A DNA stretch of 64,000 nucleotides, taken from the NCBI GenBank assembly GCA_019359435.1, contig JAHHHI010000102.1, forward strand, positions 1 through 64,000. The letters are read 5' to 3'. How positions within the stretch are numbered: the first letter of the stretch is position 1; each line of letters starts with the position of its first letter. Under the pieces are notes generated by a model. That model ran no database searches, was not told the origin of the DNA, and saw only the letters and a list, made by a program, of their open reading frames with translations. The stretch comes from Kaiparowitsia implicata GSE-PSE-MK54-09C. Lineage in GTDB: Bacteria; Cyanobacteriota; Cyanobacteriia; Elainellales; Elainellaceae. The position numbers and the translations under genes were made by a program. Positions 1 to 64,000 of the stretch are shown in pieces.

Positions 1-251
1 GATGCAGCTTCCTTGAGAATGAGCTTCTCCAGCGTCAGATCTGAGATGGCTTTGCGCAGCCGCTCGTTTTCCTTCTCCAGATCCTTCAGTCGCTTCACCT
101 GATCGGATTTCAGCCCGCCAAACTCTTAGGTGAACGCCGACACGCTGATGGCCCGGATCGCTTCCGCGACCGGGCGCCCCTGGGACAACAGGACGTCGAC
201 CTGGCGCAGCTTCGCGACGATCTCTTCAGGCTTGTGCTTCTTCTGCGGCAT
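1..251 (-). pseudogene. IS3-family transposase OrfA remnant
   Basis: Read leftward from 251 the sequence opens with [17 protein letters not shown], the typical N-terminus of an IS3-family OrfA (DNA-binding half of the transposase), and ends at the window edge in the leucine-zipper part (KRLKDLEKENERLRK). In the same frame a TAA at 126-128 interrupts it, exactly where relatives carry a short Tyr-Tyr-Arg-Trp-Arg stretch; a 15-nt in-frame deletion would explain it. The element end appears to lie near 315, just inside a groEL fragment, because the sequence GCCCCCTGAAAAGTGG (minus strand) resembles a terminal inverted repeat. The rest of the element, including OrfB, would be left of the window. 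Assignment to IS3 is secure; the subgroup is not. Confidence 0.8.
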
Positions 252-315
252 AATCGGCATCCTCCAAGGCTCAAAAGCCTACTTCAGGGAGGGCCACTTT
301 TCAGGGGGCAGGCCA

Positions 316-696
316 CTGCGCGCCCTGTCGACGGTCAAGGCCATCAAGACCCAGAACGACGACCAGAAGACCGGCGTCGAGATCGTCCGCAAGGCGATCA
401 TGGCCCCGGCCAAGCAGATCGTCGACAACGCTGGCGATGACGGCGCGGTCGTAGTCGGCAAGCTGCTGGAGTCCAAGGACTACGCCTTCGGCTACAACGC
501 CCAGACGGGCGAGTACGGCGATCTGGTCAAGGCCGGCATCATCGACCCCACCAAGGTCGTGCGCACGGCGATCCAGGACGCGGCTTCGATCGCTGGCCTG
601 CTGATCACCACCGAGGCGATGATCGCCGAGCTGCCCAAGAAGGATTCCGGTCCGGCGATGGGCGGCGGCGGCGGCATGGGTGGCAGGGACTTCTGA
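316..696 (+). pseudogene. groEL: groEL C-terminal fragment (chaperonin 60), cut by the IS
   Basis: The frame encodes roughly the last 126 residues of the 60-kDa chaperonin: the [14 protein letters not shown] block, [11 protein letters not shown], the [19 protein letters not shown] motif, and a Gly-Met tail (MGGGGGMGG). Full GroEL is about 545 residues, so the ATPase and apical regions are missing here. Homology begins directly after the putative IS end near 315, and no chaperonin start codon or ribosome site precedes it; the upstream open codons are antisense to the transposase. I infer that the insertion split groEL, with the 5-prime part outside the window. Alphaproteobacteria often keep several groEL copies, so loss of one is tolerable. 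The gene is followed by a strong terminator. Confidence 0.88.
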
Positions 697-730
697 TCCA
701 AGCCACTCTCGCTTCTGCGAAGACTACGGA

Positions 731-757
731 AAGGCCCGGCATAAGCCGGGCCTTTCC
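731..757 (+). terminator. Rho-independent terminator after groEL
   Basis: A perfect 10-bp stem (AAGGCCCGGC, 731-740, with its complement at 745-754) around an ATAA loop is followed by a short T run. It sits 35 nt after the groEL stop codon and fits intrinsic termination of that transcript. Confidence 0.85.
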
Positions 758-1032
758 TGTCATTGTATCGTCCATGGCTTAAATCAGGCGGCATCAGCGC
801 TCGCCGGCCCAGTCCTGCTTCCGTGGCGCAACGTGCCGACTACTGCGCTGAAGGTAGCCCGCCGCTTCTTGTTCGTGTTGACCCTGGCTGCATGCCGCTT
901 TGACTGAACGTCTGCCGTTTGGCGTCACAGTGGCGGGTACGCTGCTAAGATGAACGGGAGCTTTCATTCTCATTCATTGGCGATTGGACCCTGGCCCTGT
1001 CTTGTGGCTGCACATAACAGGGAGAACTGCTC

Positions 1033-1302
1033 ATGCGAAAATTCATCCTCGCTACTGCCGTCGCCATCAGCGCCTTCGCGGCAATGCCCTCCGCGACAAT
1101 CGCCGCACCGGTCGCTACCCACAACGCGCTTTCGATGCCCTCGGATGTGGAGACGGTGCAATACCACCGAGGCGAGTATCGTCGTGACTGGCGCCCAGGC
1201 CCGCGCCGTTGGGACCGCCCAGGGTACGGCTATGGACGTCGCCACCACGGGCCGCCGACGCATGCTCGGGCTTATGGCAGGCGAAACCATTACCGCTACT
1301 GA
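1033..1302 (+). CDS. small secreted Arg/Gly/Tyr-rich protein
   Basis: This 89-residue protein starts with a signal peptide (MRKFILATAVAISAFAAM, likely cleaved after ATIA) and continues as a short basic tail rich in Arg, Gly, Tyr and His (RRDWRPGPRRWDR, GYGYGRRHHG). Such short basic exported proteins are common in Rhizobiales and unnamed; the low-complexity tail suggests binding to the envelope or to anionic polymers, but that is a guess. AGGGAGA lies 9 nt before the ATG. It stands alone between groEL and the acyl-carrier-like gene, same direction. No specific family is recognised. Confidence 0.75.
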   Translation: MRKFILATAVAISAFAAMPSATIAAPVATHNALSMPSDVETVQYHRGEYRRDWRPGPRRWDRPGYGYGRRHHGPPTHARAYGRRNHYRY

Positions 1303-1372
1303 CAAGTTCATAGCTCGCGCCCGCTCAGCGTGGCGCGAGCGCCCATATGCTGTGGAACGGAAGGAATTCAGG

Positions 1373-1648
1373 ATGGCTGAACTCGGCGTTGAAGAGACCG
1401 ATATTATCATCGAGCGTCTGCTTCAGATTATCGCTGATGAAGGCCTCGTTGACCGCAGTAAGCTGGATCCGCACGCGCAACTGGACGAAATTGGGGTCTC
1501 CGCAGATGACCGTGTGCTGATCGGCAACGCCATAGAACGAGAATTCGATCGAGATATTTTGAGCGACGATGAAATCGAAAAATGCGTGACCGTGCGTGAA
1601 TTGGTAAGTCTCCTCGCTAAGCGCATTTCAGAGCAAAACTCTGGTTGA
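1373..1648 (+). CDS. acyl-carrier-protein-like small protein lacking the DSL serine
   Basis: A 91-residue acidic protein with the four-helix ACP pattern: LDEIGVSADDRVLIGNAIE followed by REFDRDILSDDEIEK and TVRELVSLLAKRI, matching the helix II-III and C-terminal helix layout of acyl carrier proteins. In true ACPs the phosphopantetheine serine sits in a D-S-L motif at the start of helix II; here the aligned residues are S-A-D-D, so the attachment serine is shifted or absent. It may therefore be an ACP-fold regulator or degenerate carrier. GGAAGGAATTCAGG precedes the ATG. No fatty-acid or polyketide genes lie nearby. The fold call is moderately firm; function is open. Confidence 0.65.
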   Translation: MAELGVEETDIIIERLLQIIADEGLVDRSKLDPHAQLDEIGVSADDRVLIGNAIEREFDRDILSDDEIEKCVTVRELVSLLAKRISEQNSG

Positions 1649-1872
1649 GGCCGGCACCAGCGCCGGCCCAATCCAAAGCCGGGCTGGCTCTGGCGGTGAC
1701 AGGGGTGACCGGAGACAGCCCGATGACCCGCGTGGGCGGGTCCATATCACAGCGGCGGTTCGAGGCGGGGCCAAGCTTCACTGCCATTGCGAATTGGCTA
1801 CTTCCCTTCGGCGGGTCTCCTTGACGCCACGCTGGGAACGGCGACCGATTTGGGCATTCAAGCACAACTGGA

Positions 1873-2304
1873 ATGACGATGGCAGATGACCCAGAACTGA
1901 ACGGCCTTGGCAAAGACCCCTCTGCCTTCACGAAGTTGGCGCAAGCCACGGCGCGCTGGACGGGCAAACCGGCCACCTTTTTTGTGGCGCTCGGCATCAT
2001 CGTCATTTGGGGACTGTCGGGGCCCATTTTCGGCTTCAATGATACGTGGCAGCTCGTCATCAATACCTCCACCACCATCATCACCTTCCTGATGGTGTTT
2101 ATCATCCAGAACAGCCAGAACCGCGACACAGCCGCTATGCAAATCAAGCTCGATGAGCTGCTGTCGAAAGTCGAGGGCGCAAGGGAAGAGTTGATGGATC
2201 TCGAAGAACTTGACGAGGAAGAATTAGCCGGCCTGAAAAAGACCTTTGAAAAGCGGGCTCAAATTGCAAGGAATGGTGGCGACCCTGACGAGCGTCTATT
2301 CTGA
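1873..2304 (+). CDS. low-affinity iron permease family membrane protein
   Basis: The 143-residue product has two transmembrane segments (about residues 33-52, FFVALGIIVIWGLSG, and 63-82, TTIITFLMVFIIQNSQNRD) followed by an acidic cytoplasmic tail. The pattern W-x-LSGP-x-FGFNDTWQL, the second helix ending in QNSQNRD, and KLDEL match the bacterial low-affinity iron permease family (Pfam Iron_permease, Fet4-like). Bacterial members are far shorter than fungal Fet4 and iron transport by them is not well shown. An alternative ATG six nt downstream (1879) is equally likely; neither has a strong ribosome site. Monocistronic. Confidence 0.75.
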   Translation: MTMADDPELNGLGKDPSAFTKLAQATARWTGKPATFFVALGIIVIWGLSGPIFGFNDTWQLVINTSTTIITFLMVFIIQNSQNRDTAAMQIKLDELLSKVEGAREELMDLEELDEEELAGLKKTFEKRAQIARNGGDPDERLF

Positions 2305-2341
2305 TACAGGGGACAGAATGTCAGTGACAAAGCGCCGCCGT

Positions 2342-2557
2342 TCACACAAAAAAATCACTTCCCCATCCGCCACGATCGGGAAATGAACAAGAATTGTCGT
2401 TTACGGGTGCGCGCCGGAAGAGGCGAACTGTCTCGTTCCAATCTTCAATTACTTTCCAAAGGGAAAGCGTTTCCTCTGCCGACAATAGCTCCGTACGAAG
2501 ACGATCGATCGCCTCGTCGCGCCTTCTCTCATTTCCGATTGAATATGCGGTAATCAT
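2342..2557 (-). CDS. conserved 71-residue protein, module copy 1
   Basis: A short soluble protein beginning MITAYSIGNERRRDEA and containing LWKVIEDWNE, predicted mainly helical. No named family is recognised. Its reality rests on a close paralogue at 47273-47497, which shares the start, the central helix, the PVNDN motif and the GSDFF tail. In both places it follows a DUF892 gene on the same strand, so the pair probably forms a stress-induced operon. Its job is unknown; co-occurrence suggests it works with the ferritin-like protein. Confidence 0.72.
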   Translation of the reverse strand: MITAYSIGNERRRDEAIDRLRTELLSAEETLSLWKVIEDWNETVRLFRRAPVNDNSCSFPDRGGWGSDFFV

Positions 2558-2628
2558 GCGAGTGCGCCTGTTTTAACTGAGCTGGTGAAACCGCGGGCCG
2601 CTGGCAGAACGGGTGGCCCGCAGAGCCG

Positions 2629-3138
2629 CTAATGTTTGGCAGTGGTGTCAGGCATCTCGCTGCGCGCCAGATACTTATCGGTCACGCCAGGAAGGTTTTC
2701 GGCCAGCCATTTCGCCATTGCCTCCTCCTCCTGAAGGATGCGTTGGCATACCGCGCTGGTCTCAGCGTCACCGCACGCTTCGGCCGTGGCAACCAAAACC
2801 TTGTAGGCGGCGATTTCCATGTGCTCGAACGTGTAACTGGCCATCGAGCCCTTAACGATTTCGTCGTCAACGAACGCGCCGCTCATGCCCTGGCCCATGG
2901 CCATGAACTTTCCCATGAGGTCTTTCATCGTAGAGGTGTCACCGCCCCGTCTCTCGATACAGGACTGAAGCATGTCGGCCTGCCGGGTCGTCTCGGCCAG
3001 GTGCGTTTCGATCTTGGTCTTCACCTCCGGGTAATTCTCGATACGCCCTGCCATCGCAGAGAGCATCGTTTCTGCCTGCTTTTCCATAGCGTGCGCATCG
3101 CGCAGCCATGCCATCAGGTGTTCTTCTTTGGTGGGCAT
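2629..3138 (-). CDS. DUF892 ferritin-like stress protein (YciE/YciF type), module copy 1
   Basis: This 169-residue all-helical protein has the DUF892 signature: KEEHLMAWLRDAHAMEKQAE at the start, HLAETTRQADMLQ in the middle and EHMEIAAYKVL near residue 110, with regularly spaced Glu/His typical of a ferritin-like four-helix bundle. Family members are linked to osmotic, desiccation and oxidative stress; no enzyme activity is firmly assigned. A GAGG-type site precedes ATG at 3138 by a few nt (AGGAGGTTTCT). A stress-type promoter candidate lies at 3169-3193. The gene is the centre of a module repeated in mirror orientation near 46.7 kb, where the product is very similar along its length. Confidence 0.9.
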   Translation of the reverse strand: MPTKEEHLMAWLRDAHAMEKQAETMLSAMAGRIENYPEVKTKIETHLAETTRQADMLQSCIERRGGDTSTMKDLMGKFMAMGQGMSGAFVDDEIVKGSMASYTFEHMEIAAYKVLVATAEACGDAETSAVCQRILQEEEAMAKWLAENLPGVTDKYLARSEMPDTTAKH

Positions 3139-3168
3139 AGAAACCTCCTCGGGACGAGATACCGGGCC

Positions 3169-3193
3169 AACTGTGGCCGCGAAGAGAAGTTCC
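3169..3193 (-). promoter_or_regulatory. candidate EcfG (general stress) promoter for the DUF892 gene, weak -10
   Basis: On the minus strand GGAAC is followed after 16 nt by AGTT, one mismatch from the alphaproteobacterial EcfG consensus GGAAC-N16/17-CGTT. It ends 31 nt before the DUF892 start. It is back to back with the perfect site at 3202-3226. Confidence 0.45.
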
Positions 3194-3201
3194 CCTTAGT
3201 C

Positions 3202-3226
3202 GGAACCTGATCATCCCTCCTCCGTT
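3202..3226 (+). promoter_or_regulatory. EcfG-type general stress promoter for the 3261 gene
   Basis: GGAAC (3202-3206), 16 nt, CGTT (3223-3226) is an exact match to the consensus for EcfG sigma factors. It lies 35 nt before the ATG of the small divergent gene at 3261. The same arrangement, with a divergent pair of sites, recurs at the second copy of the module. Confidence 0.72.
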
Positions 3227-3260
3227 CGTTCCGGAGACCGATCGAAATCGGGAGGAGGAT

Positions 3261-3439
3261 ATGAGCGATCAACGCGAGAAAAACAGAGCTGCCGGGGCGG
3301 CCTATGCAGCCCGACAGAAGCCGGAACTAGCAAAAGCTCTCGGCGGGAGGCAAAAAAGATGGCCGAGACAATGCGCGCCGAAGAGGTGGAGAAGCTGGCT
3401 CACCCAGAGTGCGATAAATTGAAAAGCCCCGGGAAATGA
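3261..3439 (+). pseudogene. small DUF3008-like stress protein, frameshifted copy
   Basis: After a strong GGAGGAGG site the sequence reads MSDQREKNRAAGAAYAARQ and KPELAKALGG, closely matching the intact 59-residue protein at 46393-46572. Directly after LGG one G is missing (GGCGGGAGGCAAAA), so the present frame runs into unrelated residues and stops at 3420-3422. Restoring one G gives EAKKMAETM...EEVEKLAHPEC and the natural stop at 3437-3439. The AAGAAYAA and later MAETM pattern resembles DUF3008 proteins such as 41214-41402. Either a real frameshift or a sequencing error in a G-rich run. Confidence 0.75.
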
Positions 3440-3673
3440 CCCGTTCGTCTGGTTTAAGCCCCGCTAAAACGAGGCGGTTTACGAGAGGATCGATCGCCAT
3501 AATCGCTGTAGCGCTCGCACTCGCCTCGTAGCGATTGGCCGCCAGACCCGGGGGTCGGTTTCCAATGCCAAAATCGCTAAAGCCCTGCGAATGGGGCAGC
3601 CGGTTCCATGTTGCGTCGCGGAGGATATGGCTATGGCTAGATGCACACCTCCGACCCAGAGAAGGAGGCCCTA

Positions 3674-3970
3674 ATGATGAAATCTAACCATTTTAGACGC
3701 CCGGTTCTCATTCTGACCGGGCTCGGACACCCCACTGCCGTGTCGTCTGTGATGGAAGCTTACATGTTCCTCACCGACTGGCCCGTTAGCCGGCGCGACA
3801 GTGGCCACAGCCTGGCTTTGAAATCTTGCCTGGCTGCCCTCAACGGGGAAATCGAGACTGAAACGGCACGCGGCATCTTCGCGTCTTTCGCTGAGCGTCA
3901 CGACATCCTCATGCTCGACTTCACAGCTTTTAGGCGTCGCGGCCAAGAAGGCTCCAACGAAGTCGCCTGA
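3674..3970 (+). CDS. DUF982 family protein
   Basis: A 98-residue protein with the DUF982 pattern: PVLILTGLGHP near the start, then SSVMEAYMFLTDWPVSRR, LKSCLAALNGEI and TARGIFASFAERHDI. DUF982 proteins are small, of unknown function and nearly restricted to Rhizobiales, where they are frequent on plasmids and genomic islands. The start at 3674 is chosen because AAGGAGG lies 6 nt upstream; an upstream ATG at 3641 has no ribosome site. It is isolated, with about 230 nt of apparently non-coding sequence before it. Confidence 0.82.
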   Translation: MMKSNHFRRPVLILTGLGHPTAVSSVMEAYMFLTDWPVSRRDSGHSLALKSCLAALNGEIETETARGIFASFAERHDILMLDFTAFRRRGQEGSNEVA

Positions 3971-4094
3971 CTAGGGACCCCAGAGGGAGCGGACGCTTTA
4001 CTGGTGGATTAATGCCGTGACACTCCGCGCAGGTAGGCTTGCGGCCGAAATGCCAGGGCAAGTTCCGCGGCGGTCCTGGGATCAAGCTTCACGA

Positions 4095-4811
4095 TCAGCC
4101 GAAGTCACGTTCGGCCGCGTCGATGACCTCGTCCAGATGTCCAGCCTTGAGCCGATCGAGCGGAGTTCCACCGATGCTGGGCTTGGGCTGAATGAGCCAC
4201 TGCCAGGCGGCTCTCGGGTTGCGGATGATCCTGGTGACGTCCGACATGCCTTCCACCGGCCGGCCGTCGACGAACTGCGCCAAGGGGAAGACGTGCTTGC
4301 GCTCGCCCTTGAGCAGTCCAATGACGGCGCCTCGCCTCTGCCAGTCATGCAGGGTCGATCGCTTGGTGCTGAATGCCTTCTCGATGTCCCCCGGTCCGGC
4401 AACCGGCCCCGCCCAGTCCTCAAGGCGAACAGGCGTCGCGTAGGTCGCAAGACGCCTGCCGCCTTCGTCGAGATCCACCACGTCGGCCAAGCCGCCTCCC
4501 TGGCTAACCTCGACGGGCTTGTCGACCCTGAGCTGAATTAGCTTCCCAGTGTGGTGGCCGGCGAGATCGGCGACCACGGTTTGCATTGCCTCGGCAAGGC
4601 CGTTTTCGTGGGCCAGAATCTGACGCTGCTGCTCGTCAGACAGCCGGACAGCGGCGGCCGTGAGCGCGGCGACGACCTTGCTCTTGCCCTTCAGCACGGA
4701 TCTGGAAATTCCAGGATTGTGCCGGGCGAGCACGTCGAGAATGTCGGCGACGGCTGCGCTGTTCACGTTGAACTGCGCTCCACCGCCAGACTTGCGAACC
4801 GTTGCGACCAT
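4095..4811 (-). CDS. antitoxin-like regulator with Xre/MbcA/ParS-type C-terminal domain
   Basis: The 238-residue product has a helical N-terminal half (AVADILDVLARHNPG..., residues about 14-70), a middle segment with a helix-turn-helix look (KAFSTKRSTLHDWQRRGAV) and a C-terminal RAAWQWLIQPKPSIGGTPLD motif, which matches the toxin-binding DUF2384 domain of Xre/MbcA/ParS antitoxins. No RES or other toxin partner is visible beside it, so it is either orphaned or a stand-alone regulator. Start 4811 has GGAGG 6 nt upstream; upstream ATGs at 4823 and 4829 are possible. A four-unit 9-bp repeat lies just before the gene and may be its operator. It follows dinB on the same strand. Confidence 0.65.
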   Translation of the reverse strand: MVATVRKSGGGAQFNVNSAAVADILDVLARHNPGISRSVLKGKSKVVAALTAAAVRLSDEQQRQILAHENGLAEAMQTVVADLAGHHTGKLIQLRVDKPVEVSQGGGLADVVDLDEGGRRLATYATPVRLEDWAGPVAGPGDIEKAFSTKRSTLHDWQRRGAVIGLLKGERKHVFPLAQFVDGRPVEGMSDVTRIIRNPRAAWQWLIQPKPSIGGTPLDRLKAGHLDEVIDAAERDFG

Positions 4812-4841
4812 GTTGGCCTCCATACCCATCGGAGGTTGGAT

Positions 4842-4877
4842 ATAGTCCGGATTGTCCGAATTGTCCAGATTGTGCGG
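4842..4877. repeat. four tandem 9-bp repeats (consensus ATTGTCCGG), putative operator
   Basis: Four head-to-tail 9-mers occupy 36 bp: ATAGTCCGG, ATTGTCCGA, ATTGTCCAG, ATTGTGCGG. They lie 31 to 66 bp before the start of the antitoxin-like gene at 4811 and after the broken 3-prime end of dinB. A 9-bp period is close to one helical turn, which would place repeated half-sites on one face of the DNA. Autoregulation by the adjacent regulator is inferred. Confidence 0.7.
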
Positions 4878-4990
4878 CTTGGATGCTAGAGTGCCCGACG
4901 CGGCTGCAGCCTCGAAGTCCGAGTTCTCGACAAGAGACGACAATGTCACGCCAAGCAAGCGAATGCCTCTCGCAACCGGGAAACACCTGA

Positions 4991-6085
4991 TCAATGAGCG
5001 AGGCAAATGGCTTCGATCTCGCCCTGGCTCGCCGGAGGCGAGACGACAGTCTGGGTGCACGTGATCCGATGGAAATCGGCGTATTTCACTTTCAGCGTGA
5101 ACGTCCGGCCGCGTAGCCCGCTCGTCTCGCAGTGGCGCCAGACTTTCGCGACCAGCGGCATGAGCTCTGCTCGCGCCGCGTCGAGCTCGAAGATGTCGGC
5201 CGCGAAAGTGTCCTCGGCGCCGACCGACTTTCGCGGCCGATCGGGCTCGACAAGCCTCTCGTCAATTCCGCGCGCGATCCAGTAGTACCAGGAGCCCGAC
5301 TTGCCGAAATTCTGCTGCAGGAACGAAAGCGACTTCGCCTTGAGATCGCCACCGGTCTCGATGCCGAGCAGCTGCATCTTGGCGGCCGTCGCCGGACCGA
5401 CGCCATGAAACTTCTTGACCGGCAGCGCCTCGACAAACGCTTCACCCATCCGGGGCGTGACCACGAACTGGCCGTTCGGCTTGTTCTGGTCGCTGGCCAT
5501 CTTGGCGAGGAATTTGTTGTAGGAGATGCCTGCAGACGCATTGAGACCGGTCACTGCCCTGATCTTCGCCCGGATCATCTCGGCGATCGTCGTGGCGATC
5601 GGGATGTTCTGATGGTTCTCGGTGACGTCGAGATAGGCCTCGTCGAGCGAGAGCGGCTCGATCAGATCAGTGTGCTCGGCGAAAATTTCGCGGATCTGTG
5701 CGGACACCTTTCGATAGACGTCGAAGCGCGGCGGCACGAAAATCAGTTCAGGACATTTCCGCTTTGCCGTGATGGAAGGCAGGGCGGAACGCACGCCAAA
5801 AGCCCGCGCCTCGTAGCTGGCCGCGGCAACGACGCCGCGGGCGGCCGAGCCGCCGACGGCGACGGGCTTCCCGCGCAGCTCGGGATTGTCGCGCTGCTCG
5901 ACCGAGGCATAGAAAGCGTCCATGTCGACGTGAATGATCTTGCGGTATGGACCGGCCGCGGCCTGGACCGCGGGCCTACCGCCGGCGATGATCTCCAGCT
6001 CGAAACTCTCCACGACGACGTCCCCCGCGCCGCCGGACGTGACGGCCGGGTCTTTTCCTGACGTCGTGTCGGCAGCGATCGTCAC
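4991..6085 (-). CDS. dinB: DNA polymerase IV (Y family) with frameshifted C-terminus
   Basis: Translesion polymerase. Palm and finger motifs are intact: HVDMDAFYASVEQ (metal-binding Asp), the SLDEAYLDV catalytic acidic motif, and NASAGISYNKFLAK with the helix-hairpin-helix region VKKFHGVGPATAAKM. The frame stops after CLAH at 4991, but the normal end of the little finger (LIDQVFP, then VARGIRLLGVTLSSL) follows in the two other frames between about 4905 and 5000, so two single-base indels have removed roughly the last 30-40 residues. Activity may survive with altered processivity. GTG start at 6085 overlaps the SRAP stop (GTGA), implying translational coupling. Confidence 0.85.
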   Translation of the reverse strand: MTIAADTTSGKDPAVTSGGAGDVVVESFELEIIAGGRPAVQAAAGPYRKIIHVDMDAFYASVEQRDNPELRGKPVAVGGSAARGVVAAASYEARAFGVRSALPSITAKRKCPELIFVPPRFDVYRKVSAQIREIFAEHTDLIEPLSLDEAYLDVTENHQNIPIATTIAEMIRAKIRAVTGLNASAGISYNKFLAKMASDQNKPNGQFVVTPRMGEAFVEALPVKKFHGVGPATAAKMQLLGIETGGDLKAKSLSFLQQNFGKSGSWYYWIARGIDERLVEPDRPRKSVGAEDTFAADIFELDAARAELMPLVAKVWRHCETSGLRGRTFTLKVKYADFHRITCTQTVVSPPASQGEIEAICLAH

Positions 6086-6753
6086 AGCAGCGTATCCTCC
6101 TTAGGCTTCGCTGGCGGCTCCACGACGACGAGCATGTTGCCGGGAAGCGGCCGCTGGAGGTGTTTGACCTCTTCCCATGATCCGGTGAGCCACAGGTCGA
6201 CTTCCTCCGGCGTCGTGAGGATCGCCGGCATTGCCTTGAAGTGGATCGGCTTGACGATCTCATTCGGCGAGGTGGTCAGGAAGCCGTACAGCTCAAACTC
6301 GCGCTCGCCGTCTCGAACTTTCTTCACGCCCTTCCACGGCGTCCAGAACCCGGCAAAAAACATCAACGGCCGGTCCGGGTTCTGGGCAAACCACGCATTT
6401 GGAACCCTTCCACCCGGCACCTGGCTCGCCGGGTCGGGTTCGGCGAAGGAGGTGAACGGCACCACGCAGCGGCTGGTCGGCCCGAGCCAGCGACGCCAAT
6501 GTGAGGAATCGACATTACGGATGTTGGTGACGCCGGGATCGTAGTTGCCTTTGATATAGGCCGGTGGCGTCGGCATGCCCCAGGTGGCGCGCACGATCTC
6601 CCGCTGCCCATCTTCGCCGACGCGGACGATCGGAGCCAGTGTGTTCGGATAGACATCGAAGGACTCTTCGTTCCAGCCGGCCTTGTCGTGGAACGCCTTG
6701 GTGAACTGCAGCACTGCGTCGCGCGTCGTCGTGACGTTGTACAGATTGCACAT
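6082..6753 (-). CDS. yedK: SRAP-domain protein (HMCES/YedK), abasic-site crosslinker
   Basis: A 223-residue SOS-response-associated peptidase family protein. The mature N-terminus MCNLY places the catalytic Cys at residue 2, which in YedK/HMCES forms a thiazolidine crosslink with abasic sites in single-stranded DNA; NIRNVDSSHWRRW supplies the conserved Asn region and PIHFKAMPAIL the conserved His. Length is normal. The start at 6753 has AGGAGGA upstream and is required for Cys2. It overlaps dinB by 4 nt, a common pairing of an AP-site shield with a translesion polymerase. Immediately upstream lies a helicase gene whose 3-prime half has been deleted, so the gene may now be transcribed from that promoter. 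Confidence 0.9.
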   Translation of the reverse strand: MCNLYNVTTTRDAVLQFTKAFHDKAGWNEESFDVYPNTLAPIVRVGEDGQREIVRATWGMPTPPAYIKGNYDPGVTNIRNVDSSHWRRWLGPTSRCVVPFTSFAEPDPASQVPGGRVPNAWFAQNPDRPLMFFAGFWTPWKGVKKVRDGEREFELYGFLTTSPNEIVKPIHFKAMPAILTTPEEVDLWLTGSWEEVKHLQRPLPGNMLVVVEPPAKPKEDTLL

Positions 6754-6789
6754 CGGCCAGCTCCTCCTATCGCCACATGCCGCGCATGC

Positions 6790-8308
6790 GGGCTCCAGCC
6801 GGCGCCACGTTCGCGCAGGTCGCGCAGCAATGCGACGAAGCCCGGCCAATCGGCAGCGGCGCGAGGAGGGCAGGGGAGTTCAGCAAGCGCGGTGACAGGA
6901 TCCGGCCGGTCGGCCATGGCGTCGAGCGCCGTTTGCGCCGATGAGGGCCCTACGCCTGGCAGAAGCTGCATGATCCGGAAGCCGGCGACGCGATCGCGCG
7001 GGTTCTGCGCGAAACGCAGTGCGGCCAGCATGTCCTTCACATGGGCTGAATCCAGAAACTTCAGTCCGCCGAACTTCACAAACGGAATGTTGCGGCGGGT
7101 CAGCTCGACCTCCAGCGGTCCGCTGTGGTGGCTGGCGCGGAAGAGGACGGCCTGCTCCTTCAACTGCATGCCCGCCTCCCGGTTCTCAAGGACCTCGTCG
7201 GCAACGAAGCGCGCCTGGTCCGCTTCGTCGCGCACCGTAACGAGGCGCGGTCGCTCGGCGGACTCGCGCTCGGTCCAGAGGTTCTTGGTGAACCGCTCCC
7301 TGGCGAGATCGATCACGCCATTGGCGGCCGCCAGGATCGGCTGAGTCGAGCGGTAGTTGCGATCGAGCGTGATGATTTCCGCCGGCGGGCTGAACTCCTT
7401 GGGGAAGTCGAGGATGTTGCGCACCGTGGCGGCGCGGAAGCTGTAAATGGACTGCGCGTCGTCCCCGACGACGGTCAGACCGCGACCTCCAGGTTTCAGC
7501 GCCGTCAGGATCGAGGCCTGAAGCCGATTGGTGTCCTGGTATTCGTCAACCAGCACATGATCCCAGCGCCCGCCGATATCGTCGGCCAGGATGGGATCAC
7601 TGACCATCTGCGCCCAGTAGAGCAGAAGATCGTCGTAATCGAGGACGTTCTGGACCTGCTTGGCCTCGACATAGCCCGCGAACAGCTCCCGCAGCTGTGC
7701 CTCCCACTGGGCAACCCAGGGATAGTTCGCGCGCAGCACGTCCTGCAGCGGGGCCTCCGCATTGACCGCTCGCGAATAGATCGCGAGGCAGGTGCTCTTG
7801 GTCGGGAAGCGGCTTTCCATCTTCGAGAAGCCGAGTTCATGGCGGACGAGGTTCATCAGGTCCGCGCTATCCTCCCGATCGTGGATGGTGAATTGCGGAT
7901 CCAGGCCGATCTGGTCGGCATACTCGCGCAGCAGCCGCGCGCCGATGCCATGGAAGGTGCCCGCCCAGGCGAGCGCGTCCGTCAGGATGCCAGCTTGTCG
8001 CCGAGCACCCGGGCGCAGATGCGCTCGACGCGGCGGCCCATCTCAGAGGCGGCACGGCGTGAGAAGGTCATCAGCAGGATCCGGCGCGGATCGGCGTCGT
8101 TGACGATCAGATGCGCCACGCGATGCGCCAGCGTGTTGGTCTTGCCCGATCCGGCGCCGGCGATGATCAGCAGCGGCCCTCCGATTTTGCCCCCCGCAAG
8201 ACCGACACCGTGCTCGACAGCGCTGCCCTGTCGCTCGTTCAGCTTTTCCAGATGCGCCGCGCCCATTTTCCGTCCCGCCCCCGTATCCGCCTGAGAATCA
8301 ACAATCAT
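6790..8308 (-). pseudogene. UvrD/PcrA-type superfamily 1 helicase, frameshifted and C-truncated
   Basis: From 8308 leftward: LNERQGSAVEHG (Q motif), IIAGAGSGKTNTLA (Walker A), then RRILLMTFSRRAASEM. The frame stops at about 7982 after LGDKLAS, but continues one base off as LAWAGTFHGIGARLL and then from 7856 with DYDDLL, VLVDEYQDTN (Walker B), GDDAQSIYSFR and TLDRNYRS. A one-base loss near 7985 separates the halves. Homology ends around 6790 (LLRDLRERGAGW); motifs IV-VI of domain 2A are absent, and the next sequence is the ribosome site of the SRAP gene, so about 200-300 codons were deleted. No active helicase is possible. Confidence 0.85.
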
Positions 8309-8386
8309 CCGCGACTACACGGACACGACGTGTCACCTGCGTTCTTCGTCACTCCGAAGACTCCGATTGACTCTCGATCCGGGCGA

Positions 8387-8401
8387 GAACAAATAAAGAA
8401 C
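8387..8401 (+). promoter_or_regulatory. LexA (SOS) box upstream of imuA
   Basis: GAAC (8387-8390), AAATAAA, GAAC (8398-8401) equals GTTC-N7-GTTC on the other strand, the direct-repeat LexA operator of alphaproteobacteria. It lies 52 nt before imuA and 79 nt before the divergent helicase start, so it may repress both. imuAB-dnaE2 cassettes are classic LexA targets. Confidence 0.88.
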
Positions 8402-8452
8402 ATACGAACGGAGAGACCCTTTGCAAAGCCTTGAGGAGCAGCCTTTTTCGAT

Positions 8453-9211
8453 ATGCCGAATCCCGTCGTCAGTTCTATCGCCGAGCTTCGAGAGCGCGTT
8501 CAGCGGCTCGAAGGCGCGAAGGGCCGCGCGCGGACGGTCCTGCCTTTCGGGCTGCCGGAGGTCGACAGCCGGCTTCCGGGAGGAGGGTTGGCGCTTGGCT
8601 GCCTCCACGAGGTCGCCGGCGGCGGAAATGGGGCTGTCGATGGCGCTGCGGCGGCCTTGTTCGCCGCTGGCGTTGCGGCGCGCACGCGCGGCAAGGTGCT
8701 CTGGTGCGTCACGCGCCAGGACCTGTTCGCGCCGGCGCTCGCCCAGGCTGGGCTTCTCCCCGGCCGGGTGATCTTCGTCGAAGCCGGCGACGAGAAAGCG
8801 CTTCTCGCCTGCATGGAGGAGGGGTTGCGCCATGGCGGCCTCGGCGCCGTCGTCGCGGAGGTGGCGCGCCTGTCGATGACCGCGTCGCGCCGCCTGCAGC
8901 TTGCCGCTGAAGGCTCAGGCACCATCGGCATCGCGGTGCGGCGCTGGCGGCGCCCGACAGAGGTCGCGGATTTCGGGCAGCCGACGGCGAGCGTCACGCG
9001 CTGGCGCGTCTCGGTTTTGCCCTCCGCGCCCCTTCCGGTTCCGGGCGTCGGACGATCGCGCTGGCTGCTCGAACTGATCCGGTGTCGCGCCGGAGAAAGC
9101 GCGGATTTTGAAGTGGAAGCCTGCGATGCCACGGGTCGTATCGCTCTTCCTTCCGAGGTGGCCGACGGATCGCCTCAGACGGAAATCGGGCGACGCCGCG
9201 CCTCCGCCTGA
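8453..9211 (+). CDS. imuA: ImuA, RecA-like mutagenesis accessory protein
   Basis: A 252-residue SulA/RecA-like protein: TVLPFGLPEVDSRLPGGGL followed by LGCLHEVAGGG and GKVLWCVTRQDLFAPALAQAGL correspond to the RecA-fold core of ImuA. It works with ImuB and DnaE2 in SOS-induced error-prone translesion synthesis. It is the first gene of the imuA-imuB-dnaE2 operon, behind a perfect LexA box. GAGGAG precedes the ATG with rather long spacing. The 3-prime end overlaps the start of imuB by 86 nt, an unusually long overlap in a different frame. Confidence 0.92.
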   Translation: MPNPVVSSIAELRERVQRLEGAKGRARTVLPFGLPEVDSRLPGGGLALGCLHEVAGGGNGAVDGAAAALFAAGVAARTRGKVLWCVTRQDLFAPALAQAGLLPGRVIFVEAGDEKALLACMEEGLRHGGLGAVVAEVARLSMTASRRLQLAAEGSGTIGIAVRRWRRPTEVADFGQPTASVTRWRVSVLPSAPLPVPGVGRSRWLLELIRCRAGESADFEVEACDATGRIALPSEVADGSPQTEIGRRRASA

Positions 9212-10649
9212 GGCGCCGCTCGTCCTCATCGGCCGCGAAGGCCGCCGGCGCATCGTGCTCGCCGCGGACCTCGCTGCGCTGCGGGCGGGCTTGCGCGTCG
9301 GCATGCCGGTGACCAAGGCGCAGGCCCTCGTTCCCGGCCTCATCGTGCAGGACGCCGATCCTCTCGCGGACGCCGAGGGACTGGAGCGCCTGGCGCTCTG
9401 GGCGCTGCAGCGGATCTCACCGATCGTCGCCGCCGATCCGCCGGACGGGCTGGTGATCGACACCACCGGTGCCGACCATCTGCATGGTGGCGAAGCTGCG
9501 ATGCTGACAGGGATGGTGCAGCGCTTCGCGGCGTCGGGCGTCGAGGCGCGCGCCGCTATCGCCGACAGCTGGGGCGCCGCCCATGCCTGCGCGCGCTTCT
9601 CCCGTCGGCTGACGCTCATCATTCCGCCGGGCGAGAGCGAGACCGCACTGTGCGATCTGCCGATCGCAGCACTGCGGCTCGATCCTGGTCTCGTCGCGAG
9701 CCTGCGCACGCTCGGCTTCGAGCGCATTGGCGAGCTCGTCAGCCAGCCGCGCGCGCCGCTGGCATTGCGATTCGGCCCGGAAATCGGCCGCCGGCTCGAC
9801 CAGGCCATGGCGATCATGGCCGAGCCGATCGATCCCATCCGTGCGCCCGATATCGTCGAGGTGCGCCGCGCCTTCCCGGAGCCCATTGGTGCCGCCGAGA
9901 CCATCGCCCGCTATGTCGGCAAGCTCGTCATGGCGCTGTGCGAGGAACTGGAGAGGAGGGGCCTCGGCGCCAGGCGGCTCGACCTCCTGTTCCAGCGCGT
10001 CGATAATGCGCGGCAGGCCCTTCGTGTCGGCACCGCGCTGCCCGTGCGCGACGTCCGCCGCCTGACCCGGCTGCTCTGCGACCAGATCGAGACGGTCGAT
10101 CCCGGCTTCGGCATCGAGGTGATGACGCTCGCCGCCACCCTGGCCGAGCCGCTGTTCGCAAAACAGACGATCTCGTCGCTCGTGGAGGAGCCGGAAGCCG
10201 ACGTTTCCGATCTGGTCGACACGCTCGCCAACCGGGTCGGCGAACGGAGCCTTTATCGTTTCGCCCCAGTCGCCAGTGACGTGCCCGAACGCTCCGTTGC
10301 GAGGGTGCCGGCGCTCGCTCCCGAGGATGGGTCGACCTGGCATGGCGACTGGCCGCGCCCGCCGCGGCTGCTGCCGAGGCCCGAGTTGATCGAGACGATG
10401 GCACTGCTGCCTGATCATCCGCCGGTGTGGTTCACCTGGCGCGGCATTCGCCGGCGCGTGCGACGGGCCGACGGGCCAGAGCGTCTCTTCGAGGAGTGGT
10501 GGAAGCGGGACGCTGAGCTTACGGCTGTGCGTGATTATTTTCGCGTGGAGGATGATGGCGGCGAGAGATACTGGATCTTCCGTGCCGGCGACGGCGAGGA
10601 TCCCGAAACGGGCTCGCATCGCTGGTACCTCCACGGACTCTTCGGATGA
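9126..10649 (+). CDS. imuB: ImuB, catalytically inactive Y-family polymerase homologue
   Basis: A 507-residue protein opening with [16 protein letters not shown], the ImuB N-terminal signature, followed by a Y-family-like core ([45 protein letters not shown]) in which the catalytic acidic residues of true Y-family polymerases are not conserved. The C-terminal part ([10 protein letters not shown]) is also typical. ImuB bridges ImuA, DnaE2 and the beta clamp. The start at 9126 fits the family; an in-frame ATG at 9108 adds six residues. Its stop overlaps the dnaE2 start (ATGA). Confidence 0.92.
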
Positions 10650-13600
10650 TCGGCCCCCGCTACGCCGAGCTCCAGGCGACGTCGCATTTCTCGTTCCTGC
10701 GCGGTGCGAGCAGCTGCGAGGAGCTGTTCGAGCAGGCCAAGGCCCTTGACATCGAGGCGCTCGGCATTGTCGATCGCAACTCGCTGGCCGGCATCGTGCG
10801 GGCGCACCAGGCGGCGAAGGAGGCCGGCATCCGGCTGATCGTCGGCTGCCGCCTCGATCTCGTCTGCGGCATGTCGGTGCTCGCCTATCCGACCGATCGG
10901 GACGCCTACGCACGGCTCTGCCGGCTCCTGTCCCTGGGCAAGAAGCGCGGCGGCAAGGCGAAATGCCGTCTCGAATGGGCCGATTTCGTCGCCTATGGCG
11001 ACGGGCTGATCGCCGTTCTCGTGCCCGACGAGGCCGACGAGAGCTGCGCCCTGCGGCTTCGCCGGCTGCGCGAGGCCTTTGCCGACCGTGCGTATTTGGC
11101 CCTGTCGCTGCGCCGGCGCCCCAACGACCAGCTTCGCCTGTGGCAGCTGTCGAACATGGCGGCAGCGACGCGCGTGCCGCCCGTCGTGACCAATGATGTG
11201 CTGTTCCACGAGCCCGGCCGGCGCGTCCTGCAGGATGTCGTCACTGCGATCCGCCACAACGTCACCATCGACGAGCTCGGCTTCCGGCGCGAACGACACG
11301 CCGACCGTCACCTGAAGGCGCCGGCGGAGATGCATCGGCTGTTCCCGCGCTATCCGGAGGCTCTGGCGGGTACGATTGAGATCATGAAGCGCTGCCGCTT
11401 CTCGCTCGACGAGCTCGCCTACCAGTATCCGGAAGAGAAGCTGTTTCCGGAGCTGACGCCGCAGGAGGCCCTTGCGAAGCTGACCTGGGAGGGCGCGGCG
11501 CAGCGCTATCCCGAGGGCTTGCCGGGCAAGGTCCGGCGCAACCTCGAGCACGAGCTACGCCTGATCGAGAAGCTCGAATACGCGCCCTATTTCCTGACCG
11601 TGAACTCGATCGTCCGCTTCGCCCGATCGAAGGGGATTCTCTGCCAGGGCAGGGGATCGGCGGCCAACAGCGCCGTCTGCTATGTGCTCGGCGTCACCAG
11701 CATCGATCCGGATCGCAACGACCTGCTATTCGAACGTTTCGTCTCCGAGGAAAGACGCGAACCTCCCGACATCGATGTCGACTTCGAGCACGAGCGGCGC
11801 GAGGAGGTCATTCAGTGGGTCTTCGAGACCTATGGCCGTGACCGGGCCGCGCTTTGCTCCACTGTGATCAGGTACAGAGCGAAGGGCGCTATCCGGGATG
11901 TCGGCAAGGCGCTTGGGCTACCCGAGGATTTGACCAAGACCTTGTCGAGCCAGGTCTGGGGCTGGTCGGAGGGCGTCGAGCAGAAGCATGCCGAGGGGCT
12001 GAATCTCAATCTGGGCGACCGTCGCCTCAAGCTGGCGCTGGAGCTCGCCCATCAGCTTGTCGGCACGCCCCGGCATCTCTCCCAGCATCCGGGAGGATTT
12101 GTCCTGACGCGCGACCGCCTCGACGAACTCGTGCCGATCGAACCCGCTGCCATGGCCGACCGCCAGGTCGTGGAATGGGACAAGGATGACATCGACATCC
12201 TGAAATTCATGAAGGTCGATGTGCTGGCGCTCGGCATGCTCTCCTGCATGCGCCGTGGCTTCGATCTGCTGGCTGAGCACAAGGGCATCGAGCTCGATCT
12301 GGCGACCATCCCGCCGGAGGATCCCCGCACCTACGCGATGATCCGCAAGGCCGATACGCTTGGCACCTTCCAGATCGAGAGCCGGGCGCAGATGGCGATG
12401 CTGCCGCGCATCCGTCCGCGCACCTTCTATGACCTCGTGATCGAGGTCGCGATCGTCCGGCCCGGCCCTATCCAGGGCGACATGGTCCACCCCTATCTGC
12501 GCCGGCGTGAGGGCAAGGAGGACGTGGTCTATCCTAAGCCCGAGCTGGAAAAGGTACTCGGAAAAACCCTCGGCGTGCCGCTGTTTCAGGAACAGGCGAT
12601 GCGGGTGGCGATCGAATGTGCCGGCTTCACTCCCGGCGAGGCCGATCAGCTTCGTCGGGCCATGGCGACCTTCAAGCATACCGGCGGCGTCTCGAAATTC
12701 GGCGAGAAGCTCATTGGTGGCATGGTCGCAAACGGCTACGAACGCGAGTTCGCCGAGCGCACCTTCCGGCAGCTCGAAGGTTTCGGCTCCTATGGCTTTC
12801 CGGAGAGCCACGCGGCCTCCTTCGCCCTGATCGCCTATGCCTCGTCCTGGCTGAAATGCTGGCATTCAGACGTCTTCTGTGCGGCGCTGCTGAATGCACA
12901 GCCCATGGGCTTCTACGCGCCCGCGCAGATCGTCCGCGACGCGACGGCGCACGGCGTCGAGGTCCGGCCTGTATGCGTCAACGCCTCACGCTGGGACTGC
13001 ACGCTGGAGCCACGCGATGCCGATGACGATCGCTTCGCCGTCCGGTTGGGGTTGCGCATGGTCAAGGGCTTGGGCAATGCCGAAGCTGCCCGCCTGGTTT
13101 CCTGCCGCGCCAATCAGTCTTTCCTTTCGGTCGATGACCTATGGCGCCGCGCCGGCATTCCGTCCGCAGCGCTGGTCGAGCTCGCGGAGGCCGATGCCTT
13201 TCGCCCGGCGCTCGGGCTTGCGCGCCGCGAAGCGCTCTGGGCCATCAAGGCGCTGCGCGATGAGCCCCTGCCGCTGTTCGCCGCGGCGGCGATCAGGGCA
13301 GCCGCGGCCGCTGCGGAGCAGGATGAGCCCATCGTCTCACTGCGTCCCATGACGGCTGGAGGCGAGGTCGTCGAGGATTACGGGCATGTCGGTCTCACCC
13401 TACGAGATCACCCCGTGTCCTTCCTTCGGAAGGATCTCGCGCGCCGACGCATCATCACCTGCGCCGAGGCGATGGCCTCACGCGACCGGCGCTGGGTTGA
13501 GGTGGCGGGCCTCGTCCTCGTGCGCCAGCGTCCTGGCTCCGCCAAGGGGGTAATGTTCATCACGTTGGAGGACGAGACCGCCGTCGCCAACCTGGTCGTC

Positions 13601-13915
13601 TGGCAGAAGGTGTTCGAGGCGCATCGGCGGATCGTGCTCGGAGCCGGCATGATCGGCGTGCGCGGGCGCATTCAGAGGGAAGGGGAAGTGGTGCATCTCG
13701 TCGCCCATCACCTCACCGATCTTTCGGCCGAGCTCGCCAGCGTCGGATCGCGCGATGCCGGGTTTCCGCTGCCGCATGGACGGGGCGATGAATTCCACCA
13801 CGGTTCGCCGACGCCTGATCCGCGCGGAATCGCGAAGACGCCCCGTCCCCGCAACATCGTCGATCCCTATGGCCACATCGATGAGATTAGGGTCAAGACA
13901 CGGGATTTTCGCTGA
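10646..13915 (+). CDS. dnaE2: error-prone DNA polymerase III alpha subunit DnaE2
   Basis: A 1089-residue C-family polymerase, normal length for DnaE2 (ImuC). It begins with a PHP domain ([18 protein letters not shown]), has the polymerase palm with [15 protein letters not shown] and the catalytic acidic cluster [16 protein letters not shown] (about residue 373), then [23 protein letters not shown] and [17 protein letters not shown], and ends with an OB domain ([19 protein letters not shown]). It is the mutagenic polymerase recruited by ImuB under SOS. Coupled to imuB by a 4-nt overlap. No disruption is seen in 3.27 kb, in contrast to the eroded neighbours. Confidence 0.95.
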
Positions 13916-13986
13916 TCGTGGGGCAAAACGACCCTCGAAGACGTCCATCCCACTTACATTCCCGACTGCGCGGGAATCCTTACTCG

Positions 13987-14619
13987 TTACCGTAGAAGGC
14001 CCTCTTTTTCGAACGCACCCCAGCCTTCCAGCTTCAGCCGCTGGCTACCTTCGCTGGCATGCCCAGCATCGGCAGCCTTGCCGACGCCTTTCCCCCCACG
14101 CGTCAACGCGGCCTTTCCTGCTGCGCGCCGCCTGTTGTCGGCAGCTGCCTGAGCATCGTGCTCTCTCCAGAGGCCCGGCAGGTCACGATCAAGGACATCC
14201 TCAATGTGTCGAGGGTCGAAGACGTGGAAGGTCACGGCTTTGGCCCGTCCGCGCAATTTGACCGTGCGGGTGCCGATGCTCTGCAGTCGACCGTCTTTCA
14301 ACCACTTGTGACGTTCGCGAGGAGAGATTGTGAGAATGTCCTCTGCCTCGCGAGGAAGCACCGGCAGCGCTTCGATTCCATCCAGTGTTTTGGCGATTTT
14401 CGCGATCGCGGCTTTGAACTCGTCTGTTTCAGCCTGCGACATGCGCAAAGCGACACTTTGAGCCTCAACAGAGACGCACTTTCTGACTGCAAAAGCCAAT
14501 CGGGCCCGGATTTCCCGTTCGATTCCCGTCGCACGCACCGACGACCCGAGCGTTGCGGACGGAGGTAGCGTCCATTCTGCCACCAACGGCGGCGAGCTTT
14601 TGGCTGCCCGACCGATCAT
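13987..14619 (-). CDS. hypothetical protein
   Basis: A 210-residue basic protein of unrecognised family. Visible parts are a helical stretch (MSQAETDEFKAAIAKIAKTL, from about residue 59), ILTISPRERHKWLKDGRL, which resembles a short helix-turn-helix or excisionase-like segment, FDPRHIEDVLDRDLP, and an Ala/Gly/Lys-rich C-terminal tail. The architecture recalls the regulator at 4095-4811 but no sequence identity is evident. AAGGG lies 9 nt before ATG 14619; an internal ATG at 14445 is an alternative start. It converges on dnaE2. DNA binding is only a guess. Confidence 0.55.
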   Translation of the reverse strand: MIGRAAKSSPPLVAEWTLPPSATLGSSVRATGIEREIRARLAFAVRKCVSVEAQSVALRMSQAETDEFKAAIAKIAKTLDGIEALPVLPREAEDILTISPRERHKWLKDGRLQSIGTRTVKLRGRAKAVTFHVFDPRHIEDVLDRDLPGLWREHDAQAAADNRRRAAGKAALTRGGKGVGKAADAGHASEGSQRLKLEGWGAFEKEGLLR

Positions 14620-14768
14620 CTGGTCAAACCCTTCGATCCCAGTAAGCGGAATTTCGGATTGTCGCCCGACCTACACGCGTCGGTAAGCAAGGGGACATAA
14701 GCCGCCGACACCGATCGCGGATGGAAGCTCGGCCCGCTGATGGACCAGCATCTCGACAGTCCACCCGA

Positions 14769-15710
14769 CTACCCATCTGCAACCTCTGTTTCCAACGCAG
14801 CGAACGACGTGTCATGGTTGGCTGATCGGTTTGCGAGCAAGCGCCGCATTGCCAAGGCGTTCTTCGGCGCAAAGCCTTCATAGTCGTTGTTGAAATAGAC
14901 CCACGCCCTCGTTGCGCCGCTGTCACGGATTTTATCCGCCCATTCAGTTAGCTCACTTTCCGAGTAGTCATGCCGATACCAGCGCTCCGGGCCGTGGAGC
15001 CGAAGATAAACGTCGTCTGCTGTGCGCACGAGAACATCCGGAAGACGAGGTCCGCTGCAGGAGCAGAAGATCGTGCCAGTCTTCCGAAAAGCCGCATAAA
15101 CCGTCTCATTCCACCAACTGGCATGCCGAAACTCCACCACATTGCGCCGCGCCGGGTCGAGTTGGCCTAGAATTGCGCTCAGTCTCGCTTCCGTGAAGCG
15201 ATAGCTCGGTGGTAGCTGGAATAGAAAGCAGCCCATACGCACGCCAAGAATATCGGCGATCAATCCAAAGTCCTTTACGAGCGTTTCCGTGCCTTCAAAT
15301 CTTTTAATATGGGTTATCAGCTCGCACACCTTGACCGTATAGACAAAATCCCGTTCGCCGGGCTGACGAAGCCAGCTCTTCACACTGGCGACGGTCGGCC
15401 AGGAATAGAACGACGCGTTGATTTCGACGGTATCGAAATGCTTGCTGTAGTGCGTGAACCACTCGCCGGTGGGCATCTCCTCCGGGTAGAATTTGCCGCG
15501 CCATTTCCAGTAAAACCATCCTGAGCAGCCGACATACGCGGATGGCGCCGACACCGACACGGTAGCGGGCGGCTTCGCTGCCATGCGTGCGGCATGCATT
15601 TTGTCGGCACGTGCGACGTTTTCCACCCGCTGCTTCTCTCGACGCAACCTGCGCCGTTCACGCCTTTCATCGGGCCCAATTTTTTTCGTTTCGATGGTGT
15701 CGATACTCAT
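14769..15710 (-). CDS. DUF72 family protein (YecE type)
   Basis: A 313-residue TIM-barrel protein of the DUF72 family. Core motifs: VGCSGWFYWKWRGKFYPEE, FDTVEINASFYSWP, FVYTVKVCELITHIKR, GCFLFQLPPSYRF, VEFRHASWW, YLRLHGPERWY and AWVYFNNDYEGFAPKNA. A charged N-terminal extension of about 60 residues (RRERRRLRREKQRVEN) precedes the domain. DUF72 resembles metal-dependent endonuclease-type TIM barrels and is often found near DNA-repair genes, but activity is unproven. Start 15710 has GGGAAGGG 6 nt upstream. A second, broken DUF72 gene lies near 29.3 kb. Confidence 0.9.
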   Translation of the reverse strand: MSIDTIETKKIGPDERRERRRLRREKQRVENVARADKMHAARMAAKPPATVSVSAPSAYVGCSGWFYWKWRGKFYPEEMPTGEWFTHYSKHFDTVEINASFYSWPTVASVKSWLRQPGERDFVYTVKVCELITHIKRFEGTETLVKDFGLIADILGVRMGCFLFQLPPSYRFTEARLSAILGQLDPARRNVVEFRHASWWNETVYAAFRKTGTIFCSCSGPRLPDVLVRTADDVYLRLHGPERWYRHDYSESELTEWADKIRDSGATRAWVYFNNDYEGFAPKNALAMRRLLANRSANHDTSFAALETEVADG

Positions 15711-15769
15711 GCAGTTGCCCTTCCCGCACTTTAACGCTGGGGACAGCAAGATGGGTCCGGGCCAGTTGC

Positions 15770-15994
15770 CTAGCTGAGCTGGTCAAACGTGCATTGTCGT
15801 GGTGCCTTGTCGGGTCGCCACCGCAATAGCTTTGTGCCGTGACGGAAACGATCCGCGGTCACATGGTCAAAGCGCACCTCGACCACCAGTTCCAGTCGCA
15901 GCGGTTCCCAAGCGCCGCTACGCTCGGTGCTCCAACGGCTGGGACGGCCAGGCGCGTTGCCAGTGAAGCCGGGTGCTTCACTCCAGACGGTCAC
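15770..15994 (-). pseudogene. C-terminal fragment of ATP-dependent DNA ligase (LigC/LigD type)
   Basis: Only the last part of the ligase OB domain remains: PGFTGNAPGRPSRW, then WEPLRLELVVEVRFDHV, RFRHGTKLLRWRPDKAP and the end QCTFDQLS. This block is the hallmark C-terminus of ligases acting with Ku in bacteria. Upstream the reading frame has no ribosome site and no nucleotidyltransferase domain with its Lys; a complete ligase would need about 300 more residues. It is thus a relic of a second end-joining ligase in addition to ligD at 32.1 kb. Confidence 0.82.
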
Positions 15995-16073
15995 CGCGCG
16001 GTTGAGGCTCAGCGTGCCTCTTTGAGGAGGGCCTCAAGATTGCGGGCGGGGATCGAGGCTTCCATTTTGGGGG

Positions 16074-16318
16074 CTATTCGTGGTGGTTCCTCCAGCCGCC
16101 CATGAGCGCCAGCGTGGCGGAGCAAATGACGACCTGCTCCGCGTTCCGGTCGACGACGCCGAAGGTGCGATGGTCGCCCTTGGAATCTCGTCGCGGGCCA
16201 TGTCCGGCAGGGTGTCCAGGCCGAACCATCGGGCGGCCGCGTCGTGCGGCAGATCGCGACCCTCCAAATCGATCAGCGGTTCGGACCCGTTGTCGGTGTC
16301 AAAGAAGAAGCGGGGTAT
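16074..16318 (-). pseudogene. DUF6894 protein, start codon lost and frameshifted
   Basis: Leftward from 16318 the sequence reads (ATA)PRFFFDTDNGSEPLID, then LEGRDLPHDAAARWFG and MARDEIP, typical of DUF6894 proteins, which normally start MPRYFFD. Here the initiator is ATA, placed 6 nt after GGAGGG, so the ATG has mutated. After DEIP one base is missing; the other frame continues as KGDHRTFGVVDRN and VVICSATLALMGGW to TAG at 16074-16076. Two independent lesions make this a true pseudogene. Intact relatives are at 18397-18711 and 43806-44114. Confidence 0.78.
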
Positions 16319-16590
16319 CGAAGCCCTCCGGACGCGGGGACGAGCCCGCCGGACCACCACGCAGGTTCGCGCCGGCGTTTCAAGCCGACACCAGCGACCC
16401 TGCCAAGGTCGTAGATACGCAGTGTCTTCCATGACCCTCAACACGTTAGGGCAACGCCACAGTCCACATCGAATCCGCTGGAATAACGGGAATCTCGTGC
16501 CTGGATTAAGCGGCGCGAGCCATGACTTGGATTTCCGAAAGAATCCGGCGCCGGGCCAGAGGAACGTGGCCGCCGTCTCGGACGCCCTGT

Positions 16591-16944
16591 CTAGTCGATC
16601 GCTTCCAGCGCCTTCAGCAGATGGTGCTCCGCATACGGCTTCCTGAGGAAGACCGTCTTCTCCGGCATGTCATCGACTGGCGGCGATAAGCGGCCCGACG
16701 CAAGGATCAGGACCGCTGGCGGCCAGCGCATGCGGATGTGGTGGATCAACTTCAGGCCATCCATCGATCCCGGCATCTCAATGTCTGAGAATACCGCGCG
16801 GATCTCGGGTCGGGTCTCAAGGTGGACGATGGCGTCGTCGGCGTTCGATGCCTCGACGACCTCGTAGCCGGCGTCCTCGATCATGGCGACCGTACTCATG
16901 CGGATGATGGGTTCGTCCTCGACGACCAGGACCAGGATTGCCAT
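16591..16944 (-). CDS. single-domain response regulator (cluster 1)
   Basis: A 117-residue stand-alone receiver domain: LVVEDEPIIRMS supplies the acidic pocket, FSDIEMPGSMDG the phosphoacceptor Asp (about residue 55), LILASGR the Thr/Ser position and FLRKPYAE the conserved Lys. With no output domain it probably acts through protein contacts, as CheY-like regulators paired with HWE kinases do. It is divergent from the HWE kinase at 17188. A very similar gene (43349-43702) exists in a second sensory cluster, and the two share upstream sequence as well, including TTGGCTAA and ACAGCCGAAAGT just before the ATG. Confidence 0.9.
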   Translation of the reverse strand: MAILVLVVEDEPIIRMSTVAMIEDAGYEVVEASNADDAIVHLETRPEIRAVFSDIEMPGSMDGLKLIHHIRMRWPPAVLILASGRLSPPVDDMPEKTVFLRKPYAEHHLLKALEAID

Positions 16945-17187
16945 TGGGAACTTTCGGCTGTGTATTTAGCCAACTGCGTCCGCCTGCGCTTTGTTGCCCC
17001 CGATTAAGAACTGTCCAGGTTATCCTTTGCGAATCGTTAACGTCGGCCGGTCGGCGATCTCGGTGCCATGCGCTTCGGGCTGGCTTGGTTATTGATCTAA
17101 ATTATCGCCACGCCCTGACATCGAGGTTACAAAGCCAGTCGGGCCCGGCATTTGCATGCCGGTTGGACGAACTCGAACGGCATCCCA

Positions 17188-18387
17188 ATGACGCAGCCAA
17201 TGCTCCTCACGCGGCGTGACGACGTCTTCATCACGGGCGAGTTGCTGTCGCGGTCCCTAAGCCAGCCGGACCTGGCGCGCGAGAAGCTCGCAATCCAGGA
17301 CCTCGCGGCGTCGATGGTGGATGATCCCGACCGCGTCCTGCCGCGGTTCGTCGAGCTTGCCATGGAACTGACGGGCGGGACGTCGGCGGGCCTGAGCCTG
17401 CTTGAGGAGAGGCCGGCGCCCGGGGTGTTCCGTTGGCATAATGTCTGCGGCGCGCTCAAGGCGTTCGAGGGCGCGACCACGCCCCGACACCACAGTCCTT
17501 GCGGAGTGACGCTGGACGAGGCCTCGCCGGTGCTGACGCGCCATGCCGAGCGCATCTACGCCTGGATATCCGACGCTAGCATCGTGGTGCCCGAGGTGCT
17601 GCTCGTCCCTCTCTACCTCGGCGGCAAGGACCCCCTCGGCACGTTATGGATCGTGTCCGACGAGGACGGCCACTTTAACGGCGCCCATGCCCGCTGCGCC
17701 ACCGAGCTCGCCACCTTCGTCGGCATCGCGCTGCGAATGACACGCGCGGAGAGCCAGCTGCGCCAGGCCCTCGACAAGCAACAGACGATCGCGCGCGAGA
17801 TGAGCCACCGGGTGAAAAACCTGTTCGCCCTGGCCAACAGCATGATCCGGTTCGGACTGAAGAGCGCCCGCGACAAGGAGGACCTGGCGGCGGGGCTGTC
17901 GGGTAGGCTGCATGCCCTGGCGAGCGCACACACGCTGGTCCTGGCGAGCGAGGAGGATTCGGCGGTCACGGATCTCGCCGCGCTGATCCGTTCGATCGTC
18001 GAGCCGCACGAAATGGCCGGTGAGGGCGCATTGTCGCGCTTCTCGCTGACCGGCCCGACGCTGGCTTGTGCCGCCTCGGCGGTCAGCGGAATGGCTCTGG
18101 TGTTCAACGAGCTGGCGACGAACGCCACCAAGTACGGCGCGCTAACGTCGGAGGCAGGCCACGTCGCCATCGACTGGCATCAGGAGGGGGAGGACGTCGT
18201 GCTGCGCTGGACGGAGACCGGCGGCGCGCCCATCGAGGCCGAGCCCGCCCGGCACGGCTTCGGCACCCGGCTGCTGGACAGCACGATCGTGCGACAGTTG
18301 AAGGGCACCTTCACGCACGATTGGCTATCTGGTGGCGTCGTCGTGACGATCACCATCCCGGCGGGGATACTCGCCGTCCAGAGCTAA
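17188..18387 (+). CDS. GAF-domain HWE-family histidine kinase
   Basis: A 399-residue soluble kinase. Residues about 25-180 form a GAF sensor domain (LAMELTGGTSAGLSLLEER; VPEVLLVPLYLGGKDPLGTL). The dimerisation and phosphotransfer part carries REMSHRVKNLFALANSM with His207, and the catalytic part has VFNELATNATKYGAL (N box) and RWTETGG, the W-x-E motif that defines HWE kinases. No membrane segment. HWE/HisKA_2 kinases commonly feed the PhyR-NepR-EcfG general stress pathway in alphaproteobacteria. Flanked by a divergent receiver protein and a convergent DUF6894 gene. Start 17188 lacks a strong ribosome site; 17152 is an alternative. Confidence 0.9.
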   Translation: MTQPMLLTRRDDVFITGELLSRSLSQPDLAREKLAIQDLAASMVDDPDRVLPRFVELAMELTGGTSAGLSLLEERPAPGVFRWHNVCGALKAFEGATTPRHHSPCGVTLDEASPVLTRHAERIYAWISDASIVVPEVLLVPLYLGGKDPLGTLWIVSDEDGHFNGAHARCATELATFVGIALRMTRAESQLRQALDKQQTIAREMSHRVKNLFALANSMIRFGLKSARDKEDLAAGLSGRLHALASAHTLVLASEEDSAVTDLAALIRSIVEPHEMAGEGALSRFSLTGPTLACAASAVSGMALVFNELATNATKYGALTSEAGHVAIDWHQEGEDVVLRWTETGGAPIEAEPARHGFGTRLLDSTIVRQLKGTFTHDWLSGGVVVTITIPAGILAVQS

Positions 18388-18396
18388 CCGCAGCGG

Positions 18397-18711
18397 TTAT
18401 TCGCGCGGCCCCATGTCGAGCTGCTCCGCGACGTCCGCCGAACCGTCCTTGGTCTTTCCGTCGAGTTGCCCCTCGCTCCAGGCCGCGAAATCCAGTGTTG
18501 CGCGGTAGATCACCTTGCCGGCTTCGTCGGCGACCTCGACAGTGAAGCGGGCGGCCTTGCCGTCCGGCATGCTGTCATGCGCGATCTCGGCCAGCGCAAC
18601 CTGGGCGTCCTTGATGGCGGCCTCGGCGTCCGGGAAGTCCAGCATGTCGTCGGGATCGTCCGGGCTGATACGCTGTTTCCCGTCGTCGGTGGTGATTATG
18701 AATTTCGGCAT
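18397..18711 (-). CDS. DUF6894-like small protein
   Basis: A 104-residue acidic protein: MPKFIITTDDGKQ start, FPDAEAAIKDAQVALAEIAHD helix and FTVEVADEAGKVIYRATLDF strands, the arrangement of DUF6894 proteins. It is paralogous to the 102-residue protein at 43806-44114, which has the same length and shares the MPK start, AQVALxEMA and the GPR end. GGAGG lies 5-6 nt before the ATG. Function is unknown; the association with HWE kinases at both loci suggests a stress link. Confidence 0.78.
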   Translation of the reverse strand: MPKFIITTDDGKQRISPDDPDDMLDFPDAEAAIKDAQVALAEIAHDSMPDGKAARFTVEVADEAGKVIYRATLDFAAWSEGQLDGKTKDGSADVAEQLDMGPRE

Positions 18712-18770
18712 GTCGCCTCCGATCGGCCCCTTATGTCGCGAACGGCGGCCAAAGGTTTGGGTTCCCTGGC

Positions 18771-19502
18771 CTAGTGCAGGATGTGCAGGTACCTCGGGTC
18801 GAAATCGCCGACCGCCTGGAGCCCCTCCCAATCGAGGATGGTGATCGCCTTCGACTTGGCGTGCGAGCTGATCAGTTTGTTGGCCTTCAGCTTCTGCAAC
18901 ACGCGGTTGACGTGCACCGTCGACATGCCCTGGCTATCGCTGATGGCCACCTGCGTCAGGCCGAAGGGGAAGGTGAATTGGTCGACATGCCCGGCCGCCC
19001 TGTGGCGGGTGAACATCTCGCAGATCAAATGGGCAATGCGCGATTCCGACGAGCGTCGCCCGACGTTGCACAGCCATTCCCGGGTGACCGAGCTGTCGAT
19101 GAAGCTCTCCCGCAGGAGCTTGGCGCCGAGCAGCGGCGTCTCCTCCAAGATATGCCGGATCGCAGCGTGGGGGATGAAGGCAACCGTCCCCACGGTAAGC
19201 GCGGACAAGGTGTGGTCCATCGCGGGCAGGAAGCAGCTTTGGAGGTCCGGGAGGTCGCCGCGGATATGGTAGGAAACGATCTGCTTGGCGCCTTGCGCCG
19301 CCATCTTGAAGCGGCCGAACGTGCCGTCCAGGATCAGGCAGCATTGGGAGGGACGATCCCCCTCGCGGACAATTTCCCAGCCGGGCTTTCCTTCGCGCAA
19401 CGTGTAGGGAAGAGCGAGGAGCGCGTCGATGTCGCTCTCGGTGAGGGAACCGATAGCCGCTAGCCTGGTCACCAACGGGCCAAGAACGTCGCCGGTTCTG
19501 CG
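18771..19502 (-). CDS. Crp/Fnr family transcriptional regulator
   Basis: A 243-residue regulator. The cyclic-nucleotide-like beta roll covers residues about 25-130 (IVREGDRPSQCCLILDG; YHIRGDLPDLQ), and the winged helix at the C-terminus has TQVAISDSQGMSTVHVNRVLQKLKANKLI as recognition helix region. No Cys cluster for an iron-sulfur centre is evident. Such Crp-type proteins are often neighbours of light or stress sensor kinases in alphaproteobacteria. GGAGGA precedes ATG 19502. It probably forms a unit with the DUF6894 gene downstream (59 nt gap). Confidence 0.9.
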   Translation of the reverse strand, partial: RRTGDVLGPLVTRLAAIGSLTESDIDALLALPYTLREGKPGWEIVREGDRPSQCCLILDGTFGRFKMAAQGAKQIVSYHIRGDLPDLQSCFLPAMDHTLSALTVGTVAFIPHAAIRHILEETPLLGAKLLRESFIDSSVTREWLCNVGRRSSESRIAHLICEMFTRHRAAGHVDQFTFPFGLTQVAISDSQGMSTVHVNRVLQKLKANKLISSHAKSKAITILDWEGLQAVGDFDPRYLHILH

Positions 19503-19637
19503 CATGGTTGTCCTCCGATCAGGAGGAGCCATTCCCCATGTCATCCCCGCATTCTGCCTGGAAATCCAGGGCGCGCACTGCCGGGTGTTAGGGGGACGAC
19601 TTAACCCAAGTTAGCCTTGGCGGATTATTCCGCCCGG

Positions 19638-19970
19638 CTAGTGATGGGTGTGCGCCTGGCGCGCGGAACTAGCAAGCGTGTCGTGGCTGTCCTCGCAACC
19701 GGACCGGGCGGTCATGTCGCAAAGGTACGCCAGCCTCTCTTCGCCGGTGTCGGCGGCGCACCGCCTGGTCAGCCACTCGAAGTAGGTGTCGGGTGTCAGG
19801 CACACGATCTGAACGGCCCTGCCGGTGGCCAGCAGCCTGGCGACCTCCCGTACCGCCCTGCCGAGCCAGTCGTCGTAGGAAGACGGCATGGTGGTCCCGC
19901 CTTGCATGCGCCTGAAGCGGTAGTAGTCGTCGGCCTTATACCAAGGTACGAAAATGATCCCGCCAGCCAT
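19638..19970 (-). CDS. hypothetical protein
   Basis: A 110-residue protein starting MAGGIIFVPWYKADDYYRFR, with a helical middle (WLGRAVREVARLLATG) and a C-terminal part with three Cys and a His-rich end. AAGGAG is 6-7 nt before the ATG, so it is likely translated. No family recognised. Monocistronic, between the Crp-type regulator and the UdgX remnant. Confidence 0.6.
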   Translation of the reverse strand: MAGGIIFVPWYKADDYYRFRRMQGGTTMPSSYDDWLGRAVREVARLLATGRAVQIVCLTPDTYFEWLTRRCAADTGEERLAYLCDMTARSGCEDSHDTLASSARQAHTHH

Positions 19971-20059
19971 CGTAAAGCTCCTTGCGTAGTAGGAGACTAG
20001 TCGCGGCGGACGCGAGCGCCTTAACTTCGGTTAACGATTGGCGATTTTAGTCTGGCCCT

Positions 20060-20560
20060 TCAACCCTTTACATCGGCATCCAACGTATTGCGGTGGAACA
20101 AAAAGTAACCTCGCACGATATGCAAAAGCGCCAGATATGCTTTTGGCCTTCTAACGCATTCCAGTTCCTTGAACAGCCACCAGCGATAATGTTTGACCTC
20201 GCCTGTGGTGGGGCGTTCGTGGATGCGGCGCTTGCCGCGCTGCTCGAACTTGAAATGCTTTACCGCATTGGTCACGTAGACGCGCTCGCGCGTCATGTCC
20301 GCCTCGGACATCGCGCGATTCAGGAGTTGTCCCGCCGGCCCGACAAAGGGCCGGCCTTCGCGGTCCTCCTGGTCACCTGGTTGCTCGCCGACGAAGGCGA
20401 TCGCTGCCCCGATCGGTCCTTCGCCCAGGACGGCCCGCGTCGCGCCCGGCACCAAGGGCTCAGTGCGAGCGATGTTCGCGTTGAGCTCGTCGAGTGATCT
20501 CGGAGCGTCAGTGCCGTCCTCGGCCTCTTCCTTCGACAAGCGCTTGACCATGGACGTCAT
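20060..20560 (-). pseudogene. UdgX-type uracil-DNA glycosylase, C-terminally truncated
   Basis: Residues about 50-130 are a clear family-4-like uracil-DNA glycosylase of the UdgX class: FVGEQPGDQEDREGRPFVGPAG (catalytic and FeS-side motif), RVYVTNAVKHFKFEQRG and the diagnostic loop KRRIHERP, whose His forms a covalent bond with the uracil site. After EVKHYRWWLFKELE the sequence loses similarity and ends at 166 residues, so the second half of the fold, including the C-terminal His-Pro-Ser motif and the last cluster Cys, is gone; His/Tyr has also replaced an expected Cys (EVKHY). I read it as a decayed gene. Confidence 0.78.
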
Positions 20561-20589
20561 CCCACTATCGGCTGGCGGGCACGCCAGCT

Positions 20590-22179
20590 TCAGTTCAAGT
20601 CGATAATGACGCCTTCCGAAGGCCGGAGTTCCACTGGATCTTCAAGGGACGGCCTCTCGTCGAGATGGCTCGACAGGATAACCCGTCCAGTGCCTCCGGG
20701 CACAGAGAGCTGCTTGGCGTGGTCGTCGAAATTCAGAGCGATCGCGAGTTTTCGCTCCTGATAGAAGCGCTCGAAGACGAGCACGTTTTCGTCGGCTGAG
20801 ACTGCGCGATAGCCACCGATCGAAAGCGCTGGCTCGGACCGGCGAAGCTTGAGCAAGGCGCGGTAAAGCTGCAGCATGCTCGTCGGCTGACGAAGCTGCG
20901 AAGCGACCGTCGTGGGCTCGAAATTGGGTGGCAACGGCAGCCAGGGCTCCGCGCTAGAAAATCCCGCCTGCGCGCCCTCGCCCCACTGCATCGGCGTGCG
21001 TACGGGATCGCGGCCCAGGCCTAAGCCAGGTACGCGCTTCTCCCAGGGATCGCGCACGCGCTCCGGCGGAATCGGAGCGTCGGTCATGCCGATCTCGTCG
21101 CCTTGATAGAGCGTCGGAGTTCCGCGCAAGGTCAGCAGAAGCATCGCGGCGATGCGAGCCTGCGCCGGCCCTAGCCGGCTCGCAACGCGGGAACGGTCGT
21201 GATTGCCCAGCACCCAGTTGGGCCACCCGCCGGCGGGCAGCGCGGCCTCATAGGTCTCGACCAGCGTCGCCACAGCCGCGGCATTCCAGGCGGTCGACAT
21301 CAGGTGAAAGTTGAACGGCAGCTGGAAGCCGCCGAGATCGACGCCGTAATAGGCCATCAGACGGGTGATCGGGAGATAGGCCTCGCCGATCATCACGCGG
21401 TCGCCCGGAAAGCTGTCCGCCACGCGCCGCATCGCGATGATGGCGTCGTGCACCTCGGGCTGATCCATCGTCCGGGTCCGGATCAGGCTCCTGGCCGGCG
21501 ACATCGTCGGCAGCCATTCCGGATTGGGCGGATTGTCCTGCAGGTCCTCGTCCTCGAAGAGATGATGGATCGCATCGACGCGAAAGCCATCTACGCCGCG
21601 CTCGAACCAGAATCGAAGCGCATCCAGCATCGCTGCGGCGACTTGCGGGTTACGCCAGTTCAGATCGGGCTGCTGCGGCAGATAAGCATGATAGTAATAC
21701 TGGCCGCTCGCCCTATCGAAGCTCCAGGCGCTGCCGCCGAATTCGCTGATCCAGTTGTTGGGCGGACCGCCATCGGCGGAAGGGTCGCGCCAGACATACC
21801 AGTTCCGCTTTGCCGAGGAGCGGCTCGAACGGCTCTCGATGAACCAGGGATGCTGGTCGGAGCTGTGGTTCGGCACGTAGTCGAGGATGACGCGCAGACC
21901 CCTGGCATGCGCTGCCGCGATCAGGGCATCGAAATCGGCAAGAGACCCGAAGACGGGATCGATATTCGCGTAGTCGGACACGTCATAGCCGAAATCGGCC
22001 ATGGGCGAGGGATAGATCGGCGAAATCCAGATCGCAGTTATGCCGAGAGACACGAGATGATCGAGGCGGCTGACGATACCGTTCAGATCCCCGACACCGT
22101 CGCCATCGCTGTCCTGGAAGGAGCGTGGATAGATCTGGTAGATCGTACCCGACTGCCACCATCGGTATTCATCGGTCAT
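20590..22179 (-). CDS. GH13 alpha-glucosidase / oligo-1,6-glucosidase
   Basis: A 529-residue GH13 enzyme hydrolysing alpha-glucosidic bonds of short oligosaccharides. N-terminal YQIYPRSFQDSDGDGVGDLNG is typical of alpha-glucosidases; region I DYVPNHSS, region II GFRVDAIHH (nucleophile Asp), MIGEAYLP (acid/base Glu) and region IV VLGNHDRSR (transition-state Asp) are all present. The C-terminal beta domain includes LAIALNFDD. Cytoplasmic, no signal peptide. ATG 22179 has AGGGAGA upstream. Next to treZ (with a divergent flavin oxidoreductase between), it likely serves breakdown of trehalose-linked or malto-oligosaccharides; trehalose synthase (TreS) is a less likely reading. Confidence 0.88.
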   Translation of the reverse strand: MTDEYRWWQSGTIYQIYPRSFQDSDGDGVGDLNGIVSRLDHLVSLGITAIWISPIYPSPMADFGYDVSDYANIDPVFGSLADFDALIAAAHARGLRVILDYVPNHSSDQHPWFIESRSSRSSAKRNWYVWRDPSADGGPPNNWISEFGGSAWSFDRASGQYYYHAYLPQQPDLNWRNPQVAAAMLDALRFWFERGVDGFRVDAIHHLFEDEDLQDNPPNPEWLPTMSPARSLIRTRTMDQPEVHDAIIAMRRVADSFPGDRVMIGEAYLPITRLMAYYGVDLGGFQLPFNFHLMSTAWNAAAVATLVETYEAALPAGGWPNWVLGNHDRSRVASRLGPAQARIAAMLLLTLRGTPTLYQGDEIGMTDAPIPPERVRDPWEKRVPGLGLGRDPVRTPMQWGEGAQAGFSSAEPWLPLPPNFEPTTVASQLRQPTSMLQLYRALLKLRRSEPALSIGGYRAVSADENVLVFERFYQERKLAIALNFDDHAKQLSVPGGTGRVILSSHLDERPSLEDPVELRPSEGVIIDLN

Positions 22180-22259
22180 GACCGCTTTCTCCCTGCGTGA
22201 TTGCGGGGAACGTTGGCGCCCTGAATTGGTTTCGTGTCGGGATGTCGGCGGGGAGCGTA

Positions 22260-23219
22260 ATGGCGCTGATCGGGTTTCATGCGTCGCACGAGCAGTTCGC
22301 ACCCTCGGAACTGCTGGGGCTTGCGGGCCATGCCGAAGCGGCAGGCTTCCAGGCGATCAAATGTTCCGACCATTTCAAGCCCTGGGCCCGAACACAGGGC
22401 CATTCCGGCTTTGCCTGGAGCTGGATCGGTGCGGCGATGGCGCAAAGCCGCCTGCCGTTTGGGCTGATTACGGCGCCGGGCTATCGCTATCACCCTGCCG
22501 TGGTGGCGCAGGGCGCAGCGACGCTGGCCGAGATGTTTCCGGGCCGCTTCTGGCTGGCGCTGGGTAGCGGCGAGCGCCTCAACGAGGACGTCACAGGGCT
22601 GGCATGGCCCGAAAAGGCCGAACGCAATGCGCGCCTCGGTGAATGCGCACAGATCATTCGGGCTTTATTGGCGGCAGAAACGGTCAGCCATCGCGGCCGC
22701 GTCGACGTCGTCGATGCAAAGCTTTATTCGCTGCCCGCCAAGTCGCCCAAGCTTTATGGCGCGGCAGTCAGCGAGGCCACGGCGGAATGGGTCGGCAGTT
22801 GGGCCGACGGGCTGCTGACGATCCAGGCCGGGCCCGCGCAACTGCGTCGCATGATCGAGGCGTTTCATCGTGGCGGCGGCGAGGGCAAGCCGATGGTCCT
22901 GCAGGTCGGACTGAACTGGGACGCAAGCGAGACGGCAGCCTTGGCCGGCGCCCATGAGCAATGGCGCTTTTGTGCCGTAGGCGGTGAGGTCAATTGGGAT
23001 CTCCGCTCGCCTGCCGATTTCGAGCGGATCGGCCGGCTCGTGCGCCCCGAGGACATGAAGGATGCCCTCAACGTCTCGGCCGACCTCGGCCGACACGCCG
23101 CCTGGCTTGCCTCTTATGTCGAACTGGGTTTCAGCGAGATCTACCTGCATCAGGTCGGACGCAACCAGCGCGCCTTCATCGACGCCTTCGGCAAAGAGGT
23201 GCTGCCCCAGCTGGCTTGA
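22260..23219 (+). CDS. LLM-class flavin-dependent oxidoreductase (non-F420 type)
   Basis: A 319-residue luciferase-like monooxygenase barrel: GFHASHEQFAPSELLGLAGHAEAAGF, CSDHFKPWARTQGHSGFAWSW, ITAPGYRYHPAVVAQGAATLAEMFPGRF and LALGSGERLNED. This agrees with the TIGR03885-type family thought to use FMN rather than F420; the substrate is not known. The start at 22260 follows GGGGAG at suitable spacing. A loose stress-type element (GGAAC-N16-GGTT) lies about 30 nt upstream. It sits between the two GH13-family genes, divergent from the alpha-glucosidase. Confidence 0.85.
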   Translation: MALIGFHASHEQFAPSELLGLAGHAEAAGFQAIKCSDHFKPWARTQGHSGFAWSWIGAAMAQSRLPFGLITAPGYRYHPAVVAQGAATLAEMFPGRFWLALGSGERLNEDVTGLAWPEKAERNARLGECAQIIRALLAAETVSHRGRVDVVDAKLYSLPAKSPKLYGAAVSEATAEWVGSWADGLLTIQAGPAQLRRMIEAFHRGGGEGKPMVLQVGLNWDASETAALAGAHEQWRFCAVGGEVNWDLRSPADFERIGRLVRPEDMKDALNVSADLGRHAAWLASYVELGFSEIYLHQVGRNQRAFIDAFGKEVLPQLA

Positions 23220-23227
23220 GCGAGACG

Positions 23228-25087
23228 TCAGGCAAGCAGCGACCACCTTACCGACCAAGGCCCGTAAAGCCCTGCCTCAACCTTGCCGATGCTCCAGAGC
23301 GTCCGGCCGGCATCGTGACCGAGCACGCGCTCATCCTCTCCGAGGTTTGTGCGCAACACCAGCATGGAACCGTCATCGAGCTGCCAGCGGACCGTGGCGG
23401 CGCGCGGCCCGTTCATCTCGTAGTTGGCGGCAAAGCCGCCGATACGCGGGAGCAACGGCACGATTTCCGCTTTGCGAAGCGCGATCAGCGATCGATAGAA
23501 CCCGAGCCAATCACGGTGCTCAGCCGCGTCGATCTCGTCCCACTTCAGTTTGGCGAGCGCGTAGGTCGCGGGATCGGTTGGATCGAGTGCGGCGGAGACC
23601 TCGGGCTTGTCGGGGTCGTCATGCTCAGGCGTCGCCTTGAGTTCCTCGCGCCGGCTGCATTCCACGGTGCGACGTTTATCATCGCGCGTCGAGCTGAAGA
23701 AAGGGAACGGCGTCGAGGCCGACCATTCCTCACCCATGAACAGCATGGGAATCTGAGGCGAGAGCAGATACAGGCCGATCCAGGCCCTGATCGCTTCAGG
23801 CGGCGCGAGCGCGGCGACGCGATCTCCTTTCAGGCGGTTGCCGATCTGGTCGTGCGACTGCATGAAGTGGACGAATGCCGCCGGAGGCAGTCCCCGGCTC
23901 AGCTCGCCCCGGCGCATCTTTTCCCATTGCTTGTATTCGCCCTGATAGACGAAGCCTTCGGCAAAAGCCCTCCCCAGCATATCGGAACGCCCCTTCTCCG
24001 GATCGAAATCCGCGAAATAGCCGGTATTCTCACCAGTGACGAGGCAATGGATGACGTGATGAAGGTCGTCGTTCCATTGCGCGTGATAATGCAGCGGCTC
24101 TCCGTTCGGTCGGCGCGCGAGCCAGCGCTCGCCATTGTCAGAGTTCTCGATAATGAGATGCGTATGGCGCTCGCCACGAAGGGCGCGAATGCTGGCGGCC
24201 AGCTCTTCGAGAATATGCGGATGGCTGTCGTCCAGCATCATGTGAGCGGAGTCGAGCCTCAGCCCATCGAGATCGTATTCGATCAGCCAGTGGAGCGCGG
24301 CGTCGATCACGAGGCGTCGGACGATTTCGCTACCCTCATCGTCGAAATTGACGGCTTCGCCCCAGAGGTTCTCGTGCTTGTCAGTGAAGATCGGCGCGAT
24401 CTTCACCCAGTGATTGCCCTCGGCACCGAAATGGTTGAGCACGACGTCCAAGGTGACCATCAGGCCATGGCGATGCGCCGCGTCGACAAAACGACGGAAG
24501 TCATCGGGCTGACCGTAGCAGGCTGCGGGGGCAAACCAGAACGAGCCGTCATAGCCCCAGTTGAAATCGCCAAAGAACTCGGCGACCGGCATGATCTGCA
24601 ACACCGTGACGCCGAGATCGCAGAGATGGCCGAGTTTTGTCGCCGCCGCGGCCCAAGTGCCTTCCGGCGTGAAGCTGCCGATATGCAGTTCGTAGATCAC
24701 CGCCTCGTGCCAGGGCCGGCCATGCCAAGAGCGGCCCTGACATCTCCAATGCCAAACGAAACTGCTCGCGTCCACGACCTCGCTTTGGCCGTCGATATCG
24801 TCGGGCTGAAATCGCGAGGCGGGATCTGGGATGACCTCGCCATTCGGCAGGACGAAAGCATACCGGCCGCCCGCGCCGACGCCCGCCACGTCGAGCTCGT
24901 GCCAGCCATCTCCGTTCGCCAACATGGGAACTGGAGTCCCACCCTCCACGATCAGATCGATACGCCCATGCTTGGGCGCCCAAAGCCGAAACCGGGTGCC
25001 ATCTGCCGCCACCTCAGCTCCGAACCGCATGAGGTGGCGGCAGGCCGGGTTCGGTTTCTCATCCCCGTAAATCGAACTCGCTTTCAC
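23228..25087 (-). CDS. treZ: malto-oligosyltrehalose trehalohydrolase (first copy)
   Basis: A 619-residue GH13 enzyme releasing trehalose from maltooligosyl-trehalose. The N-terminal carbohydrate-binding part has RFGAEVAADGTRFRLWAPKH; the barrel shows YELHIGSFTPEGTW, LGVTVLQIMPVAEFFGDFNWGYDG, DVVLNHFG, LRLDSAHM (nucleophile Asp), IIENSDNG (Glu) and MQSHDQIGNR (Asp), the TreZ pattern. No treY or treS is in the window, so the partner must lie elsewhere. GTG at 25087 with GGAG upstream is my preferred start; ATG 25030 lacks a ribosome site. A second treZ is at 55996-57756. Confidence 0.88.
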   Translation of the reverse strand: MKASSIYGDEKPNPACRHLMRFGAEVAADGTRFRLWAPKHGRIDLIVEGGTPVPMLANGDGWHELDVAGVGAGGRYAFVLPNGEVIPDPASRFQPDDIDGQSEVVDASSFVWHWRCQGRSWHGRPWHEAVIYELHIGSFTPEGTWAAAATKLGHLCDLGVTVLQIMPVAEFFGDFNWGYDGSFWFAPAACYGQPDDFRRFVDAAHRHGLMVTLDVVLNHFGAEGNHWVKIAPIFTDKHENLWGEAVNFDDEGSEIVRRLVIDAALHWLIEYDLDGLRLDSAHMMLDDSHPHILEELAASIRALRGERHTHLIIENSDNGERWLARRPNGEPLHYHAQWNDDLHHVIHCLVTGENTGYFADFDPEKGRSDMLGRAFAEGFVYQGEYKQWEKMRRGELSRGLPPAAFVHFMQSHDQIGNRLKGDRVAALAPPEAIRAWIGLYLLSPQIPMLFMGEEWSASTPFPFFSSTRDDKRRTVECSRREELKATPEHDDPDKPEVSAALDPTDPATYALAKLKWDEIDAAEHRDWLGFYRSLIALRKAEIVPLLPRIGGFAANYEMNGPRAATVRWQLDDGSMLVLRTNLGEDERVLGHDAGRTLWSIGKVEAGLYGPWSVRWSLLA

Positions 25088-25139
25088 GCAGCCGCTCCAC
25101 CCAGATAATCTACGGCACATTCGGATTGCAAACGAGTGC

Positions 25140-25409
25140 TCAGCGCTCCCTGCGCCTCTGCCGACGCGGGGCGACGGTGCGATCGGTCTTATCATCAAGT
25201 TCTGGCGGGATACCCTGATCGGCAACCGCCAACACGGGCTCGACCGGTTCTCCAAAAGGCTCACTTGAAAGGCGAGGCGCGGGTCCGTCGGCATCGGCCC
25301 AGATTTCTTCCGCGCGGCGCCAGTGGTCGTTCGCTTGCCCTCCGGGCCGGCCTTCCGCCTGCCAGAGATCGTAAGCAATGCCGCGGACTTCTTGTTCCCT
25401 GTCGTTCAT
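25140..25409 (-). CDS. DUF2934 family protein
   Basis: An 89-residue protein with the short DUF2934 motif RGIAYDLWQAEGRPGGQANDHWRRAEE at its N-terminus, followed by a charged low-complexity tail ending RRQRRRER. DUF2934 proteins are small, usually near trehalose or glycogen genes and stress loci in Rhizobiales; function unknown. GAGGAGG is 6 nt before the ATG. It is about 50 nt upstream of treZ on the same strand and may be cotranscribed with it. Confidence 0.8.
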   Translation of the reverse strand: MNDREQEVRGIAYDLWQAEGRPGGQANDHWRRAEEIWADADGPAPRLSSEPFGEPVEPVLAVADQGIPPELDDKTDRTVAPRRQRRRER

Positions 25410-25658
25410 GGCCGTCCTCCTCATGCCAAAGTCCAACTCTGCGTCCTTATCGCGGCCAATCGCGAACGCAGCGCTAATCGTCCAACGTGACATTTGGGCG
25501 GGGTTCCAAGAGGATTGCCGCGAGGCTTAGCCGTGTTCTGCGCATTGGGAACGCGGCAGGCCATGCTGAGTTCTTACTGAGAACCCGTTCCTATCGTGGA
25601 AAGCTGAACTCGGCACTGCCAGAGCAGCGCCTGCGCCTTTCAACCAGGGAGAATGGAC

Positions 25659-26201
25659 ATGGAGAACGTGCCGGCACCACGGACGCTCACCCGCGCCTAT
25701 CGCAGTTTCGAAGATGCCCGCAATGTCGTGGTCCGGCTGGCCGATGTCGGTATCGCGCCGGAGCGGATGGGTCTGCTCGGTCATCAGGCCGGGGGCGAAG
25801 ACAACACCGCGCTCGGTGCAGGGGTGGGTGGTGCTGCCGGGGCGGCCACCGGTTTCATCATCGGACTGGGTGCCATGACCTTGCCGGGGCTCGGACCGAT
25901 CATCGCTGCGGCCTGGTTCCTGTCAGGTGCGGTGGCGGGAGCTTTTGCCGGCGGGGCGATAGGCGCGTTCATCGATGCGGGCCTGTCCAAAGAGGACGCC
26001 GAGACGTTCGCCGATCAGCATCGGCGCGGTGCCTCCGTCGTGTCCGTGCGCGTTGAGGAGCCGGACGTCGAAAAAGTGACATCGATCATGGACGCGGCGC
26101 TTCCACTTGCCGGTGGCGGCGAACCTCAGATCGAGACGCTTGACGTTTCGACACGATCCAACGCGCCTGGAGCGGACGACCTGTCGAAGGCCGTTTCCTG
26201 A
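25659..26201 (+). CDS. glycine-zipper membrane stress protein (YflT/GSP17M-like N-terminus)
   Basis: A 180-residue protein. The N-terminus (TLTRAYRSFEDARNVVVRLADVGI, PERMGLLG) resembles the general stress protein 17M domain; residues about 50-110 are a Gly/Ala-rich hydrophobic region (GAGVGGAAGAATG, LPGLGPIIAAAWFLSGAVAGAFAGGAIGAF) able to span or dimerise in the membrane; the end is soluble (VVSVRVEEPD). AGGGAGA precedes the ATG at 25659. A loose EcfG-like element (GGAAC at 25548, AGTT at 25569) and a perfect palindrome GTTCTTACTGAGAAC (25570-25584) lie upstream. Confidence 0.72.
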   Translation: MENVPAPRTLTRAYRSFEDARNVVVRLADVGIAPERMGLLGHQAGGEDNTALGAGVGGAAGAATGFIIGLGAMTLPGLGPIIAAAWFLSGAVAGAFAGGAIGAFIDAGLSKEDAETFADQHRRGASVVSVRVEEPDVEKVTSIMDAALPLAGGGEPQIETLDVSTRSNAPGADDLSKAVS

Positions 26202-26417
26202 GGTTTGAACAGAATTGCGCAGGTTCGAACGAGCGCGCCCATGACTGCAGTTGACCGACCGCCGGAGCGACGTCGGGCGGGCCGATCCGGCTGGTGCCGG
26301 TAGAAAGCAGATAGCGGGGTCGTCGACGATATGCGCTCCGTGCCAGAACTTTGCACGCCAAGCAGCGTTGCAGGACCATGTCCGCCACCGGCCAGACGAT
26401 CGATCCTGTTCCCTTCA

Positions 26418-26580
26418 CTTCGCGTCCTCACCTACAACGTGCACCGATGCCTCGGGTCCTACCGTCGTTATCACCAGAGCGCTTCGCGGAGGTGATCGCC
26501 GAATGCCGCGGATCTGATCGCGCTCCAGGAGCTCGAAGCGGGCCGCAGGCGTAGCGGCGGATCGACCACCACCTGCTTGG
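26418..26580 (+). pseudogene. endonuclease/exonuclease/phosphatase-family fragment
   Basis: Three short blocks in different frames spell the start of an EEP-family nuclease: LRVLTYNVHRCLGS, then LSPERFAEVIAECR, then ADLIALQELEAGRRRSGG. TYNVH and LQELE are the metal-binding motifs of the DNase I/ExoIII-like fold. At least two indels separate them and nothing resembling the remaining 200 residues follows. It is a relic; the intact EEP-type enzyme in the window is xthA at 30272. Confidence 0.72.
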
Positions 26581-26715
26581 AGGTCCACCACGTCAACGAG
26601 ACGGTATCAGAAGCGGCCCGCCTTTACTGGGGTGTGGGCTCAGGCGCCGCGAAGCGCTGGTCCGCCTTGCTCGGCGGACCCGCTAGCGGGTGCCATCGCT
26701 CCGTCGCCGCAGCCT

Positions 26716-26940
26716 TTACCCCGCTGCCATTCTGGATCGCCCTGAGTGTTCCGTCGGGTTGTTTGGCGCAGCTGTTCGAGCTTCCCAGAACGAACGGGTC
26801 ACGCACTCGTAATGTTCGATCGCCTCGGTCAACGCCGCGACTGCCGGATCGGGTATGTTGGGGCGGGCGGCACGTCGTCTGACCAGCTCGCCAACCGCAT
26901 TCTGATAGTCCAGTGGGGACCGGATGGTAACGGAATCCAT
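26716..26940 (-). CDS. small hypothetical protein
   Basis: A 74-residue protein starting MDSVTIRSPLDYQNAVGELV and containing VAALTEAIEHYECVTR. GAGGAGG lies 5 nt before the ATG, a strong ribosome site. It is the last member of the alcohol dehydrogenase - dehydrogenase string on this strand. The first part resembles the opening of HigA-type antitoxins, but no DNA-binding domain follows; treat as unassigned. Confidence 0.55.
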   Translation of the reverse strand: MDSVTIRSPLDYQNAVGELVRRRAARPNIPDPAVAALTEAIEHYECVTRSFWEARTAAPNNPTEHSGRSRMAAG

Positions 26941-26973
26941 AGTAGCCTCCTCTCTGCACTGTGCTGCTGAGCT

Positions 26974-27768
26974 TCAACCCCCGGCAGATCCGGGTTCGGC
27001 CATTTGTCGATGCTGCTCGGCCAGAATGTTTGCGGGGGTCACATTGGCCAGCGAGGCCTGGATCTTGTTCTTCCAACCGCTGACGACGTCACCCTCGCCA
27101 TTGAGCATTGCGTCATAGCCGGCGCGCGCAACGTCGGCTGGATCGTCCTTCTCATCCTGCCCGACTTTAGTGTCGAGCATGCCGGCCCGTTCAAAGAAGC
27201 GCGTGTCGGTCGGTCCCGGCATTAGGCAGGTCACGGTCACGTTGGTATCCTTCAATTCGTTGCGTAGGGCGAACGAGAAGGAATCCATGAAGGCCTTGGT
27301 GCCGTTCTAGACGGCCTGAAAACTCCCGGGCATGAACCCCGCGATCGATCCCGTGATCAAGATCCGACCGGAATTGCGCTCGCGCATGTCCCCACCGATT
27401 TTCTTGATCAGCAACAGCGTGCCGACGATGTTGGTGTCGACGACCCGCAGCCATTCGGCGTCGTCCTGATCAAGGAAACCATGGCCCAGGCCTCGCCCGG
27501 CATTGGCGAAAAGTGTATCGACCGGTCGGCCCGACGACTTCACGGTATCGTAAAGTTCATCGACGCCGTCTTCGCCCGCCAGATCGACGACCAGGGACAC
27601 GACGTTTGCGCCGGTATCCCTAAGTCTCGCAGCGGCATCGTGGATGTCGGTTTCATCAGCGGCAATGATCAGGTCGTGGCCGTCAGCCGCAGCGATCCTG
27701 GCGAGTTCGAAACCGATGCCGCTTGACGCCCCAGTCACCACAGCTAACTTGCGTTCTGTCGATGTCAT
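26974..27768 (-). pseudogene. short-chain dehydrogenase with amber codon at the catalytic Tyr
   Basis: A 264-codon SDR: VVTGASSGIGFELAR (nucleotide site), NAGRGLGHGF, ILITGSIAGFMPGSFQAV, then TAG at 27307-27309, then NGTKAFMDSFSFALRNEL and the C-terminal VTVTCLMPGPTDTRFF. In this family the block is YNGTKA, that is the Y-x-x-x-K catalytic motif, so the stop replaces precisely the catalytic tyrosine (TAC or TAT to TAG). The downstream part stays in frame and undamaged, so the lesion is a recent point mutation, a sequence error, or readthrough. It lies 12 nt after the alcohol dehydrogenase gene and was probably cotranscribed. Confidence 0.88.
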
Positions 27769-27780
27769 TTGAGCTCCCCT

Positions 27781-28953
27781 TTACGGCTTCATGACGACTT
27801 TGATGCAGCCGTCCTCCTTGTCGCGGAACGTCTTGTAGAGGCCAGGGCCATCCTCGAGCGTCGCGCGATGGGTGATGACGAAGGACGGATCGATCTCGCC
27901 GCCGATGATCTTCTCCAGGAGCGGAGCGAGGTACCGGTGCGTGTGAGTCTGCCCGGTGCGGATCGTGATGCCCTTATTCATCAGGGCACCGATCGGTAGC
28001 TTGTCGAGAAAACCGATATAGACCCCAGGCATCGAGATCGTACCGCCTTTGCGGCAGCACATGATCGCCTCCCGCAAGACATGTGGTCTGTCGGTGCCCA
28101 GGAAGACAGCCGCCTTGATCTTATCGACGACCGCATCGACCGATCCTCCGGCATGAGCTTCGGCGCCAACGGCGTCGATGCAGCGATCGGGCCCGCGGCC
28201 TTTGGTCATCTCCATCAGGCGGTCGTAGACATCGACCTCGTCGAAGTTGATCAGTTCTGCCTTTCCGTAGGTCGCCGCCATCTGCAGGCGTTCCGGGACA
28301 TTGTCGATCGCGATGACCCGACCGGCGCCGAGCATCCAGGCGGACTGCATGGCGAACTGGCCGACGGGCCCTGCGCCCCAGACCGCGACCGTGTCGCCCG
28401 GTTCGATCTCGGCGTTTTCTGCTGCCATATACCCGGTTGGAAAGATGTCCGAGAGGAACAGCACCTGTTCGTCGGGAATGCCGTCCGGAACCTTGATCGG
28501 CCCCACATCCGCATAGGGCACACGGAGATATTCGGCTTGGCCTCCGGCAAATCCGCCGAGCATGTGCGAGTAGCCGAAAAGGCCTGATGGCGAATGGCCC
28601 ATGGCTTTGCGGGCCATCTCGGCGTTGGGATTGGAGCGATCGCACAGGGAAAACATCGACTTCTTGCAGAAGAAGCACTCGCCGCAGGCGATATTGAAAG
28701 GCACCACGACCCGGTCGCCAACCTTCAATTTCGAGACGCCGGAACCGATTTCGATAACCTCGCCCATGGTTTCGTGACCGAGGATGTCGCCGCTCTCCAT
28801 CGTGGGCATGTAGCCGTCATAGAGGTGGAGGTCCGAGCCGCAGATGGCACAGGCCGTGACCTTGATAACAACGTCGTCAGCATCCTGGATCACCGGATCC
28901 GGCATAGTGTCGCAGCGAATGTCGCCTTTGCCGTGCCAGCAGAGAGCTCTCAT
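27781..28953 (-). CDS. zinc-dependent alcohol dehydrogenase (formaldehyde-dehydrogenase-like)
   Basis: A 390-residue MDR enzyme oxidising an alcohol or aldehyde adduct with NAD(P). Catalytic zinc ligands: [14 protein letters not shown] (Cys), [12 protein letters not shown] (His-Glu); structural zinc: [15 protein letters not shown]; cofactor site: [14 protein letters not shown]. The length and the [13 protein letters not shown] opening fit the glutathione-independent formaldehyde dehydrogenase-like subgroup; substrate is not settled. A perfect EcfG promoter is centred about 44 nt upstream. First gene of a stress operon with the broken SDR and a small gene. Confidence 0.9.
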
Positions 28954-28984
28954 TTCGTGGTTCCTTCACGGGCCCCCGCCGATG

Positions 28985-29009
28985 AACGCCAGGCGCTACG
29001 AGACGTTCC
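28985..29009 (-). promoter_or_regulatory. EcfG-type general stress promoter of the alcohol dehydrogenase operon
   Basis: On the minus strand GGAAC (29009-29005), 16 nt, CGTT (28988-28985) exactly fits the EcfG consensus; the -10 element is 31 nt before the start codon at 28953. Confidence 0.72.
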
Positions 29010-29149
29010 TCCGGTGCAGTGCCTTTTGCGGGCTTTCATGGGCCGTCCGCTCGATTCCCGATTCAGCCGTTTCGGAGGAGCGGGCGGAGGAAAGCTGCTG
29101 CCGAACGGCGCGGAAGCCTGTCGGCGTTCAGCTAAGTCGGGGGCCTCGA

Positions 29150-29436
29150 CTTCCCTGAGGCGGCGCGTATGGGTGATGAGCGCGAGCCTTTGACGGTGAA
29201 GACAAACTCGTCGGGCGTTGCCTCCGCCCAGCGCGCAAGGACTCGGGCTTTTGAAGTCCGTAGAAGGTGCCGTTGATTTCCAGTGCTGGAAACTGCCCGG
29301 CCGCGAAAGTCAGCTCGTTCTTCTGCGTCAAGCCTTTGGGGTAAAAATGCCCGCGCCACGGCGAATAGGTCCAGCCTGACACTCCGATGCGGATCGTCGC
29401 GCGTCGCTCATGCCCCTGCTTGTCACCACGTGGCAT
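29150..29436 (-). pseudogene. DUF72 family fragment, multiply frameshifted
   Basis: The first third of a DUF72 protein is readable: RIGVSGWTYSPWRGHFYPKG and FPALEINGTFYGLQKPES, then in another frame RWAEATPDEFVFTVKGSR, then in a third RFITHTRRLREVEAP. At least two indels occur in 150 nt and the remaining 170 or so residues of the barrel are missing. It is a decayed paralogue of the gene at 14769-15710. Confidence 0.8.
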
Positions 29437-29620
29437 ATCGCCTCCTGTGCGTCCCGCAGCTGAACGGAGGCGTCGCCGTCAGGTTCCGATGAAAGTTCGC
29501 TCAGAAGCAACCGCCGGCAAGCACCGCGCGTTCCGGTGATACAGTTCCGGGCCTCTCAATGTCGGCTGTCCCGGAAATTGGCATCGTCGAACTGATCTTC
29601 AGGCATAAGGGCTCCGGCGG

Positions 29621-30262
29621 ATGGCGGTGACGTTTCTCTTCGATGGTCCCGAACAAGCGAAACGAACAGTCCTGCTCGCGCACTGCGCTGGCGGCCCGAT
29701 GGACTCGCCCTCGCTGACCGCGACGGCGAAGGCCTTGGCGGGATCGGGCTTTCGCGTGGCTCGCTTCGAGTTCGACTATATGGCCAGTCGACGGACGGCG
29801 TCGGGCCGCCAGCCGCCCCCGCGCGCGGAAAAGCTCAATCCGGAATATATCGCCGCCATCGACGCGCTCGACGCGAAAGGTCCGCTCATCATCGGCGGCA
29901 AGTCGATGGGCGGCCGGGTCGCCAGCATAGTCGCAGACGACATCTTCGCCTCGCGCCGGGTCCACGGCCTGCTCTGCCTCGGTTATCCCTTTCATCCGCC
30001 GGCAAAGCCCGAGCAGTTGCGCACCGCGCACCTCGTCGACCTGAAGATCCCGACGCTGATCGTGCAGGGCACGCGCGACGAGTTCGGTACGCGGGAGGAG
30101 GTGTCCGCCTACACGCTCTCTCCGGCCATCGAGATTCGGTGGCTCGATGACGGTGACCACGATCTGAAGCCGCGGAAATCCGTTTCCGGCTTTTCGGCCG
30201 CCGACCATCTGAAGACCATGGCCGAGGCGGTTTCGGCCTGGGCCGGGCGGATCATGAGCTGA
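29621..30262 (+). CDS. alpha/beta-hydrolase (KANL3/Tex30-like dienelactone-hydrolase fold)
   Basis: A 213-residue serine hydrolase-like protein: LLAHCAGGPMDSPSL (oxyanion region), FEFDYM, IIGGKSMGGRVASIVAD with the nucleophile Ser in G-K-S-M-G, TLIVQGTRDEFGTREE (Asp) and DGDHDLKPRK (His). This is the pattern of the KANL3/Tex30 family; substrates unknown. It is 9 nt upstream of xthA on the same strand, so likely cotranscribed with a DNA-repair nuclease. Confidence 0.85.
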   Translation: MAVTFLFDGPEQAKRTVLLAHCAGGPMDSPSLTATAKALAGSGFRVARFEFDYMASRRTASGRQPPPRAEKLNPEYIAAIDALDAKGPLIIGGKSMGGRVASIVADDIFASRRVHGLLCLGYPFHPPAKPEQLRTAHLVDLKIPTLIVQGTRDEFGTREEVSAYTLSPAIEIRWLDDGDHDLKPRKSVSGFSAADHLKTMAEAVSAWAGRIMS

Positions 30263-30271
30263 GGCGGGACG

Positions 30272-31078
30272 ATGAAGATCGCCACCTTCAACGTTAATGG
30301 CATCAACGGACGCCTGTCGGTGCTTCTGCGCTGGCTGGAGGAGGCGCAGCCGGACGTCGTTTGCCTGCAGGAGCTGAAGGCGCCCGACGGTCGTTTTCCG
30401 ATCGGCGAGATCGAGAAGGCCGGCTATGGAGCGATCTGGCATGGCCAGAAAAGCTGGAACGGCGTTGCGATCCTCGCGCGCGGTGCTGAGCCGATCGAGA
30501 CCCGCCGAGGCCTGCCCGGTGACCCCGAGGACAGCCAAAGCCGCTATATCGAGGCGGTTGTCGACGGAATGATCATCGCCTGCCTCTATTTGCCGAACGG
30601 CAATCCTGCACCCGGGCCGAAGTTCGACTACAAGCTGCGATGGTTCCAGCGGTTGACGGACTACGCTGCGGAACTCCTCGCGCTCGACGTGCCTGTCATC
30701 CTTGCCGGCGATTACAACGTCATGCCGACCGAGCTCGACGTCTACAAGCCCGAACGATGGGTCGACGACGCGCTGTTTCGCCTAGAGGTAAGGCAGGCAT
30801 TTCGGGCCCTGGTCGAGCAAGGGTGGACGGACGCGCTACGCACGCTGCATCCCGGCGAGCGCATTTACACCTTTTGGGACTATTTCCGGAACGCCTGGGG
30901 TCGCAATGCCGGCCTTCGGCTCGATCATTTCCTGCTCAGTCCAATGGTTGCGCCGCAGCTCGTCGCAGCCGATGTCGATCGCGATGTTCGCGGCTGGACG
31001 AAGGCGAGCGACCACGCGCCTGTCTGGATCGAACTTTCGGACCCAACGCGGCCGACGCGACGCCGGATTCGTTTGTAG
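30272..31078 (+). CDS. xthA: exodeoxyribonuclease III (AP endonuclease)
   Basis: A 268-residue class II AP endonuclease and 3-prime exonuclease for base-excision repair. Motifs: KIATFNVNGINGRL (Asn), VCLQELKAPDGRFP (metal-binding Glu), YLPNGNPAPGPKFDYKLRW, LAGDYNVMPTELDVY (catalytic Asp, Asn), RLDHFLLSP and TKASDHAPVWIEL (Asp-His). All active-site residues are present and length is normal. GGCGGGA precedes the ATG. It follows the hydrolase gene closely and converges on the dehalogenase-like gene. Confidence 0.93.
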   Translation: MKIATFNVNGINGRLSVLLRWLEEAQPDVVCLQELKAPDGRFPIGEIEKAGYGAIWHGQKSWNGVAILARGAEPIETRRGLPGDPEDSQSRYIEAVVDGMIIACLYLPNGNPAPGPKFDYKLRWFQRLTDYAAELLALDVPVILAGDYNVMPTELDVYKPERWVDDALFRLEVRQAFRALVEQGWTDALRTLHPGERIYTFWDYFRNAWGRNAGLRLDHFLLSPMVAPQLVAADVDRDVRGWTKASDHAPVWIELSDPTRPTRRRIRL

Positions 31079-31093
31079 CGGGATCGCCTGACC

Positions 31094-31951
31094 TCAAACG
31101 TCGAAGAATTGGCGAAGCTTTTGAGCGAGCGCTTCCGGGGCGTCTTCAGCCATGTGATGGCCGCAAGGAATCGAGGAACCGCTTACGTCTCCGGCCCAGG
31201 CCCGCCACACGTCTACGACATCGCCGTACAACTCCGGCAAGTCGTCCCGCTCCGACCAGAGCGCCAGAAGAGGGCACTGCAGCTGCCGGCCGGCCGCGCG
31301 ATCCGCTCGGTCATGCTGATGATCGATCGCAAGGCCCGCGCGATAGTCCTCAAGCATTGTGTGAACAGTCGAGGGATCGGTGATGGCCTCGAGATAGTCG
31401 GCGTAATTCTCGGTGCCCATGGCCTGGGGGGATCCGCCATACCAGGCCAGCGGGTCGGCCAGGATCGCCCGCTCGGGCTTTTCGGGCTGCGCATAGAAAA
31501 ACCAATGCCACCAGCGCCGTGCGAACAGCTCGCGACACCTTTCGAGCGCCTCCAAGATGGGAACCCCATCGAGCACCGCAAGCCTGCGAACACGCTGCGG
31601 ATGGTCCATCGCCAGGCGAAAGGCGGTATAGGCGCCACGGTCATGTCCCGCGACATCGAAGCTGTGATGGCCGAGTTCCGTCATGAGTTCGCCAAGCGCC
31701 GCCGCTTTCACACGCTTCGATGAATTAGCGTGATCCGGTCGATCCGTCGGTTTGAACGATTGGCCGAACCCCGGGAGATCGGGGCAGATGATCGAGAAGC
31801 GATCGCTGAGACGCTCGGCGACGCGATGCCAGGTCGTATGGGTGCGGGGGTGCCCGTGGATCAAGAGCAGCGGCGGCCCTTTGCCGCCGGTTCTCACTCG
31901 CAGGATGCCGTCTTTCACCCGAAGGTAGCGAACCTCGAAGCCCTCGAACAT
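31094..31951 (-). CDS. alpha/beta-hydrolase, probable haloacetate dehalogenase
   Basis: A 285-residue alpha/beta-fold enzyme. [14 protein letters not shown] and [13 protein letters not shown] frame the oxyanion hole; the nucleophile elbow is [18 protein letters not shown] with Asp in place of Ser, as in haloacetate and haloalkane dehalogenases; [15 protein letters not shown] contains the Trp that contacts halide in fluoroacetate dehalogenases; the C-terminal [13 protein letters not shown] holds the catalytic His. The real substrate may differ, since many homologues do not defluorinate. Confidence 0.82.
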
Positions 31952-32071
31952 GCACCTGCTCCTTCTGCCGAGTCGGCAACGCCGTGGTCACGCCCCGGTT
32001 CAGTACGAAAGGAAAGGCAGGCATCTACGGCCGTTTTGGCGCGCCCCTGTGATGATCCGGGAGCCGCAGAT

Positions 32072-32096
32072 GGAACACGCAAAACTGCGTCGCGTT
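32072..32096 (+). promoter_or_regulatory. EcfG-type general stress promoter of ligD
   Basis: GGAAC (32072-32076), 16 nt, CGTT (32093-32096) is an exact consensus match and ends 24 nt before the ligD start codon. Known: end-joining genes belong to the general stress regulon in some rhizobia. Confidence 0.72.
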
Positions 32097-32120
32097 AAGG
32101 ACTTGCGTAGAGGGTGGGGC

Positions 32121-34745
32121 ATGGCAGGCAAGCTTCAGGCATATCGCGCCAAGCGCGATTTTGAGAAGACCAAGGAGCCCAGCGATGAGGCCCCGGTGGC
32201 TTCCTCGGATCGTTTGCGCTTCGTCATTCAAAAGCATGACGCGACCAGGCTGCACTATGACCTGCGTCTCGAACTCGATGGCGTCTTCAAATCCTGGGCG
32301 GTGACGAAGGGTCCATCGCTCGATCCTCACGACAAGCGCCTTGCGGTCGAAGTGGAGGATCACCCGCTCGCTTACGGCGACTTCGAAGGAACGATCCCCA
32401 AGGGCGAATATGGCGGCGGCACGGTCCAGCTCTGGGATCGCGGCTTCTGGGAGCCGGAAGGGAAACTCAGTGCGCAGCGGCAATTCGAAAAGGGCGACCT
32501 GAAGTTCACGCTCGCGGGCGAAAGACTGCATGGCAGCTTCGTACTCGTGCGGATGAGGAGCGACCGGGACGGCGGCAAGCGGACCAACTGGCTGCTCATC
32601 AAGCATCGCGACGAGCACGCTGTCGAGGGGGACGGCGAAGCGCTCTTGAAAGCCGATACGTCAGTGGCATCGGGTCGGAAGATGGCAGCGATCGCGGCGG
32701 GCAAAGGACGGTCCCCCAAGCCCTTTTTGCTCGCCGAAAACGTTCTGGCTCCGGATGCAGAATGGGATAGCCGGAGGGGACTCGCGGCCAAGCAGAGGCG
32801 CGGTGCACAGGCATCATCGGCGGAGCAAGAAGCACGCGCTGCCAAGATGCCGGCCTTCATCGCACCGCAGCTCTGCAAAAGCGTCGAGCGCCCGGCCAAT
32901 GGCAACGGCTGGGTCCATGAGATCAAATTCGACGGCTACCGCATCCAGATGCGGATCGAAGCCGGCAAGGCCACGCTGAAGACGCGCAAAGGCCTCGACT
33001 GGACCTCGAAGTTCCGTGCCATCGCGAAAGCCGCGGAGGGTTTGCCGGATGCCATCATCGACGGCGAGATCGTCGCGCTCGACAAGCACGGCTCGCCGGA
33101 TTTTGCGGCCCTTCAGGCGGCCATCTCCGAGGGCTTGACGCAGGATCTCGTCTTTTTCGCCTTCGACATGCTCTTCGAGGCGAACGTGGATTTACGAGGG
33201 CAACCGCTGCGCGAGCGTAAAGAGCGCTTGAAGGCCTATCTTGATGAGCATGCCGACGGCGTGGTGCTTCGCTATGTCGAGCATTTCGAGACCGGCGGCG
33301 ACGCAGTGCTGAAGTCGGCCTGCAAATTGTCTTTGGAAGGCATCGTCTCGAAGGCTGTCGACGCGCCCTATGTCTCGGGCCGCAGCGACACCTGGACGAA
33401 GGCGAAGTGCCGCGCAGGACACGAGGTCGTCATCGGCGGGTGGTCGACCACGGCCGGCAGGTTCAGATCGCTGCTCGTCGGCGTCAACCGGGGCTCCCAT
33501 TTCGTCTATATCGGCCGGGTCGGTACCGGCTACAGCGCCTCCAAGGTTGCGCAGTTGATGCCGCGATTGAAGGCGGTGACCGCCAAGACCTCACCCTTCA
33601 CGGGCGCCGGTGCGCCCAAGCGCGAGCCCGGTGTGACCTGGCTGAAGCCCGAGCTCGTCGCCGAGATCGAGTTTGCCGGGTGGACGGGCGACGGCATGGT
33701 GCGACAGGCGGCCTTCAAGGGACTGCGCGAGGACAAGCCCGCCGAAGAGGTCGAAACCGAGCTTCCAGCCGATCCGGAAGACATCGCAACGCCTGAACCT
33801 CGCCCTGTCCGCTCGCGCGGACGCGGCGGCAGGGCCGATGTCATGGGTGTCGGCATCAGCCATCCCGACAAGGCCCTTTGGCCAAATGCCGAGGATGATC
33901 GCCCTGTTTCGAAGCAGGAGCTGGCGGAGTATTTCGCAGCGATAGGCGAGTGGATGCTGCCGCATATCAAGGGGCGCCCTTGCTCGCTCGTGCGCGCGCC
34001 CGACGGGATCGACGGCGAGATGTTCTTCCAGCGCCATGCCGGCATGGGCACGTCGAACCTGTTCGAACTGGTCCACGTCTTCGGCGACAAGAAGCCCTAT
34101 CTTCAGATCGATCGGATCGAGGCGTTGGCCGCTGCAGCCCAGATCGGAGGCATCGAGCTTCACCCCTGGAACTGCGCTCCTGGCGATCCCGAGGTTCCAG
34201 GGCGCCTCGTCTTCGATCTCGATCCGGGACCGGGCGTCAGCTTTGGTGACGTGATTGACGCGGCCAATCAGATGCACGAGAGGCTGGAGGCGCTCGGCCT
34301 CACCAGTTTCTGCAAGACCACCGGAGGCAAGGGTCTGCACGTCGTCGCGCCACTGGCGCCCGGAAAGCGCAGCAAGGTCGATTGGCCGGCCGCGAAGGAT
34401 TTCGCGCGCCGGGTCTGTGCGGCACCGGGCCTCGCCCGGGGCGAGAGCGGCGCGACCGCCGTCGCCATCCGGTCGTTGCGGAGGTAGTCGAGGAATATGC
34501 GGCCGTTGCGCAGGCGCTTGGCCATGTTGACGACGTAGCGCGACGGCTCCTCGCTGGCCAGATCACACGCCTCGATGCCGCTGACGTGGTCTCAGGTGAA
34601 AGCCGGTCTCGACCCGAGTCGTTTCACAGTGAGGACACTGCCTGGCCTGCTCCAGAAGACCAAGGCTTGGGAGGGATACGACGATGCCGCCGGATCGATT
34701 GCCGATGCGATCAGGAAACTCGGGAAGCGAGCCGAGGCGGCCTGA
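32121..34745 (+). pseudogene. ligD: DNA ligase D (NHEJ), split by an internal 144-bp inversion
   Basis: Multifunctional end-joining ligase. Order: 3-prime phosphoesterase domain ([21 protein letters not shown], residue 34 on), ligase domain (EIKFDGYR with nucleophile Lys269; [19 protein letters not shown]), OB fold, and C-terminal primase-polymerase domain (HPDKALWP about residue 580; VFDLDPGPG metal site about 696). The frame as read stops at 34487 after 788 residues. On the opposite strand of 34420-34563 the missing segment is found ([23 protein letters not shown]), and the true C-terminus [15 protein letters not shown]...AEAA follows at 34572-34745. Flipping 34420-34563 restores 874 residues in frame. 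Confidence 0.93.
34416..34567. other. inverted segment inside ligD bounded by TGTG/CACA
   Basis: Left boundary TGTG (34416-34419) and right boundary CACA (34564-34567) form a 4-bp inverted repeat; the 144 nt between them read as LigD only on the minus strand. After reversal the left junction gives R-V-C-D-L-A-S-E-E and the right junction [12 protein letters not shown], both sensible for LigD. 144 is a multiple of three, so frame is kept at both ends. Confidence 0.9.
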
Positions 34746-34763
34746 TTGCCATCGGCGGCCTTC

Positions 34764-34789
34764 GGAACGATCGGGCGTGGCGCTGCGTT
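34764..34789 (+). promoter_or_regulatory. EcfG-type general stress promoter of ku
   Basis: GGAAC (34764-34768), 17 nt, CGTT (34786-34789), a consensus match starting 19 nt after the original ligD stop and ending 28 nt before the ku start codon. Confidence 0.75.
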
Positions 34790-34817
34790 CACCGGGACAA
34801 TCGGGAGAGATGTGACC

Positions 34818-35606
34818 ATGGCGCCGCGGACATTCTGGAAGGGGTATCTGAAGCTTTCGCTCGTGACGTGCCCCGTGGCGATGATGCCGGCTCGCTCCGA
34901 GAGCGAGAAGGTGCGGTTCCACACGCTCAATCGCAAGACGGGAAACCGGATCCAGAGCCGGTTCGTCGATGCCGTCACGGGCAAGCCCGTTGCCGATGAC
35001 GACGAGGTCAAAGGTTATCCCAAGGGTGACGACGAATATGTCATGCTGGAAGATGACGAGCTCGATGCCGTGGCGTTGGAGAGCACCCGGACGATCGATA
35101 TCGAGACCTTCGCGCCCCGCTCCTCGGTCGGCTGGATCTGGTACGACACGCCGCACTACCTCGTGCCGGATGCCAAAGTCGGCGAAGAAGCCTTCTCGGT
35201 CATTCGCGAGGCGATGAAACGAACCAAAACGGTCGGGATTTCGCGCGTGGTTCTGTATCGTCGCGAGCGGGCCGTGCTCCTCGACGCCCGCGACAACGGT
35301 ATCGTGCTGTGGACGCTGCGCTATGGCGACGAGGTCCGGCCGGAGAAGGATTATTTCGGCGGGATCGAAAAAGCCGAACCGGACGCGGAGTTGCGGCCCC
35401 TGATGGACAAGCTGATCAAGACGCGCACCAAAGACTGGTCGCCGGAGCTTGCCACTGATCCCGTGCAGGCCGAATTGCTCAGCATCATCAAGGCCAATCA
35501 AAAGGGCCGCAAACCCGCAAAGGCGGCGCCCCGTCAAGCCTCGGAAGGCAACGTCATCAGCATCATGGATGCGCTGAAGAAGAGCCTCGAGCCCAGGCGC
35601 AAGTAA
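34818..35606 (+). CDS. ku: Ku homodimer DNA end-binding protein (first copy)
   Basis: A 262-residue bacterial Ku that encircles broken DNA ends and recruits LigD. MAPRTFWKGYLKLSLVTCPV start, KVRFHTLNRKTGNRIQ, KGYPKGDDEYVMLEDDEL, WYDTPHYLVPD and KDWSPELATDPVQAELLSII match the Ku core and bridge. A short Lys-rich tail ends KKSLEPRRK. Own stress-type promoter upstream. It lies directly after ligD, as in many Rhizobiales, and is convergent with a second ku. Confidence 0.95.
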   Translation: MAPRTFWKGYLKLSLVTCPVAMMPARSESEKVRFHTLNRKTGNRIQSRFVDAVTGKPVADDDEVKGYPKGDDEYVMLEDDELDAVALESTRTIDIETFAPRSSVGWIWYDTPHYLVPDAKVGEEAFSVIREAMKRTKTVGISRVVLYRRERAVLLDARDNGIVLWTLRYGDEVRPEKDYFGGIEKAEPDAELRPLMDKLIKTRTKDWSPELATDPVQAELLSIIKANQKGRKPAKAAPRQASEGNVISIMDALKKSLEPRRK

Positions 35607-35621
35607 TCAACGCGGACGCGA

Positions 35622-36464
35622 TCAACTCGCTTTTTTCCGTAGCGCCTGTTTCGTGGCAGCAGGCTTCGACTGCGCGCCGGCCTTACTACCCGTCGCTTTC
35701 GCGCTCTGGCGCAACGCATCCAGCAGGTTGACGACCTTGGTCGGCTCGGGCCGCTTCTGCGGCTTGAGCTTGCGCCCTTCGATCTTCGCCTGGACGAGTT
35801 CGGCCAAAGCGGATTCGTAGCGGTCGTCGAATGATTTGGGATCGAACTCCCCGGCCTTCGTCTTGATGATGTGCTCTGCAAGTTCGAGCATCTCGTCATC
35901 GATCTTGATGACTGGCACATCGCTGAATGCGTCCTTTGCCGAGCGCACCTCGTAGTCGAAGTTCAGGGTTGTCGCGATCAAGCCATCACCATGCGGGCGG
36001 ATCAGGATTGAGCGCATCCGCCGGAAGATCACCGTCCGGGCGAGGGCGGCCGACTTTTGTCCCTTCATCCCCTCGCGGATCAGCGCGAAGGCGTCCGACG
36101 CGACAGGTGTGCTCGGCGAGACGTAGTAGGGCTTGTCGAAGAAGATGTCGTCGATCTCGTCGCAGGGCAGGAACGTCTCGACGGTGAGCGTCTTGTCGCT
36201 TTCGGGAATGGCAGCGGCGATCTCTTCAGGTTCGAGGATGACATAGTCGCCATCGCCCTTGTCATAGCCTTTGACCTGGTCCTCGGTTTCCACGGGCTTG
36301 CCCGAGACCTCATCGATGAACTGGCGGTGGACGCGGTTGCCGGTCCTGCGGTTAAGGGTATGGAACGAGATCCGCTCCGCCGTCGACGCCGCCGTGTAAA
36401 GCGATACGGGACAGGTCACCTCGGCGATCTTCAGGACGCCCTTCCAGACAGCACGCGGAGCCAT
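35622..36464 (-). CDS. ku: Ku DNA end-binding protein (second copy)
   Basis: A 280-residue Ku paralogue: MAPRAVWKGVLKIAEVTCPVSLY, RISFHTLNRRTGNRVHRQF, KGYDKGDGDYVILEPEEI, FFDKPYYVSP, and AEHIIKTKAGEFDPKSFDD, with a longer Lys/Ala-rich C-terminal tail (KPAATKQALRKKAS) likely to bind DNA. It faces the first copy tail to tail, 15 nt apart. Rhizobia with several Ku proteins can form homodimers or heterodimers of different function, so a specialised role is possible. A loose stress-type site (GGAAC-N17-AGTT) lies upstream. Confidence 0.95.
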   Translation of the reverse strand: MAPRAVWKGVLKIAEVTCPVSLYTAASTAERISFHTLNRRTGNRVHRQFIDEVSGKPVETEDQVKGYDKGDGDYVILEPEEIAAAIPESDKTLTVETFLPCDEIDDIFFDKPYYVSPSTPVASDAFALIREGMKGQKSAALARTVIFRRMRSILIRPHGDGLIATTLNFDYEVRSAKDAFSDVPVIKIDDEMLELAEHIIKTKAGEFDPKSFDDRYESALAELVQAKIEGRKLKPQKRPEPTKVVNLLDALRQSAKATGSKAGAQSKPAATKQALRKKAS

Positions 36465-36565
36465 GGATCTTCTCCCAGGATGCGTCGGTGACGCTTGATA
36501 TGCGAGGAACTAGGTGGCGATGCCGATGGTTCCAGGAAAGCGCCAACCTGCAGCGGGGCAGTCCT

Positions 36566-36853
36566 ATGTCGAACGAAGATGCCGTCATCGCCAAGGCATT
36601 GAATGCCGGACTGCGCCGGCTCCTCGTGGCGGCTTTCATCCATGAGAAAGAAACCGCGTCGGGTCATGGGCAACTTCGGGGGCTGCAGGATGCCTTCGCA
36701 CGCGAAATTGCCAGTCTCGCCATGCGCGGCACGACAGAGAACGGCGAGGACGTCGAGCTGACGGCGGCCGTCAGGAAGGGGCTCAGGCTGTTCGTCGAAG
36801 CAGCTTATCGCGAGGCTTCGGACCGTCGAACGCCTCCCGCAAAGATTCAGTGA
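36566..36853 (+). CDS. hypothetical protein
   Basis: A 95-residue mainly helical protein (MSNEDAVIAKALNAGLRRLLVAAF; AVRKGLRLFVEAAYREAS). No family recognised. The start is uncertain since only a weak GGGG lies upstream; a GGAAC-N17-GGTT element is 35-60 nt before it, on the stretch shared with the divergent second ku. Sequence between it and the next gene (36854-37074) holds a short coding-like run but no identifiable gene. Confidence 0.5.
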   Translation: MSNEDAVIAKALNAGLRRLLVAAFIHEKETASGHGQLRGLQDAFAREIASLAMRGTTENGEDVELTAAVRKGLRLFVEAAYREASDRRTPPAKIQ

Positions 36854-37074
36854 GGCCGGGTTATCGCGTTGCTGCCAAACCGGCTGGTCGATCGGCAGCC
36901 TGAACCTGTGGGGCCACCCCAATGGCGAGACGGCGCCCTTCAACCTGCCAGGCCGCAAGGACGGCATTGCGGCTTAGGCGGAATCGGTAAGGTACCCATA
37001 AAACGTAGTTGCACAGGTCCCGCACGCCGCGATTGTAGCGAAATCGAGCAGGATCGGAAGCAGGGCGGCGCTCC

Positions 37075-37932
37075 TCACAGGATCGGCTTGCCACCGGTCA
37101 CGGCAATCGTGGCGCCCGAGACATAGCTCGAGAGGGGGTCCGCCAGCATGACGTAGGCGGTGGCAAGTTCCGCGGGCTGCCCGGGTCGCTTCATAGGCAC
37201 CTGCTTTCCGAAGTTCGCGACGGTATCGGCCGGCATCGTTGAGGGGATCAGCGGCGTCCAGATCGGCCCTGGTGCGACAGCATTCGCACGGATGCCTTTC
37301 CCGGCCAGCATCTGAGCCAATCCCCCGGTGAAGTTCTGGATCGCGCCCTTCGTCGTGGCGTAGGCCAGGAGCGTCGGGTTGGGCATGTCCGAGTTGACGG
37401 AGGCCGTATTGATGATGGCGCTGCCTGGCGACATGTGAGCCACCGCAGCCTTCGTCAGATAAAACATTGCGTGGATATTCACGGCGAAGGTCAGCTGCCA
37501 TTCATCGTCGCTGATATCTGCGATGTCCTCGAAAGTGGCCTGATGGGCGGCATTGTTCACGAGGATGTCGATCCCGCCCAAATCCGAAACGGCCTGCTGG
37601 ACGAGCTTCCGACAATGCTCGGGTGACTGGATGTCGCCCGGTACGAGCACAGCCTTCCGCCCGGCTTTTTCGACCCAGCGCGCCGTGTCGCGCGCGTCTT
37701 CGTCCTCGTCGAGATAGGAGATCAGAACGTCGGCCCCCTCACGGGCGAAGGCGATCGCCACCGCACGCCCGATCCCGCTGTCGCCTCCGGTGATGAGTGC
37801 ACGTTTGCCCTGGAGGCGACCGGAACCTCGATAGCTCTCCTCGCCGTGATCGGGGCGAGGATCCATAGCAGCGGTTTGGCCCGGCATGGACTGCTGTTGT
37901 TCCGGAAAGGGAGGCTTAGGATAACCGGTCAT
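37075..37932 (-). CDS. short-chain dehydrogenase of the general-stress type (YghA/YdaD-like)
   Basis: A 285-residue SDR. The N-terminal extension PKPPFPEQQQSMPGQT identifies the YghA/YdaD/YhxC subgroup of stress-inducible oxidoreductases. ALITGGDSGIGRAVAIAFAREGADV binds the dinucleotide, DILVNNAAHQ and IINTASVNS follow, and YATTKGAIQNF supplies the catalytic Tyr and Lys; APGPIWTPLIP ends the core. Substrate unknown. GGAG is 8 nt before ATG 37932. Confidence 0.9.
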   Translation of the reverse strand: MTGYPKPPFPEQQQSMPGQTAAMDPRPDHGEESYRGSGRLQGKRALITGGDSGIGRAVAIAFAREGADVLISYLDEDEDARDTARWVEKAGRKAVLVPGDIQSPEHCRKLVQQAVSDLGGIDILVNNAAHQATFEDIADISDDEWQLTFAVNIHAMFYLTKAAVAHMSPGSAIINTASVNSDMPNPTLLAYATTKGAIQNFTGGLAQMLAGKGIRANAVAPGPIWTPLIPSTMPADTVANFGKQVPMKRPGQPAELATAYVMLADPLSSYVSGATIAVTGGKPIL

Positions 37933-38085
37933 CGCGGGATCTCCGTTTCGATATCTGTCGCCGTTAAAACGCGGTTTCCTTCGGGTTTGATCCACGAGAA
38001 ATCACCACAAGCCACCGGAGAGATGGATTGAACGGCGGCCAGCCAGGCCTATCTCGTTGGTAGAGCCGAAAAACTGAGGTGAACC

Positions 38086-38349
38086 ATGGCGAGCGGTTGG
38101 GCTCCGGATGGAGCCGTTCAGGACCAGATCGACGACAGCATCACTGATGCGGTGCGTCTAGCGAGGGCGCGCCTACCGACCGGGCCGGGCGAAATCCATT
38201 GTCAGGATTGCGGTGACGAAATCCCTGAGGCTCGGCGCAGGGCGATGCCGGGCGCGCGCACCTGCGTTGCCTGTCAGTCTGGCCACGATGCAAAGCCCGT
38301 CATGAGCGGGTACAATCGTCGTGGCAGCAAGGACAGCCAGCTCAAGTGA
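38086..38349 (+). CDS. DksA/TraR-type zinc finger protein
   Basis: An 87-residue protein with IHCQDCGDEIPEARR and ARTCVACQ, the C-x2-C...C-x2-C zinc finger of the DksA/TraR family. The N-terminal coiled coil is short and lacks an evident Asp pair as in DksA, so it resembles the TraR/YbiI class that binds the secondary channel of RNA polymerase without ppGpp. Monocistronic, stress-gene neighbourhood. Confidence 0.85.
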   Translation: MASGWAPDGAVQDQIDDSITDAVRLARARLPTGPGEIHCQDCGDEIPEARRRAMPGARTCVACQSGHDAKPVMSGYNRRGSKDSQLK

Positions 38350-38543
38350 TCAATGTCGGTCGCTGCCTGCCGCGCGCGGTTGAGAGTTGGGCTGAAGCAG
38401 CGGTGTGCCCATCAGCCCCCTGCGTCACGCTGCATCGCGATATCCTGGGCCTTCCATCTTGAGCCTCGGGAACTCCTTCCCCACGCTTTCGTTGCCGAGA
38501 TGACGGCAGTCGTCGTCGTCATGAGCGATGAGGAAGTGTTTCG

Positions 38544-38789
38544 ATGAATATCAAGGATAAGGCCGAATATGATGCGGCGGCCATACGCGCCAATGCGATC
38601 AGCGATGCACCGGAAGGGACACCAGAGGCGCGCGAGCTCGCCAGGCTGGTTGCGGCCATTCGCGCGTGGGACGAAGCCCACAAGGGTGAGCAGTCTCACG
38701 GTCCCGAGCCAGTGTCGGGCCTAACCCGTCCCGATGACCTGTCGGTGTCGGGGCTGCCGGGCAATCTCGGAAAACTGCACCTGGACTGA
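38544..38789 (+). CDS. small hypothetical protein
   Basis: An 81-residue acidic protein (MNIKDKAEYDAAAIRANAIS; ARELARLVAAIRAWDEAHKG). The N-terminal half is helical, the rest is Gly/Pro-rich. It has GAGGAAG about 8 nt upstream. No family is recognised; small helical proteins of this make-up are sometimes antitoxins, but no toxin is beside it. Confidence 0.55.
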   Translation: MNIKDKAEYDAAAIRANAISDAPEGTPEARELARLVAAIRAWDEAHKGEQSHGPEPVSGLTRPDDLSVSGLPGNLGKLHLD

Positions 38790-38915
38790 GGAGCGCCCTG
38801 AAGGATTGCGGTAGAAGCCAGTATACATTCAGCTCGCTTTGGCTGCGGTCGGGCGTGCCCTTTTCAACGAACAGGTCGTAGCCGTGGCAGACATTCTTGC
38901 GTGTTGGCTCTGATG

Positions 38916-39497
38916 ACATCCGGCCATCTCGACGACTGCCGGCCGATTCTTCTCCCAATCGAATTCTTCGATCGCGCGGCACCGGAGCTTGCAATCCGTT
39001 TGATTGGGGTCTCGATGTTCGTCGCCGGGGTCGGGGGCGTGATCGTTGAAACCGAGGCCTACACGCGCGACGACCCGGCTTCACACAGCTTTCGCGGGCC
39101 GACTTTGCGCAACGCCGCGATGTTCGGCCATGCCGGGACCGCATATGTCTATCGGTCATACGGCCTTCATTGGTGTTTCAACATCGTGGCCCGCGGCGGC
39201 GGCGCCGTCCTGCTCCGTGCCCTCGAACCTACCGCCGGTTTGGATATCATGCTCGAAAGGCGCGGTGGAGCATCGGCGCTGTGCAGCGGTCCCGGCCGGC
39301 TGGCTCAAGCGCTAGCCATCGACGCCAGCTTTGACGCTCTGCCGGTCTATCAGGAGCCCTTCATGCTCAGTGATCGAACCTGTGAACCTGATGTCGCTGT
39401 GGGGCCGCGGATCGGGATCAGCCAGGCCCTTGAAAAGCCATGGCGTTTTGGCCTTCAGGGCTCCCCTCAATTGAGCAGGCGCTTTCCCCTTCGATAG
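38916..39497 (+). CDS. 3-methyladenine DNA glycosylase (AAG/MPG family)
   Basis: A 193-residue alkylpurine glycosylase of the mammalian AAG fold: FFDRAAPELAIRLIGV, VETEAYTRDDPASHSFRGPT (general-base Glu), NAAMFGHAGTAYVYRSYGLHWCFNIV, LLRALEP and GPGRLAQALAID. It excises alkylated and deaminated purines. Length is normal. The start at 38916 or 38901 is not fixed by a ribosome site. Separate from, but in line with, the repair theme. Confidence 0.92.
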   Translation, partial: TSGHLDDCRPILLPIEFFDRAAPELAIRLIGVSMFVAGVGGVIVETEAYTRDDPASHSFRGPTLRNAAMFGHAGTAYVYRSYGLHWCFNIVARGGGAVLLRALEPTAGLDIMLERRGGASALCSGPGRLAQALAIDASFDALPVYQEPFMLSDRTCEPDVAVGPRIGISQALEKPWRFGLQGSPQLSRRFPLR

Positions 39498-39677
39498 GGT
39501 TTTGATCCGACATCCTCGATCTCAGCGGCTTTCGTCTCCATCACGGCCTACGCGTCAGCGTCGACGGGCGCGTCGAAGCGATCTCGCTTGGTGTTGGCGA
39601 GGTCATCTTCACCGAGGAGCAGAACGCCTCGTGACATGCGCAAATGCTCAGGGCGTCTGAGCTTCCGCCCTCGCATG

Positions 39678-40958
39678 TCACGCTGGGCGGATTTTCGGCG
39701 TCGCAGCCTGGGCAGTCTTGGGCTCCCGTTGCTCCCAACCAAAAACGCTCCGCCCGCCATACTCCGCCGAACGTCGGCGTTCCTCGGTCACATAATCGTC
39801 CAGCGTCGGGCCCGTGACGATACGTTCCAGCCTGCGACTCTCGCGGTCGAGTCGGACGATCGCGGCGAGGCGATCCTCCTCGCCGAGCTTGGCCCGATCG
39901 ACCGCAGATCTCAGCACTGTGATCGTCTGGTCGTAGACCTTGGTCGGCACGGCGAAGGGGTGACGGTCCTTGCCGCCATGCGCGAGCGAGAAGCGCGCCG
40001 GATCGGCGAAGCGGCACGGCGCGCCATGAACCACCTCGGCCACCATTGCAAGTGAGCGCACGGTGCGGGCACCGATGCCGGGCACGAGAAGCAGGTCCGA
40101 GAAGTCAGCCGGGGCGCAGTCGGCCGCTGCAGCGAGCGCTCCATGAAGACGCCGCGCGATCACATCCTTGGGCCGGACATCGTGATGCACCGGCATCACC
40201 AGATGGGGCAGGGCGAGTTGCGCTGGCGAGAGGGCAGGCGGGACGCGGTCGCGTTCCAGCGCAGCGAACTCCCTGACGATGGCGTCAGGCCCGATCTCGC
40301 GCAGCATTGCGATCTGGCCCTGTCGTGAAGAGGCCGCGCGCGCATCGGTCAGGTTGATGATCTCGCCCTGGTTTTTGCCGTCGATGGCCGCGTGGGGCGC
40401 CTCGACGAAGCTTGCGAGGCCTTCCGACTGCCAATGATAGCGGCGGGCGAGGCCGCCATCGCCGTTCATGCCCTGCTGCACCACGACCCATTGGCCATCA
40501 TCGGTGACGAAGAAGCCGTGCAGATAAAGGTCGAAACCGTCCTGCACGGCGGCGCTGTCGACCTTGGCGACGAGGCGGCTTGCTTTGGCCAAGGCGTGCC
40601 CATCGAAGCCGACTTGGGCACCGATCCGCTCCAGCTCGGTGGGCGTCTGCCGGGAATGCCTGCCTCGCCCACCGCAGACATGCAAGCCGAGCTCGCCCGC
40701 GAGTGGCGTCAGCCCGCGCTTCAGTGCGCCGATCACGCTCGTGGTGATGCCCGAAGAGTGCCAGTCCATGCCCATCACCGCGCCGAAGGATTGGAACCAG
40801 AACGGATGCGCCAGACGCCGCAGCAACTCGTCACGGCCATAGTGATGGATAATCGCTTCGCAGATGACGGCGCCGAGACTGGTCATGCGCTGGGCGAGCC
40901 AGGCCGGCACACGGCCGTAGTGCAAAGGCAGATCGGCACTGCCGGAGCGACGCGTCAT
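39678..40958 (-). CDS. DUF763 family protein
   Basis: A 426-residue protein with the DUF763 pattern: SADLPLHYGRVPAWLAQRM at the start, MGMDWHSSGITTSVIGALKRGL, VDSAAVQDGFDLYLHGFFV, and LLVPGIGARTVRSLAMVAEVVHGAP, which is a helix-hairpin-helix DNA-binding motif. The family is uncharacterised; the HhH motif and context suggest nucleic-acid binding. Length fits. The start at 40958 follows a GAGAG-type site. Confidence 0.88.
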   Translation of the reverse strand: MTRRSGSADLPLHYGRVPAWLAQRMTSLGAVICEAIIHHYGRDELLRRLAHPFWFQSFGAVMGMDWHSSGITTSVIGALKRGLTPLAGELGLHVCGGRGRHSRQTPTELERIGAQVGFDGHALAKASRLVAKVDSAAVQDGFDLYLHGFFVTDDGQWVVVQQGMNGDGGLARRYHWQSEGLASFVEAPHAAIDGKNQGEIINLTDARAASSRQGQIAMLREIGPDAIVREFAALERDRVPPALSPAQLALPHLVMPVHHDVRPKDVIARRLHGALAAAADCAPADFSDLLLVPGIGARTVRSLAMVAEVVHGAPCRFADPARFSLAHGGKDRHPFAVPTKVYDQTITVLRSAVDRAKLGEEDRLAAIVRLDRESRRLERIVTGPTLDDYVTEERRRSAEYGGRSVFGWEQREPKTAQAATPKIRPA

Positions 40959-41213
40959 GCCTACTCTCGCGAACGAAACGGGAACTTTACATAGCGCGAT
41001 ACGGCCGATGCTGCCAAGGGGAAGCATCATCGCTGCCGCCCCGTCAATTGCGGGCTCGACGCACCGCCACCCCGAATTCATGAAGGAGGCGGCGACATGA
41101 AGCCGATGACGGCGAAAGGTGCGGGGCCTGTCCGAGCCGATCCCCGGGAACGCCTCCGCAATTGGCTTGTTTAGGAGGTGCCGCTTTGGAAAGGCGCTAG
41201 CTAGGAGATGGAC

Positions 41214-41402
41214 ATGCCAGCAAAATCAGCAGCTCAGCAAAAGGCGGCAGGCGCCGCCTTGGCCGCCAAGCGCGGCGACATTAAGAAAAGCGAACTCAAG
41301 GGTGCTTCCAAATCGATGGAGAAATCGATGAACGAACGCGAACTCGACGATCTCGCCTCGACCAAACGCAAGGGCAAGCCCGAGCATGTGTCAAAGTCGT
41401 GA
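41214..41402 (+). CDS. DUF3008 family small basic protein
   Basis: A 62-residue protein matching DUF3008 over its whole length: MPAKSAAQQKAAGAALAA, SELKGASKSM, NERELDDLASTKRKGKPEHV. Such Lys/Ala-rich proteins are abundant in stationary and stress conditions; function unknown. TAGGAG lies upstream. An element GGAAC-N16-TGTT, close to the EcfG consensus, starts at 41146. It is distantly like the small proteins at 3261 and 46393. Confidence 0.85.
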   Translation: MPAKSAAQQKAAGAALAAKRGDIKKSELKGASKSMEKSMNERELDDLASTKRKGKPEHVSKS

Positions 41403-41516
41403 ATCGCCTCTCGGCTGCGACCGCAGCTCAATAGCCGCAAGCGTGACGCCGGTCATTCTCGGCTGAAGCCGATGCGGTTTTGGCCAAGGTCCAAGGGTGA
41501 CGTCGCACCTAGTTCC

Positions 41517-41557
41517 AACAGAGTGCCCGCCGAGCGGCGCTCGGCTGGCACTCTGTT
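41517..41557. terminator. long hairpin, probable terminator of a lost DUF892 gene
   Basis: AACAGAGTGCC (41517-41527) pairs with GGCACTCTGTT (41547-41557), and an inner CGAG/CTCG pair flanks a CGGCG loop. It lies where the intact gene at 45549 has its own terminator, that is directly after the stop of the remnant at 41567 on the minus strand. Confidence 0.65.
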
Positions 41558-41566
41558 CGCCACGAA

Positions 41567-41700
41567 TCAGGCGGCCTTTGCTTTGGCTACGCCGCCGAGT
41601 TGATCGACGAGCTGATCTTCGTCAGCAGTTCGTCCGTCTTGGTCTCCTCCGCAAGTGTGGGAGGTATTGCTGGGCGACATTGAGCGCCTTTAGCGTCCAC
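41567..41700 (-). pseudogene. C-terminal relic of a DUF892 gene
   Basis: Minus-strand sequence encodes TLAEETKTDELLTKIS, nearly identical to the C-terminus of the gene at 45549-46061, and then GVAKAKAA one base out of frame before the stop at 41567-41569. Similarity stops at about 41658. The remaining 140 residues are missing. It is a fourth DUF892 locus in the window. Confidence 0.82.
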
Positions 41701-41716
41701 GTTTCATAAACTCCCT

Positions 41717-42832
41717 CTAGGCGACGCTCCGGAGCTGAGCGAACATCGCGCGGCCCTTGCCGGCCCGCTTGGCGGCGTAGAGTGCCTCGTCAGCGGCACG
41801 GCGCAGAGTTTCGGGGTCGTGGTGTCTGTCGCCGACTGGCACGGTCTTGATGCCGACCGAAGTGCCCGCGTCAGCCGGCGATCCCAGCAGGATGTAGGGC
41901 TGCCCGACCCGCGCCACCACCCGCTCGGCCAGACTCCTCGCCTGTCCCGCGTCGGCGCCGGGAGCGATAATGGCGAACTCGTCGCCGCCCACCCTGGCGA
42001 TGAGGTCGCCATCGCGCGTGACCGTCGCCAACCGATCGGCGACTTGGCGAAGGAGGTCGTCGCCGGCCGCGTGGCCGAGACGGTCGTTGACGGCCTTGAA
42101 CCCGTCCAGGTCGAGCAGGAGGAGCGAGAATGCCTTCCCGGAGGCAGCCGCCGTCGTCATGGCCTCGTCGAAAGCGCGACGGTTGGCAATGCCGGTCAGG
42201 GCATCCTTGCGCGCGGCGAAATCGAGCTCGCGCTGGCCGATCAGGACGGCCTCCAACTGGCTGACGTTCCGGGCCGCAGCTTCGTAGATGCTGAGGAGAT
42301 AGAGGGTTAGCAGGAACGCCATCGACTGGAGCAGGCCATCGCCGGTGAAGGCGAGTGCCGCGATCAGGACGCCGACTGCGAGCGTGCAGATCGCGCAGCA
42401 GATCCAGAACCTCACCGCCCGCGAACAGGCGCCGGAGCTGATGCCCATCGCCAACCCGACCGCCAGGATGTAGCCATCGGCGTACTCGGCATGGAAAATG
42501 CGGATCGTCAGCGCCGCGATCACCATCGTGAAGGACAACGCGGCGGCCGCATACCAGGTCTCCCAGCGCCGCGCCTGCGCAAGCGTAAGTTTCTCGGTCG
42601 GGCGTCGCTGAAAGGCCAAGACGCCGATGACCCGCACGGTGCTCGTCACGACGGACGCTCCTACGATCGCCCACAAAGCGGGGTCGCCTGTGCGGGTGGC
42701 CATGATCGTCGCGCCGACAATCACGCAGGCGGCGATGCACAGGATCTGCGCCAGCCCACCATAGAGGCGGCCGATGATCTCGATCTCGATGGATGGCGGC
42801 AAACCGTCTGTGCGGTTTCTGATGATGAGCAT
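41717..42832 (-). CDS. membrane diguanylate cyclase (GGDEF)
   Basis: A 371-residue protein with about six transmembrane helices in residues 20-185 (ILCIAACVIVGATIMA; AIVGASVVTSTVRVIGVLAF; AMGISSGACSRAVRFWICC) and a C-terminal GGDEF domain: DALTGIANRRAFDEAM, LLLLDLDGFKAVND, GHAAGDDLLRQVA and the active RVGGDEFAII. It should make cyclic di-GMP; the RxxD inhibitory site is not evident. The start at 42832 has GGAG upstream; 42865 is less likely. No EAL domain. Confidence 0.92.
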   Translation of the reverse strand: MLIIRNRTDGLPPSIEIEIIGRLYGGLAQILCIAACVIVGATIMATRTGDPALWAIVGASVVTSTVRVIGVLAFQRRPTEKLTLAQARRWETWYAAAALSFTMVIAALTIRIFHAEYADGYILAVGLAMGISSGACSRAVRFWICCAICTLAVGVLIAALAFTGDGLLQSMAFLLTLYLLSIYEAAARNVSQLEAVLIGQRELDFAARKDALTGIANRRAFDEAMTTAAASGKAFSLLLLDLDGFKAVNDRLGHAAGDDLLRQVADRLATVTRDGDLIARVGGDEFAIIAPGADAGQARSLAERVVARVGQPYILLGSPADAGTSVGIKTVPVGDRHHDPETLRRAADEALYAAKRAGKGRAMFAQLRSVA

Positions 42833-42992
42833 GGTCCACTCCCATATGAGGGATGCCACCCCCATATGTACGAAAGGTGGTGGATTTCATTCAAATGCCG
42901 GCGATGCCTTTGGGCGGGGGTACAGCCCCCCGCGACTGGCGCATCGCTCCGATCGCGGGCATTATCCAGCGTCTCGGCTGGGGACGAAAAAA

Positions 42993-43378
42993 ATGGAAGC
43001 GCCGCAAGGTGCCAGGGTGCTCGTCCTGGAGGACGAGGCCATCATCGCCATCGACGTAGAGAATATCCTGACCGATGCGGGCTTGTCCGTGGCCGGGACG
43101 CTCGGGTCGTGCGCGGATGCCTTGGAGTGGCTGGACGCCAACGACGCCGAGGTCGCGCTCCTCGACATGCATCTTCTGGACGGTTCGTGCGGGCCGGTGG
43201 CGCGGCGGCTGGCCGAGAAGGGCATCCCGTTCGTGGTCTTCTCAGGCGACTCGGAAACCGACGAGACGGTCGACCCTATCTTCAGAACCGGCATCGGCTG
43301 GAGAAACCGGCGCCCGCCGACAGGATCGTCGCGGCGGTCAGAGCGGCGCTAGTGGATGGCGTGAAGCGCGTCGAGTAG
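42993..43378 (+). pseudogene. single-domain response regulator, frameshifted near the C-terminus
   Basis: Receiver domain: ARVLVLEDEAIIAIDVENIL (acidic pocket), VALLDMHLLDGS (phosphoacceptor Asp), FVVFSGDSETDE. After DPIF the frame diverges into Arg-rich sequence ending at 43352; inserting one C at 43283 restores QNRHRLEKPAPADRIVAAVRAAL, with the conserved Lys-Pro, and a stop at 43378. The 3-prime end overlaps the convergent receiver gene by about 30 nt. The lesion removes the conserved Lys and last helix. Confidence 0.75.
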
Positions 43379-43702
43379 CGCCGTCTCCGAGTAGGGCTTG
43401 TGCAGGAACGTCGTATCGTTCGGCATGTCGCAGGCCGGCGGCGTGATGCGGCCCGACGCCAGGATCAGGACGACCGGCGGCCACCCGATCCGGACCTCAT
43501 GCATCAGCGCCAAGCCGTCCATGGATCCGGGCATCTCGATGTCGGAGAAGACGGCGGCGATGCCCGGGCGGGATTCCATGAGCGCCATGGCGTCGTCGGC
43601 ATTCGATGCCTCGACGACGTCGAAGCCCGCGTCCTCGACGATCGCGACCGCGTTCATGCGGATGATTGGCTCATCTTCGACGATCAGAACGAGTCTTGTC
43701 AT
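43349..43702 (-). CDS. single-domain response regulator (cluster 2)
   Basis: A 117-residue receiver: LIVEDEPIIRMNAVAIVEDAG, FSDIEMPGSMDG with the phosphoacceptor Asp, LILASGR and FLHKPYSE. It is the paralogue of 16591-16944, with the same length and similar sequence over the whole protein and upstream region. Located next to a DUF6894 gene and a HisKA_2 kinase, as in cluster 1, it is probably the phosphate acceptor of that kinase. Confidence 0.9.
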   Translation of the reverse strand: MTRLVLIVEDEPIIRMNAVAIVEDAGFDVVEASNADDAMALMESRPGIAAVFSDIEMPGSMDGLALMHEVRIGWPPVVLILASGRITPPACDMPNDTTFLHKPYSETALLDALHAIH

Positions 43703-43805
43703 TGCGAGACTTTCGGCTGTGACACTTAGCCAACTGCAGTCGACGCCCGTTGTTGCCGCCGGATAGAAAGAATTGTCCGAGTTATCTTAGCGGCCGGTTA
43801 ATCAG

Positions 43806-44114
43806 TCAGTCGCGGGGACCGGTCCCGAGGTTCACGACGACGTCGTCCGCATCCGCTTCCTCGCTCTCACGATCGAGGTCGTCCTCGGTCTTGGCACTGA
43901 AGTTCAAGTCAGCCCGGTAAACCTCTTTGCCGGTCTCGTCCTCGACACTGACGCCGAAATCGGCGCGCTTGCCGTCCGGGAGCTTCTCCCGGGCCATCTC
44001 CCCCAAGGCGACCTGCGCGTCGTCCGTGGCCGCCTTGGTGTGCGGGAATTCGAGGGGCTCCTCGGAGCGTTCGACACTCTCGCTGTCGTTGGTCGTGATC
44101 GTGTATTTCGGCAT
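43806..44114 (-). CDS. DUF6894-like small protein (cluster 2)
   Basis: A 102-residue acidic protein: MPKYTITTNDSESVERSE, TKAATDDAQVALGEMARE, VSVEDETGKEVYRADLNF and an Asp/Glu-rich C-terminus ending GTGPRD. Paralogue of 18397-18711. The ATG at 44114 is chosen by similarity to that protein; the ribosome site is weak. It lies between the kinase and the receiver genes, all on the minus strand. Confidence 0.75.
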   Translation of the reverse strand: MPKYTITTNDSESVERSEEPLEFPHTKAATDDAQVALGEMAREKLPDGKRADFGVSVEDETGKEVYRADLNFSAKTEDDLDRESEEADADDVVVNLGTGPRD

Positions 44115-44214
44115 CGTCGCAGTTCCGGTGCACCCCCCGGTTCGAGCAACCGACAAATCCCTTTTTGGGTTCCCGGGAGGGAGGCCGTGACGGCCTCGAA
44201 AATCCGGTGATCCG

Positions 44215-45378
44215 CTACCGAACCCGCGGGAATTCGACCGCAAAGACCGAGTGGGCACCGTCATCGGACGGCTTCACGACGAATTTGCCGCCGAGCTGGT
44301 TCGTCAGGCTGCCGACGACCTTCATGCCCAACCCGGATCGCGCGAACGGGTCGAACCCTTCCGGCAGGGCCTTTCCCTCATCGCTGACACGCATCACGTA
44401 ACCGGTCTCGCCCTGGTGCTCCAGAGCGACCGTGATGACGCCCTGGCCATGCTTGGCGGCATTGGTGACGAGTTCGTTCAGGATGAGCCCCAGCGGCGCG
44501 ATTTGCTCCGTGGGCAGCTCGGTCGTGGTCGCCTCGACGACGATGGGGCCACGCCCCTCGGGCAGCATGTCGGATAGGTCCTGGCATAGCCGCCGGAGGT
44601 AGCTGGCGCATTCCGTCGTCTCGACCGTGTCGCTCATATAGATGTGCTGGTGGACCCGAGCGACGGCCGCAACGCGGCTCGCGGCCAACGCCAGCTCTGC
44701 GGATGCCTGCCCGTCGGCGACGCTGCGGCCGTGCAGCTTCAGCAGGGACGCGACCATCTGGAGGCTGTTCATGACGCGATGGTCGATCTCCTTGGCCATC
44801 ATCGCGGAGCGTCTGAGCGCATCGTCCTTCTCGTCGATGACCTCTTCCAGCTTGGAGACGGCGCGGCGCGCGGCGAGCCTGAGCTCCATCTGGTCCATCA
44901 CGCTAGCGGCGAGATCCTTGAGGTTCTCGATCTGATCCTGGCTGACGGTGCGCGGCTCCTTGTCGATGACGCAGAGGGTTCCGAGGTTGAAGCCGTTGCT
45001 CGTCTGTAGCGGGACGCCGACATAGAAGCGCAGGCCGAATTCGCTTGCGACCAGCGGGTTTGCGAGGGAGCGCGGGTCCGTCTTCGCATCGAGCAGAATC
45101 CACGGCTCGGACTGGAGGATCGCCGACGCGCAGAGCCCCGGCTTGCGGTCGATCTGACCGACGTCGACCCCGTGATGCGACTTGAACCAGATCCGGTCGT
45201 TATCAACGATGCTGATGATGGCGATCGGCACGTTGAACAGTCGCGAGGCGATCGCGGTCGTCCGGTCGAATGCGCCGTCGGGCGGGGTGTCCAGGATGTC
45301 GTAGCGGCGCACCGCCATCATCCGGGCGGCCTCGTTTTCCAGGATGATCGAGCGCGAAGGGCTGTCGACAAGCGTCAT
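44215..45378 (-). CDS. GAF-domain HisKA_2-type histidine kinase (cluster 2)
   Basis: A 387-residue soluble kinase: GAF domain about residues 25-165 (LFNVPIAIISIVDNDRIWFKS; FYVGVPLQTSNGFNLGTLCV), then AKEIDHRVMNSLQMVASLLKLH (phosphorylated His) and GLILNELVTNAAKHG with FARSGLGMKVV of the ATPase domain. The W-x-E motif of HWE kinases is not seen, so it is HisKA_2. AAGGAG is 7 nt before ATG 45378. Together with the receiver and DUF6894 genes downstream it mirrors the gene content of cluster 1. Confidence 0.9.
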   Translation of the reverse strand: MTLVDSPSRSIILENEAARMMAVRRYDILDTPPDGAFDRTTAIASRLFNVPIAIISIVDNDRIWFKSHHGVDVGQIDRKPGLCASAILQSEPWILLDAKTDPRSLANPLVASEFGLRFYVGVPLQTSNGFNLGTLCVIDKEPRTVSQDQIENLKDLAASVMDQMELRLAARRAVSKLEEVIDEKDDALRRSAMMAKEIDHRVMNSLQMVASLLKLHGRSVADGQASAELALAASRVAAVARVHQHIYMSDTVETTECASYLRRLCQDLSDMLPEGRGPIVVEATTTELPTEQIAPLGLILNELVTNAAKHGQGVITVALEHQGETGYVMRVSDEGKALPEGFDPFARSGLGMKVVGSLTNQLGGKFVVKPSDDGAHSVFAVEFPRVR

Positions 45379-45496
45379 GTGCCGGCTCCTTGAAAAGGCG
45401 AACTTCAAACTCGTACGCTGCCGCCACCTTTTTTGACAGGTTGGGATGCGTGCCCGCCGGCGTGGCCGCCGCGACGTCCTAATCGATTGGGACACG

Positions 45497-45528
45497 AAAA
45501 TGGCCCGCCGAGTGCCGCTCGACGGGCC
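45497..45528 (-). terminator. terminator of the DUF892 gene at 45549
   Basis: On the minus strand GGCCCGTCGAG, a CGGCA loop and CTCGGCGGGCC (one wobble pair) are followed by ATTTT. It begins about 20 nt after the stop codon at 45549. Confidence 0.8.
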
Positions 45529-45548
45529 TTTCCTTATACGTCGGTGAT

Positions 45549-46061
45549 TCAGGCCGCCTTCGCTTTGGGGACCGCCGCCGCATTCGTCGACGTGCTGATC
45601 TTGGTCAGCAGCTCGTCGGTCTTGGTCTCCTCGGCCAGCGTGGCGTCGAGAAGAGTGACAGCCTCCTTGTGACCGAGCTGCTGCGCCCATGCCCGAAGCG
45701 TGCCGTAGCGCGTCATCTCATAATGCTCGACGGCCTGCGCGGAAGCGACCAGACCGGCGTCGAGGGCAGGGCTGTCGGCGTAGTCTTCCATGACGGCCTT
45801 GCCTTCCTCCAGGATGCCGAGGATCGCGTCGCAGGTCTTGCCGCGGGGCGCCTTACCGATCGCTTCGAAGACGTCGCTGAGACGCTCGACGTGCCCCTCA
45901 GTCTCGGTGCGGTGCGTCTCGAAGGCCTTCTTGAGTTCGGGCGACTTCGCCGCCTTGGCCATCTTCGGCAGGGCCTTCAGGATCTGCTTCTCGGCGTAAT
46001 AGACGTCCTTGAGCATGTCGTGGAACATGTCGTCAAGGGCTTTGGGTGCGCTCGTGGCCAT
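45549..46061 (-). CDS. DUF892 ferritin-like protein (YciF type)
   Basis: A 170-residue four-helix protein: LDDMFHDMLKDVYYAEKQILKALPKM, THRTETEGHVERLSDVFE, SAQAVEHYEMTRYGTLRAWA and LAEETKTDELLTKIS. The acidic and His residues at these positions define the diiron-like site seen in YciF. It is a distinct subfamily from the two module copies. GGAGAGA precedes ATG 46061. An upstream GGAAC-N16-TGTT element is near the EcfG consensus. A relic of a similar gene lies at 41567. Confidence 0.92.
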   Translation of the reverse strand: MATSAPKALDDMFHDMLKDVYYAEKQILKALPKMAKAAKSPELKKAFETHRTETEGHVERLSDVFEAIGKAPRGKTCDAILGILEEGKAVMEDYADSPALDAGLVASAQAVEHYEMTRYGTLRAWAQQLGHKEAVTLLDATLAEETKTDELLTKISTSTNAAAVPKAKAA

Positions 46062-46392
46062 GTCGATGTCTCTCCGCGTGATAGAATGGAATGCCGGAGA
46101 AACACGGGGAGGCGCATCAAGTTCCGCGCGCGCGTCTTGTATCGACCACAGGCTTCCGGGACTGGCGAATATCAAGGGGCTGGCCGGCGCTTAAAACGGA
46201 AATGTACATGATCGCGGCGCAGCTGCGGATGACATGCGAACTTCAACCGCGCGTCGAGCGCGCGTCGAGGGAGGGTCGATCCGGCACAGCACCTCGCCTT
46301 GGGCCGTAGGCCTCGGCGGCCAAACCAACGACCTCACCGTAGTCTTACGCGTGATCGGCCGCTGCGCCGGGCCTGAGCCATCGTGCTGGAGC
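46062..46392. other. 331-nt stretch without a recognised gene
   Basis: I see the upstream region of the DUF892 gene on the left side and no supported coding sequence in the remainder; short open frames lack ribosome sites and family similarity. A CGCGCGTCGAG-type direct repeat occurs near 46246-46270. Confidence 0.5.
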
Positions 46393-46572
46393 TTAATTCC
46401 GGTCCCTTTTCGATTTTTCGGATTCTGGAAAGGCTAACTTTGCGACCTCGTCGGGTGGCATTGTTTCGGCCATCCTTTTAGCCTCTCCACCTAGAGCTTT
46501 CGTCAGCTCTGGCTTCTTTTGGGCAGCATACGCGGCCCCCGCAGCTCGACTCTTTTCGCGCGGATCGATCAT
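46393..46572 (-). CDS. small DUF3008-like stress protein, module copy 2
   Basis: A 59-residue basic protein: MIDPREKSRAAGAAYAAQ, KKPELTKALGGEAKRMAETM, VAKLAFPESEKS. Intact counterpart of the frameshifted gene at 3261. GAGGAGG lies 5 nt before the ATG. It is divergent from the DUF892 gene at 46695 and a GGAAC-N16-GGTT element (46607-46631) lies 35 nt upstream. Confidence 0.78.
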   Translation of the reverse strand: MIDPREKSRAAGAAYAAQKKPELTKALGGEAKRMAETMPPDEVAKLAFPESEKSKRDRN

Positions 46573-46606
46573 ATTTTCCTCCTCGGCTTCGTCTAATTCC
46601 CGGATG

Positions 46607-46631
46607 AACCGCGCATGATGATCCATGTTCC
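46607..46631 (-). promoter_or_regulatory. candidate EcfG promoter, weak -10, for the 46393 gene
   Basis: Minus-strand GGAAC, 16 nt, GGTT: one mismatch to consensus. The -35 elements of this and the next site are 8 nt apart, forming a divergent promoter pair as in module copy 1. Confidence 0.5.
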
Positions 46632-46639
46632 GATATGGC

Positions 46640-46665
46640 GGAACATTGCGCAGTAGCCATACGTT
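46640..46665 (+). promoter_or_regulatory. EcfG-type general stress promoter of the second DUF892 module
   Basis: GGAAC (46640-46644), 17 nt, CGTT (46662-46665), exact consensus, 29 nt before the ATG at 46695. Confidence 0.75.
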
Positions 46666-46694
46666 TGCGAGCCATCACCAAGAGGAGGTTTTTT

Positions 46695-47204
46695 ATGCCT
46701 ACCAAAGAAGAACACCTGATGGCATGGCTGCGCGATGCCCATGCCATGGAAAAACAGGCAGAGACGATGCTCTCGGCAATGGCAGGCCGCATCGGAAACT
46801 ACCCGGACGTGAAAGCAAAGATCGAGGCGCACTTGGCCGAGACGAGCAGGCAGGCCGATATGCTTCACTCGTGCATCGAGAGGCGAGGTGGCGATATCTC
46901 CACCCTGAAGGACCTCATGGGTAAGTTCGTGGCCATGGGCCAAGGGATGAGCGGCGCCTTTGTAGATGACGAAATCGTCAAAGGTTCGATGGCGAGCTAT
47001 ACATTCGAACAGATGGAAATCGCCGCCTACAAGGTTCTCATTGCGGCGGCAGAAGCGTGCGGCGATCCAGAGACCAGCGCGGTGTGCCAGCGCATCCTTC
47101 AAGAGGAGGAGGCTATGGCTAGATGGTTTAGCGAAAATCTTCCCGGCGTGACGGAGAAGTTTTTGGCACGCTCGCAGATGCCTGACACTACGGCGAAACA
47201 CTAG
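46695..47204 (+). CDS. DUF892 ferritin-like stress protein (YciE/YciF type), module copy 2
   Basis: A 169-residue protein nearly identical in plan to 2629-3138: MPTKEEHLMAWLRDAHAMEK, HLAETSRQADMLHSCIERRGG, MGQGMSGAFVDDEIVKGS, EQMEIAAYKVL and the shared ending QMPDTTAKH. AGAGGAGG lies upstream of the ATG. It is followed, on the same strand, by the 74-residue gene. The high identity at the DNA level suggests a duplication within the lineage rather than two old paralogues. Confidence 0.92.
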   Translation: MPTKEEHLMAWLRDAHAMEKQAETMLSAMAGRIGNYPDVKAKIEAHLAETSRQADMLHSCIERRGGDISTLKDLMGKFVAMGQGMSGAFVDDEIVKGSMASYTFEQMEIAAYKVLIAAAEACGDPETSAVCQRILQEEEAMARWFSENLPGVTEKFLARSQMPDTTAKH

Positions 47205-47272
47205 CGTCTATGCGGGTGCGGCTCTGCTGCGGCCCGCAGTTCACCACCCACACAGATGTCCTGTGCAAAAAC

Positions 47273-47497
47273 ATGATTACCGCATATTCGACCGGAAATG
47301 AGAGAAGTCGCGACGAGGCCATCCATCGGCTCCGCACGGAGTTATTGACAGCCGAAGAGACGTTGACCCTCTGGAAGGTGATCGAGGATTGGAATGAAGT
47401 GGTTCGCCTTTTCAGGCGTCCACCTGTCAACGACAACACGCGTCGAAGTCCCCCTCAAGTTGATGGCGGTAGTTGGGGAAGCGATTTTTTTTTATAA
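47273..47497 (+). CDS. conserved 74-residue protein, module copy 2
   Basis: Begins MITAYSTGNERSRDEAIHRL, contains LWKVIEDWNEVVRLFRR and PVNDN, and ends WGSDFFL; it matches 2342-2557 except for a short insertion before the tail. It is 68 nt downstream of the DUF892 gene and has no clear ribosome site, so translation may depend on the upstream gene. Unknown function. Confidence 0.7.
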   Translation: MITAYSTGNERSRDEAIHRLRTELLTAEETLTLWKVIEDWNEVVRLFRRPPVNDNTRRSPPQVDGGSWGSDFFL

Positions 47498-47701
47498 AAG
47501 CAGCAAAGCTGCAATACCTGCGGCTCCGTCCAAGCTCGTTGGTTTCAATTCTGGCGTTTGCATCCGTCGTGCCATGGCCGGCTCTTACGAAATGGTCGGC
47601 CCCCCAGCGCACCCCTCGACCTCGGCCGGTGATTTAGCAGGGCGCCGTTGTCGAGTTGGTATGGCCTAACGAACCGCGATGCCCGTGAATTATCTGAAGG
47701 C

Positions 47702-47920
47702 ATGATGACTATGCCATCAATCGCTGAAACGCTGCGATGGTCACGCGGTTCAGAGCCGCATGCAATCACATTCACCGACGATGCACGCCATGCTCGCGTC
47801 GGCAAAAAACCACCAGGCGGCCAAGGTAGGTCGGCCCTCTCATCGCTTGGTCGGATGCAGGCGGCAGCGGGAAACTTGATCGAGATGCTCCTGCGGCCCG
47901 CCCCGCTGAAACGTAATTGA
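47702..47920 (+). CDS. small hypothetical protein, doubtful
   Basis: A basic 72-residue open frame (MPSIAETLRWSRGSEPHAITF; GRMQAAAGNLIEMLLRP). GAAGG lies close to the first ATG; ATGs at 47705 and 47711 have better spacing. No family is recognised. It is listed because it fills the gap before the transporter gene and has a plausible ribosome site. Confidence 0.35.
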   Translation: MMTMPSIAETLRWSRGSEPHAITFTDDARHARVGKKPPGGQGRSALSSLGRMQAAAGNLIEMLLRPAPLKRN

Positions 47921-47962
47921 ACGGCGTGCGTTGACGGGAGCTACTCTCGCCCGGCGGTTCCC

Positions 47963-49740
47963 ATGTCGCATGCCCAAATTGCGTCCGTGACGCTCGTCGC
48001 TTTGATGATGGTTGCCTTTTTGTGGGGCCGTTTCCGCTACGACATCGTGGCACTCGTTGGACTGCTGGCCGGTCTTGGGCTTGGCATCATACCCGCCTCG
48101 GAAGCATTCAAGGGGTTCTCCGACGACATCGTCATTATCGTCGGCAGTGCGCTTGTTGTCAGCCTGGCAGTCGCCCGCTCACGCTTGATTGAGAATGCCG
48201 TCGGCAAGCTTTCGCCGCATTTGAAATCGACGCAGCTTCAGGTCGCATTTTTAGTCGTGTCCGTGGCGATCATGTCCGCGGTGATCAAGAACATCGGTGC
48301 GCTGGCGATGATGCTCCCGATTGCCTACCAGTTTGCGCGCAAGCAGGGGATTTCGCCTTCCACTTTTTTAATGCCGATGGCGTTCGCGTCTTTGCTGGGC
48401 GGCATCGTTACGCTGGTCGGGACGTCGCCCAACATCATCGTCTCGCGGGTCCGGTCCGAGATGCTCGGGCAGCCCTTTTCGATGTTCGACTTCACCCCGG
48501 TCGGGATCGTCGTGGCTGCCTTCGGATGCGCCTTCCTGACGCTTGCCTATCGTCTGTTGCCATCGGATCGCCGTGGCTCAGTGGGCATGTCCCAGGCTCT
48601 CGACATCAAGGATTACGTCACCGAGGCCATGGTGGAAGAAACTTCGGAACTCGCTCGCAAGACCATCGCCGACCTGCGCGCGCTGGGCGACGACGAGGTT
48701 CACGTCATCGCCATCTTGCGTCAGAAGCGGGAAATGCCCGCGCCCTTGCCCGATGCGACGCTTCGTCCCGGGGATATCGTGCTGCTGCGTGGCGAGACGC
48801 AGGCACTCGAAAATATCGTGGCCGAAGGTGGCCTTAAACTCGTTGGTCGAGACCGCCCTACGGAGAAACCGGGCAATCAGGAACCCGCTTTGACGAGCGA
48901 GGCCATCCTCGGGCCGAGTTCCCCCTTGATCGGCCAAACGGCGAGCGATTTCGGTCTTCATGCGCGCTACGCATCAATCTTCTGGCCGTCAGCCGTTCGC
49001 GCGAACGGCTGACGGATCGCATAAGGGATATCCGGTTACGGGCGGGCGACATCCTGGTGCTTCAAGGAGACCAGGATCTGCTACCCGAGCGTTTCGGAGA
49101 CCTAGGCTTATTACCGTTGGCTGATCGAGCAGTCTCCTTGGGCGGCAAGCGCCGCGTTCTCGTTACGTCGGCAATAGTAGTTGGAGCAGTCGTCGCGCTG
49201 GCACTTGGACTTGCGACGGTGCCGATCGTCTTCTTCACTGCCGCAGTACTCCTGATCGCATTCAAATCCGTTCCGCTCCGTGATGCTTATAGCACCATCG
49301 ACGCACCGATCCTTCTGATGCTCGCGGCCTTGATCCCGATCAGCGACACCTTGCGGACGACCGGAACGACCGATCTCCTGGCGTCCTCGCTTGCACAGGT
49401 TGGAAGTGGGCTGCCGGGTTGGGCTGCGCTCGCTTTGATCGTCGCGACCACGATGGCGCTGACGCCGTTCCTCAACAATGCCGCGACCGTACTGGTCATG
49501 GCGCCGATAGCGGCGGGGTTCGCGACCAAACTCGGCTACAAGCCAGATGCCTTCTTGATGGCCTGCGCGATCGGCGCGGCAAGCGACTTCCTCACGCCGA
49601 TCGGCCATCAGTGCAATACGCTCGTCATGGGACCGGGCGGCTATCGCTTCAGTGATTACCCTCGCTTGGGCGCCCCCCTGACACTGCTCGTCCTCCTCAT
49701 ATCGGTGCCGATGCTCATCCTGATATGGCCGCTGAAGTGA
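47963..49740 (+). pseudogene. SLC13/DASS-type anion transporter with RCK_C domains, frameshifted
   Basis: About 592 codons of a divalent-anion:Na+ symporter family protein. The N-terminal half has hydrophobic helices (IVALVGLLAGLGLGIIP; IVIIVGSALVVSLAVA; NIGALAMMLPIAYQFA) and the LVGTSPNIIVSRVR motif, then TrkA-C type regulatory segments (HVIAILRQKREMP; PGDIVLLRGE). At 48972 one base is missing: the frame stops at 49012, while INLLAVSRSRERLTDRI, a second RCK_C block and the C-terminal helices with LTPFLNNAATVLVMAPIA and TPIGHQCNTLVMGPGGY continue to 49740. Either a decayed gene or a sequencing error; all other motifs look sound. Confidence 0.85.
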
Positions 49741-49792
49741 GTGAATTAACCGGATGCATCCACCCGGCAATGGCTATCCTGGAGCAATTAGC

Positions 49793-50152
49793 GTGAAGCA
49801 TTTCATCGCGACGTACGATATCGAGGCGGCCCCCGGCGACCCGCACCGGCGCTTTCTCGAAGCGGCCTTGGCGCGAGGATGGCGCGCCACTCTTGGTGGC
49901 GCAGGACAGTTCGAGCGGCTGCCGTCTAACACGCTCCTCGGCGAGTTCAGCGACCTTGATCGCGCTCACCAAACTTTCGAGATTGCAATCGCCGATGCTT
50001 CCGCAGTCATGTCGCCCGCCAAAATCAACGTCGAGCGTCGATATATCGTTGAGCGAGTGCCAGCCGGCCGTCTTAAAGCAACTAAAAGGCAATGGGTCAA
50101 AACCAATATCGCGCGGCTGAATACGCTCCTGCGGCCTAAATCCTCGACCTAA
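49793..50152 (+). CDS. hypothetical protein, possible ferredoxin-like fold
   Basis: A 119-residue protein from a GTG start with GGAG upstream: KHFIATYDIEAAPGDPHRRFLEAAL, ERLPSNTLLGEFSDLDRAHQTFE, KINVERRYIVERV. The beta-alpha-beta order with a LPSNT-containing loop recalls small ferredoxin-like proteins of the Cas2/GhoS kind, but key residues cannot be confirmed and there is no CRISPR or toxin gene. Placed 53 nt after the transporter. Confidence 0.5.
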   Translation: MKHFIATYDIEAAPGDPHRRFLEAALARGWRATLGGAGQFERLPSNTLLGEFSDLDRAHQTFEIAIADASAVMSPAKINVERRYIVERVPAGRLKATKRQWVKTNIARLNTLLRPKSST

Positions 50153-50490
50153 CATCACCGCTCGTCTTCGCAACTGACCGCCGATCTCACCGGGGTGATG
50201 TGTGTAACCAAGGCTTACTGCAGCCTGCGTCGCTCAAGATTCAAAATCTGAAACTCCTCCATTGGAGGCGCGTTTTCAGCGAGCATTTTCCGATTGGGGG
50301 CGATCGGCAAACTTGCCGCGTCCCGGTTTCCTGATAGGCGCTTCGCCGACTGGCCGATGATCGGATTGAGGTTGACTTCTCCTACAGCGCCGAAGTGAAC
50401 TTATCATTCGAAAAAACGTTACGGGCCTCGATGGCGTCGATGCCGGGACCATAGGCACAATCGCTTTTCGAGGATGCTTGGAGGCACGGA
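50153..50490. other. 338-nt stretch without a recognised gene
   Basis: No supported coding sequence. A small hairpin CCTCC-ATT-GGAGG near 50257-50270 followed by CGCGTTTT could be a weak terminator. AT-richer sequence near 50390-50420 may hold the promoter of the gene at 50491. Confidence 0.4.
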
Positions 50491-50949
50491 ATGGACGCGT
50501 TTCTGGTCAAATCCCTCATCTCGGGCAGTGTCGTGAGCGGCGTAACGACGGCTGTCCTCGCTCTTCTGGCACGTGTCGGGGGTGGGCATCCGGTCCAGCC
50601 CGTCAATTCGACGAGCCACTGGTACTGGGGTGAGGCTGCGGGACGCTCTCGCGCTATCGACCTTGGCCATACCTTGCTTGGGTTCGCTACCCATCACGGC
50701 GCATCAGTTTTTTGGGCGGGTGTCTATCAAGCGATCCGCCGGGTCCGTCCTGAGCGGTCGGTGGTGGTGGATGCCGTGGGGGTATCGGCCATCGCTGCGC
50801 TCGTCGACTATGGCCTGGTCCCTAAGCGACTGACCCCGGGCTGGGAGAAGGTTGTTGCGCCAAGCTCGATTGCCATAGCCTACGTAGCCATGGCCGTAGC
50901 GCTTTGGGCGACGTCGCCGCGCGACCAGCCAGAGGATGATGGCAGATGA
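50491..50949 (+). CDS. integral membrane protein of unknown function
   Basis: A 152-residue protein with about four membrane segments (LISGSVVSGVTTAVLALLA; LGHTLLGFATHHGASVFWAGV; VVVDAVGVSAIAALVDYGL; IAIAYVAMAVALWAT). TTGGAGG lies about 7 nt before the ATG. The stop overlaps the next gene by 4 nt (ATGA), so the two membrane proteins are coupled. No family firmly recognised. Confidence 0.7.
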   Translation: MDAFLVKSLISGSVVSGVTTAVLALLARVGGGHPVQPVNSTSHWYWGEAAGRSRAIDLGHTLLGFATHHGASVFWAGVYQAIRRVRPERSVVVDAVGVSAIAALVDYGLVPKRLTPGWEKVVAPSSIAIAYVAMAVALWATSPRDQPEDDGR

Positions 50950-51509
50950 GCTCTCTCGGCGAAAAGATGCTGTTGGGTGCTCTGGCCGGCTTTGCGGCGA
51001 CTTTGCCGATGACATGCGCAATGAGGCGCATGCATGAACGGCTCCCCGTTAAGGAGCGGTACCCGCTGCCCCCCCGAGAGTTGGCCGAGGACCTGCCACG
51101 CTTCGGCTTGCGAACCTCGACGGCGACTCTGCTCCATCATTTTCTTTATGGCGCAGGGGCTGGCGGCGCTCTCGCCGCCTTAACCGCCCGACGCGACGCC
51201 GGAACGGGAGCCGTCTTTGGAGTGGGCGTTTGGATGGCAAGTTATCTCGGCTGGATACCAGGAATAGGCATCCTCCGCCCCAGCACCGATCACCCCGTCC
51301 GCCGCAATGGACTAATGCTTGTAGCCCATCTGGTTTGGGGAGCCTGCCTGGCGTTCGGGCTACGAGAACTCGAACTGGCGCAGACGAAGAGCTTCGCGCG
51401 GTCCACAAGCGCCTATCCCCATCTGAAAGATCGCTGGAGGAGCCACGATGAATACCGCCAACCTTCAGATGGAAGGACTATTGCTTGCGATTGCGGCCCT
51501 ATGCGGTGA
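50946..51509 (+). CDS. membrane protein, YagU/DUF1440-like
   Basis: A 187-residue protein with hydrophobic helices (MLLGALAGFAATLPMTCAM; LHHFLYGAGAGGALAAL; VFGVGVWMASYLGWIPG; LMLVAHLVWGACLAFGL). The first helix and PLPPRELAEDL resemble YagU/DUF1440 inner-membrane proteins. The last 30 residues are hydrophilic, out of character, and overlap the next gene by 62 nt in another frame; the natural end may have been nearer 51400. Confidence 0.65.
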   Translation: MSSLGEKMLLGALAGFAATLPMTCAMRRMHERLPVKERYPLPPRELAEDLPRFGLRTSTATLLHHFLYGAGAGGALAALTARRDAGTGAVFGVGVWMASYLGWIPGIGILRPSTDHPVRRNGLMLVAHLVWGACLAFGLRELELAQTKSFARSTSAYPHLKDRWRSHDEYRQPSDGRTIACDCGPMR

Positions 51510-51738
51510 GTTGCGGCGCAAGAATGTCCTTAGCGAGGGTGAGATTGAAGCAGCGCTCGACCATGCCGAGAAGGGCACTTCAGCACGGGTGTCCGAGTTG
51601 AGCGACGCCAATGTCGAGGCAATTCACTTCCCGATCCGCTTTCTTCGCCTGGCGTTGCAACGCGACGGTCAAGCGCTCGACTTCCGAACGATCGCAGCGG
51701 AAATCGGTCGCCTGCGGGACCGGCCATTGCCGCCTTAG
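51448..51738 (+). CDS. small hypothetical protein
   Basis: A 96-residue helical protein: MNTANLQMEGLLLAIAALCGELRRKNVLSEG-type start with VLSEGEIEAALDHAEKG, then IHFPIRFLRLALQ. GGAGGAG lies 5 nt before the ATG, so translation is likely despite the overlap with the membrane protein gene. No family recognised. It converges on the DUF2269 gene with a 4-nt overlap. Confidence 0.65.
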   Translation: MNTANLQMEGLLLAIAALCGELRRKNVLSEGEIEAALDHAEKGTSARVSELSDANVEAIHFPIRFLRLALQRDGQALDFRTIAAEIGRLRDRPLPP

Positions 51739-52217
51739 CCGAACAGCGTGATGGCGGGTCTGGCAATCATCAGCCACAGAATACCAAGTATCGCGCCGAA
51801 GGCCGGGAAGCCGAAGATAAACCAGGTCCAGAACAGGACGTTATAATTGGCGGGCAAGGGCGATCCGGTCGCCTCCGCTGCTTCGGCCAGATCGCGCATC
51901 CGCATCTGCATGACCACGACGGGCAGCCAGAAGACGCCTATGGCGAAGTAGAGGATGATCGACAGCACGATCCAGCCTTCGCCGAGATCGTATCCCACCT
52001 CCCGCGCCAGCAAGACCCCGGTGATCGGTTGGGCGACCACTGCAGTGGCCGTAAACAAGAAGTCGGCGGTCACCACGATCCTGGCCACGCCGGCGATCTT
52101 GGTCACATTGCCGGTGGCATGTGCCATCACCATGAAGAAGGCGATGCCAGCCCCTGTTCCGATAAGGACAATTGCCCCGATGACGTGGGCGAATTTCAAG
52201 AGGAGATAAGTCGTCAT
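51735..52217 (-). CDS. DUF2269 family membrane protein
   Basis: A 160-residue protein with four hydrophobic helices: LLKFAHVIGAIVLIGTGAGIAFF, VVTADFLFTATAVVAQPITG, GWIVLSIILYFAIGVFWLPV and FIFGFPAFGAILGILWLM. The HVIGAIVLIGTG opening and the middle helix fit DUF2269. The start overlaps the stop of the upstream SDR-DoxX gene (ATGA), so the two form an operon. Function unknown; such pairs may act in redox-linked membrane processes. Confidence 0.82.
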   Translation of the reverse strand: MTTYLLLKFAHVIGAIVLIGTGAGIAFFMVMAHATGNVTKIAGVARIVVTADFLFTATAVVAQPITGVLLAREVGYDLGEGWIVLSIILYFAIGVFWLPVVVMQMRMRDLAEAAEATGSPLPANYNVLFWTWFIFGFPAFGAILGILWLMIARPAITLFG

Positions 52218-53506
52218 CGATCCCTCAGGGTGACAAGTGCAACGATGTGCAGCGCCAGGATCGGGGCGATCTTCAGAAGGGCCGCGAGCGGGTCGAGCCA
52301 GAGCCAGGGCGTGACGATCGTGCCGGCGACCGCATAGAGGAGTGAGATCGTCATACCGGCGAGCAGCGCCGCGCGCGCAGCTGGGCGAAGCGCAATTCCA
52401 AAGCCGATGAGGAGGTCTGCCACCCCCCCGCCGATAACGGCGAACGGCGCCCACGCGCCGGCGCCGCCCTGCTGCATCATGGCTATGCCGGTGGCATGGC
52501 CCGGGCCGATCGAGGCAAGGCCCGAGCCAATCCAGAAGACTATGAGGCTGACCAGCGCTACTGGCTTGACGAGGTAGAGGCCCGCAAACCAGCGTTCCTG
52601 CACTGAGGCTGGCCCTGCGTTCAGCATCATGCTTATCCGCTGAGGATCCACACCGGTAAGCCCGACCCATTCAGAATTGTCCGCCGCCGCGCCACGCGCA
52701 ATCTCAAGTCGCGCAGTGGTCCGGACCGGGGGTCGCCAGCCGAGCCGTCCGGCTAAGTCGCCGAACTGATACAACAGGCCTCCCAGCCATGCAGGCAGGT
52801 TGACTTCAGGGGCCGGCCGAAAGCCGAGCCATTGGCGGTACAACTTGACGAGCTGCGTGAAATCGAACCGTTCCGGGCCAGCCAGATTGAGCGCAATTTT
52901 TGTCGGAGCCCCGGCGTCGAGAAAGAATCGCACCGTTGTGACGACATCATCGAGCGCGACAGGCCGGAGTGGGGCGGTGTCAGCCATCACCGGCAGAAGC
53001 GGAAGCGCCGCCAGACCGCGGATTAATGCGCTTGCGCCATAGGCCGACGCTCCGAGCACGACGGAGGGACGCAGGATAACCCAGTCGAGTTTGCTCGCGA
53101 CCAGAGCTTGGTCTCCCGCCCACTTGCTTCGGGAGAATTCAGTAGGCGTCGCTTGATCTACGCCCATCGCGGAGAAATGAACGAAACGTCGGACCCCGGC
53201 CGTTTCGCAGGCGGCCACGAGAGCGCGCAGACCCGTCTCATGGGTTCCGACGAGGTCGTCCACCGGTCCCTCCTGCAGGGCGCCGGCGCAGTTCACCACC
53301 GCGTCGACACCTTCCAAAACCGCATGCCAGTCGGGTTGGCTGGCGTGTGCCAGATCCATCCGCGCCCACCGAACCACCGGGAGTCGGATGGGTCCCTCGG
53401 CAACGTGGCGGGCCATGGCAATCACGTCTTTCCCGTTCGCTGCCAACGCAGCGACGATGTGGGATCCAAGGAGACCTGTGGCCCCGATGACGGCGATGCG
53501 ATGCAT
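52214..53506 (-). CDS. fused SDR epimerase-like domain and DoxX-like membrane domain
   Basis: A 430-residue fusion. Residues 1-300: atypical extended SDR of the NDUFA9-like type (MHRIAVIGATGLLGSHIV; VVNCAGALQEGP; RFVHFSAMGVD; SRSKWAGDQAL in place of YxxxK; ILRPSVVLG). Residues about 310-430: four-helix DoxX-like domain (LVSLIVFWIGSGLASIG; GVADLLIGFGIAL; ALLAGMTISLLYAVAGT). The fusion links a nucleotide-binding module to the membrane. ATG 53506 is preferred over GTG 53527. Confidence 0.85.
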   Translation of the reverse strand: MHRIAVIGATGLLGSHIVAALAANGKDVIAMARHVAEGPIRLPVVRWARMDLAHASQPDWHAVLEGVDAVVNCAGALQEGPVDDLVGTHETGLRALVAACETAGVRRFVHFSAMGVDQATPTEFSRSKWAGDQALVASKLDWVILRPSVVLGASAYGASALIRGLAALPLLPVMADTAPLRPVALDDVVTTVRFFLDAGAPTKIALNLAGPERFDFTQLVKLYRQWLGFRPAPEVNLPAWLGGLLYQFGDLAGRLGWRPPVRTTARLEIARGAAADNSEWVGLTGVDPQRISMMLNAGPASVQERWFAGLYLVKPVALVSLIVFWIGSGLASIGPGHATGIAMMQQGGAGAWAPFAVIGGGVADLLIGFGIALRPAARAALLAGMTISLLYAVAGTIVTPWLWLDPLAALLKIAPILALHIVALVTLRDR

Positions 53507-53688
53507 TTGAACGACCCCGCGCATCACGCAGATGCAGCTTTTGCGGTAACGCGCATCGGCGCGATCAGTTCGGCGGGTTTCGCCGCCCTAGAACGGACGA
53601 AAGTTTCGCTGCCCGTTCGATATCTGCGAGCGGGGGCTTGCGGATACGCGGCGGCCGACAATGGAAGCGGCGGGGCGCACGGCATCAC

Positions 53689-54792
53689 TCACATGCCAGT
53701 TTTCGTGCCCAACCAAGAGTGAAGCGTCCTCTGCATGACCTCATACGCATTGAGCACGTCCTGCGCGATCCGGCGTGCTGCCACCTCCTGAGCAAATCGG
53801 ATCGATAGCCGCGTTGCAATGGTCCGAACCCTGTCGATCTCGTGCGGATTTCGTGACGCTCGCTTCACTAACACTCGCATGCGAGTCAAATACCGCCGGC
53901 CATTATCGGCGATCCGGTAACGCAGCCACGCGATCAGCGCGCCAAAGGCGGTTAGGATGATGCCGAGGACACTCATTCCGAGATAAACAAGATCGCCAAA
54001 GCGCTCAAAGAAGCCTTGGCCTTCTCGGTTCATGAAGCGGGCGATCCCGTCATGGGCGCGCAAAACACTTTTGGTTTCATCGATGGGCGCGAGATAAACT
54101 TCGCGGGCTGCGGTGATTTCGCTCCGGGCCGAACGGATGACATCTGTGATCTGCATAGCGACATCATGGACGATCTGGCGATCAACCCTTTCCGTCGTAA
54201 CCAACATTCTCGATACAGTGAGCGCGCGCGCCCGCCAGTCGTCAGCCTCTTCAGGCTCATCTCTCGCAGTTCCGAGAAACCACAGTTTGTCGGCCTGATC
54301 ATCGGTGATCTTGAGGCTCGTCCGGGTCAGTAACGATCTAGGCGCGGTTTCGAGCCGCTTTGCCGCTCGAATATCCAATCCGTCCGCATTGACCGGCCTG
54401 CCGAGGATCGCTGTCAACCTTTCGCTTGCAAAAGCCAGATCGGGCTCGGCCGCGCGCGCATTCGCGTCGGTCTGAACAAGGAAGCGGGTCGTCAGAACCG
54501 CAACGGCGCGGATACCGCCTTTGGTTTCCTGATCGATCCGCATAACCGCGAACTGCACGGCCCCGCCACGCAAGGCCTCCAAGGCCGCAGTGCTGCTTGC
54601 CGCCGGCACCAGAACGAACGAAAAGTTTGTGCGCGACACCGCCAGTGCGTTCAAAAATGGTTGAACCCGATCCGCGCCGGGCGTGACGGCAATCTTCAGG
54701 ATGGCACTGCTCCTGTACCACCAGAGCGCAGCAACGGCACCTCCCAGCAGTGCGAGAATGACCAGTGAAAAGACCCAATGGGTGCGCTTCAT
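53689..54792 (-). CDS. TAXI-family TRAP solute-binding-like protein with membrane anchors
   Basis: A 367-residue protein: N-terminal membrane anchor (WVFSLVILALLGGAVAALWWY), periplasmic binding-protein core with the TAXI-like opening LKIAVTPGADRVQPFLNALA and GAVQFAVMRIDQE, and a second membrane segment near residue 270 (YLGMSVLGIILTAFGALIAW) followed by a coiled, basic tail. No TRAP membrane subunit (DctM-like) is nearby, so it may be a sensor or orphan. The gene starts after GGTGGA. A GGAAC-N16-TGTT element lies upstream. Confidence 0.75.
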   Translation of the reverse strand: MKRTHWVFSLVILALLGGAVAALWWYRSSAILKIAVTPGADRVQPFLNALAVSRTNFSFVLVPAASSTAALEALRGGAVQFAVMRIDQETKGGIRAVAVLTTRFLVQTDANARAAEPDLAFASERLTAILGRPVNADGLDIRAAKRLETAPRSLLTRTSLKITDDQADKLWFLGTARDEPEEADDWRARALTVSRMLVTTERVDRQIVHDVAMQITDVIRSARSEITAAREVYLAPIDETKSVLRAHDGIARFMNREGQGFFERFGDLVYLGMSVLGIILTAFGALIAWLRYRIADNGRRYLTRMRVLVKRASRNPHEIDRVRTIATRLSIRFAQEVAARRIAQDVLNAYEVMQRTLHSWLGTKTGM

Positions 54793-54966
54793 ATAATAAA
54801 TCCACCAGATGCCGACTGCTCTCCCGCGGTCTGTTCTTCGGCCTGAAACACCATAGGGGACACCTAGTTCCGATCGTCCGCCCGGCAGGGTTCTACGGTT
54901 ACCGCGACGCGCGAAAGCGTAACCGCTCCCTCGGGCGAACGAACCAGCCCACAAATCGAATTATGT

Positions 54967-54992
54967 GGAACCTTCATAGGAGGCCTTCCGTT
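54967..54992 (+). promoter_or_regulatory. EcfG-type general stress promoter of Mn catalase
   Basis: GGAAC (54967-54971), 17 nt, CGTT (54989-54992), exact consensus, 27 nt before the start codon at 55019. Confidence 0.75.
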
Positions 54993-55018
54993 GCGCGAGA
55001 GCAACCGGAGGATTTCCC

Positions 55019-55945
55019 ATGTTTATGCGCGTCGACAAGCTGCAGGCCGAGCTGCCTGTCCCGAAGAAGGCCGACCCCAATGCCGCCGCCGCCCTGCAGG
55101 AGCTGCTCGGGGGGAAGTACGGCGAAATGTCCACCCTGAACAACTATATGTTCCAGAGCTTCAACTTCCGCAGCAAGGAGAAGCTGCGGCCGTTCTACAG
55201 CCTGGTCGCGGCCATCACGGCCGAAGAGCTCGGGCATGTCGAGCTGGTCAGCAACGGCATTGCGATGCTCGCCAATGGTCCGGACACGCCGAATGGCGAC
55301 GCCGGGGACGGCGGAGACATCTCCGGCGCACCCTTCGCGGACATGTCCGACATGCGGCTGGCGGCTGCCTTCCTGTCGAATGCTGGCGGTGCCACGCCCG
55401 TCAACAGCAATGGCGTGTCCTGGAACAATGATTTCGTCACCACGACCGGCAACGTCGTTACCGATCTGCTGCACAACTTTCATCTCGAATGCGGCGCGCG
55501 CCTGCATAAGCTGCGGGTCTACGAGACGCTGACCGATCCGACCGGCCGCGAGGTCTGCGGCTACCTGCTGGTCCGTGGCTCGGTCCATGCCCACGCCTAT
55601 GCGCTGGCGCTCAAGCAGATCACCGGCGTCGCGATCGAGAAGATGTTGCCCACGCCCAACATCAACCTCGACAAGATTCCGGAGTGCCAGAAGTACCTGC
55701 AGGAGGGTTCGCACCGCCGGCTCTATACCTTCAGCCCTAACGACTACAAGGAAATGGCCGGCATCTGGGGCAATGGCGAAATGGCGCTTCCCGGCGATCC
55801 GCCGGGTGAGCTCGAGGTCGTCGACGGCATGCCGGAGGGCGGCAAGATCCATCAGTTCACCGGCGTGCCCTCGGCATTCACCCCGGACTATGCGCCCGAG
55901 GAAATGTTCGAGATCGCCACCAAGCTCTACAAGGCCTCGCGTTAG
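55019..55945 (+). CDS. manganese catalase
   Basis: A 308-residue non-heme catalase breaking down hydrogen peroxide with a dimanganese centre. GKYGEMSTLNNYMFQSFNFR gives the first Glu, AITAEELGHVELVSNGI the E-x-x-H ligands, and LHNFHLECGARLHKLRVYE with RGSVHAHAYALALKQI the second pair of ligands. Length and the C-terminal FTPDYAPEEMFEIA are normal. GGAGG precedes the ATG, and a perfect stress promoter and a terminator flank the gene, so it is monocistronic and stress-induced. Confidence 0.95.
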   Translation: MFMRVDKLQAELPVPKKADPNAAAALQELLGGKYGEMSTLNNYMFQSFNFRSKEKLRPFYSLVAAITAEELGHVELVSNGIAMLANGPDTPNGDAGDGGDISGAPFADMSDMRLAAAFLSNAGGATPVNSNGVSWNNDFVTTTGNVVTDLLHNFHLECGARLHKLRVYETLTDPTGREVCGYLLVRGSVHAHAYALALKQITGVAIEKMLPTPNINLDKIPECQKYLQEGSHRRLYTFSPNDYKEMAGIWGNGEMALPGDPPGELEVVDGMPEGGKIHQFTGVPSAFTPDYAPEEMFEIATKLYKASR

Positions 55946-55953
55946 CAGTGCAC

Positions 55954-55977
55954 GCGCCGGCCAGCGATGGCCGGCGC
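55954..55977 (+). terminator. hairpin terminator after Mn catalase
   Basis: GCGCCGGCC (55954-55962), loop AGCGAT, GGCCGGCGC (55969-55977), followed by TTATC. Nine GC pairs; the T run is short, so termination may be partial and allow readthrough into treZ. Confidence 0.65.
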
Positions 55978-55995
55978 TTATCATCTACTATTCCA

Positions 55996-57756
55996 ATGAG
56001 TTCGCCCATGTATGTTCACGAATATGGCTTCGGCGCGCAGATCGTCACGAACGGAACGCTCTTTCGTATCTGGGCGCCCGAGCATGACAGCTTGCAACTC
56101 GAACTGGCTGACGGCCCAGTATTCGACCTGAAGCCCGCCGGTGACGGTTGGTTCGAAGTTCTTCTCGAGCAAGCCCAGTCGGGCACGCGGTACCGATACA
56201 AATTGCCCGACGGTACGAGCGCCGCCGATCCGGCTGCGCGCGCTCAAAGTTCCGATGTTCACGGTTGGAGCGTGGTGGTCGACCCGACCAGCTATGTCTG
56301 GCGGCATCCGGATTGGCTGGGCAGGCCGTGGCACGAAATGGTCATATACGAAATTCATGTCGGCATTCTTGGGGGGTTCAAGGCGGTAACCGACAGGCTA
56401 GCTGGCCTTGCAGCCCTTGGGATCACGGCGATCCAACTCATGCCGCTCGCCGATTTCTCTGGCCGACGAAATTGGGGTTACGACGGCGTCCAGCTTTTTG
56501 CCCCGGCGGAGGCCTATGGCCCGCTCGAGGAGCTAAAGGAGCTCATCGATACGGCGCATGCGCTGCGCATGAATGTCTTCCTCGATGTCGTCTATAATCA
56601 CTTCGGTCCCGATGGCGCGTATATTCGCGCCTTCGCCCCACAGATGTTTCGCTCGGACATCAAGACGCCCTGGGGAGATGCGATCGACTTCCGCCGGACC
56701 GAGGTCCGCTCGTTCTTCATCGAGAACGCGATCTACTGGCTCAAGGAATATCGCTTCGATGGCCTGCGCTTCGACGCCGTCCACGCGATCGAGTCGGAAG
56801 ACTTCATGGAGACGGCCACGCGCCGTATCCGGAGCGCGCTGGATCCCGAGAGACAGATACACTTCATTCTTGAAAACGAGGCCAACGACAGCGCATTACT
56901 CGCTTCGCCGCTGATCACGGCGCAGTGGAACGACGATTTCCACAATGCACTGCATGTGATCCTGACCGGAGAAACGCACGCCTACTATCAGGCCTTCGCC
57001 GACCGCCCGATCCAGAAGCTCGGCCGTGTGCTCGCAGAAGGGTTCGCCTACCAGGGAGAGATAGTGCCCACTAGCGGCGAGCCGCGGGGAAAACCGAGCG
57101 GGCATCTGCCTCCGACTTGTTTCGTCAGTTTTCTGCAAAACCACGATCAAGTCGGAAACCGCGCCAAGGGTGACCGTCTTACGACCCTTGCCCATCCAGA
57201 GGCTCTCCGCGCTGCGATGGTCCTTCTGCTGTTATCACCGCAAATACCGATGCTGTTCATGGGAGAGGAGATCGGCAGCGAAACGCCGTTCATGTATTTT
57301 ACGGATTATCACGACGAACTTGCAGAAGCCGTACGGCAGGGGCGCAACAGGGAGTTCGCGCAAGACCCGGTGGTCGCGTCGGGGGTGACGCTTGAAGAAG
57401 TTCCCAATCCAAATGCTCCCGAGACATTCGAGGCGAGCTCTCCCGCGCCTGGTGCTCAGGCCCAGGCATGGGAACATCTCGTACGGAAGCTTCTCATGAT
57501 CCGCCGGAGGGAAATCGTACCGCACCTGGAGGACGCGCGCGGTTGCCCTGTGACAGTGCTTGGACCGAAGGCGCTCCTGGCCCGATGGCAACTGCATGGC
57601 GGCTCTGAGCTCGCCATAGCAATCAACCTGGGCAGCGACCCCGTCGCCACGCCGGCGTTGCAGGGTCGCCTCCTTTACCAATCGGCGCCCGAGGTCAAAG
57701 AACGAGTGCTGCGAAACGAATTGCCGAGGTACGCGGCAGCCGTTTTTGTCAGTTAG
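55996..57756 (+). CDS. treZ: malto-oligosyltrehalose trehalohydrolase (second copy)
   Basis: A 586-residue GH13 enzyme of the TreZ type: YGFGAQIVTNGTLFRIWAPEH, VIYEIHVGILGGFKAVTDRL, LMPLADFSGRRNWGYDG, DVVYNHFG, LRFDAVHAIES (nucleophile Asp), ILENEAND (Glu) and LQNHDQVGNRAKGDRL (Asp). It is clearly diverged from the copy at 23228 (for example DAVH instead of DSAH). There is no Shine-Dalgarno before ATG 55996 or 56008, so the start is uncertain. It precedes the oxidoreductase operon. Confidence 0.88.
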   Translation: MSSPMYVHEYGFGAQIVTNGTLFRIWAPEHDSLQLELADGPVFDLKPAGDGWFEVLLEQAQSGTRYRYKLPDGTSAADPAARAQSSDVHGWSVVVDPTSYVWRHPDWLGRPWHEMVIYEIHVGILGGFKAVTDRLAGLAALGITAIQLMPLADFSGRRNWGYDGVQLFAPAEAYGPLEELKELIDTAHALRMNVFLDVVYNHFGPDGAYIRAFAPQMFRSDIKTPWGDAIDFRRTEVRSFFIENAIYWLKEYRFDGLRFDAVHAIESEDFMETATRRIRSALDPERQIHFILENEANDSALLASPLITAQWNDDFHNALHVILTGETHAYYQAFADRPIQKLGRVLAEGFAYQGEIVPTSGEPRGKPSGHLPPTCFVSFLQNHDQVGNRAKGDRLTTLAHPEALRAAMVLLLLSPQIPMLFMGEEIGSETPFMYFTDYHDELAEAVRQGRNREFAQDPVVASGVTLEEVPNPNAPETFEASSPAPGAQAQAWEHLVRKLLMIRRREIVPHLEDARGCPVTVLGPKALLARWQLHGGSELAIAINLGSDPVATPALQGRLLYQSAPEVKERVLRNELPRYAAAVFVS

Positions 57757-57808
57757 AACGTGCAGAAACGACCTCTGGATCGGATTGCTGCTGGCAAAAG
57801 GCGACGTG

Positions 57809-58411
57809 ATGACTAATTCGCTGCCCCCACTGACATCTCGCGCCGCGCACATTTGCATCGATATGCAGCGGATCTTTTCCGCACAGGGTCCATGGTCGAC
57901 GCCATGGCTCCCGAAGGTGCTGCCGCAATGCGTAGCTCTCGCCCAGCATCGACCTGAGGCGACGATTTTTACCCGGTTCGTCACCTCGGTCTCACCCGAC
58001 ACGGCCCGGGGAGCATGGAAGAGCTTCTATCGGGAATGGCCTGAGACCACGAGCGCCATACTAGATCCGGCCTTATTGGATCTCGTTCCCGAGCTGGCGC
58101 GCTTCGCCCCTCCGGCTCCGGTCTTCGACAAACCGGTCTATTCGGCGTTCGCCGGACGGAAGCTGGTCGCTCATCTCCTTGAGCGCGAGATAGACACGGT
58201 TATCTTGAGCGGGGCCGAGACCGATGTCTGTGTACTCTCCTCGGCTCTGGGCGCTGTGGATCATGGCTTCCATGTCGTTGTCGCCACTGACGCTGTTTGT
58301 AGCTTTTCGGACAAGGGACACGATGCCTTGCTCGATCTTTTCAAGCAGCGCTTCAGTCAGCAGATATCGGCCGCGGAGACAGCCCAAATTCTAGAAGAGT
58401 GGCGTGCATGA
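57809..58411 (+). CDS. cysteine hydrolase of the isochorismatase family
   Basis: A 200-residue alpha/beta hydrolase: HICIDMQRIFSAQGPW (catalytic Asp), FDKPVYSAFAGRKLVAHL (Lys) and LSGAETDVCVLSSALGAVDHGF (nucleophile Cys), the triad of isochorismatase-like amidases. The substrate is not known; nicotinamidase or amidase activity is possible. The stop overlaps the reductase start by 4 nt, making it the first gene of a three-gene unit. Confidence 0.88.
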   Translation: MTNSLPPLTSRAAHICIDMQRIFSAQGPWSTPWLPKVLPQCVALAQHRPEATIFTRFVTSVSPDTARGAWKSFYREWPETTSAILDPALLDLVPELARFAPPAPVFDKPVYSAFAGRKLVAHLLEREIDTVILSGAETDVCVLSSALGAVDHGFHVVVATDAVCSFSDKGHDALLDLFKQRFSQQISAAETAQILEEWRA

Positions 58412-59376
58412 CCATCGAGCAGTCGGACTGCCTCATCATAGGAGGAGGGCCGGCAGGCCTCACGGCCGCGACCTATCTCGCCCGTTTCCACATGCGCGTT
58501 ACGCTCGTTAATGATGGGAAAAGCCGCGCGCTGTTGATCCCGCAGAGCCATAACCTTCCCGGATTCCCAGAAGGGATATCAGGCCACGACCTTCTGTTGC
58601 GAATGCGAGAGCACGCCCGCCAGTATGGGGCTGCTCTGGTCGACGGTCGCGTCGACGATATCCGGCGAACGGCAACGGGATTTGTCGCTCAGACGCAGGA
58701 CGGGGCTTGGTCCGCGCGAGCCGTCCTTCTGGCGACGGGCGTCACGAACCGGCGGCCGTCACTCGATGACGATACTCATGCCGAGGCGCTGCGACGTGGA
58801 CATCTGCGGTATTGCCCGGTGTGCGATGGGTATGAGGTCTCGGGGCAAAACGTGGCCGTCATCGGCTGCGACGAGCGAGCCGTCAGCGAATGCGAGTTCC
58901 TGCGCTCGTTTTCTGATCGCGTCACAGCGATCTCGACGGTCGGAGACGATTTCCCGGATGACTTACGGCATCGACTTGAACGGATCGGCGCAACGATACG
59001 GCTTGGCCCGATTACCGCAATACGTTTGAGCGTTTCGGGCCTGGAGGTCGCAGCGGAAGACGGGGTCAAAAACTATGATGCCGTCTATCCGGCGCTCGGA
59101 TCCTCCATTCATTCGAGCCTTGCGAAGGAGCTCGGAGCCGCTGCCACGGAGGACGGATGTATCGAGGTCGATCGCCATCAGCGTACGACCGTCAAACATC
59201 TCTACGCAGCTGGGGACGTTGTCTACGGACTGGATCAGATCAGCGTGTGCAACGGCCAGGCGGCAATCGCCGCAGTGGCGATCAGGAACGACCTCAGCGC
59301 AGAACAGCAATTATCTTGGCCGCCTGCGGCACGTCAGGCTTTCTTGTCGCCGGAGCCGGATGTCGGCAATCCATGA
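58408..59376 (+). CDS. FAD-dependent thioredoxin-reductase-like oxidoreductase
   Basis: A 322-residue flavoprotein: LIIGGGPAGLTAATYLARF (FAD), HNLPGFPEGISG, YCPVCDGYEVSGQ with the redox-active C-x2-C, VAVIGCDERAV (NADPH), and YAAGDVVYGLDQISVCNGQAAIAA. This is the low-molecular-weight thioredoxin reductase fold, but the partner may not be thioredoxin. Start 58408 is fixed by the ATGA overlap. It is coupled to a small gene downstream by another 4-nt overlap. Confidence 0.88.
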   Translation: MTIEQSDCLIIGGGPAGLTAATYLARFHMRVTLVNDGKSRALLIPQSHNLPGFPEGISGHDLLLRMREHARQYGAALVDGRVDDIRRTATGFVAQTQDGAWSARAVLLATGVTNRRPSLDDDTHAEALRRGHLRYCPVCDGYEVSGQNVAVIGCDERAVSECEFLRSFSDRVTAISTVGDDFPDDLRHRLERIGATIRLGPITAIRLSVSGLEVAAEDGVKNYDAVYPALGSSIHSSLAKELGAAATEDGCIEVDRHQRTTVKHLYAAGDVVYGLDQISVCNGQAAIAAVAIRNDLSAEQQLSWPPAARQAFLSPEPDVGNP

Positions 59377-59678
59377 AAAGTATCGAGATATTCCTCCCCA
59401 TGAAAGCCAATGACGGGACGCCGTTCCGGGGGGAGGTCTTCGACCGGATCGAGGACGAGCTCACCGAAAAGTTCGGTGGCGTGACGGCCTACAAGCGTGC
59501 GCCGGCCGAGGGCCGATGGAATAGCGGCGGCGAGATGCAAGTCGATCAGATCGCAATATTCGAGGTTGTCGCCGACGGTATCGATCATGCTTGGTGGAAA
59601 AGGTTTCGTGCTGCCCTCGAGGAAAGCTTACGGCAGGAGAAGATCCTGATCACGGCGCGGGAGATTGAGGTACTCTGA
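59373..59678 (+). CDS. small conserved hypothetical protein
   Basis: A 101-residue protein: MKSIEIFLPMKANDGTPF, EDELTEKFGGVTAYKRAPAEG, MQVDQIAIFEVVAD and WWKRFRAALEESLRQEKILI. It has a beta-alpha layout and resembles small proteins often next to FAD oxidoreductases; no named family. Translationally coupled to the reductase gene and followed by a strong terminator. Confidence 0.72.
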   Translation: MKSIEIFLPMKANDGTPFRGEVFDRIEDELTEKFGGVTAYKRAPAEGRWNSGGEMQVDQIAIFEVVADGIDHAWWKRFRAALEESLRQEKILITAREIEVL

Positions 59679-59683
59679 GGGAA

Positions 59684-59708
59684 AGGCGGGGATACGGTAT
59701 CCCCGCCT
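59684..59708 (+). terminator. terminator of the 57809-59678 operon
   Basis: AGGCGGGGATA (59684-59694), CGG loop, TATCCCCGCCT (59698-59708), an 11-bp perfect stem right after the stop codon at 59678. It lies between convergent genes and could serve both. Confidence 0.78.
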
Positions 59709-59711
59709 GAG

Positions 59712-60719
59712 TCAATTCGTGCTCCACCGGGCGATCGGTTCCCTCCCAACCTGATTGCCTAACGCTCCGGTAGGTTCGGCAATGGAGGGCTCGCCATCGT
59801 TCGCGGCGTCATGGTCTTCGCGTTTCATGCGCTCCCGGATTCCGCCGCCGATGCCGGCACCCTCAGCCATCGGCTCGTAGATACTGCCCGTCGTGTTGGG
59901 TGCAGGCCAAGCTTTCTGCACTTCGCGATCGGCGATGTTGGCCGACAGGCGCTCGGTTAGATCGGGGAAGAGAAGATGAGATAGGTTCGAGGCCTTAGCC
60001 GTCATGCCGACCGGCATCTCCTCCTCGGGATCGGTGCAGGCACGCACAATCGCGTCGATGACGATCTGCGGATCGTCCATGGCCATCATCCGGGGCTCAT
60101 GGCCGGTGTAGTTGGCAGCATGCGTCCACCACGGGGTATCAACCGCCCAGGGCATGATCGTCGCTACCTTGATGCCCTGCTGCTTCGTCAGACGCAGCTC
60201 CTCGTTGAGCGACCGGCTCAGACTGAGAACGGCCGCCTTCGAGGCTGCGTAGGATGCCTGGTACGCAAGCGGCACCTTGCTGTCGATCGAGCCGACATTG
60301 ACCAGCGTGCCGTGCCCCTGGGCGCGGAACAGGCCAAGCGCGGCATGCGCGCCATAGATCAGGCCTTTGAGGTTCACATCGATGATCCGGGCATGATCCT
60401 CGATCGGGATGTCCCAGAAGTAGCCCAGCGCCCCGACACCGACGTTGTTGATCCATACGTCGACCTTGCCGAAGCGCTCGACGGCCTGATCCTTCAATAC
60501 GCCGACATCCACGGCGTTGCTGACGTCCGTGGTGACGGCGAGCGCCTTGCCTCCGCGCGCCGTGATCTGATTTGCAAGTTCCTCGATCAGGTTGGCGCGC
60601 CGCGCCGCCAGAACGACGTTTGCACCTTCGGCAGCAAGTTTCTCGGCAGAGCCGCGTCCAAAACCGCTGGAGGCGCCGGTGATGACGATGGTCTTAGCGT
60701 TCAGATCCGGGTTTGGCAT
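59712..60719 (-). CDS. short-chain dehydrogenase
   Basis: A 335-residue SDR: TIVITGASSGFGRGSAEKLA (TGxxxGxG), VDVWINNVGVGALG, TLVNVGSIDSKVPLAYQASYAASKAAVLSL with the catalytic Tyr and Lys, and PWAVDTPWWTHAAN. A C-terminal extension of about 70 residues, ending in a low-complexity tail (GIGGGIRERMKREDHD), follows the fold. Substrate unknown. ATG 60719 has GAGG 7 nt upstream; a GGAAC-N17-TGTT element lies before it. Confidence 0.88.
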   Translation of the reverse strand: MPNPDLNAKTIVITGASSGFGRGSAEKLAAEGANVVLAARRANLIEELANQITARGGKALAVTTDVSNAVDVGVLKDQAVERFGKVDVWINNVGVGALGYFWDIPIEDHARIIDVNLKGLIYGAHAALGLFRAQGHGTLVNVGSIDSKVPLAYQASYAASKAAVLSLSRSLNEELRLTKQQGIKVATIMPWAVDTPWWTHAANYTGHEPRMMAMDDPQIVIDAIVRACTDPEEEMPVGMTAKASNLSHLLFPDLTERLSANIADREVQKAWPAPNTTGSIYEPMAEGAGIGGGIRERMKREDHDAANDGEPSIAEPTGALGNQVGREPIARWSTN

Positions 60720-60787
60720 GTGCATCCTCGCATTAGGGTTCGCCTCGCCAACACGTCGGTGCCGCCGTTGGTTCCTCCGAAGGCGTC

Positions 60788-61423
60788 CTAGGCACCGGTA
60801 TCGCTGTGAGCGGCACTGACAGGCTTCGATTCCGGCGAGTTCCTGAAGCGAAGGAAGATCGACAACACGACCAGCACCGCCGTCGACAAAAATTCCGACT
60901 GCCAGTTCTGGAAAGACTCGAACCAGAATCTTGCATCCCCGAGATAAGACAATCGGGTCTTCACTTCGGTGCTGTGGAGCAGCGCCTCCTGATTGGCGGC
61001 AGCCGCGCTTCCCAACCAATGCGCCACGAAGCTGGCGACGAACAGCGCCGTCAACGCGAGCCCGAGCGAATGGGCGTAAATCCACTGCAACGCAGGATGT
61101 CTGCTGCGCCAAGTATCGGCCAGCTCGTCGCCGTCCCGTTCGGGCTCGTCGGGATCGCGCGACTCTGCCGAACCTCGCTGGAACAGCGTCGCGGTCAGCA
61201 TTACGTATGCGCCCATTTGCAGGAACTCGCTCTCCCAGTTCTCGAACAGTGCTGAGAGGAACGAGCCTGAGGCCACGTACTCAAGAATGCCAATAGGAGG
61301 CTGTTGGTGGCTTGACAGCATCTCGTTTTCGACCGTCAGGCCGGACGCCACCATTCCCGAGATGCATAGAGCGGTCAGCACCAGCAGCGTGATCGTCAGA
61401 CCGTTGTCGCGCAAGAATTTCAT
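60788..61423 (-). CDS. DUF6766 family membrane protein
   Basis: A 211-residue protein with the DUF6766 pattern: MKFLRDNGLTITLLVLTALC, then FENWESEFLQMGAYVMLTATLFQRGSAES and its internal repeat FQNWQSEFLSTAVLVVLSIFL. Four membrane helices, two of them carrying the repeated N-W-x-S-E-F motif. Unknown function; typical of stress-associated loci in Rhizobiales. Lies 69 nt upstream of the SDR gene on the same strand. Confidence 0.85.
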   Translation of the reverse strand: MKFLRDNGLTITLLVLTALCISGMVASGLTVENEMLSSHQQPPIGILEYVASGSFLSALFENWESEFLQMGAYVMLTATLFQRGSAESRDPDEPERDGDELADTWRSRHPALQWIYAHSLGLALTALFVASFVAHWLGSAAAANQEALLHSTEVKTRLSYLGDARFWFESFQNWQSEFLSTAVLVVLSIFLRFRNSPESKPVSAAHSDTGA

Positions 61424-61624
61424 CTAACCGCCCACTGCTGTCATTCGGTTGCAGGCTCCAAACCGTTGGACGCGGTATTGGTTCACGCAAGGCGTGATAG
61501 CTAATCCACCATTCGGAAGCGTCCCCGGTCGGAACGGAGCGACCGATGCGTGCGCGAACTTTGGAATGTCTCGAAACCGAATTTACCCAGGGGCGTTGGA
61601 GGCTCGATAACCCGGGAGTTTCCG

Positions 61625-63160
61625 ATGAACGCGATGCGAGAAGAGAGCCGGTCCGTCTGGATGGACGTGGAGGTGGCGCCCGATGCCGCCCCGCTCACGG
61701 AAGACACGAAGACGGACGTGGTAGTTGTAGGCTCCGGGATCGCCGGCCTGTCGATCGCCTACGAACTCGTGCTCCGTGGCCAATCGGTACTGGTGCTGGA
61801 CCGGGGACCGATCGCCGGTGGCATGACGTCCAGGACGACGGCCCATCTCGCGCCCATCTGCGACGACTCCCTGGCCGAACTTCTTTCGATGCGCGGCAAG
61901 GAATTGGCCCAGGGTTTCCAGGCCAGCCAGAGCGCGGCGGTCGATCGTATCGAGACGATCCAGCAGGAGCTCGGCATCGACTGTGAGTTTCGCAGGTTGG
62001 ATGCGCTTCTGTTCCTCGATCCGAAGAGCAAGCCATCCGTTCTGGATGACGAAGTGGAGGCCGCCGGCGAGATCGGCGTCGCGGTCGAGCGCGGTGAGGG
62101 ATTGCCGCTGCGCACGTTGGAAGACCGGCCGTATCTACGGTATCCCGAACAGGCGACCTTCCATCCCCTGAAATATCTTCGTGGCTTGGCCGAAGCCTTG
62201 CAGGAAAAAGGTGCTCGCTTCCATCCTTTCTCCGCAGTGGCAAAGATCTCCGAAGATAAGACGGGCGTACACATCGCGCTGGAAACCGGGCACACGGTCG
62301 ACGCGTCCTTCGTCGTCGTCGCGACGAACTCCCCGATCCACGACCTTTTCGCCCTCCACACCAAGCAGGCTCCTTATCGAACCTACGCGATGGGCTTTGA
62401 GATCGAGCGGGTTGCTCTTGCCGACGCCCTCTATTGGGACACCGAGGATCCGTATCATTATGTGCGCCTGACCTCAGGCTCTGATGGCAAGGACGTCCTC
62501 ATCGTCGGTGGCGAGGATCACAAGACGGGCGAGGCCAACGACGCTCATGTGCGCTTTGCAGCCCTCACATCTTGGATCAAGACGCTCGTTCCGGAGCTGT
62601 ACCGCTGGTCGGGGCAGGTCATGGACACGCTCGATTACGGCGCCTTTATTGGCCGCGAGGCCCATCGGAACCGAACCTTCGTCACGACAGGGGATTCCGG
62701 CCAGGGCATCACGCACGGCGTCGTTGCCAGCCTGATCATTCCCGACCTGATCGAGGGCAAGGAAAACAAGTTCGCGACCGTGTACGAACCGGCGCGCAAG
62801 CCGACCAAGGCCGCGATGACTTTCGTGAGCGAGAACAGCACCGCCATCACCAATCTGGCCAAGTATCTTGCGCCTGGGGAACTCGCATCCGTCGAGGAGC
62901 TGGAGCCCGGGCAGGGCGCGATCATCCGGGACGGCCTCACCAAGATCGCCGCCTACCGCGCCGAGGACGGAACGCTCTACCAGCGCTCCGCCGTCTGCAC
63001 CCATCTCGGTTGTCACCTGCAGTGGAACGCCTTCGAGACGTGCTGGGACTGTCCGTGCCACGGATCGCACTTCGCGCCCGACGGCACCGTGCTCAATGGC
63101 CCGGCCATCGCTCCCTTAGCGGAAATCCCGACCGGCTCAGATGCCGAGGCGGAGGCGTGA
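61625..63160 (+). CDS. FAD-dependent oxidoreductase with C-terminal Rieske domain
   Basis: A 511-residue protein: DAO-type FAD fold (VVVVGSGIAGLSIAYELVLRGQSVLVLDRG; GMTSRTTAHLAP; VATNSPIHD; FVTTGDSGQGITHG) followed by a Rieske [2Fe-2S] domain with CTHLGCHLQWN and CWDCPCHGSHF. This architecture is a known bacterial family of unassigned substrate. The start 61625 has GGGAG 6 nt upstream. It leads an operon with the SemiSWEET and glyoxalase-like genes. Confidence 0.92.
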   Translation: MNAMREESRSVWMDVEVAPDAAPLTEDTKTDVVVVGSGIAGLSIAYELVLRGQSVLVLDRGPIAGGMTSRTTAHLAPICDDSLAELLSMRGKELAQGFQASQSAAVDRIETIQQELGIDCEFRRLDALLFLDPKSKPSVLDDEVEAAGEIGVAVERGEGLPLRTLEDRPYLRYPEQATFHPLKYLRGLAEALQEKGARFHPFSAVAKISEDKTGVHIALETGHTVDASFVVVATNSPIHDLFALHTKQAPYRTYAMGFEIERVALADALYWDTEDPYHYVRLTSGSDGKDVLIVGGEDHKTGEANDAHVRFAALTSWIKTLVPELYRWSGQVMDTLDYGAFIGREAHRNRTFVTTGDSGQGITHGVVASLIIPDLIEGKENKFATVYEPARKPTKAAMTFVSENSTAITNLAKYLAPGELASVEELEPGQGAIIRDGLTKIAAYRAEDGTLYQRSAVCTHLGCHLQWNAFETCWDCPCHGSHFAPDGTVLNGPAIAPLAEIPTGSDAEAEA

Positions 63161-63162
63161 CC

Positions 63163-63450
63163 GTGAGCTGGGTCAGCATGGTGGGTTTCGCCGCGGCGCT
63201 CTGCTCAACGATCAGTTTCGTGCCTCAGGCCGCCCGCATCGTTCGGACCAGGGATACCAAATCGCTGTCGGCACCGATGTATGCGTTGACGACGACGGGC
63301 TTCTGCCTCTGGTTCGCCTACGGGGTCGCGCTCGGGCAATGGCCTTTGATCCTGACCAACGGCATCTGCGCCGTACTGGCAGGCTTCATCCTGTTCATGA
63401 CCCTCGCCAGTAAGAAGGTGAAGGACGCCACGGCGGAGACGCTGCAATGA
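63163..63450 (+). CDS. SemiSWEET-type PQ-loop transporter
   Basis: A 95-residue three-helix protein: MVGFAAALCSTISFVPQAARI with the PQ motif, MYALTTTGFCLWFAYGVAL and LTNGICAVLAGFILFMTLA. SemiSWEETs are dimeric sugar uniporters. GTG 63163 after GGAGG is the chosen start; GTG 63157 and ATG 63178 are possible. It nearly touches the oxidoreductase gene and overlaps the next gene by 4 nt. Confidence 0.85.
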   Translation: MSWVSMVGFAAALCSTISFVPQAARIVRTRDTKSLSAPMYALTTTGFCLWFAYGVALGQWPLILTNGICAVLAGFILFMTLASKKVKDATAETLQ

Positions 63451-63824
63451 TCCATCATCTATCGGTCGGCACGAACGACATCGCCAGCGCGCGAAGGTTC
63501 TACGACGCCATTATGCCCGTCCTCGGGATGCGCTTGCTTAACGGCTCGGCGGGATCGGCCGACTACGGCGCCGCCTCATTCCTGTTCAGTGTCGAAACGC
63601 CCTTGGACGGCAAGCCCGCGACGCCCGGCAACGGTGTGCACGTCGCCTTCGCCGCCGGCCGGCGGGCGATGGTCGATCTGTTCTACGAGACGGCCCTGGC
63701 CCATGGCGGGCGCGACGCCGGCCCTCCCGGCCTGCGCCCGCAGTACGATGCCCACTATTATGGCGCTTTCGTCCTCGATCCCGATGGCAACAAGATCGAG
63801 GCGGTCACCTACTCCAGCAAGTGA
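63447..63824 (+). CDS. glyoxalase/VOC superfamily protein
   Basis: A 125-residue vicinal-oxygen-chelate protein: MIHHLSVGTNDIASARRFYDAI, HVAFAAGRRAMVDLFYETAL, and YDAHYYGAFVLDPDGNKIEAV. Metal-ligand positions His3 or 4, His and Glu are present. Substrate unknown. Start fixed by the ATGA overlap with the SemiSWEET stop. A paired low-complexity spacer follows before the next gene. Confidence 0.9.
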   Translation: MIHHLSVGTNDIASARRFYDAIMPVLGMRLLNGSAGSADYGAASFLFSVETPLDGKPATPGNGVHVAFAAGRRAMVDLFYETALAHGGRDAGPPGLRPQYDAHYYGAFVLDPDGNKIEAVTYSSK

Positions 63825-63936
63825 CAGCTTCGGCTTCTTGTTGAGCCGCAGTTCGATCGCGACATAAACGGCTGAACCTTTTCACGAAGACGGGCGTTGC
63901 AGGGCTAACGGCGGGGGCTCATCGGGAAAAATCATC

Positions 63937-64000
63937 ATGGATCGTCGCACGCTCATTCAAGCTTCCCTCGCAGCATCACTGTTTCCGGCCGCGGCCCTCG
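63937..64000 (+). CDS. start of an exported protein, cut by the window end
   Basis: The first 21 codons are visible: MDRRTLIQASLAASLFPAAAL, a signal peptide whose RR and hydrophobic core suggest twin-arginine export. GGGA lies about 9 nt upstream; a TGAAC-N17-CGTT element near 63870 is close to the EcfG consensus. The rest is outside the window, so no function can be given. Confidence 0.55.
   Translation, partial: MDRRTLIQASLAASLFPAAAL

Follow-up and report, generated by a model that had tools for sequence, protein, structure and literature searches.

A 143-bp inverted segment truncates the polymerase domain of LigD on a Bosea-like contig in a cyanobacterial genome assembly

A segment of 143 bp within a bacterial ligD gene, at 34422-34564 of the window (the whole 64,000-nt stretch of DNA analyzed here), is the reverse complement of the ligD codons expected at that place. 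The gene begins with an ATG at 32121, in alignment with the start codon annotated for ligD in Bosea sp. Tri-49, and as assembled it encodes a protein of 788 aa, composed of 767 native and 21 junk residues, that ends at a premature TAG at 34487. On balance, we favor the explanation that a single, recent, unprogrammed and near-blunt microinversion took place in a Bosea-like strain whose DNA accompanies the cyanobacterium. The features on which the analysis turns are as follows.

32121-34487, plus strand: ligD as assembled (ORF list and Pfam), with LigD_N, the ATP-dependent ligase and the first two thirds of Prim-Pol
34421-34422, no strand: left junction, ambiguous by 1 nt, with no base lost or gained relative to relative G100
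34422-34564, minus strand: inverted segment of 143 bp, from alignments to relatives
34564-34565, no strand: right junction, where the flank begins ACACGCCTC, as it does in relative G102
34565-34745, plus strand: true ligD C-terminus, in the original frame, behind the premature stop
34818-35606, plus strand: Ku gene (Pfam PF02735) directly downstream of ligD, ATG from the sequence
35622-36464, minus strand: second, convergent Ku gene (Pfam PF02735)

When the segment is turned back in silico, ligD becomes an open frame of 874 codons in which the only stop is the terminal one. This agrees with the sequence-only reading, an earlier interpretation of the same DNA, which had described a restored gene of 874 residues without any other lesion, as well as a LigD frame that is lost and then resumes, in its original register, at the C-terminus; both of these latter features are present in the sequence. 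The open frame as assembled matches PF13298, PF01068, PF04679 and PF21686, and the phosphoesterase and ligase domains thus stay open, as had been claimed. The Prim-Pol match of this frame, by contrast, reaches only position 170 of the 254 positions of the Pfam profile, and a further match, to the end of the LigD_Prim-Pol profile (220-250), lies at 34566-34742 but scores below the cut-off. In a search of the assembly itself with the Prim-Pol profile, the plus-strand match contained two TAG stops, and a separate minus-strand match at 34421-34570 covered profile positions 169-218, indicating that the missing middle of the domain sits on the opposite strand.

The lost portion includes a catalytic residue. 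The catalytic aspartates of the Mycobacterium tuberculosis LigD polymerase are given as Asp137, Asp139 and Asp227 in a portion of PMC8656161. When the intact Bosea lathyri domain was aligned with M. tuberculosis LigD (2iru_A), the aspartate of the IFLDYLRN motif fell at chain position 230 and the motif I aspartates at chain positions 140 and 142 (hand counts), an offset of 3 from the published numbers throughout. The DLD motif is kept in the open frame. The motif III aspartate (IFLDYLRN; D793 of the intact frame by hand count), the equivalent of Asp227, lies inside the inverted segment, and the third metal ligand among the three aspartates required by the LigD polymerase is therefore absent from the assembled frame. 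The earlier claim of a broken polymerase domain is accordingly upheld, with the third catalytic aspartate placed outside the frame. These observations suggest that the polymerase is dead, while the ligase and phosphoesterase may work.

The extent of the inverted unit was set by alignment to relatives. In the alignment to G100, the upstream flank runs up to 34422, followed by an inverted block at 34422-34564 (94.4% identity) and by the downstream flank from 34566. The antisense piece was recovered in 8/8 of the Bosea-type records searched (81-96% identity), with 94.4% identity to G100 and 95.7% to G102, which rules out a chance match. Its minus strand encodes a peptide ending in RPG, followed by two bases of the next codon. 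Once 34422-34564 is turned back, the sequence can be aligned with G100, and with all but one of 13 Bosea loci, without a single gap; the exception, L036, has 2 gap letters with the 143-bp unit and 8 with a 144-bp unit. A flip of 34423-34563 would yield the identical sequence, because one base pairs at each end. The right flank shares with G102 the bases GGTGC and then ACACGCC, so that no base change is required at the right junction.

The sequence-only reading had correctly placed the missing codons on the opposite strand; its coordinates, 34420-34563, do not hold, as the gap-free unit is 34422-34564. That 144-bp unit leaves 6 gap letters against G100 and against each of the other 12 Bosea loci, requires indels in 14/14 of the relatives aligned (G100 and the 13 Bosea loci), and spares at most 2 mismatches per relative. 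The 143-bp unit is preferred because its rival needs compensating indels that are not found in relatives. The letters TGTG (34416-34419) and CACA (34564-34567), which had been proposed as the junctions, do exist in the sequence, but as junctions they would require compensating indels in the ancestor, and they were set aside.

We compared the homology at the junctions with that of 20,000 random 143-bp segments of the contig. The 143-bp breakpoints share 1 nt, and at least 1 nt is shared in 46.7% of random segments; this homology is thus no more than expected by chance. The 144-bp breakpoints share 4 nt (at least 4 nt in 2.4% of random 143-bp segments), an overlap seldom reached by chance, which counts in favor of the 144-bp unit. 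The longest inverted match near the breakpoints is 5 nt (at least 5 nt in 13.1% of random segments). A microhomology-mediated inversion, as had been proposed earlier, is expected to leave inverted homology of several bases; the single, chance-level nucleotide at the best-fitting, gap-free breakpoints argues against that proposal.

We then considered the orientation of the segment in other genomes. It was in the normal orientation in 81 of 82 related LigD loci (L023-L104), the remaining locus (L096) ending at a contig border before the segment. Likewise, the left part, the segment and the right part were collinear on one strand in 30/30 genus loci, a set that partly overlaps the 82 and represents some of the 46 genomes, among 67 in the genus, in which a match was obtained. 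This comparison with ligD of relatives had been suggested as a check by the earlier reading, and in both sets it returned the uninverted order. The closest relatives found, G100 and G102, both belong to the genus of Bosea lathyri. G100 is 93% identical across the 523 nt on the left and 88% identical across 2.4 kb. For G102 the figures are 91.5% across 12 kb and 87% across a match of 846 nt, the latter taking in the misaligned segment. The closest relatives are therefore about 7 to 12% different, and none serves as a same-species control. Two plasmid searches each gave one record with a match of higher identity (90-95% in one search, 95-99% in the other). A search for the left inverted junction, allowing up to 2 mismatches, in 298 family genomes (a sample of a larger family, many members of which may lack ligD) gave 2 matches with 2 mismatches each, neither in ligD; a backward control pattern also gave 2 matches in the same genomes.

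These results bear on the possibility that the segment is a reversible intragenic switch, or inverton, that toggles the polymerase domain of LigD. Read on its own strand, the segment is undamaged, and turning it back restores the gene; intragenic inversions are, moreover, a described class (work cited in PMC11868660 and PMC11892184). Invertons are, however, flanked by inverted repeats of 10-40 nt, as stated in part of PMC11892184, and such repeats are absent here, where the breakpoints share 1 nt and the longest nearby match is 5 nt. A Pfam scan for recombinase families in 37 of the 55 picked window ORFs found none (3 of the 37 matched no family), the relatives carry a single orientation, and the inverted junction was matched outside ligD no more often than its control. 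We consider a switch very improbable, and the phase switch suggested earlier is abandoned on these same grounds: no inverted match longer than 5 nt, no recombinase among the 37 ORFs, and one orientation in relatives.

A four-way codon comparison of the window, G102, G100 and locus L025 was used to look for decay. The window branch received neither synonymous nor replacement changes (0 and 0) in the 48 segment codons, as compared with 50 synonymous and 16 replacement changes in the other 801 codons compared. A single synonymous difference within the segment could not be placed on any branch, and the branch leading to G102 alone carries 3 synonymous and 3 replacement changes there. The absence of assigned changes is consistent with a young event, the age of which is bounded only loosely because the segment is strongly conserved in relatives. 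An artefact would equally show no decay. An old pseudogene was set aside, since no decay is visible in the segment.

The contig on which the window lies, C61, is 138,601 bp long with a GC content of 0.62; its genes match Bosea, and its composition is unlike that of, for example, contigs C1, C20, C55, C72 and C80 of the same assembly. That assembly (6.72 Mb, 109 contigs, 4.41% contamination) carries photosystem II genes on contigs C23, C50 and C95, and also rpoB followed by a separate rpoC1-like frame, an order that we take to be cyanobacterial. A 16S search of the assembly gave no match, and the host was identified from other genes. The assembly's family comprises 36 genomes, 27 of them with a completeness of 90% or more and a contamination of 5% or less; in the 35 genomes other than this assembly, the best matches to the window LigD were at the level of the ligase domain, with E values of 2e-11 or weaker. 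We interpret the window as contaminating DNA of a Bosea-like alphaproteobacterial partner in a cyanobacterial assembly. Contamination of cyanobacterial genomes is a recognized problem because axenic strains are hard to obtain, according to portions of PMC6059444 and PMC6202449. In sampled stretches, contigs C60 and C62, and less clearly C63, C66, C67, C73 and C74, resemble C61 in composition. Contig C63 carries a second LigD-like gene (L116:11109-12940) with ligase and Prim-Pol parts and an apparent frameshift near L116:11900; the 8 of 107 plasmid records listed for this gene included no Bosea.

The main competing explanation is an artefact, in which the segment of a minor contaminant was turned around in the library, assembly, gap filling or data handling, and the living ligD is intact. 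We regard this as a serious possibility, although a somewhat improbable one. It is favored by the position of the gene on a contaminant contig of an assembly with 4.41% contamination, by junction homology no higher than chance, by the undecayed segment, by the absence of the inversion from all relatives read, and by one further gene on the contig that appears frameshifted. This gene, encoding a CitMHS/TrkA_C (SLC13-like) transporter at 47963-49737, is apparently split into two frames near 48950, so that the contig may contain sequence errors or mixed strains.

Several observations weigh against an artefact. An assembler that joins sequences on long shared words would find no repeat at these junctions to mislead it. 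A single chimeric read would account for one junction, not for two exact reciprocal ones. The window contains no N. Among 42 gene loci on C61 that could be tested against ORFs of relatives, ligD alone showed an antisense piece, in comparison with 24/24 relatives; 4 further loci were split in frame, each against one relative (G102), through an error or change that may lie in either sequence. A screen for small inversions, covering 46,564 of the 138,601 bases of C61, detected no microinversion other than that in ligD, which suggests that such errors are not widespread on the contig. Planted inversions were recovered by this screen in 45/60 cases at 50 bp, 44/60 at 143 bp and 52/60 at 300 bp, so that about a quarter of cases of the 143-bp size would be missed.

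Besides the ligD case, the screen gave two signals, neither of which was retained as a microinversion. The first, at 41518-41557, is a near-perfect 39-nt palindrome between picked ORFs that matches itself; G102 has a palindrome there too, and a strong hairpin is predicted, perhaps a terminator. The second is a 66-bp antisense match of 7429-7494 to locus L032. L033 and L034 are colinear at this place, and the match was read as a feature of L032 (L032:6766-7491, Bosea lupini), where an antisense copy of 7429-7494, 66 bp long, lies ahead of a fragment matching 7492-8156. This copy is a fold-back-like remnant.

We infer that the inversion exists in cells. A microinversion is supported by the clean, reciprocal 143-bp unit and by colinearity with G102 over 12 kb (91.5%). 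In the mechanism that we propose, two breaks would cut the piece out of ligD and end joining would reattach it backwards, the 143 bp being flipped with neither end gaining or losing bases. The flip would bring in a stop after 21 junk codons and leave a LigD of 788 aa, with the phosphoesterase and ligase untouched and the polymerase domain missing its final third and, with it, the third metal-binding aspartate. Cutting and rejoining appears preferable to template switching, because the exact conservation of both ends then follows automatically, whereas two template switches would need four points to coincide to the base. It is conceivable, though unlikely, that the flip is a footprint of the strain's own Ku-LigD joining, in which two nearby double-strand breaks were followed by lossless backward rejoining that disabled the polymerase arm of the very enzyme involved. 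In that case, a polymerase-free, ligation-only LigD may be tolerated or favored by selection.

If present in cells, the inversion would provide a natural allele in which the ligase and phosphoesterase of LigD are separated from its polymerase, as well as a case of exact microinversion without homology in a bacterium that possesses end joining. Should it prove to be an artefact, it would serve as a warning that biological-looking lesions can be present in contaminant contigs of reference assemblies.

The gene has the domains of the LigD class, with LigD_N, an ATP-dependent ligase and Prim-Pol in one protein, and its Ku partner, as two genes, is adjacent. The region from 2632 to 47201 holds a DNA-damage and stress cluster comprising two Y-family polymerases, an SRAP peptidase, LigD, two Ku proteins, a 3-methyladenine glycosylase and three DUF892 proteins, which is partly common to Bosea plasmids and to multi-megabase contigs of G100 and G102. 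The order ligD-Ku-Ku is also found in Bosea NBC_00550 and in Bosea sp. Tri-49, where plasmid NZ_CP017947.1 encodes a LigD of 874 codons. Identity to the Tri-49 LigD is 90% before the segment, 100% within it (47 residues) and 92% after it; unlike the Tri-49 gene, the window ligD contains the 143-bp inversion, and its product ends at 788 aa.

In a search of the literature, covering open-licence papers, none of the titles listed dealt with a microinversion in ligD. The lesion resembles intragenic invertons and other programmed inversions in that a short inverted stretch within a coding gene truncates the product, but it differs from invertons in that the segment lacks flanking inverted repeats of 10-40 nt, that a recombinase was not found among the 37 ORFs scanned, and that relatives showed no second orientation. 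Spontaneous microinversions are an unprogrammed class of mutation. The window case is like them in being short, confined to one lineage and bounded by breakpoints without long repeats, and it is unlike them only in that it sits in an end-joining gene.
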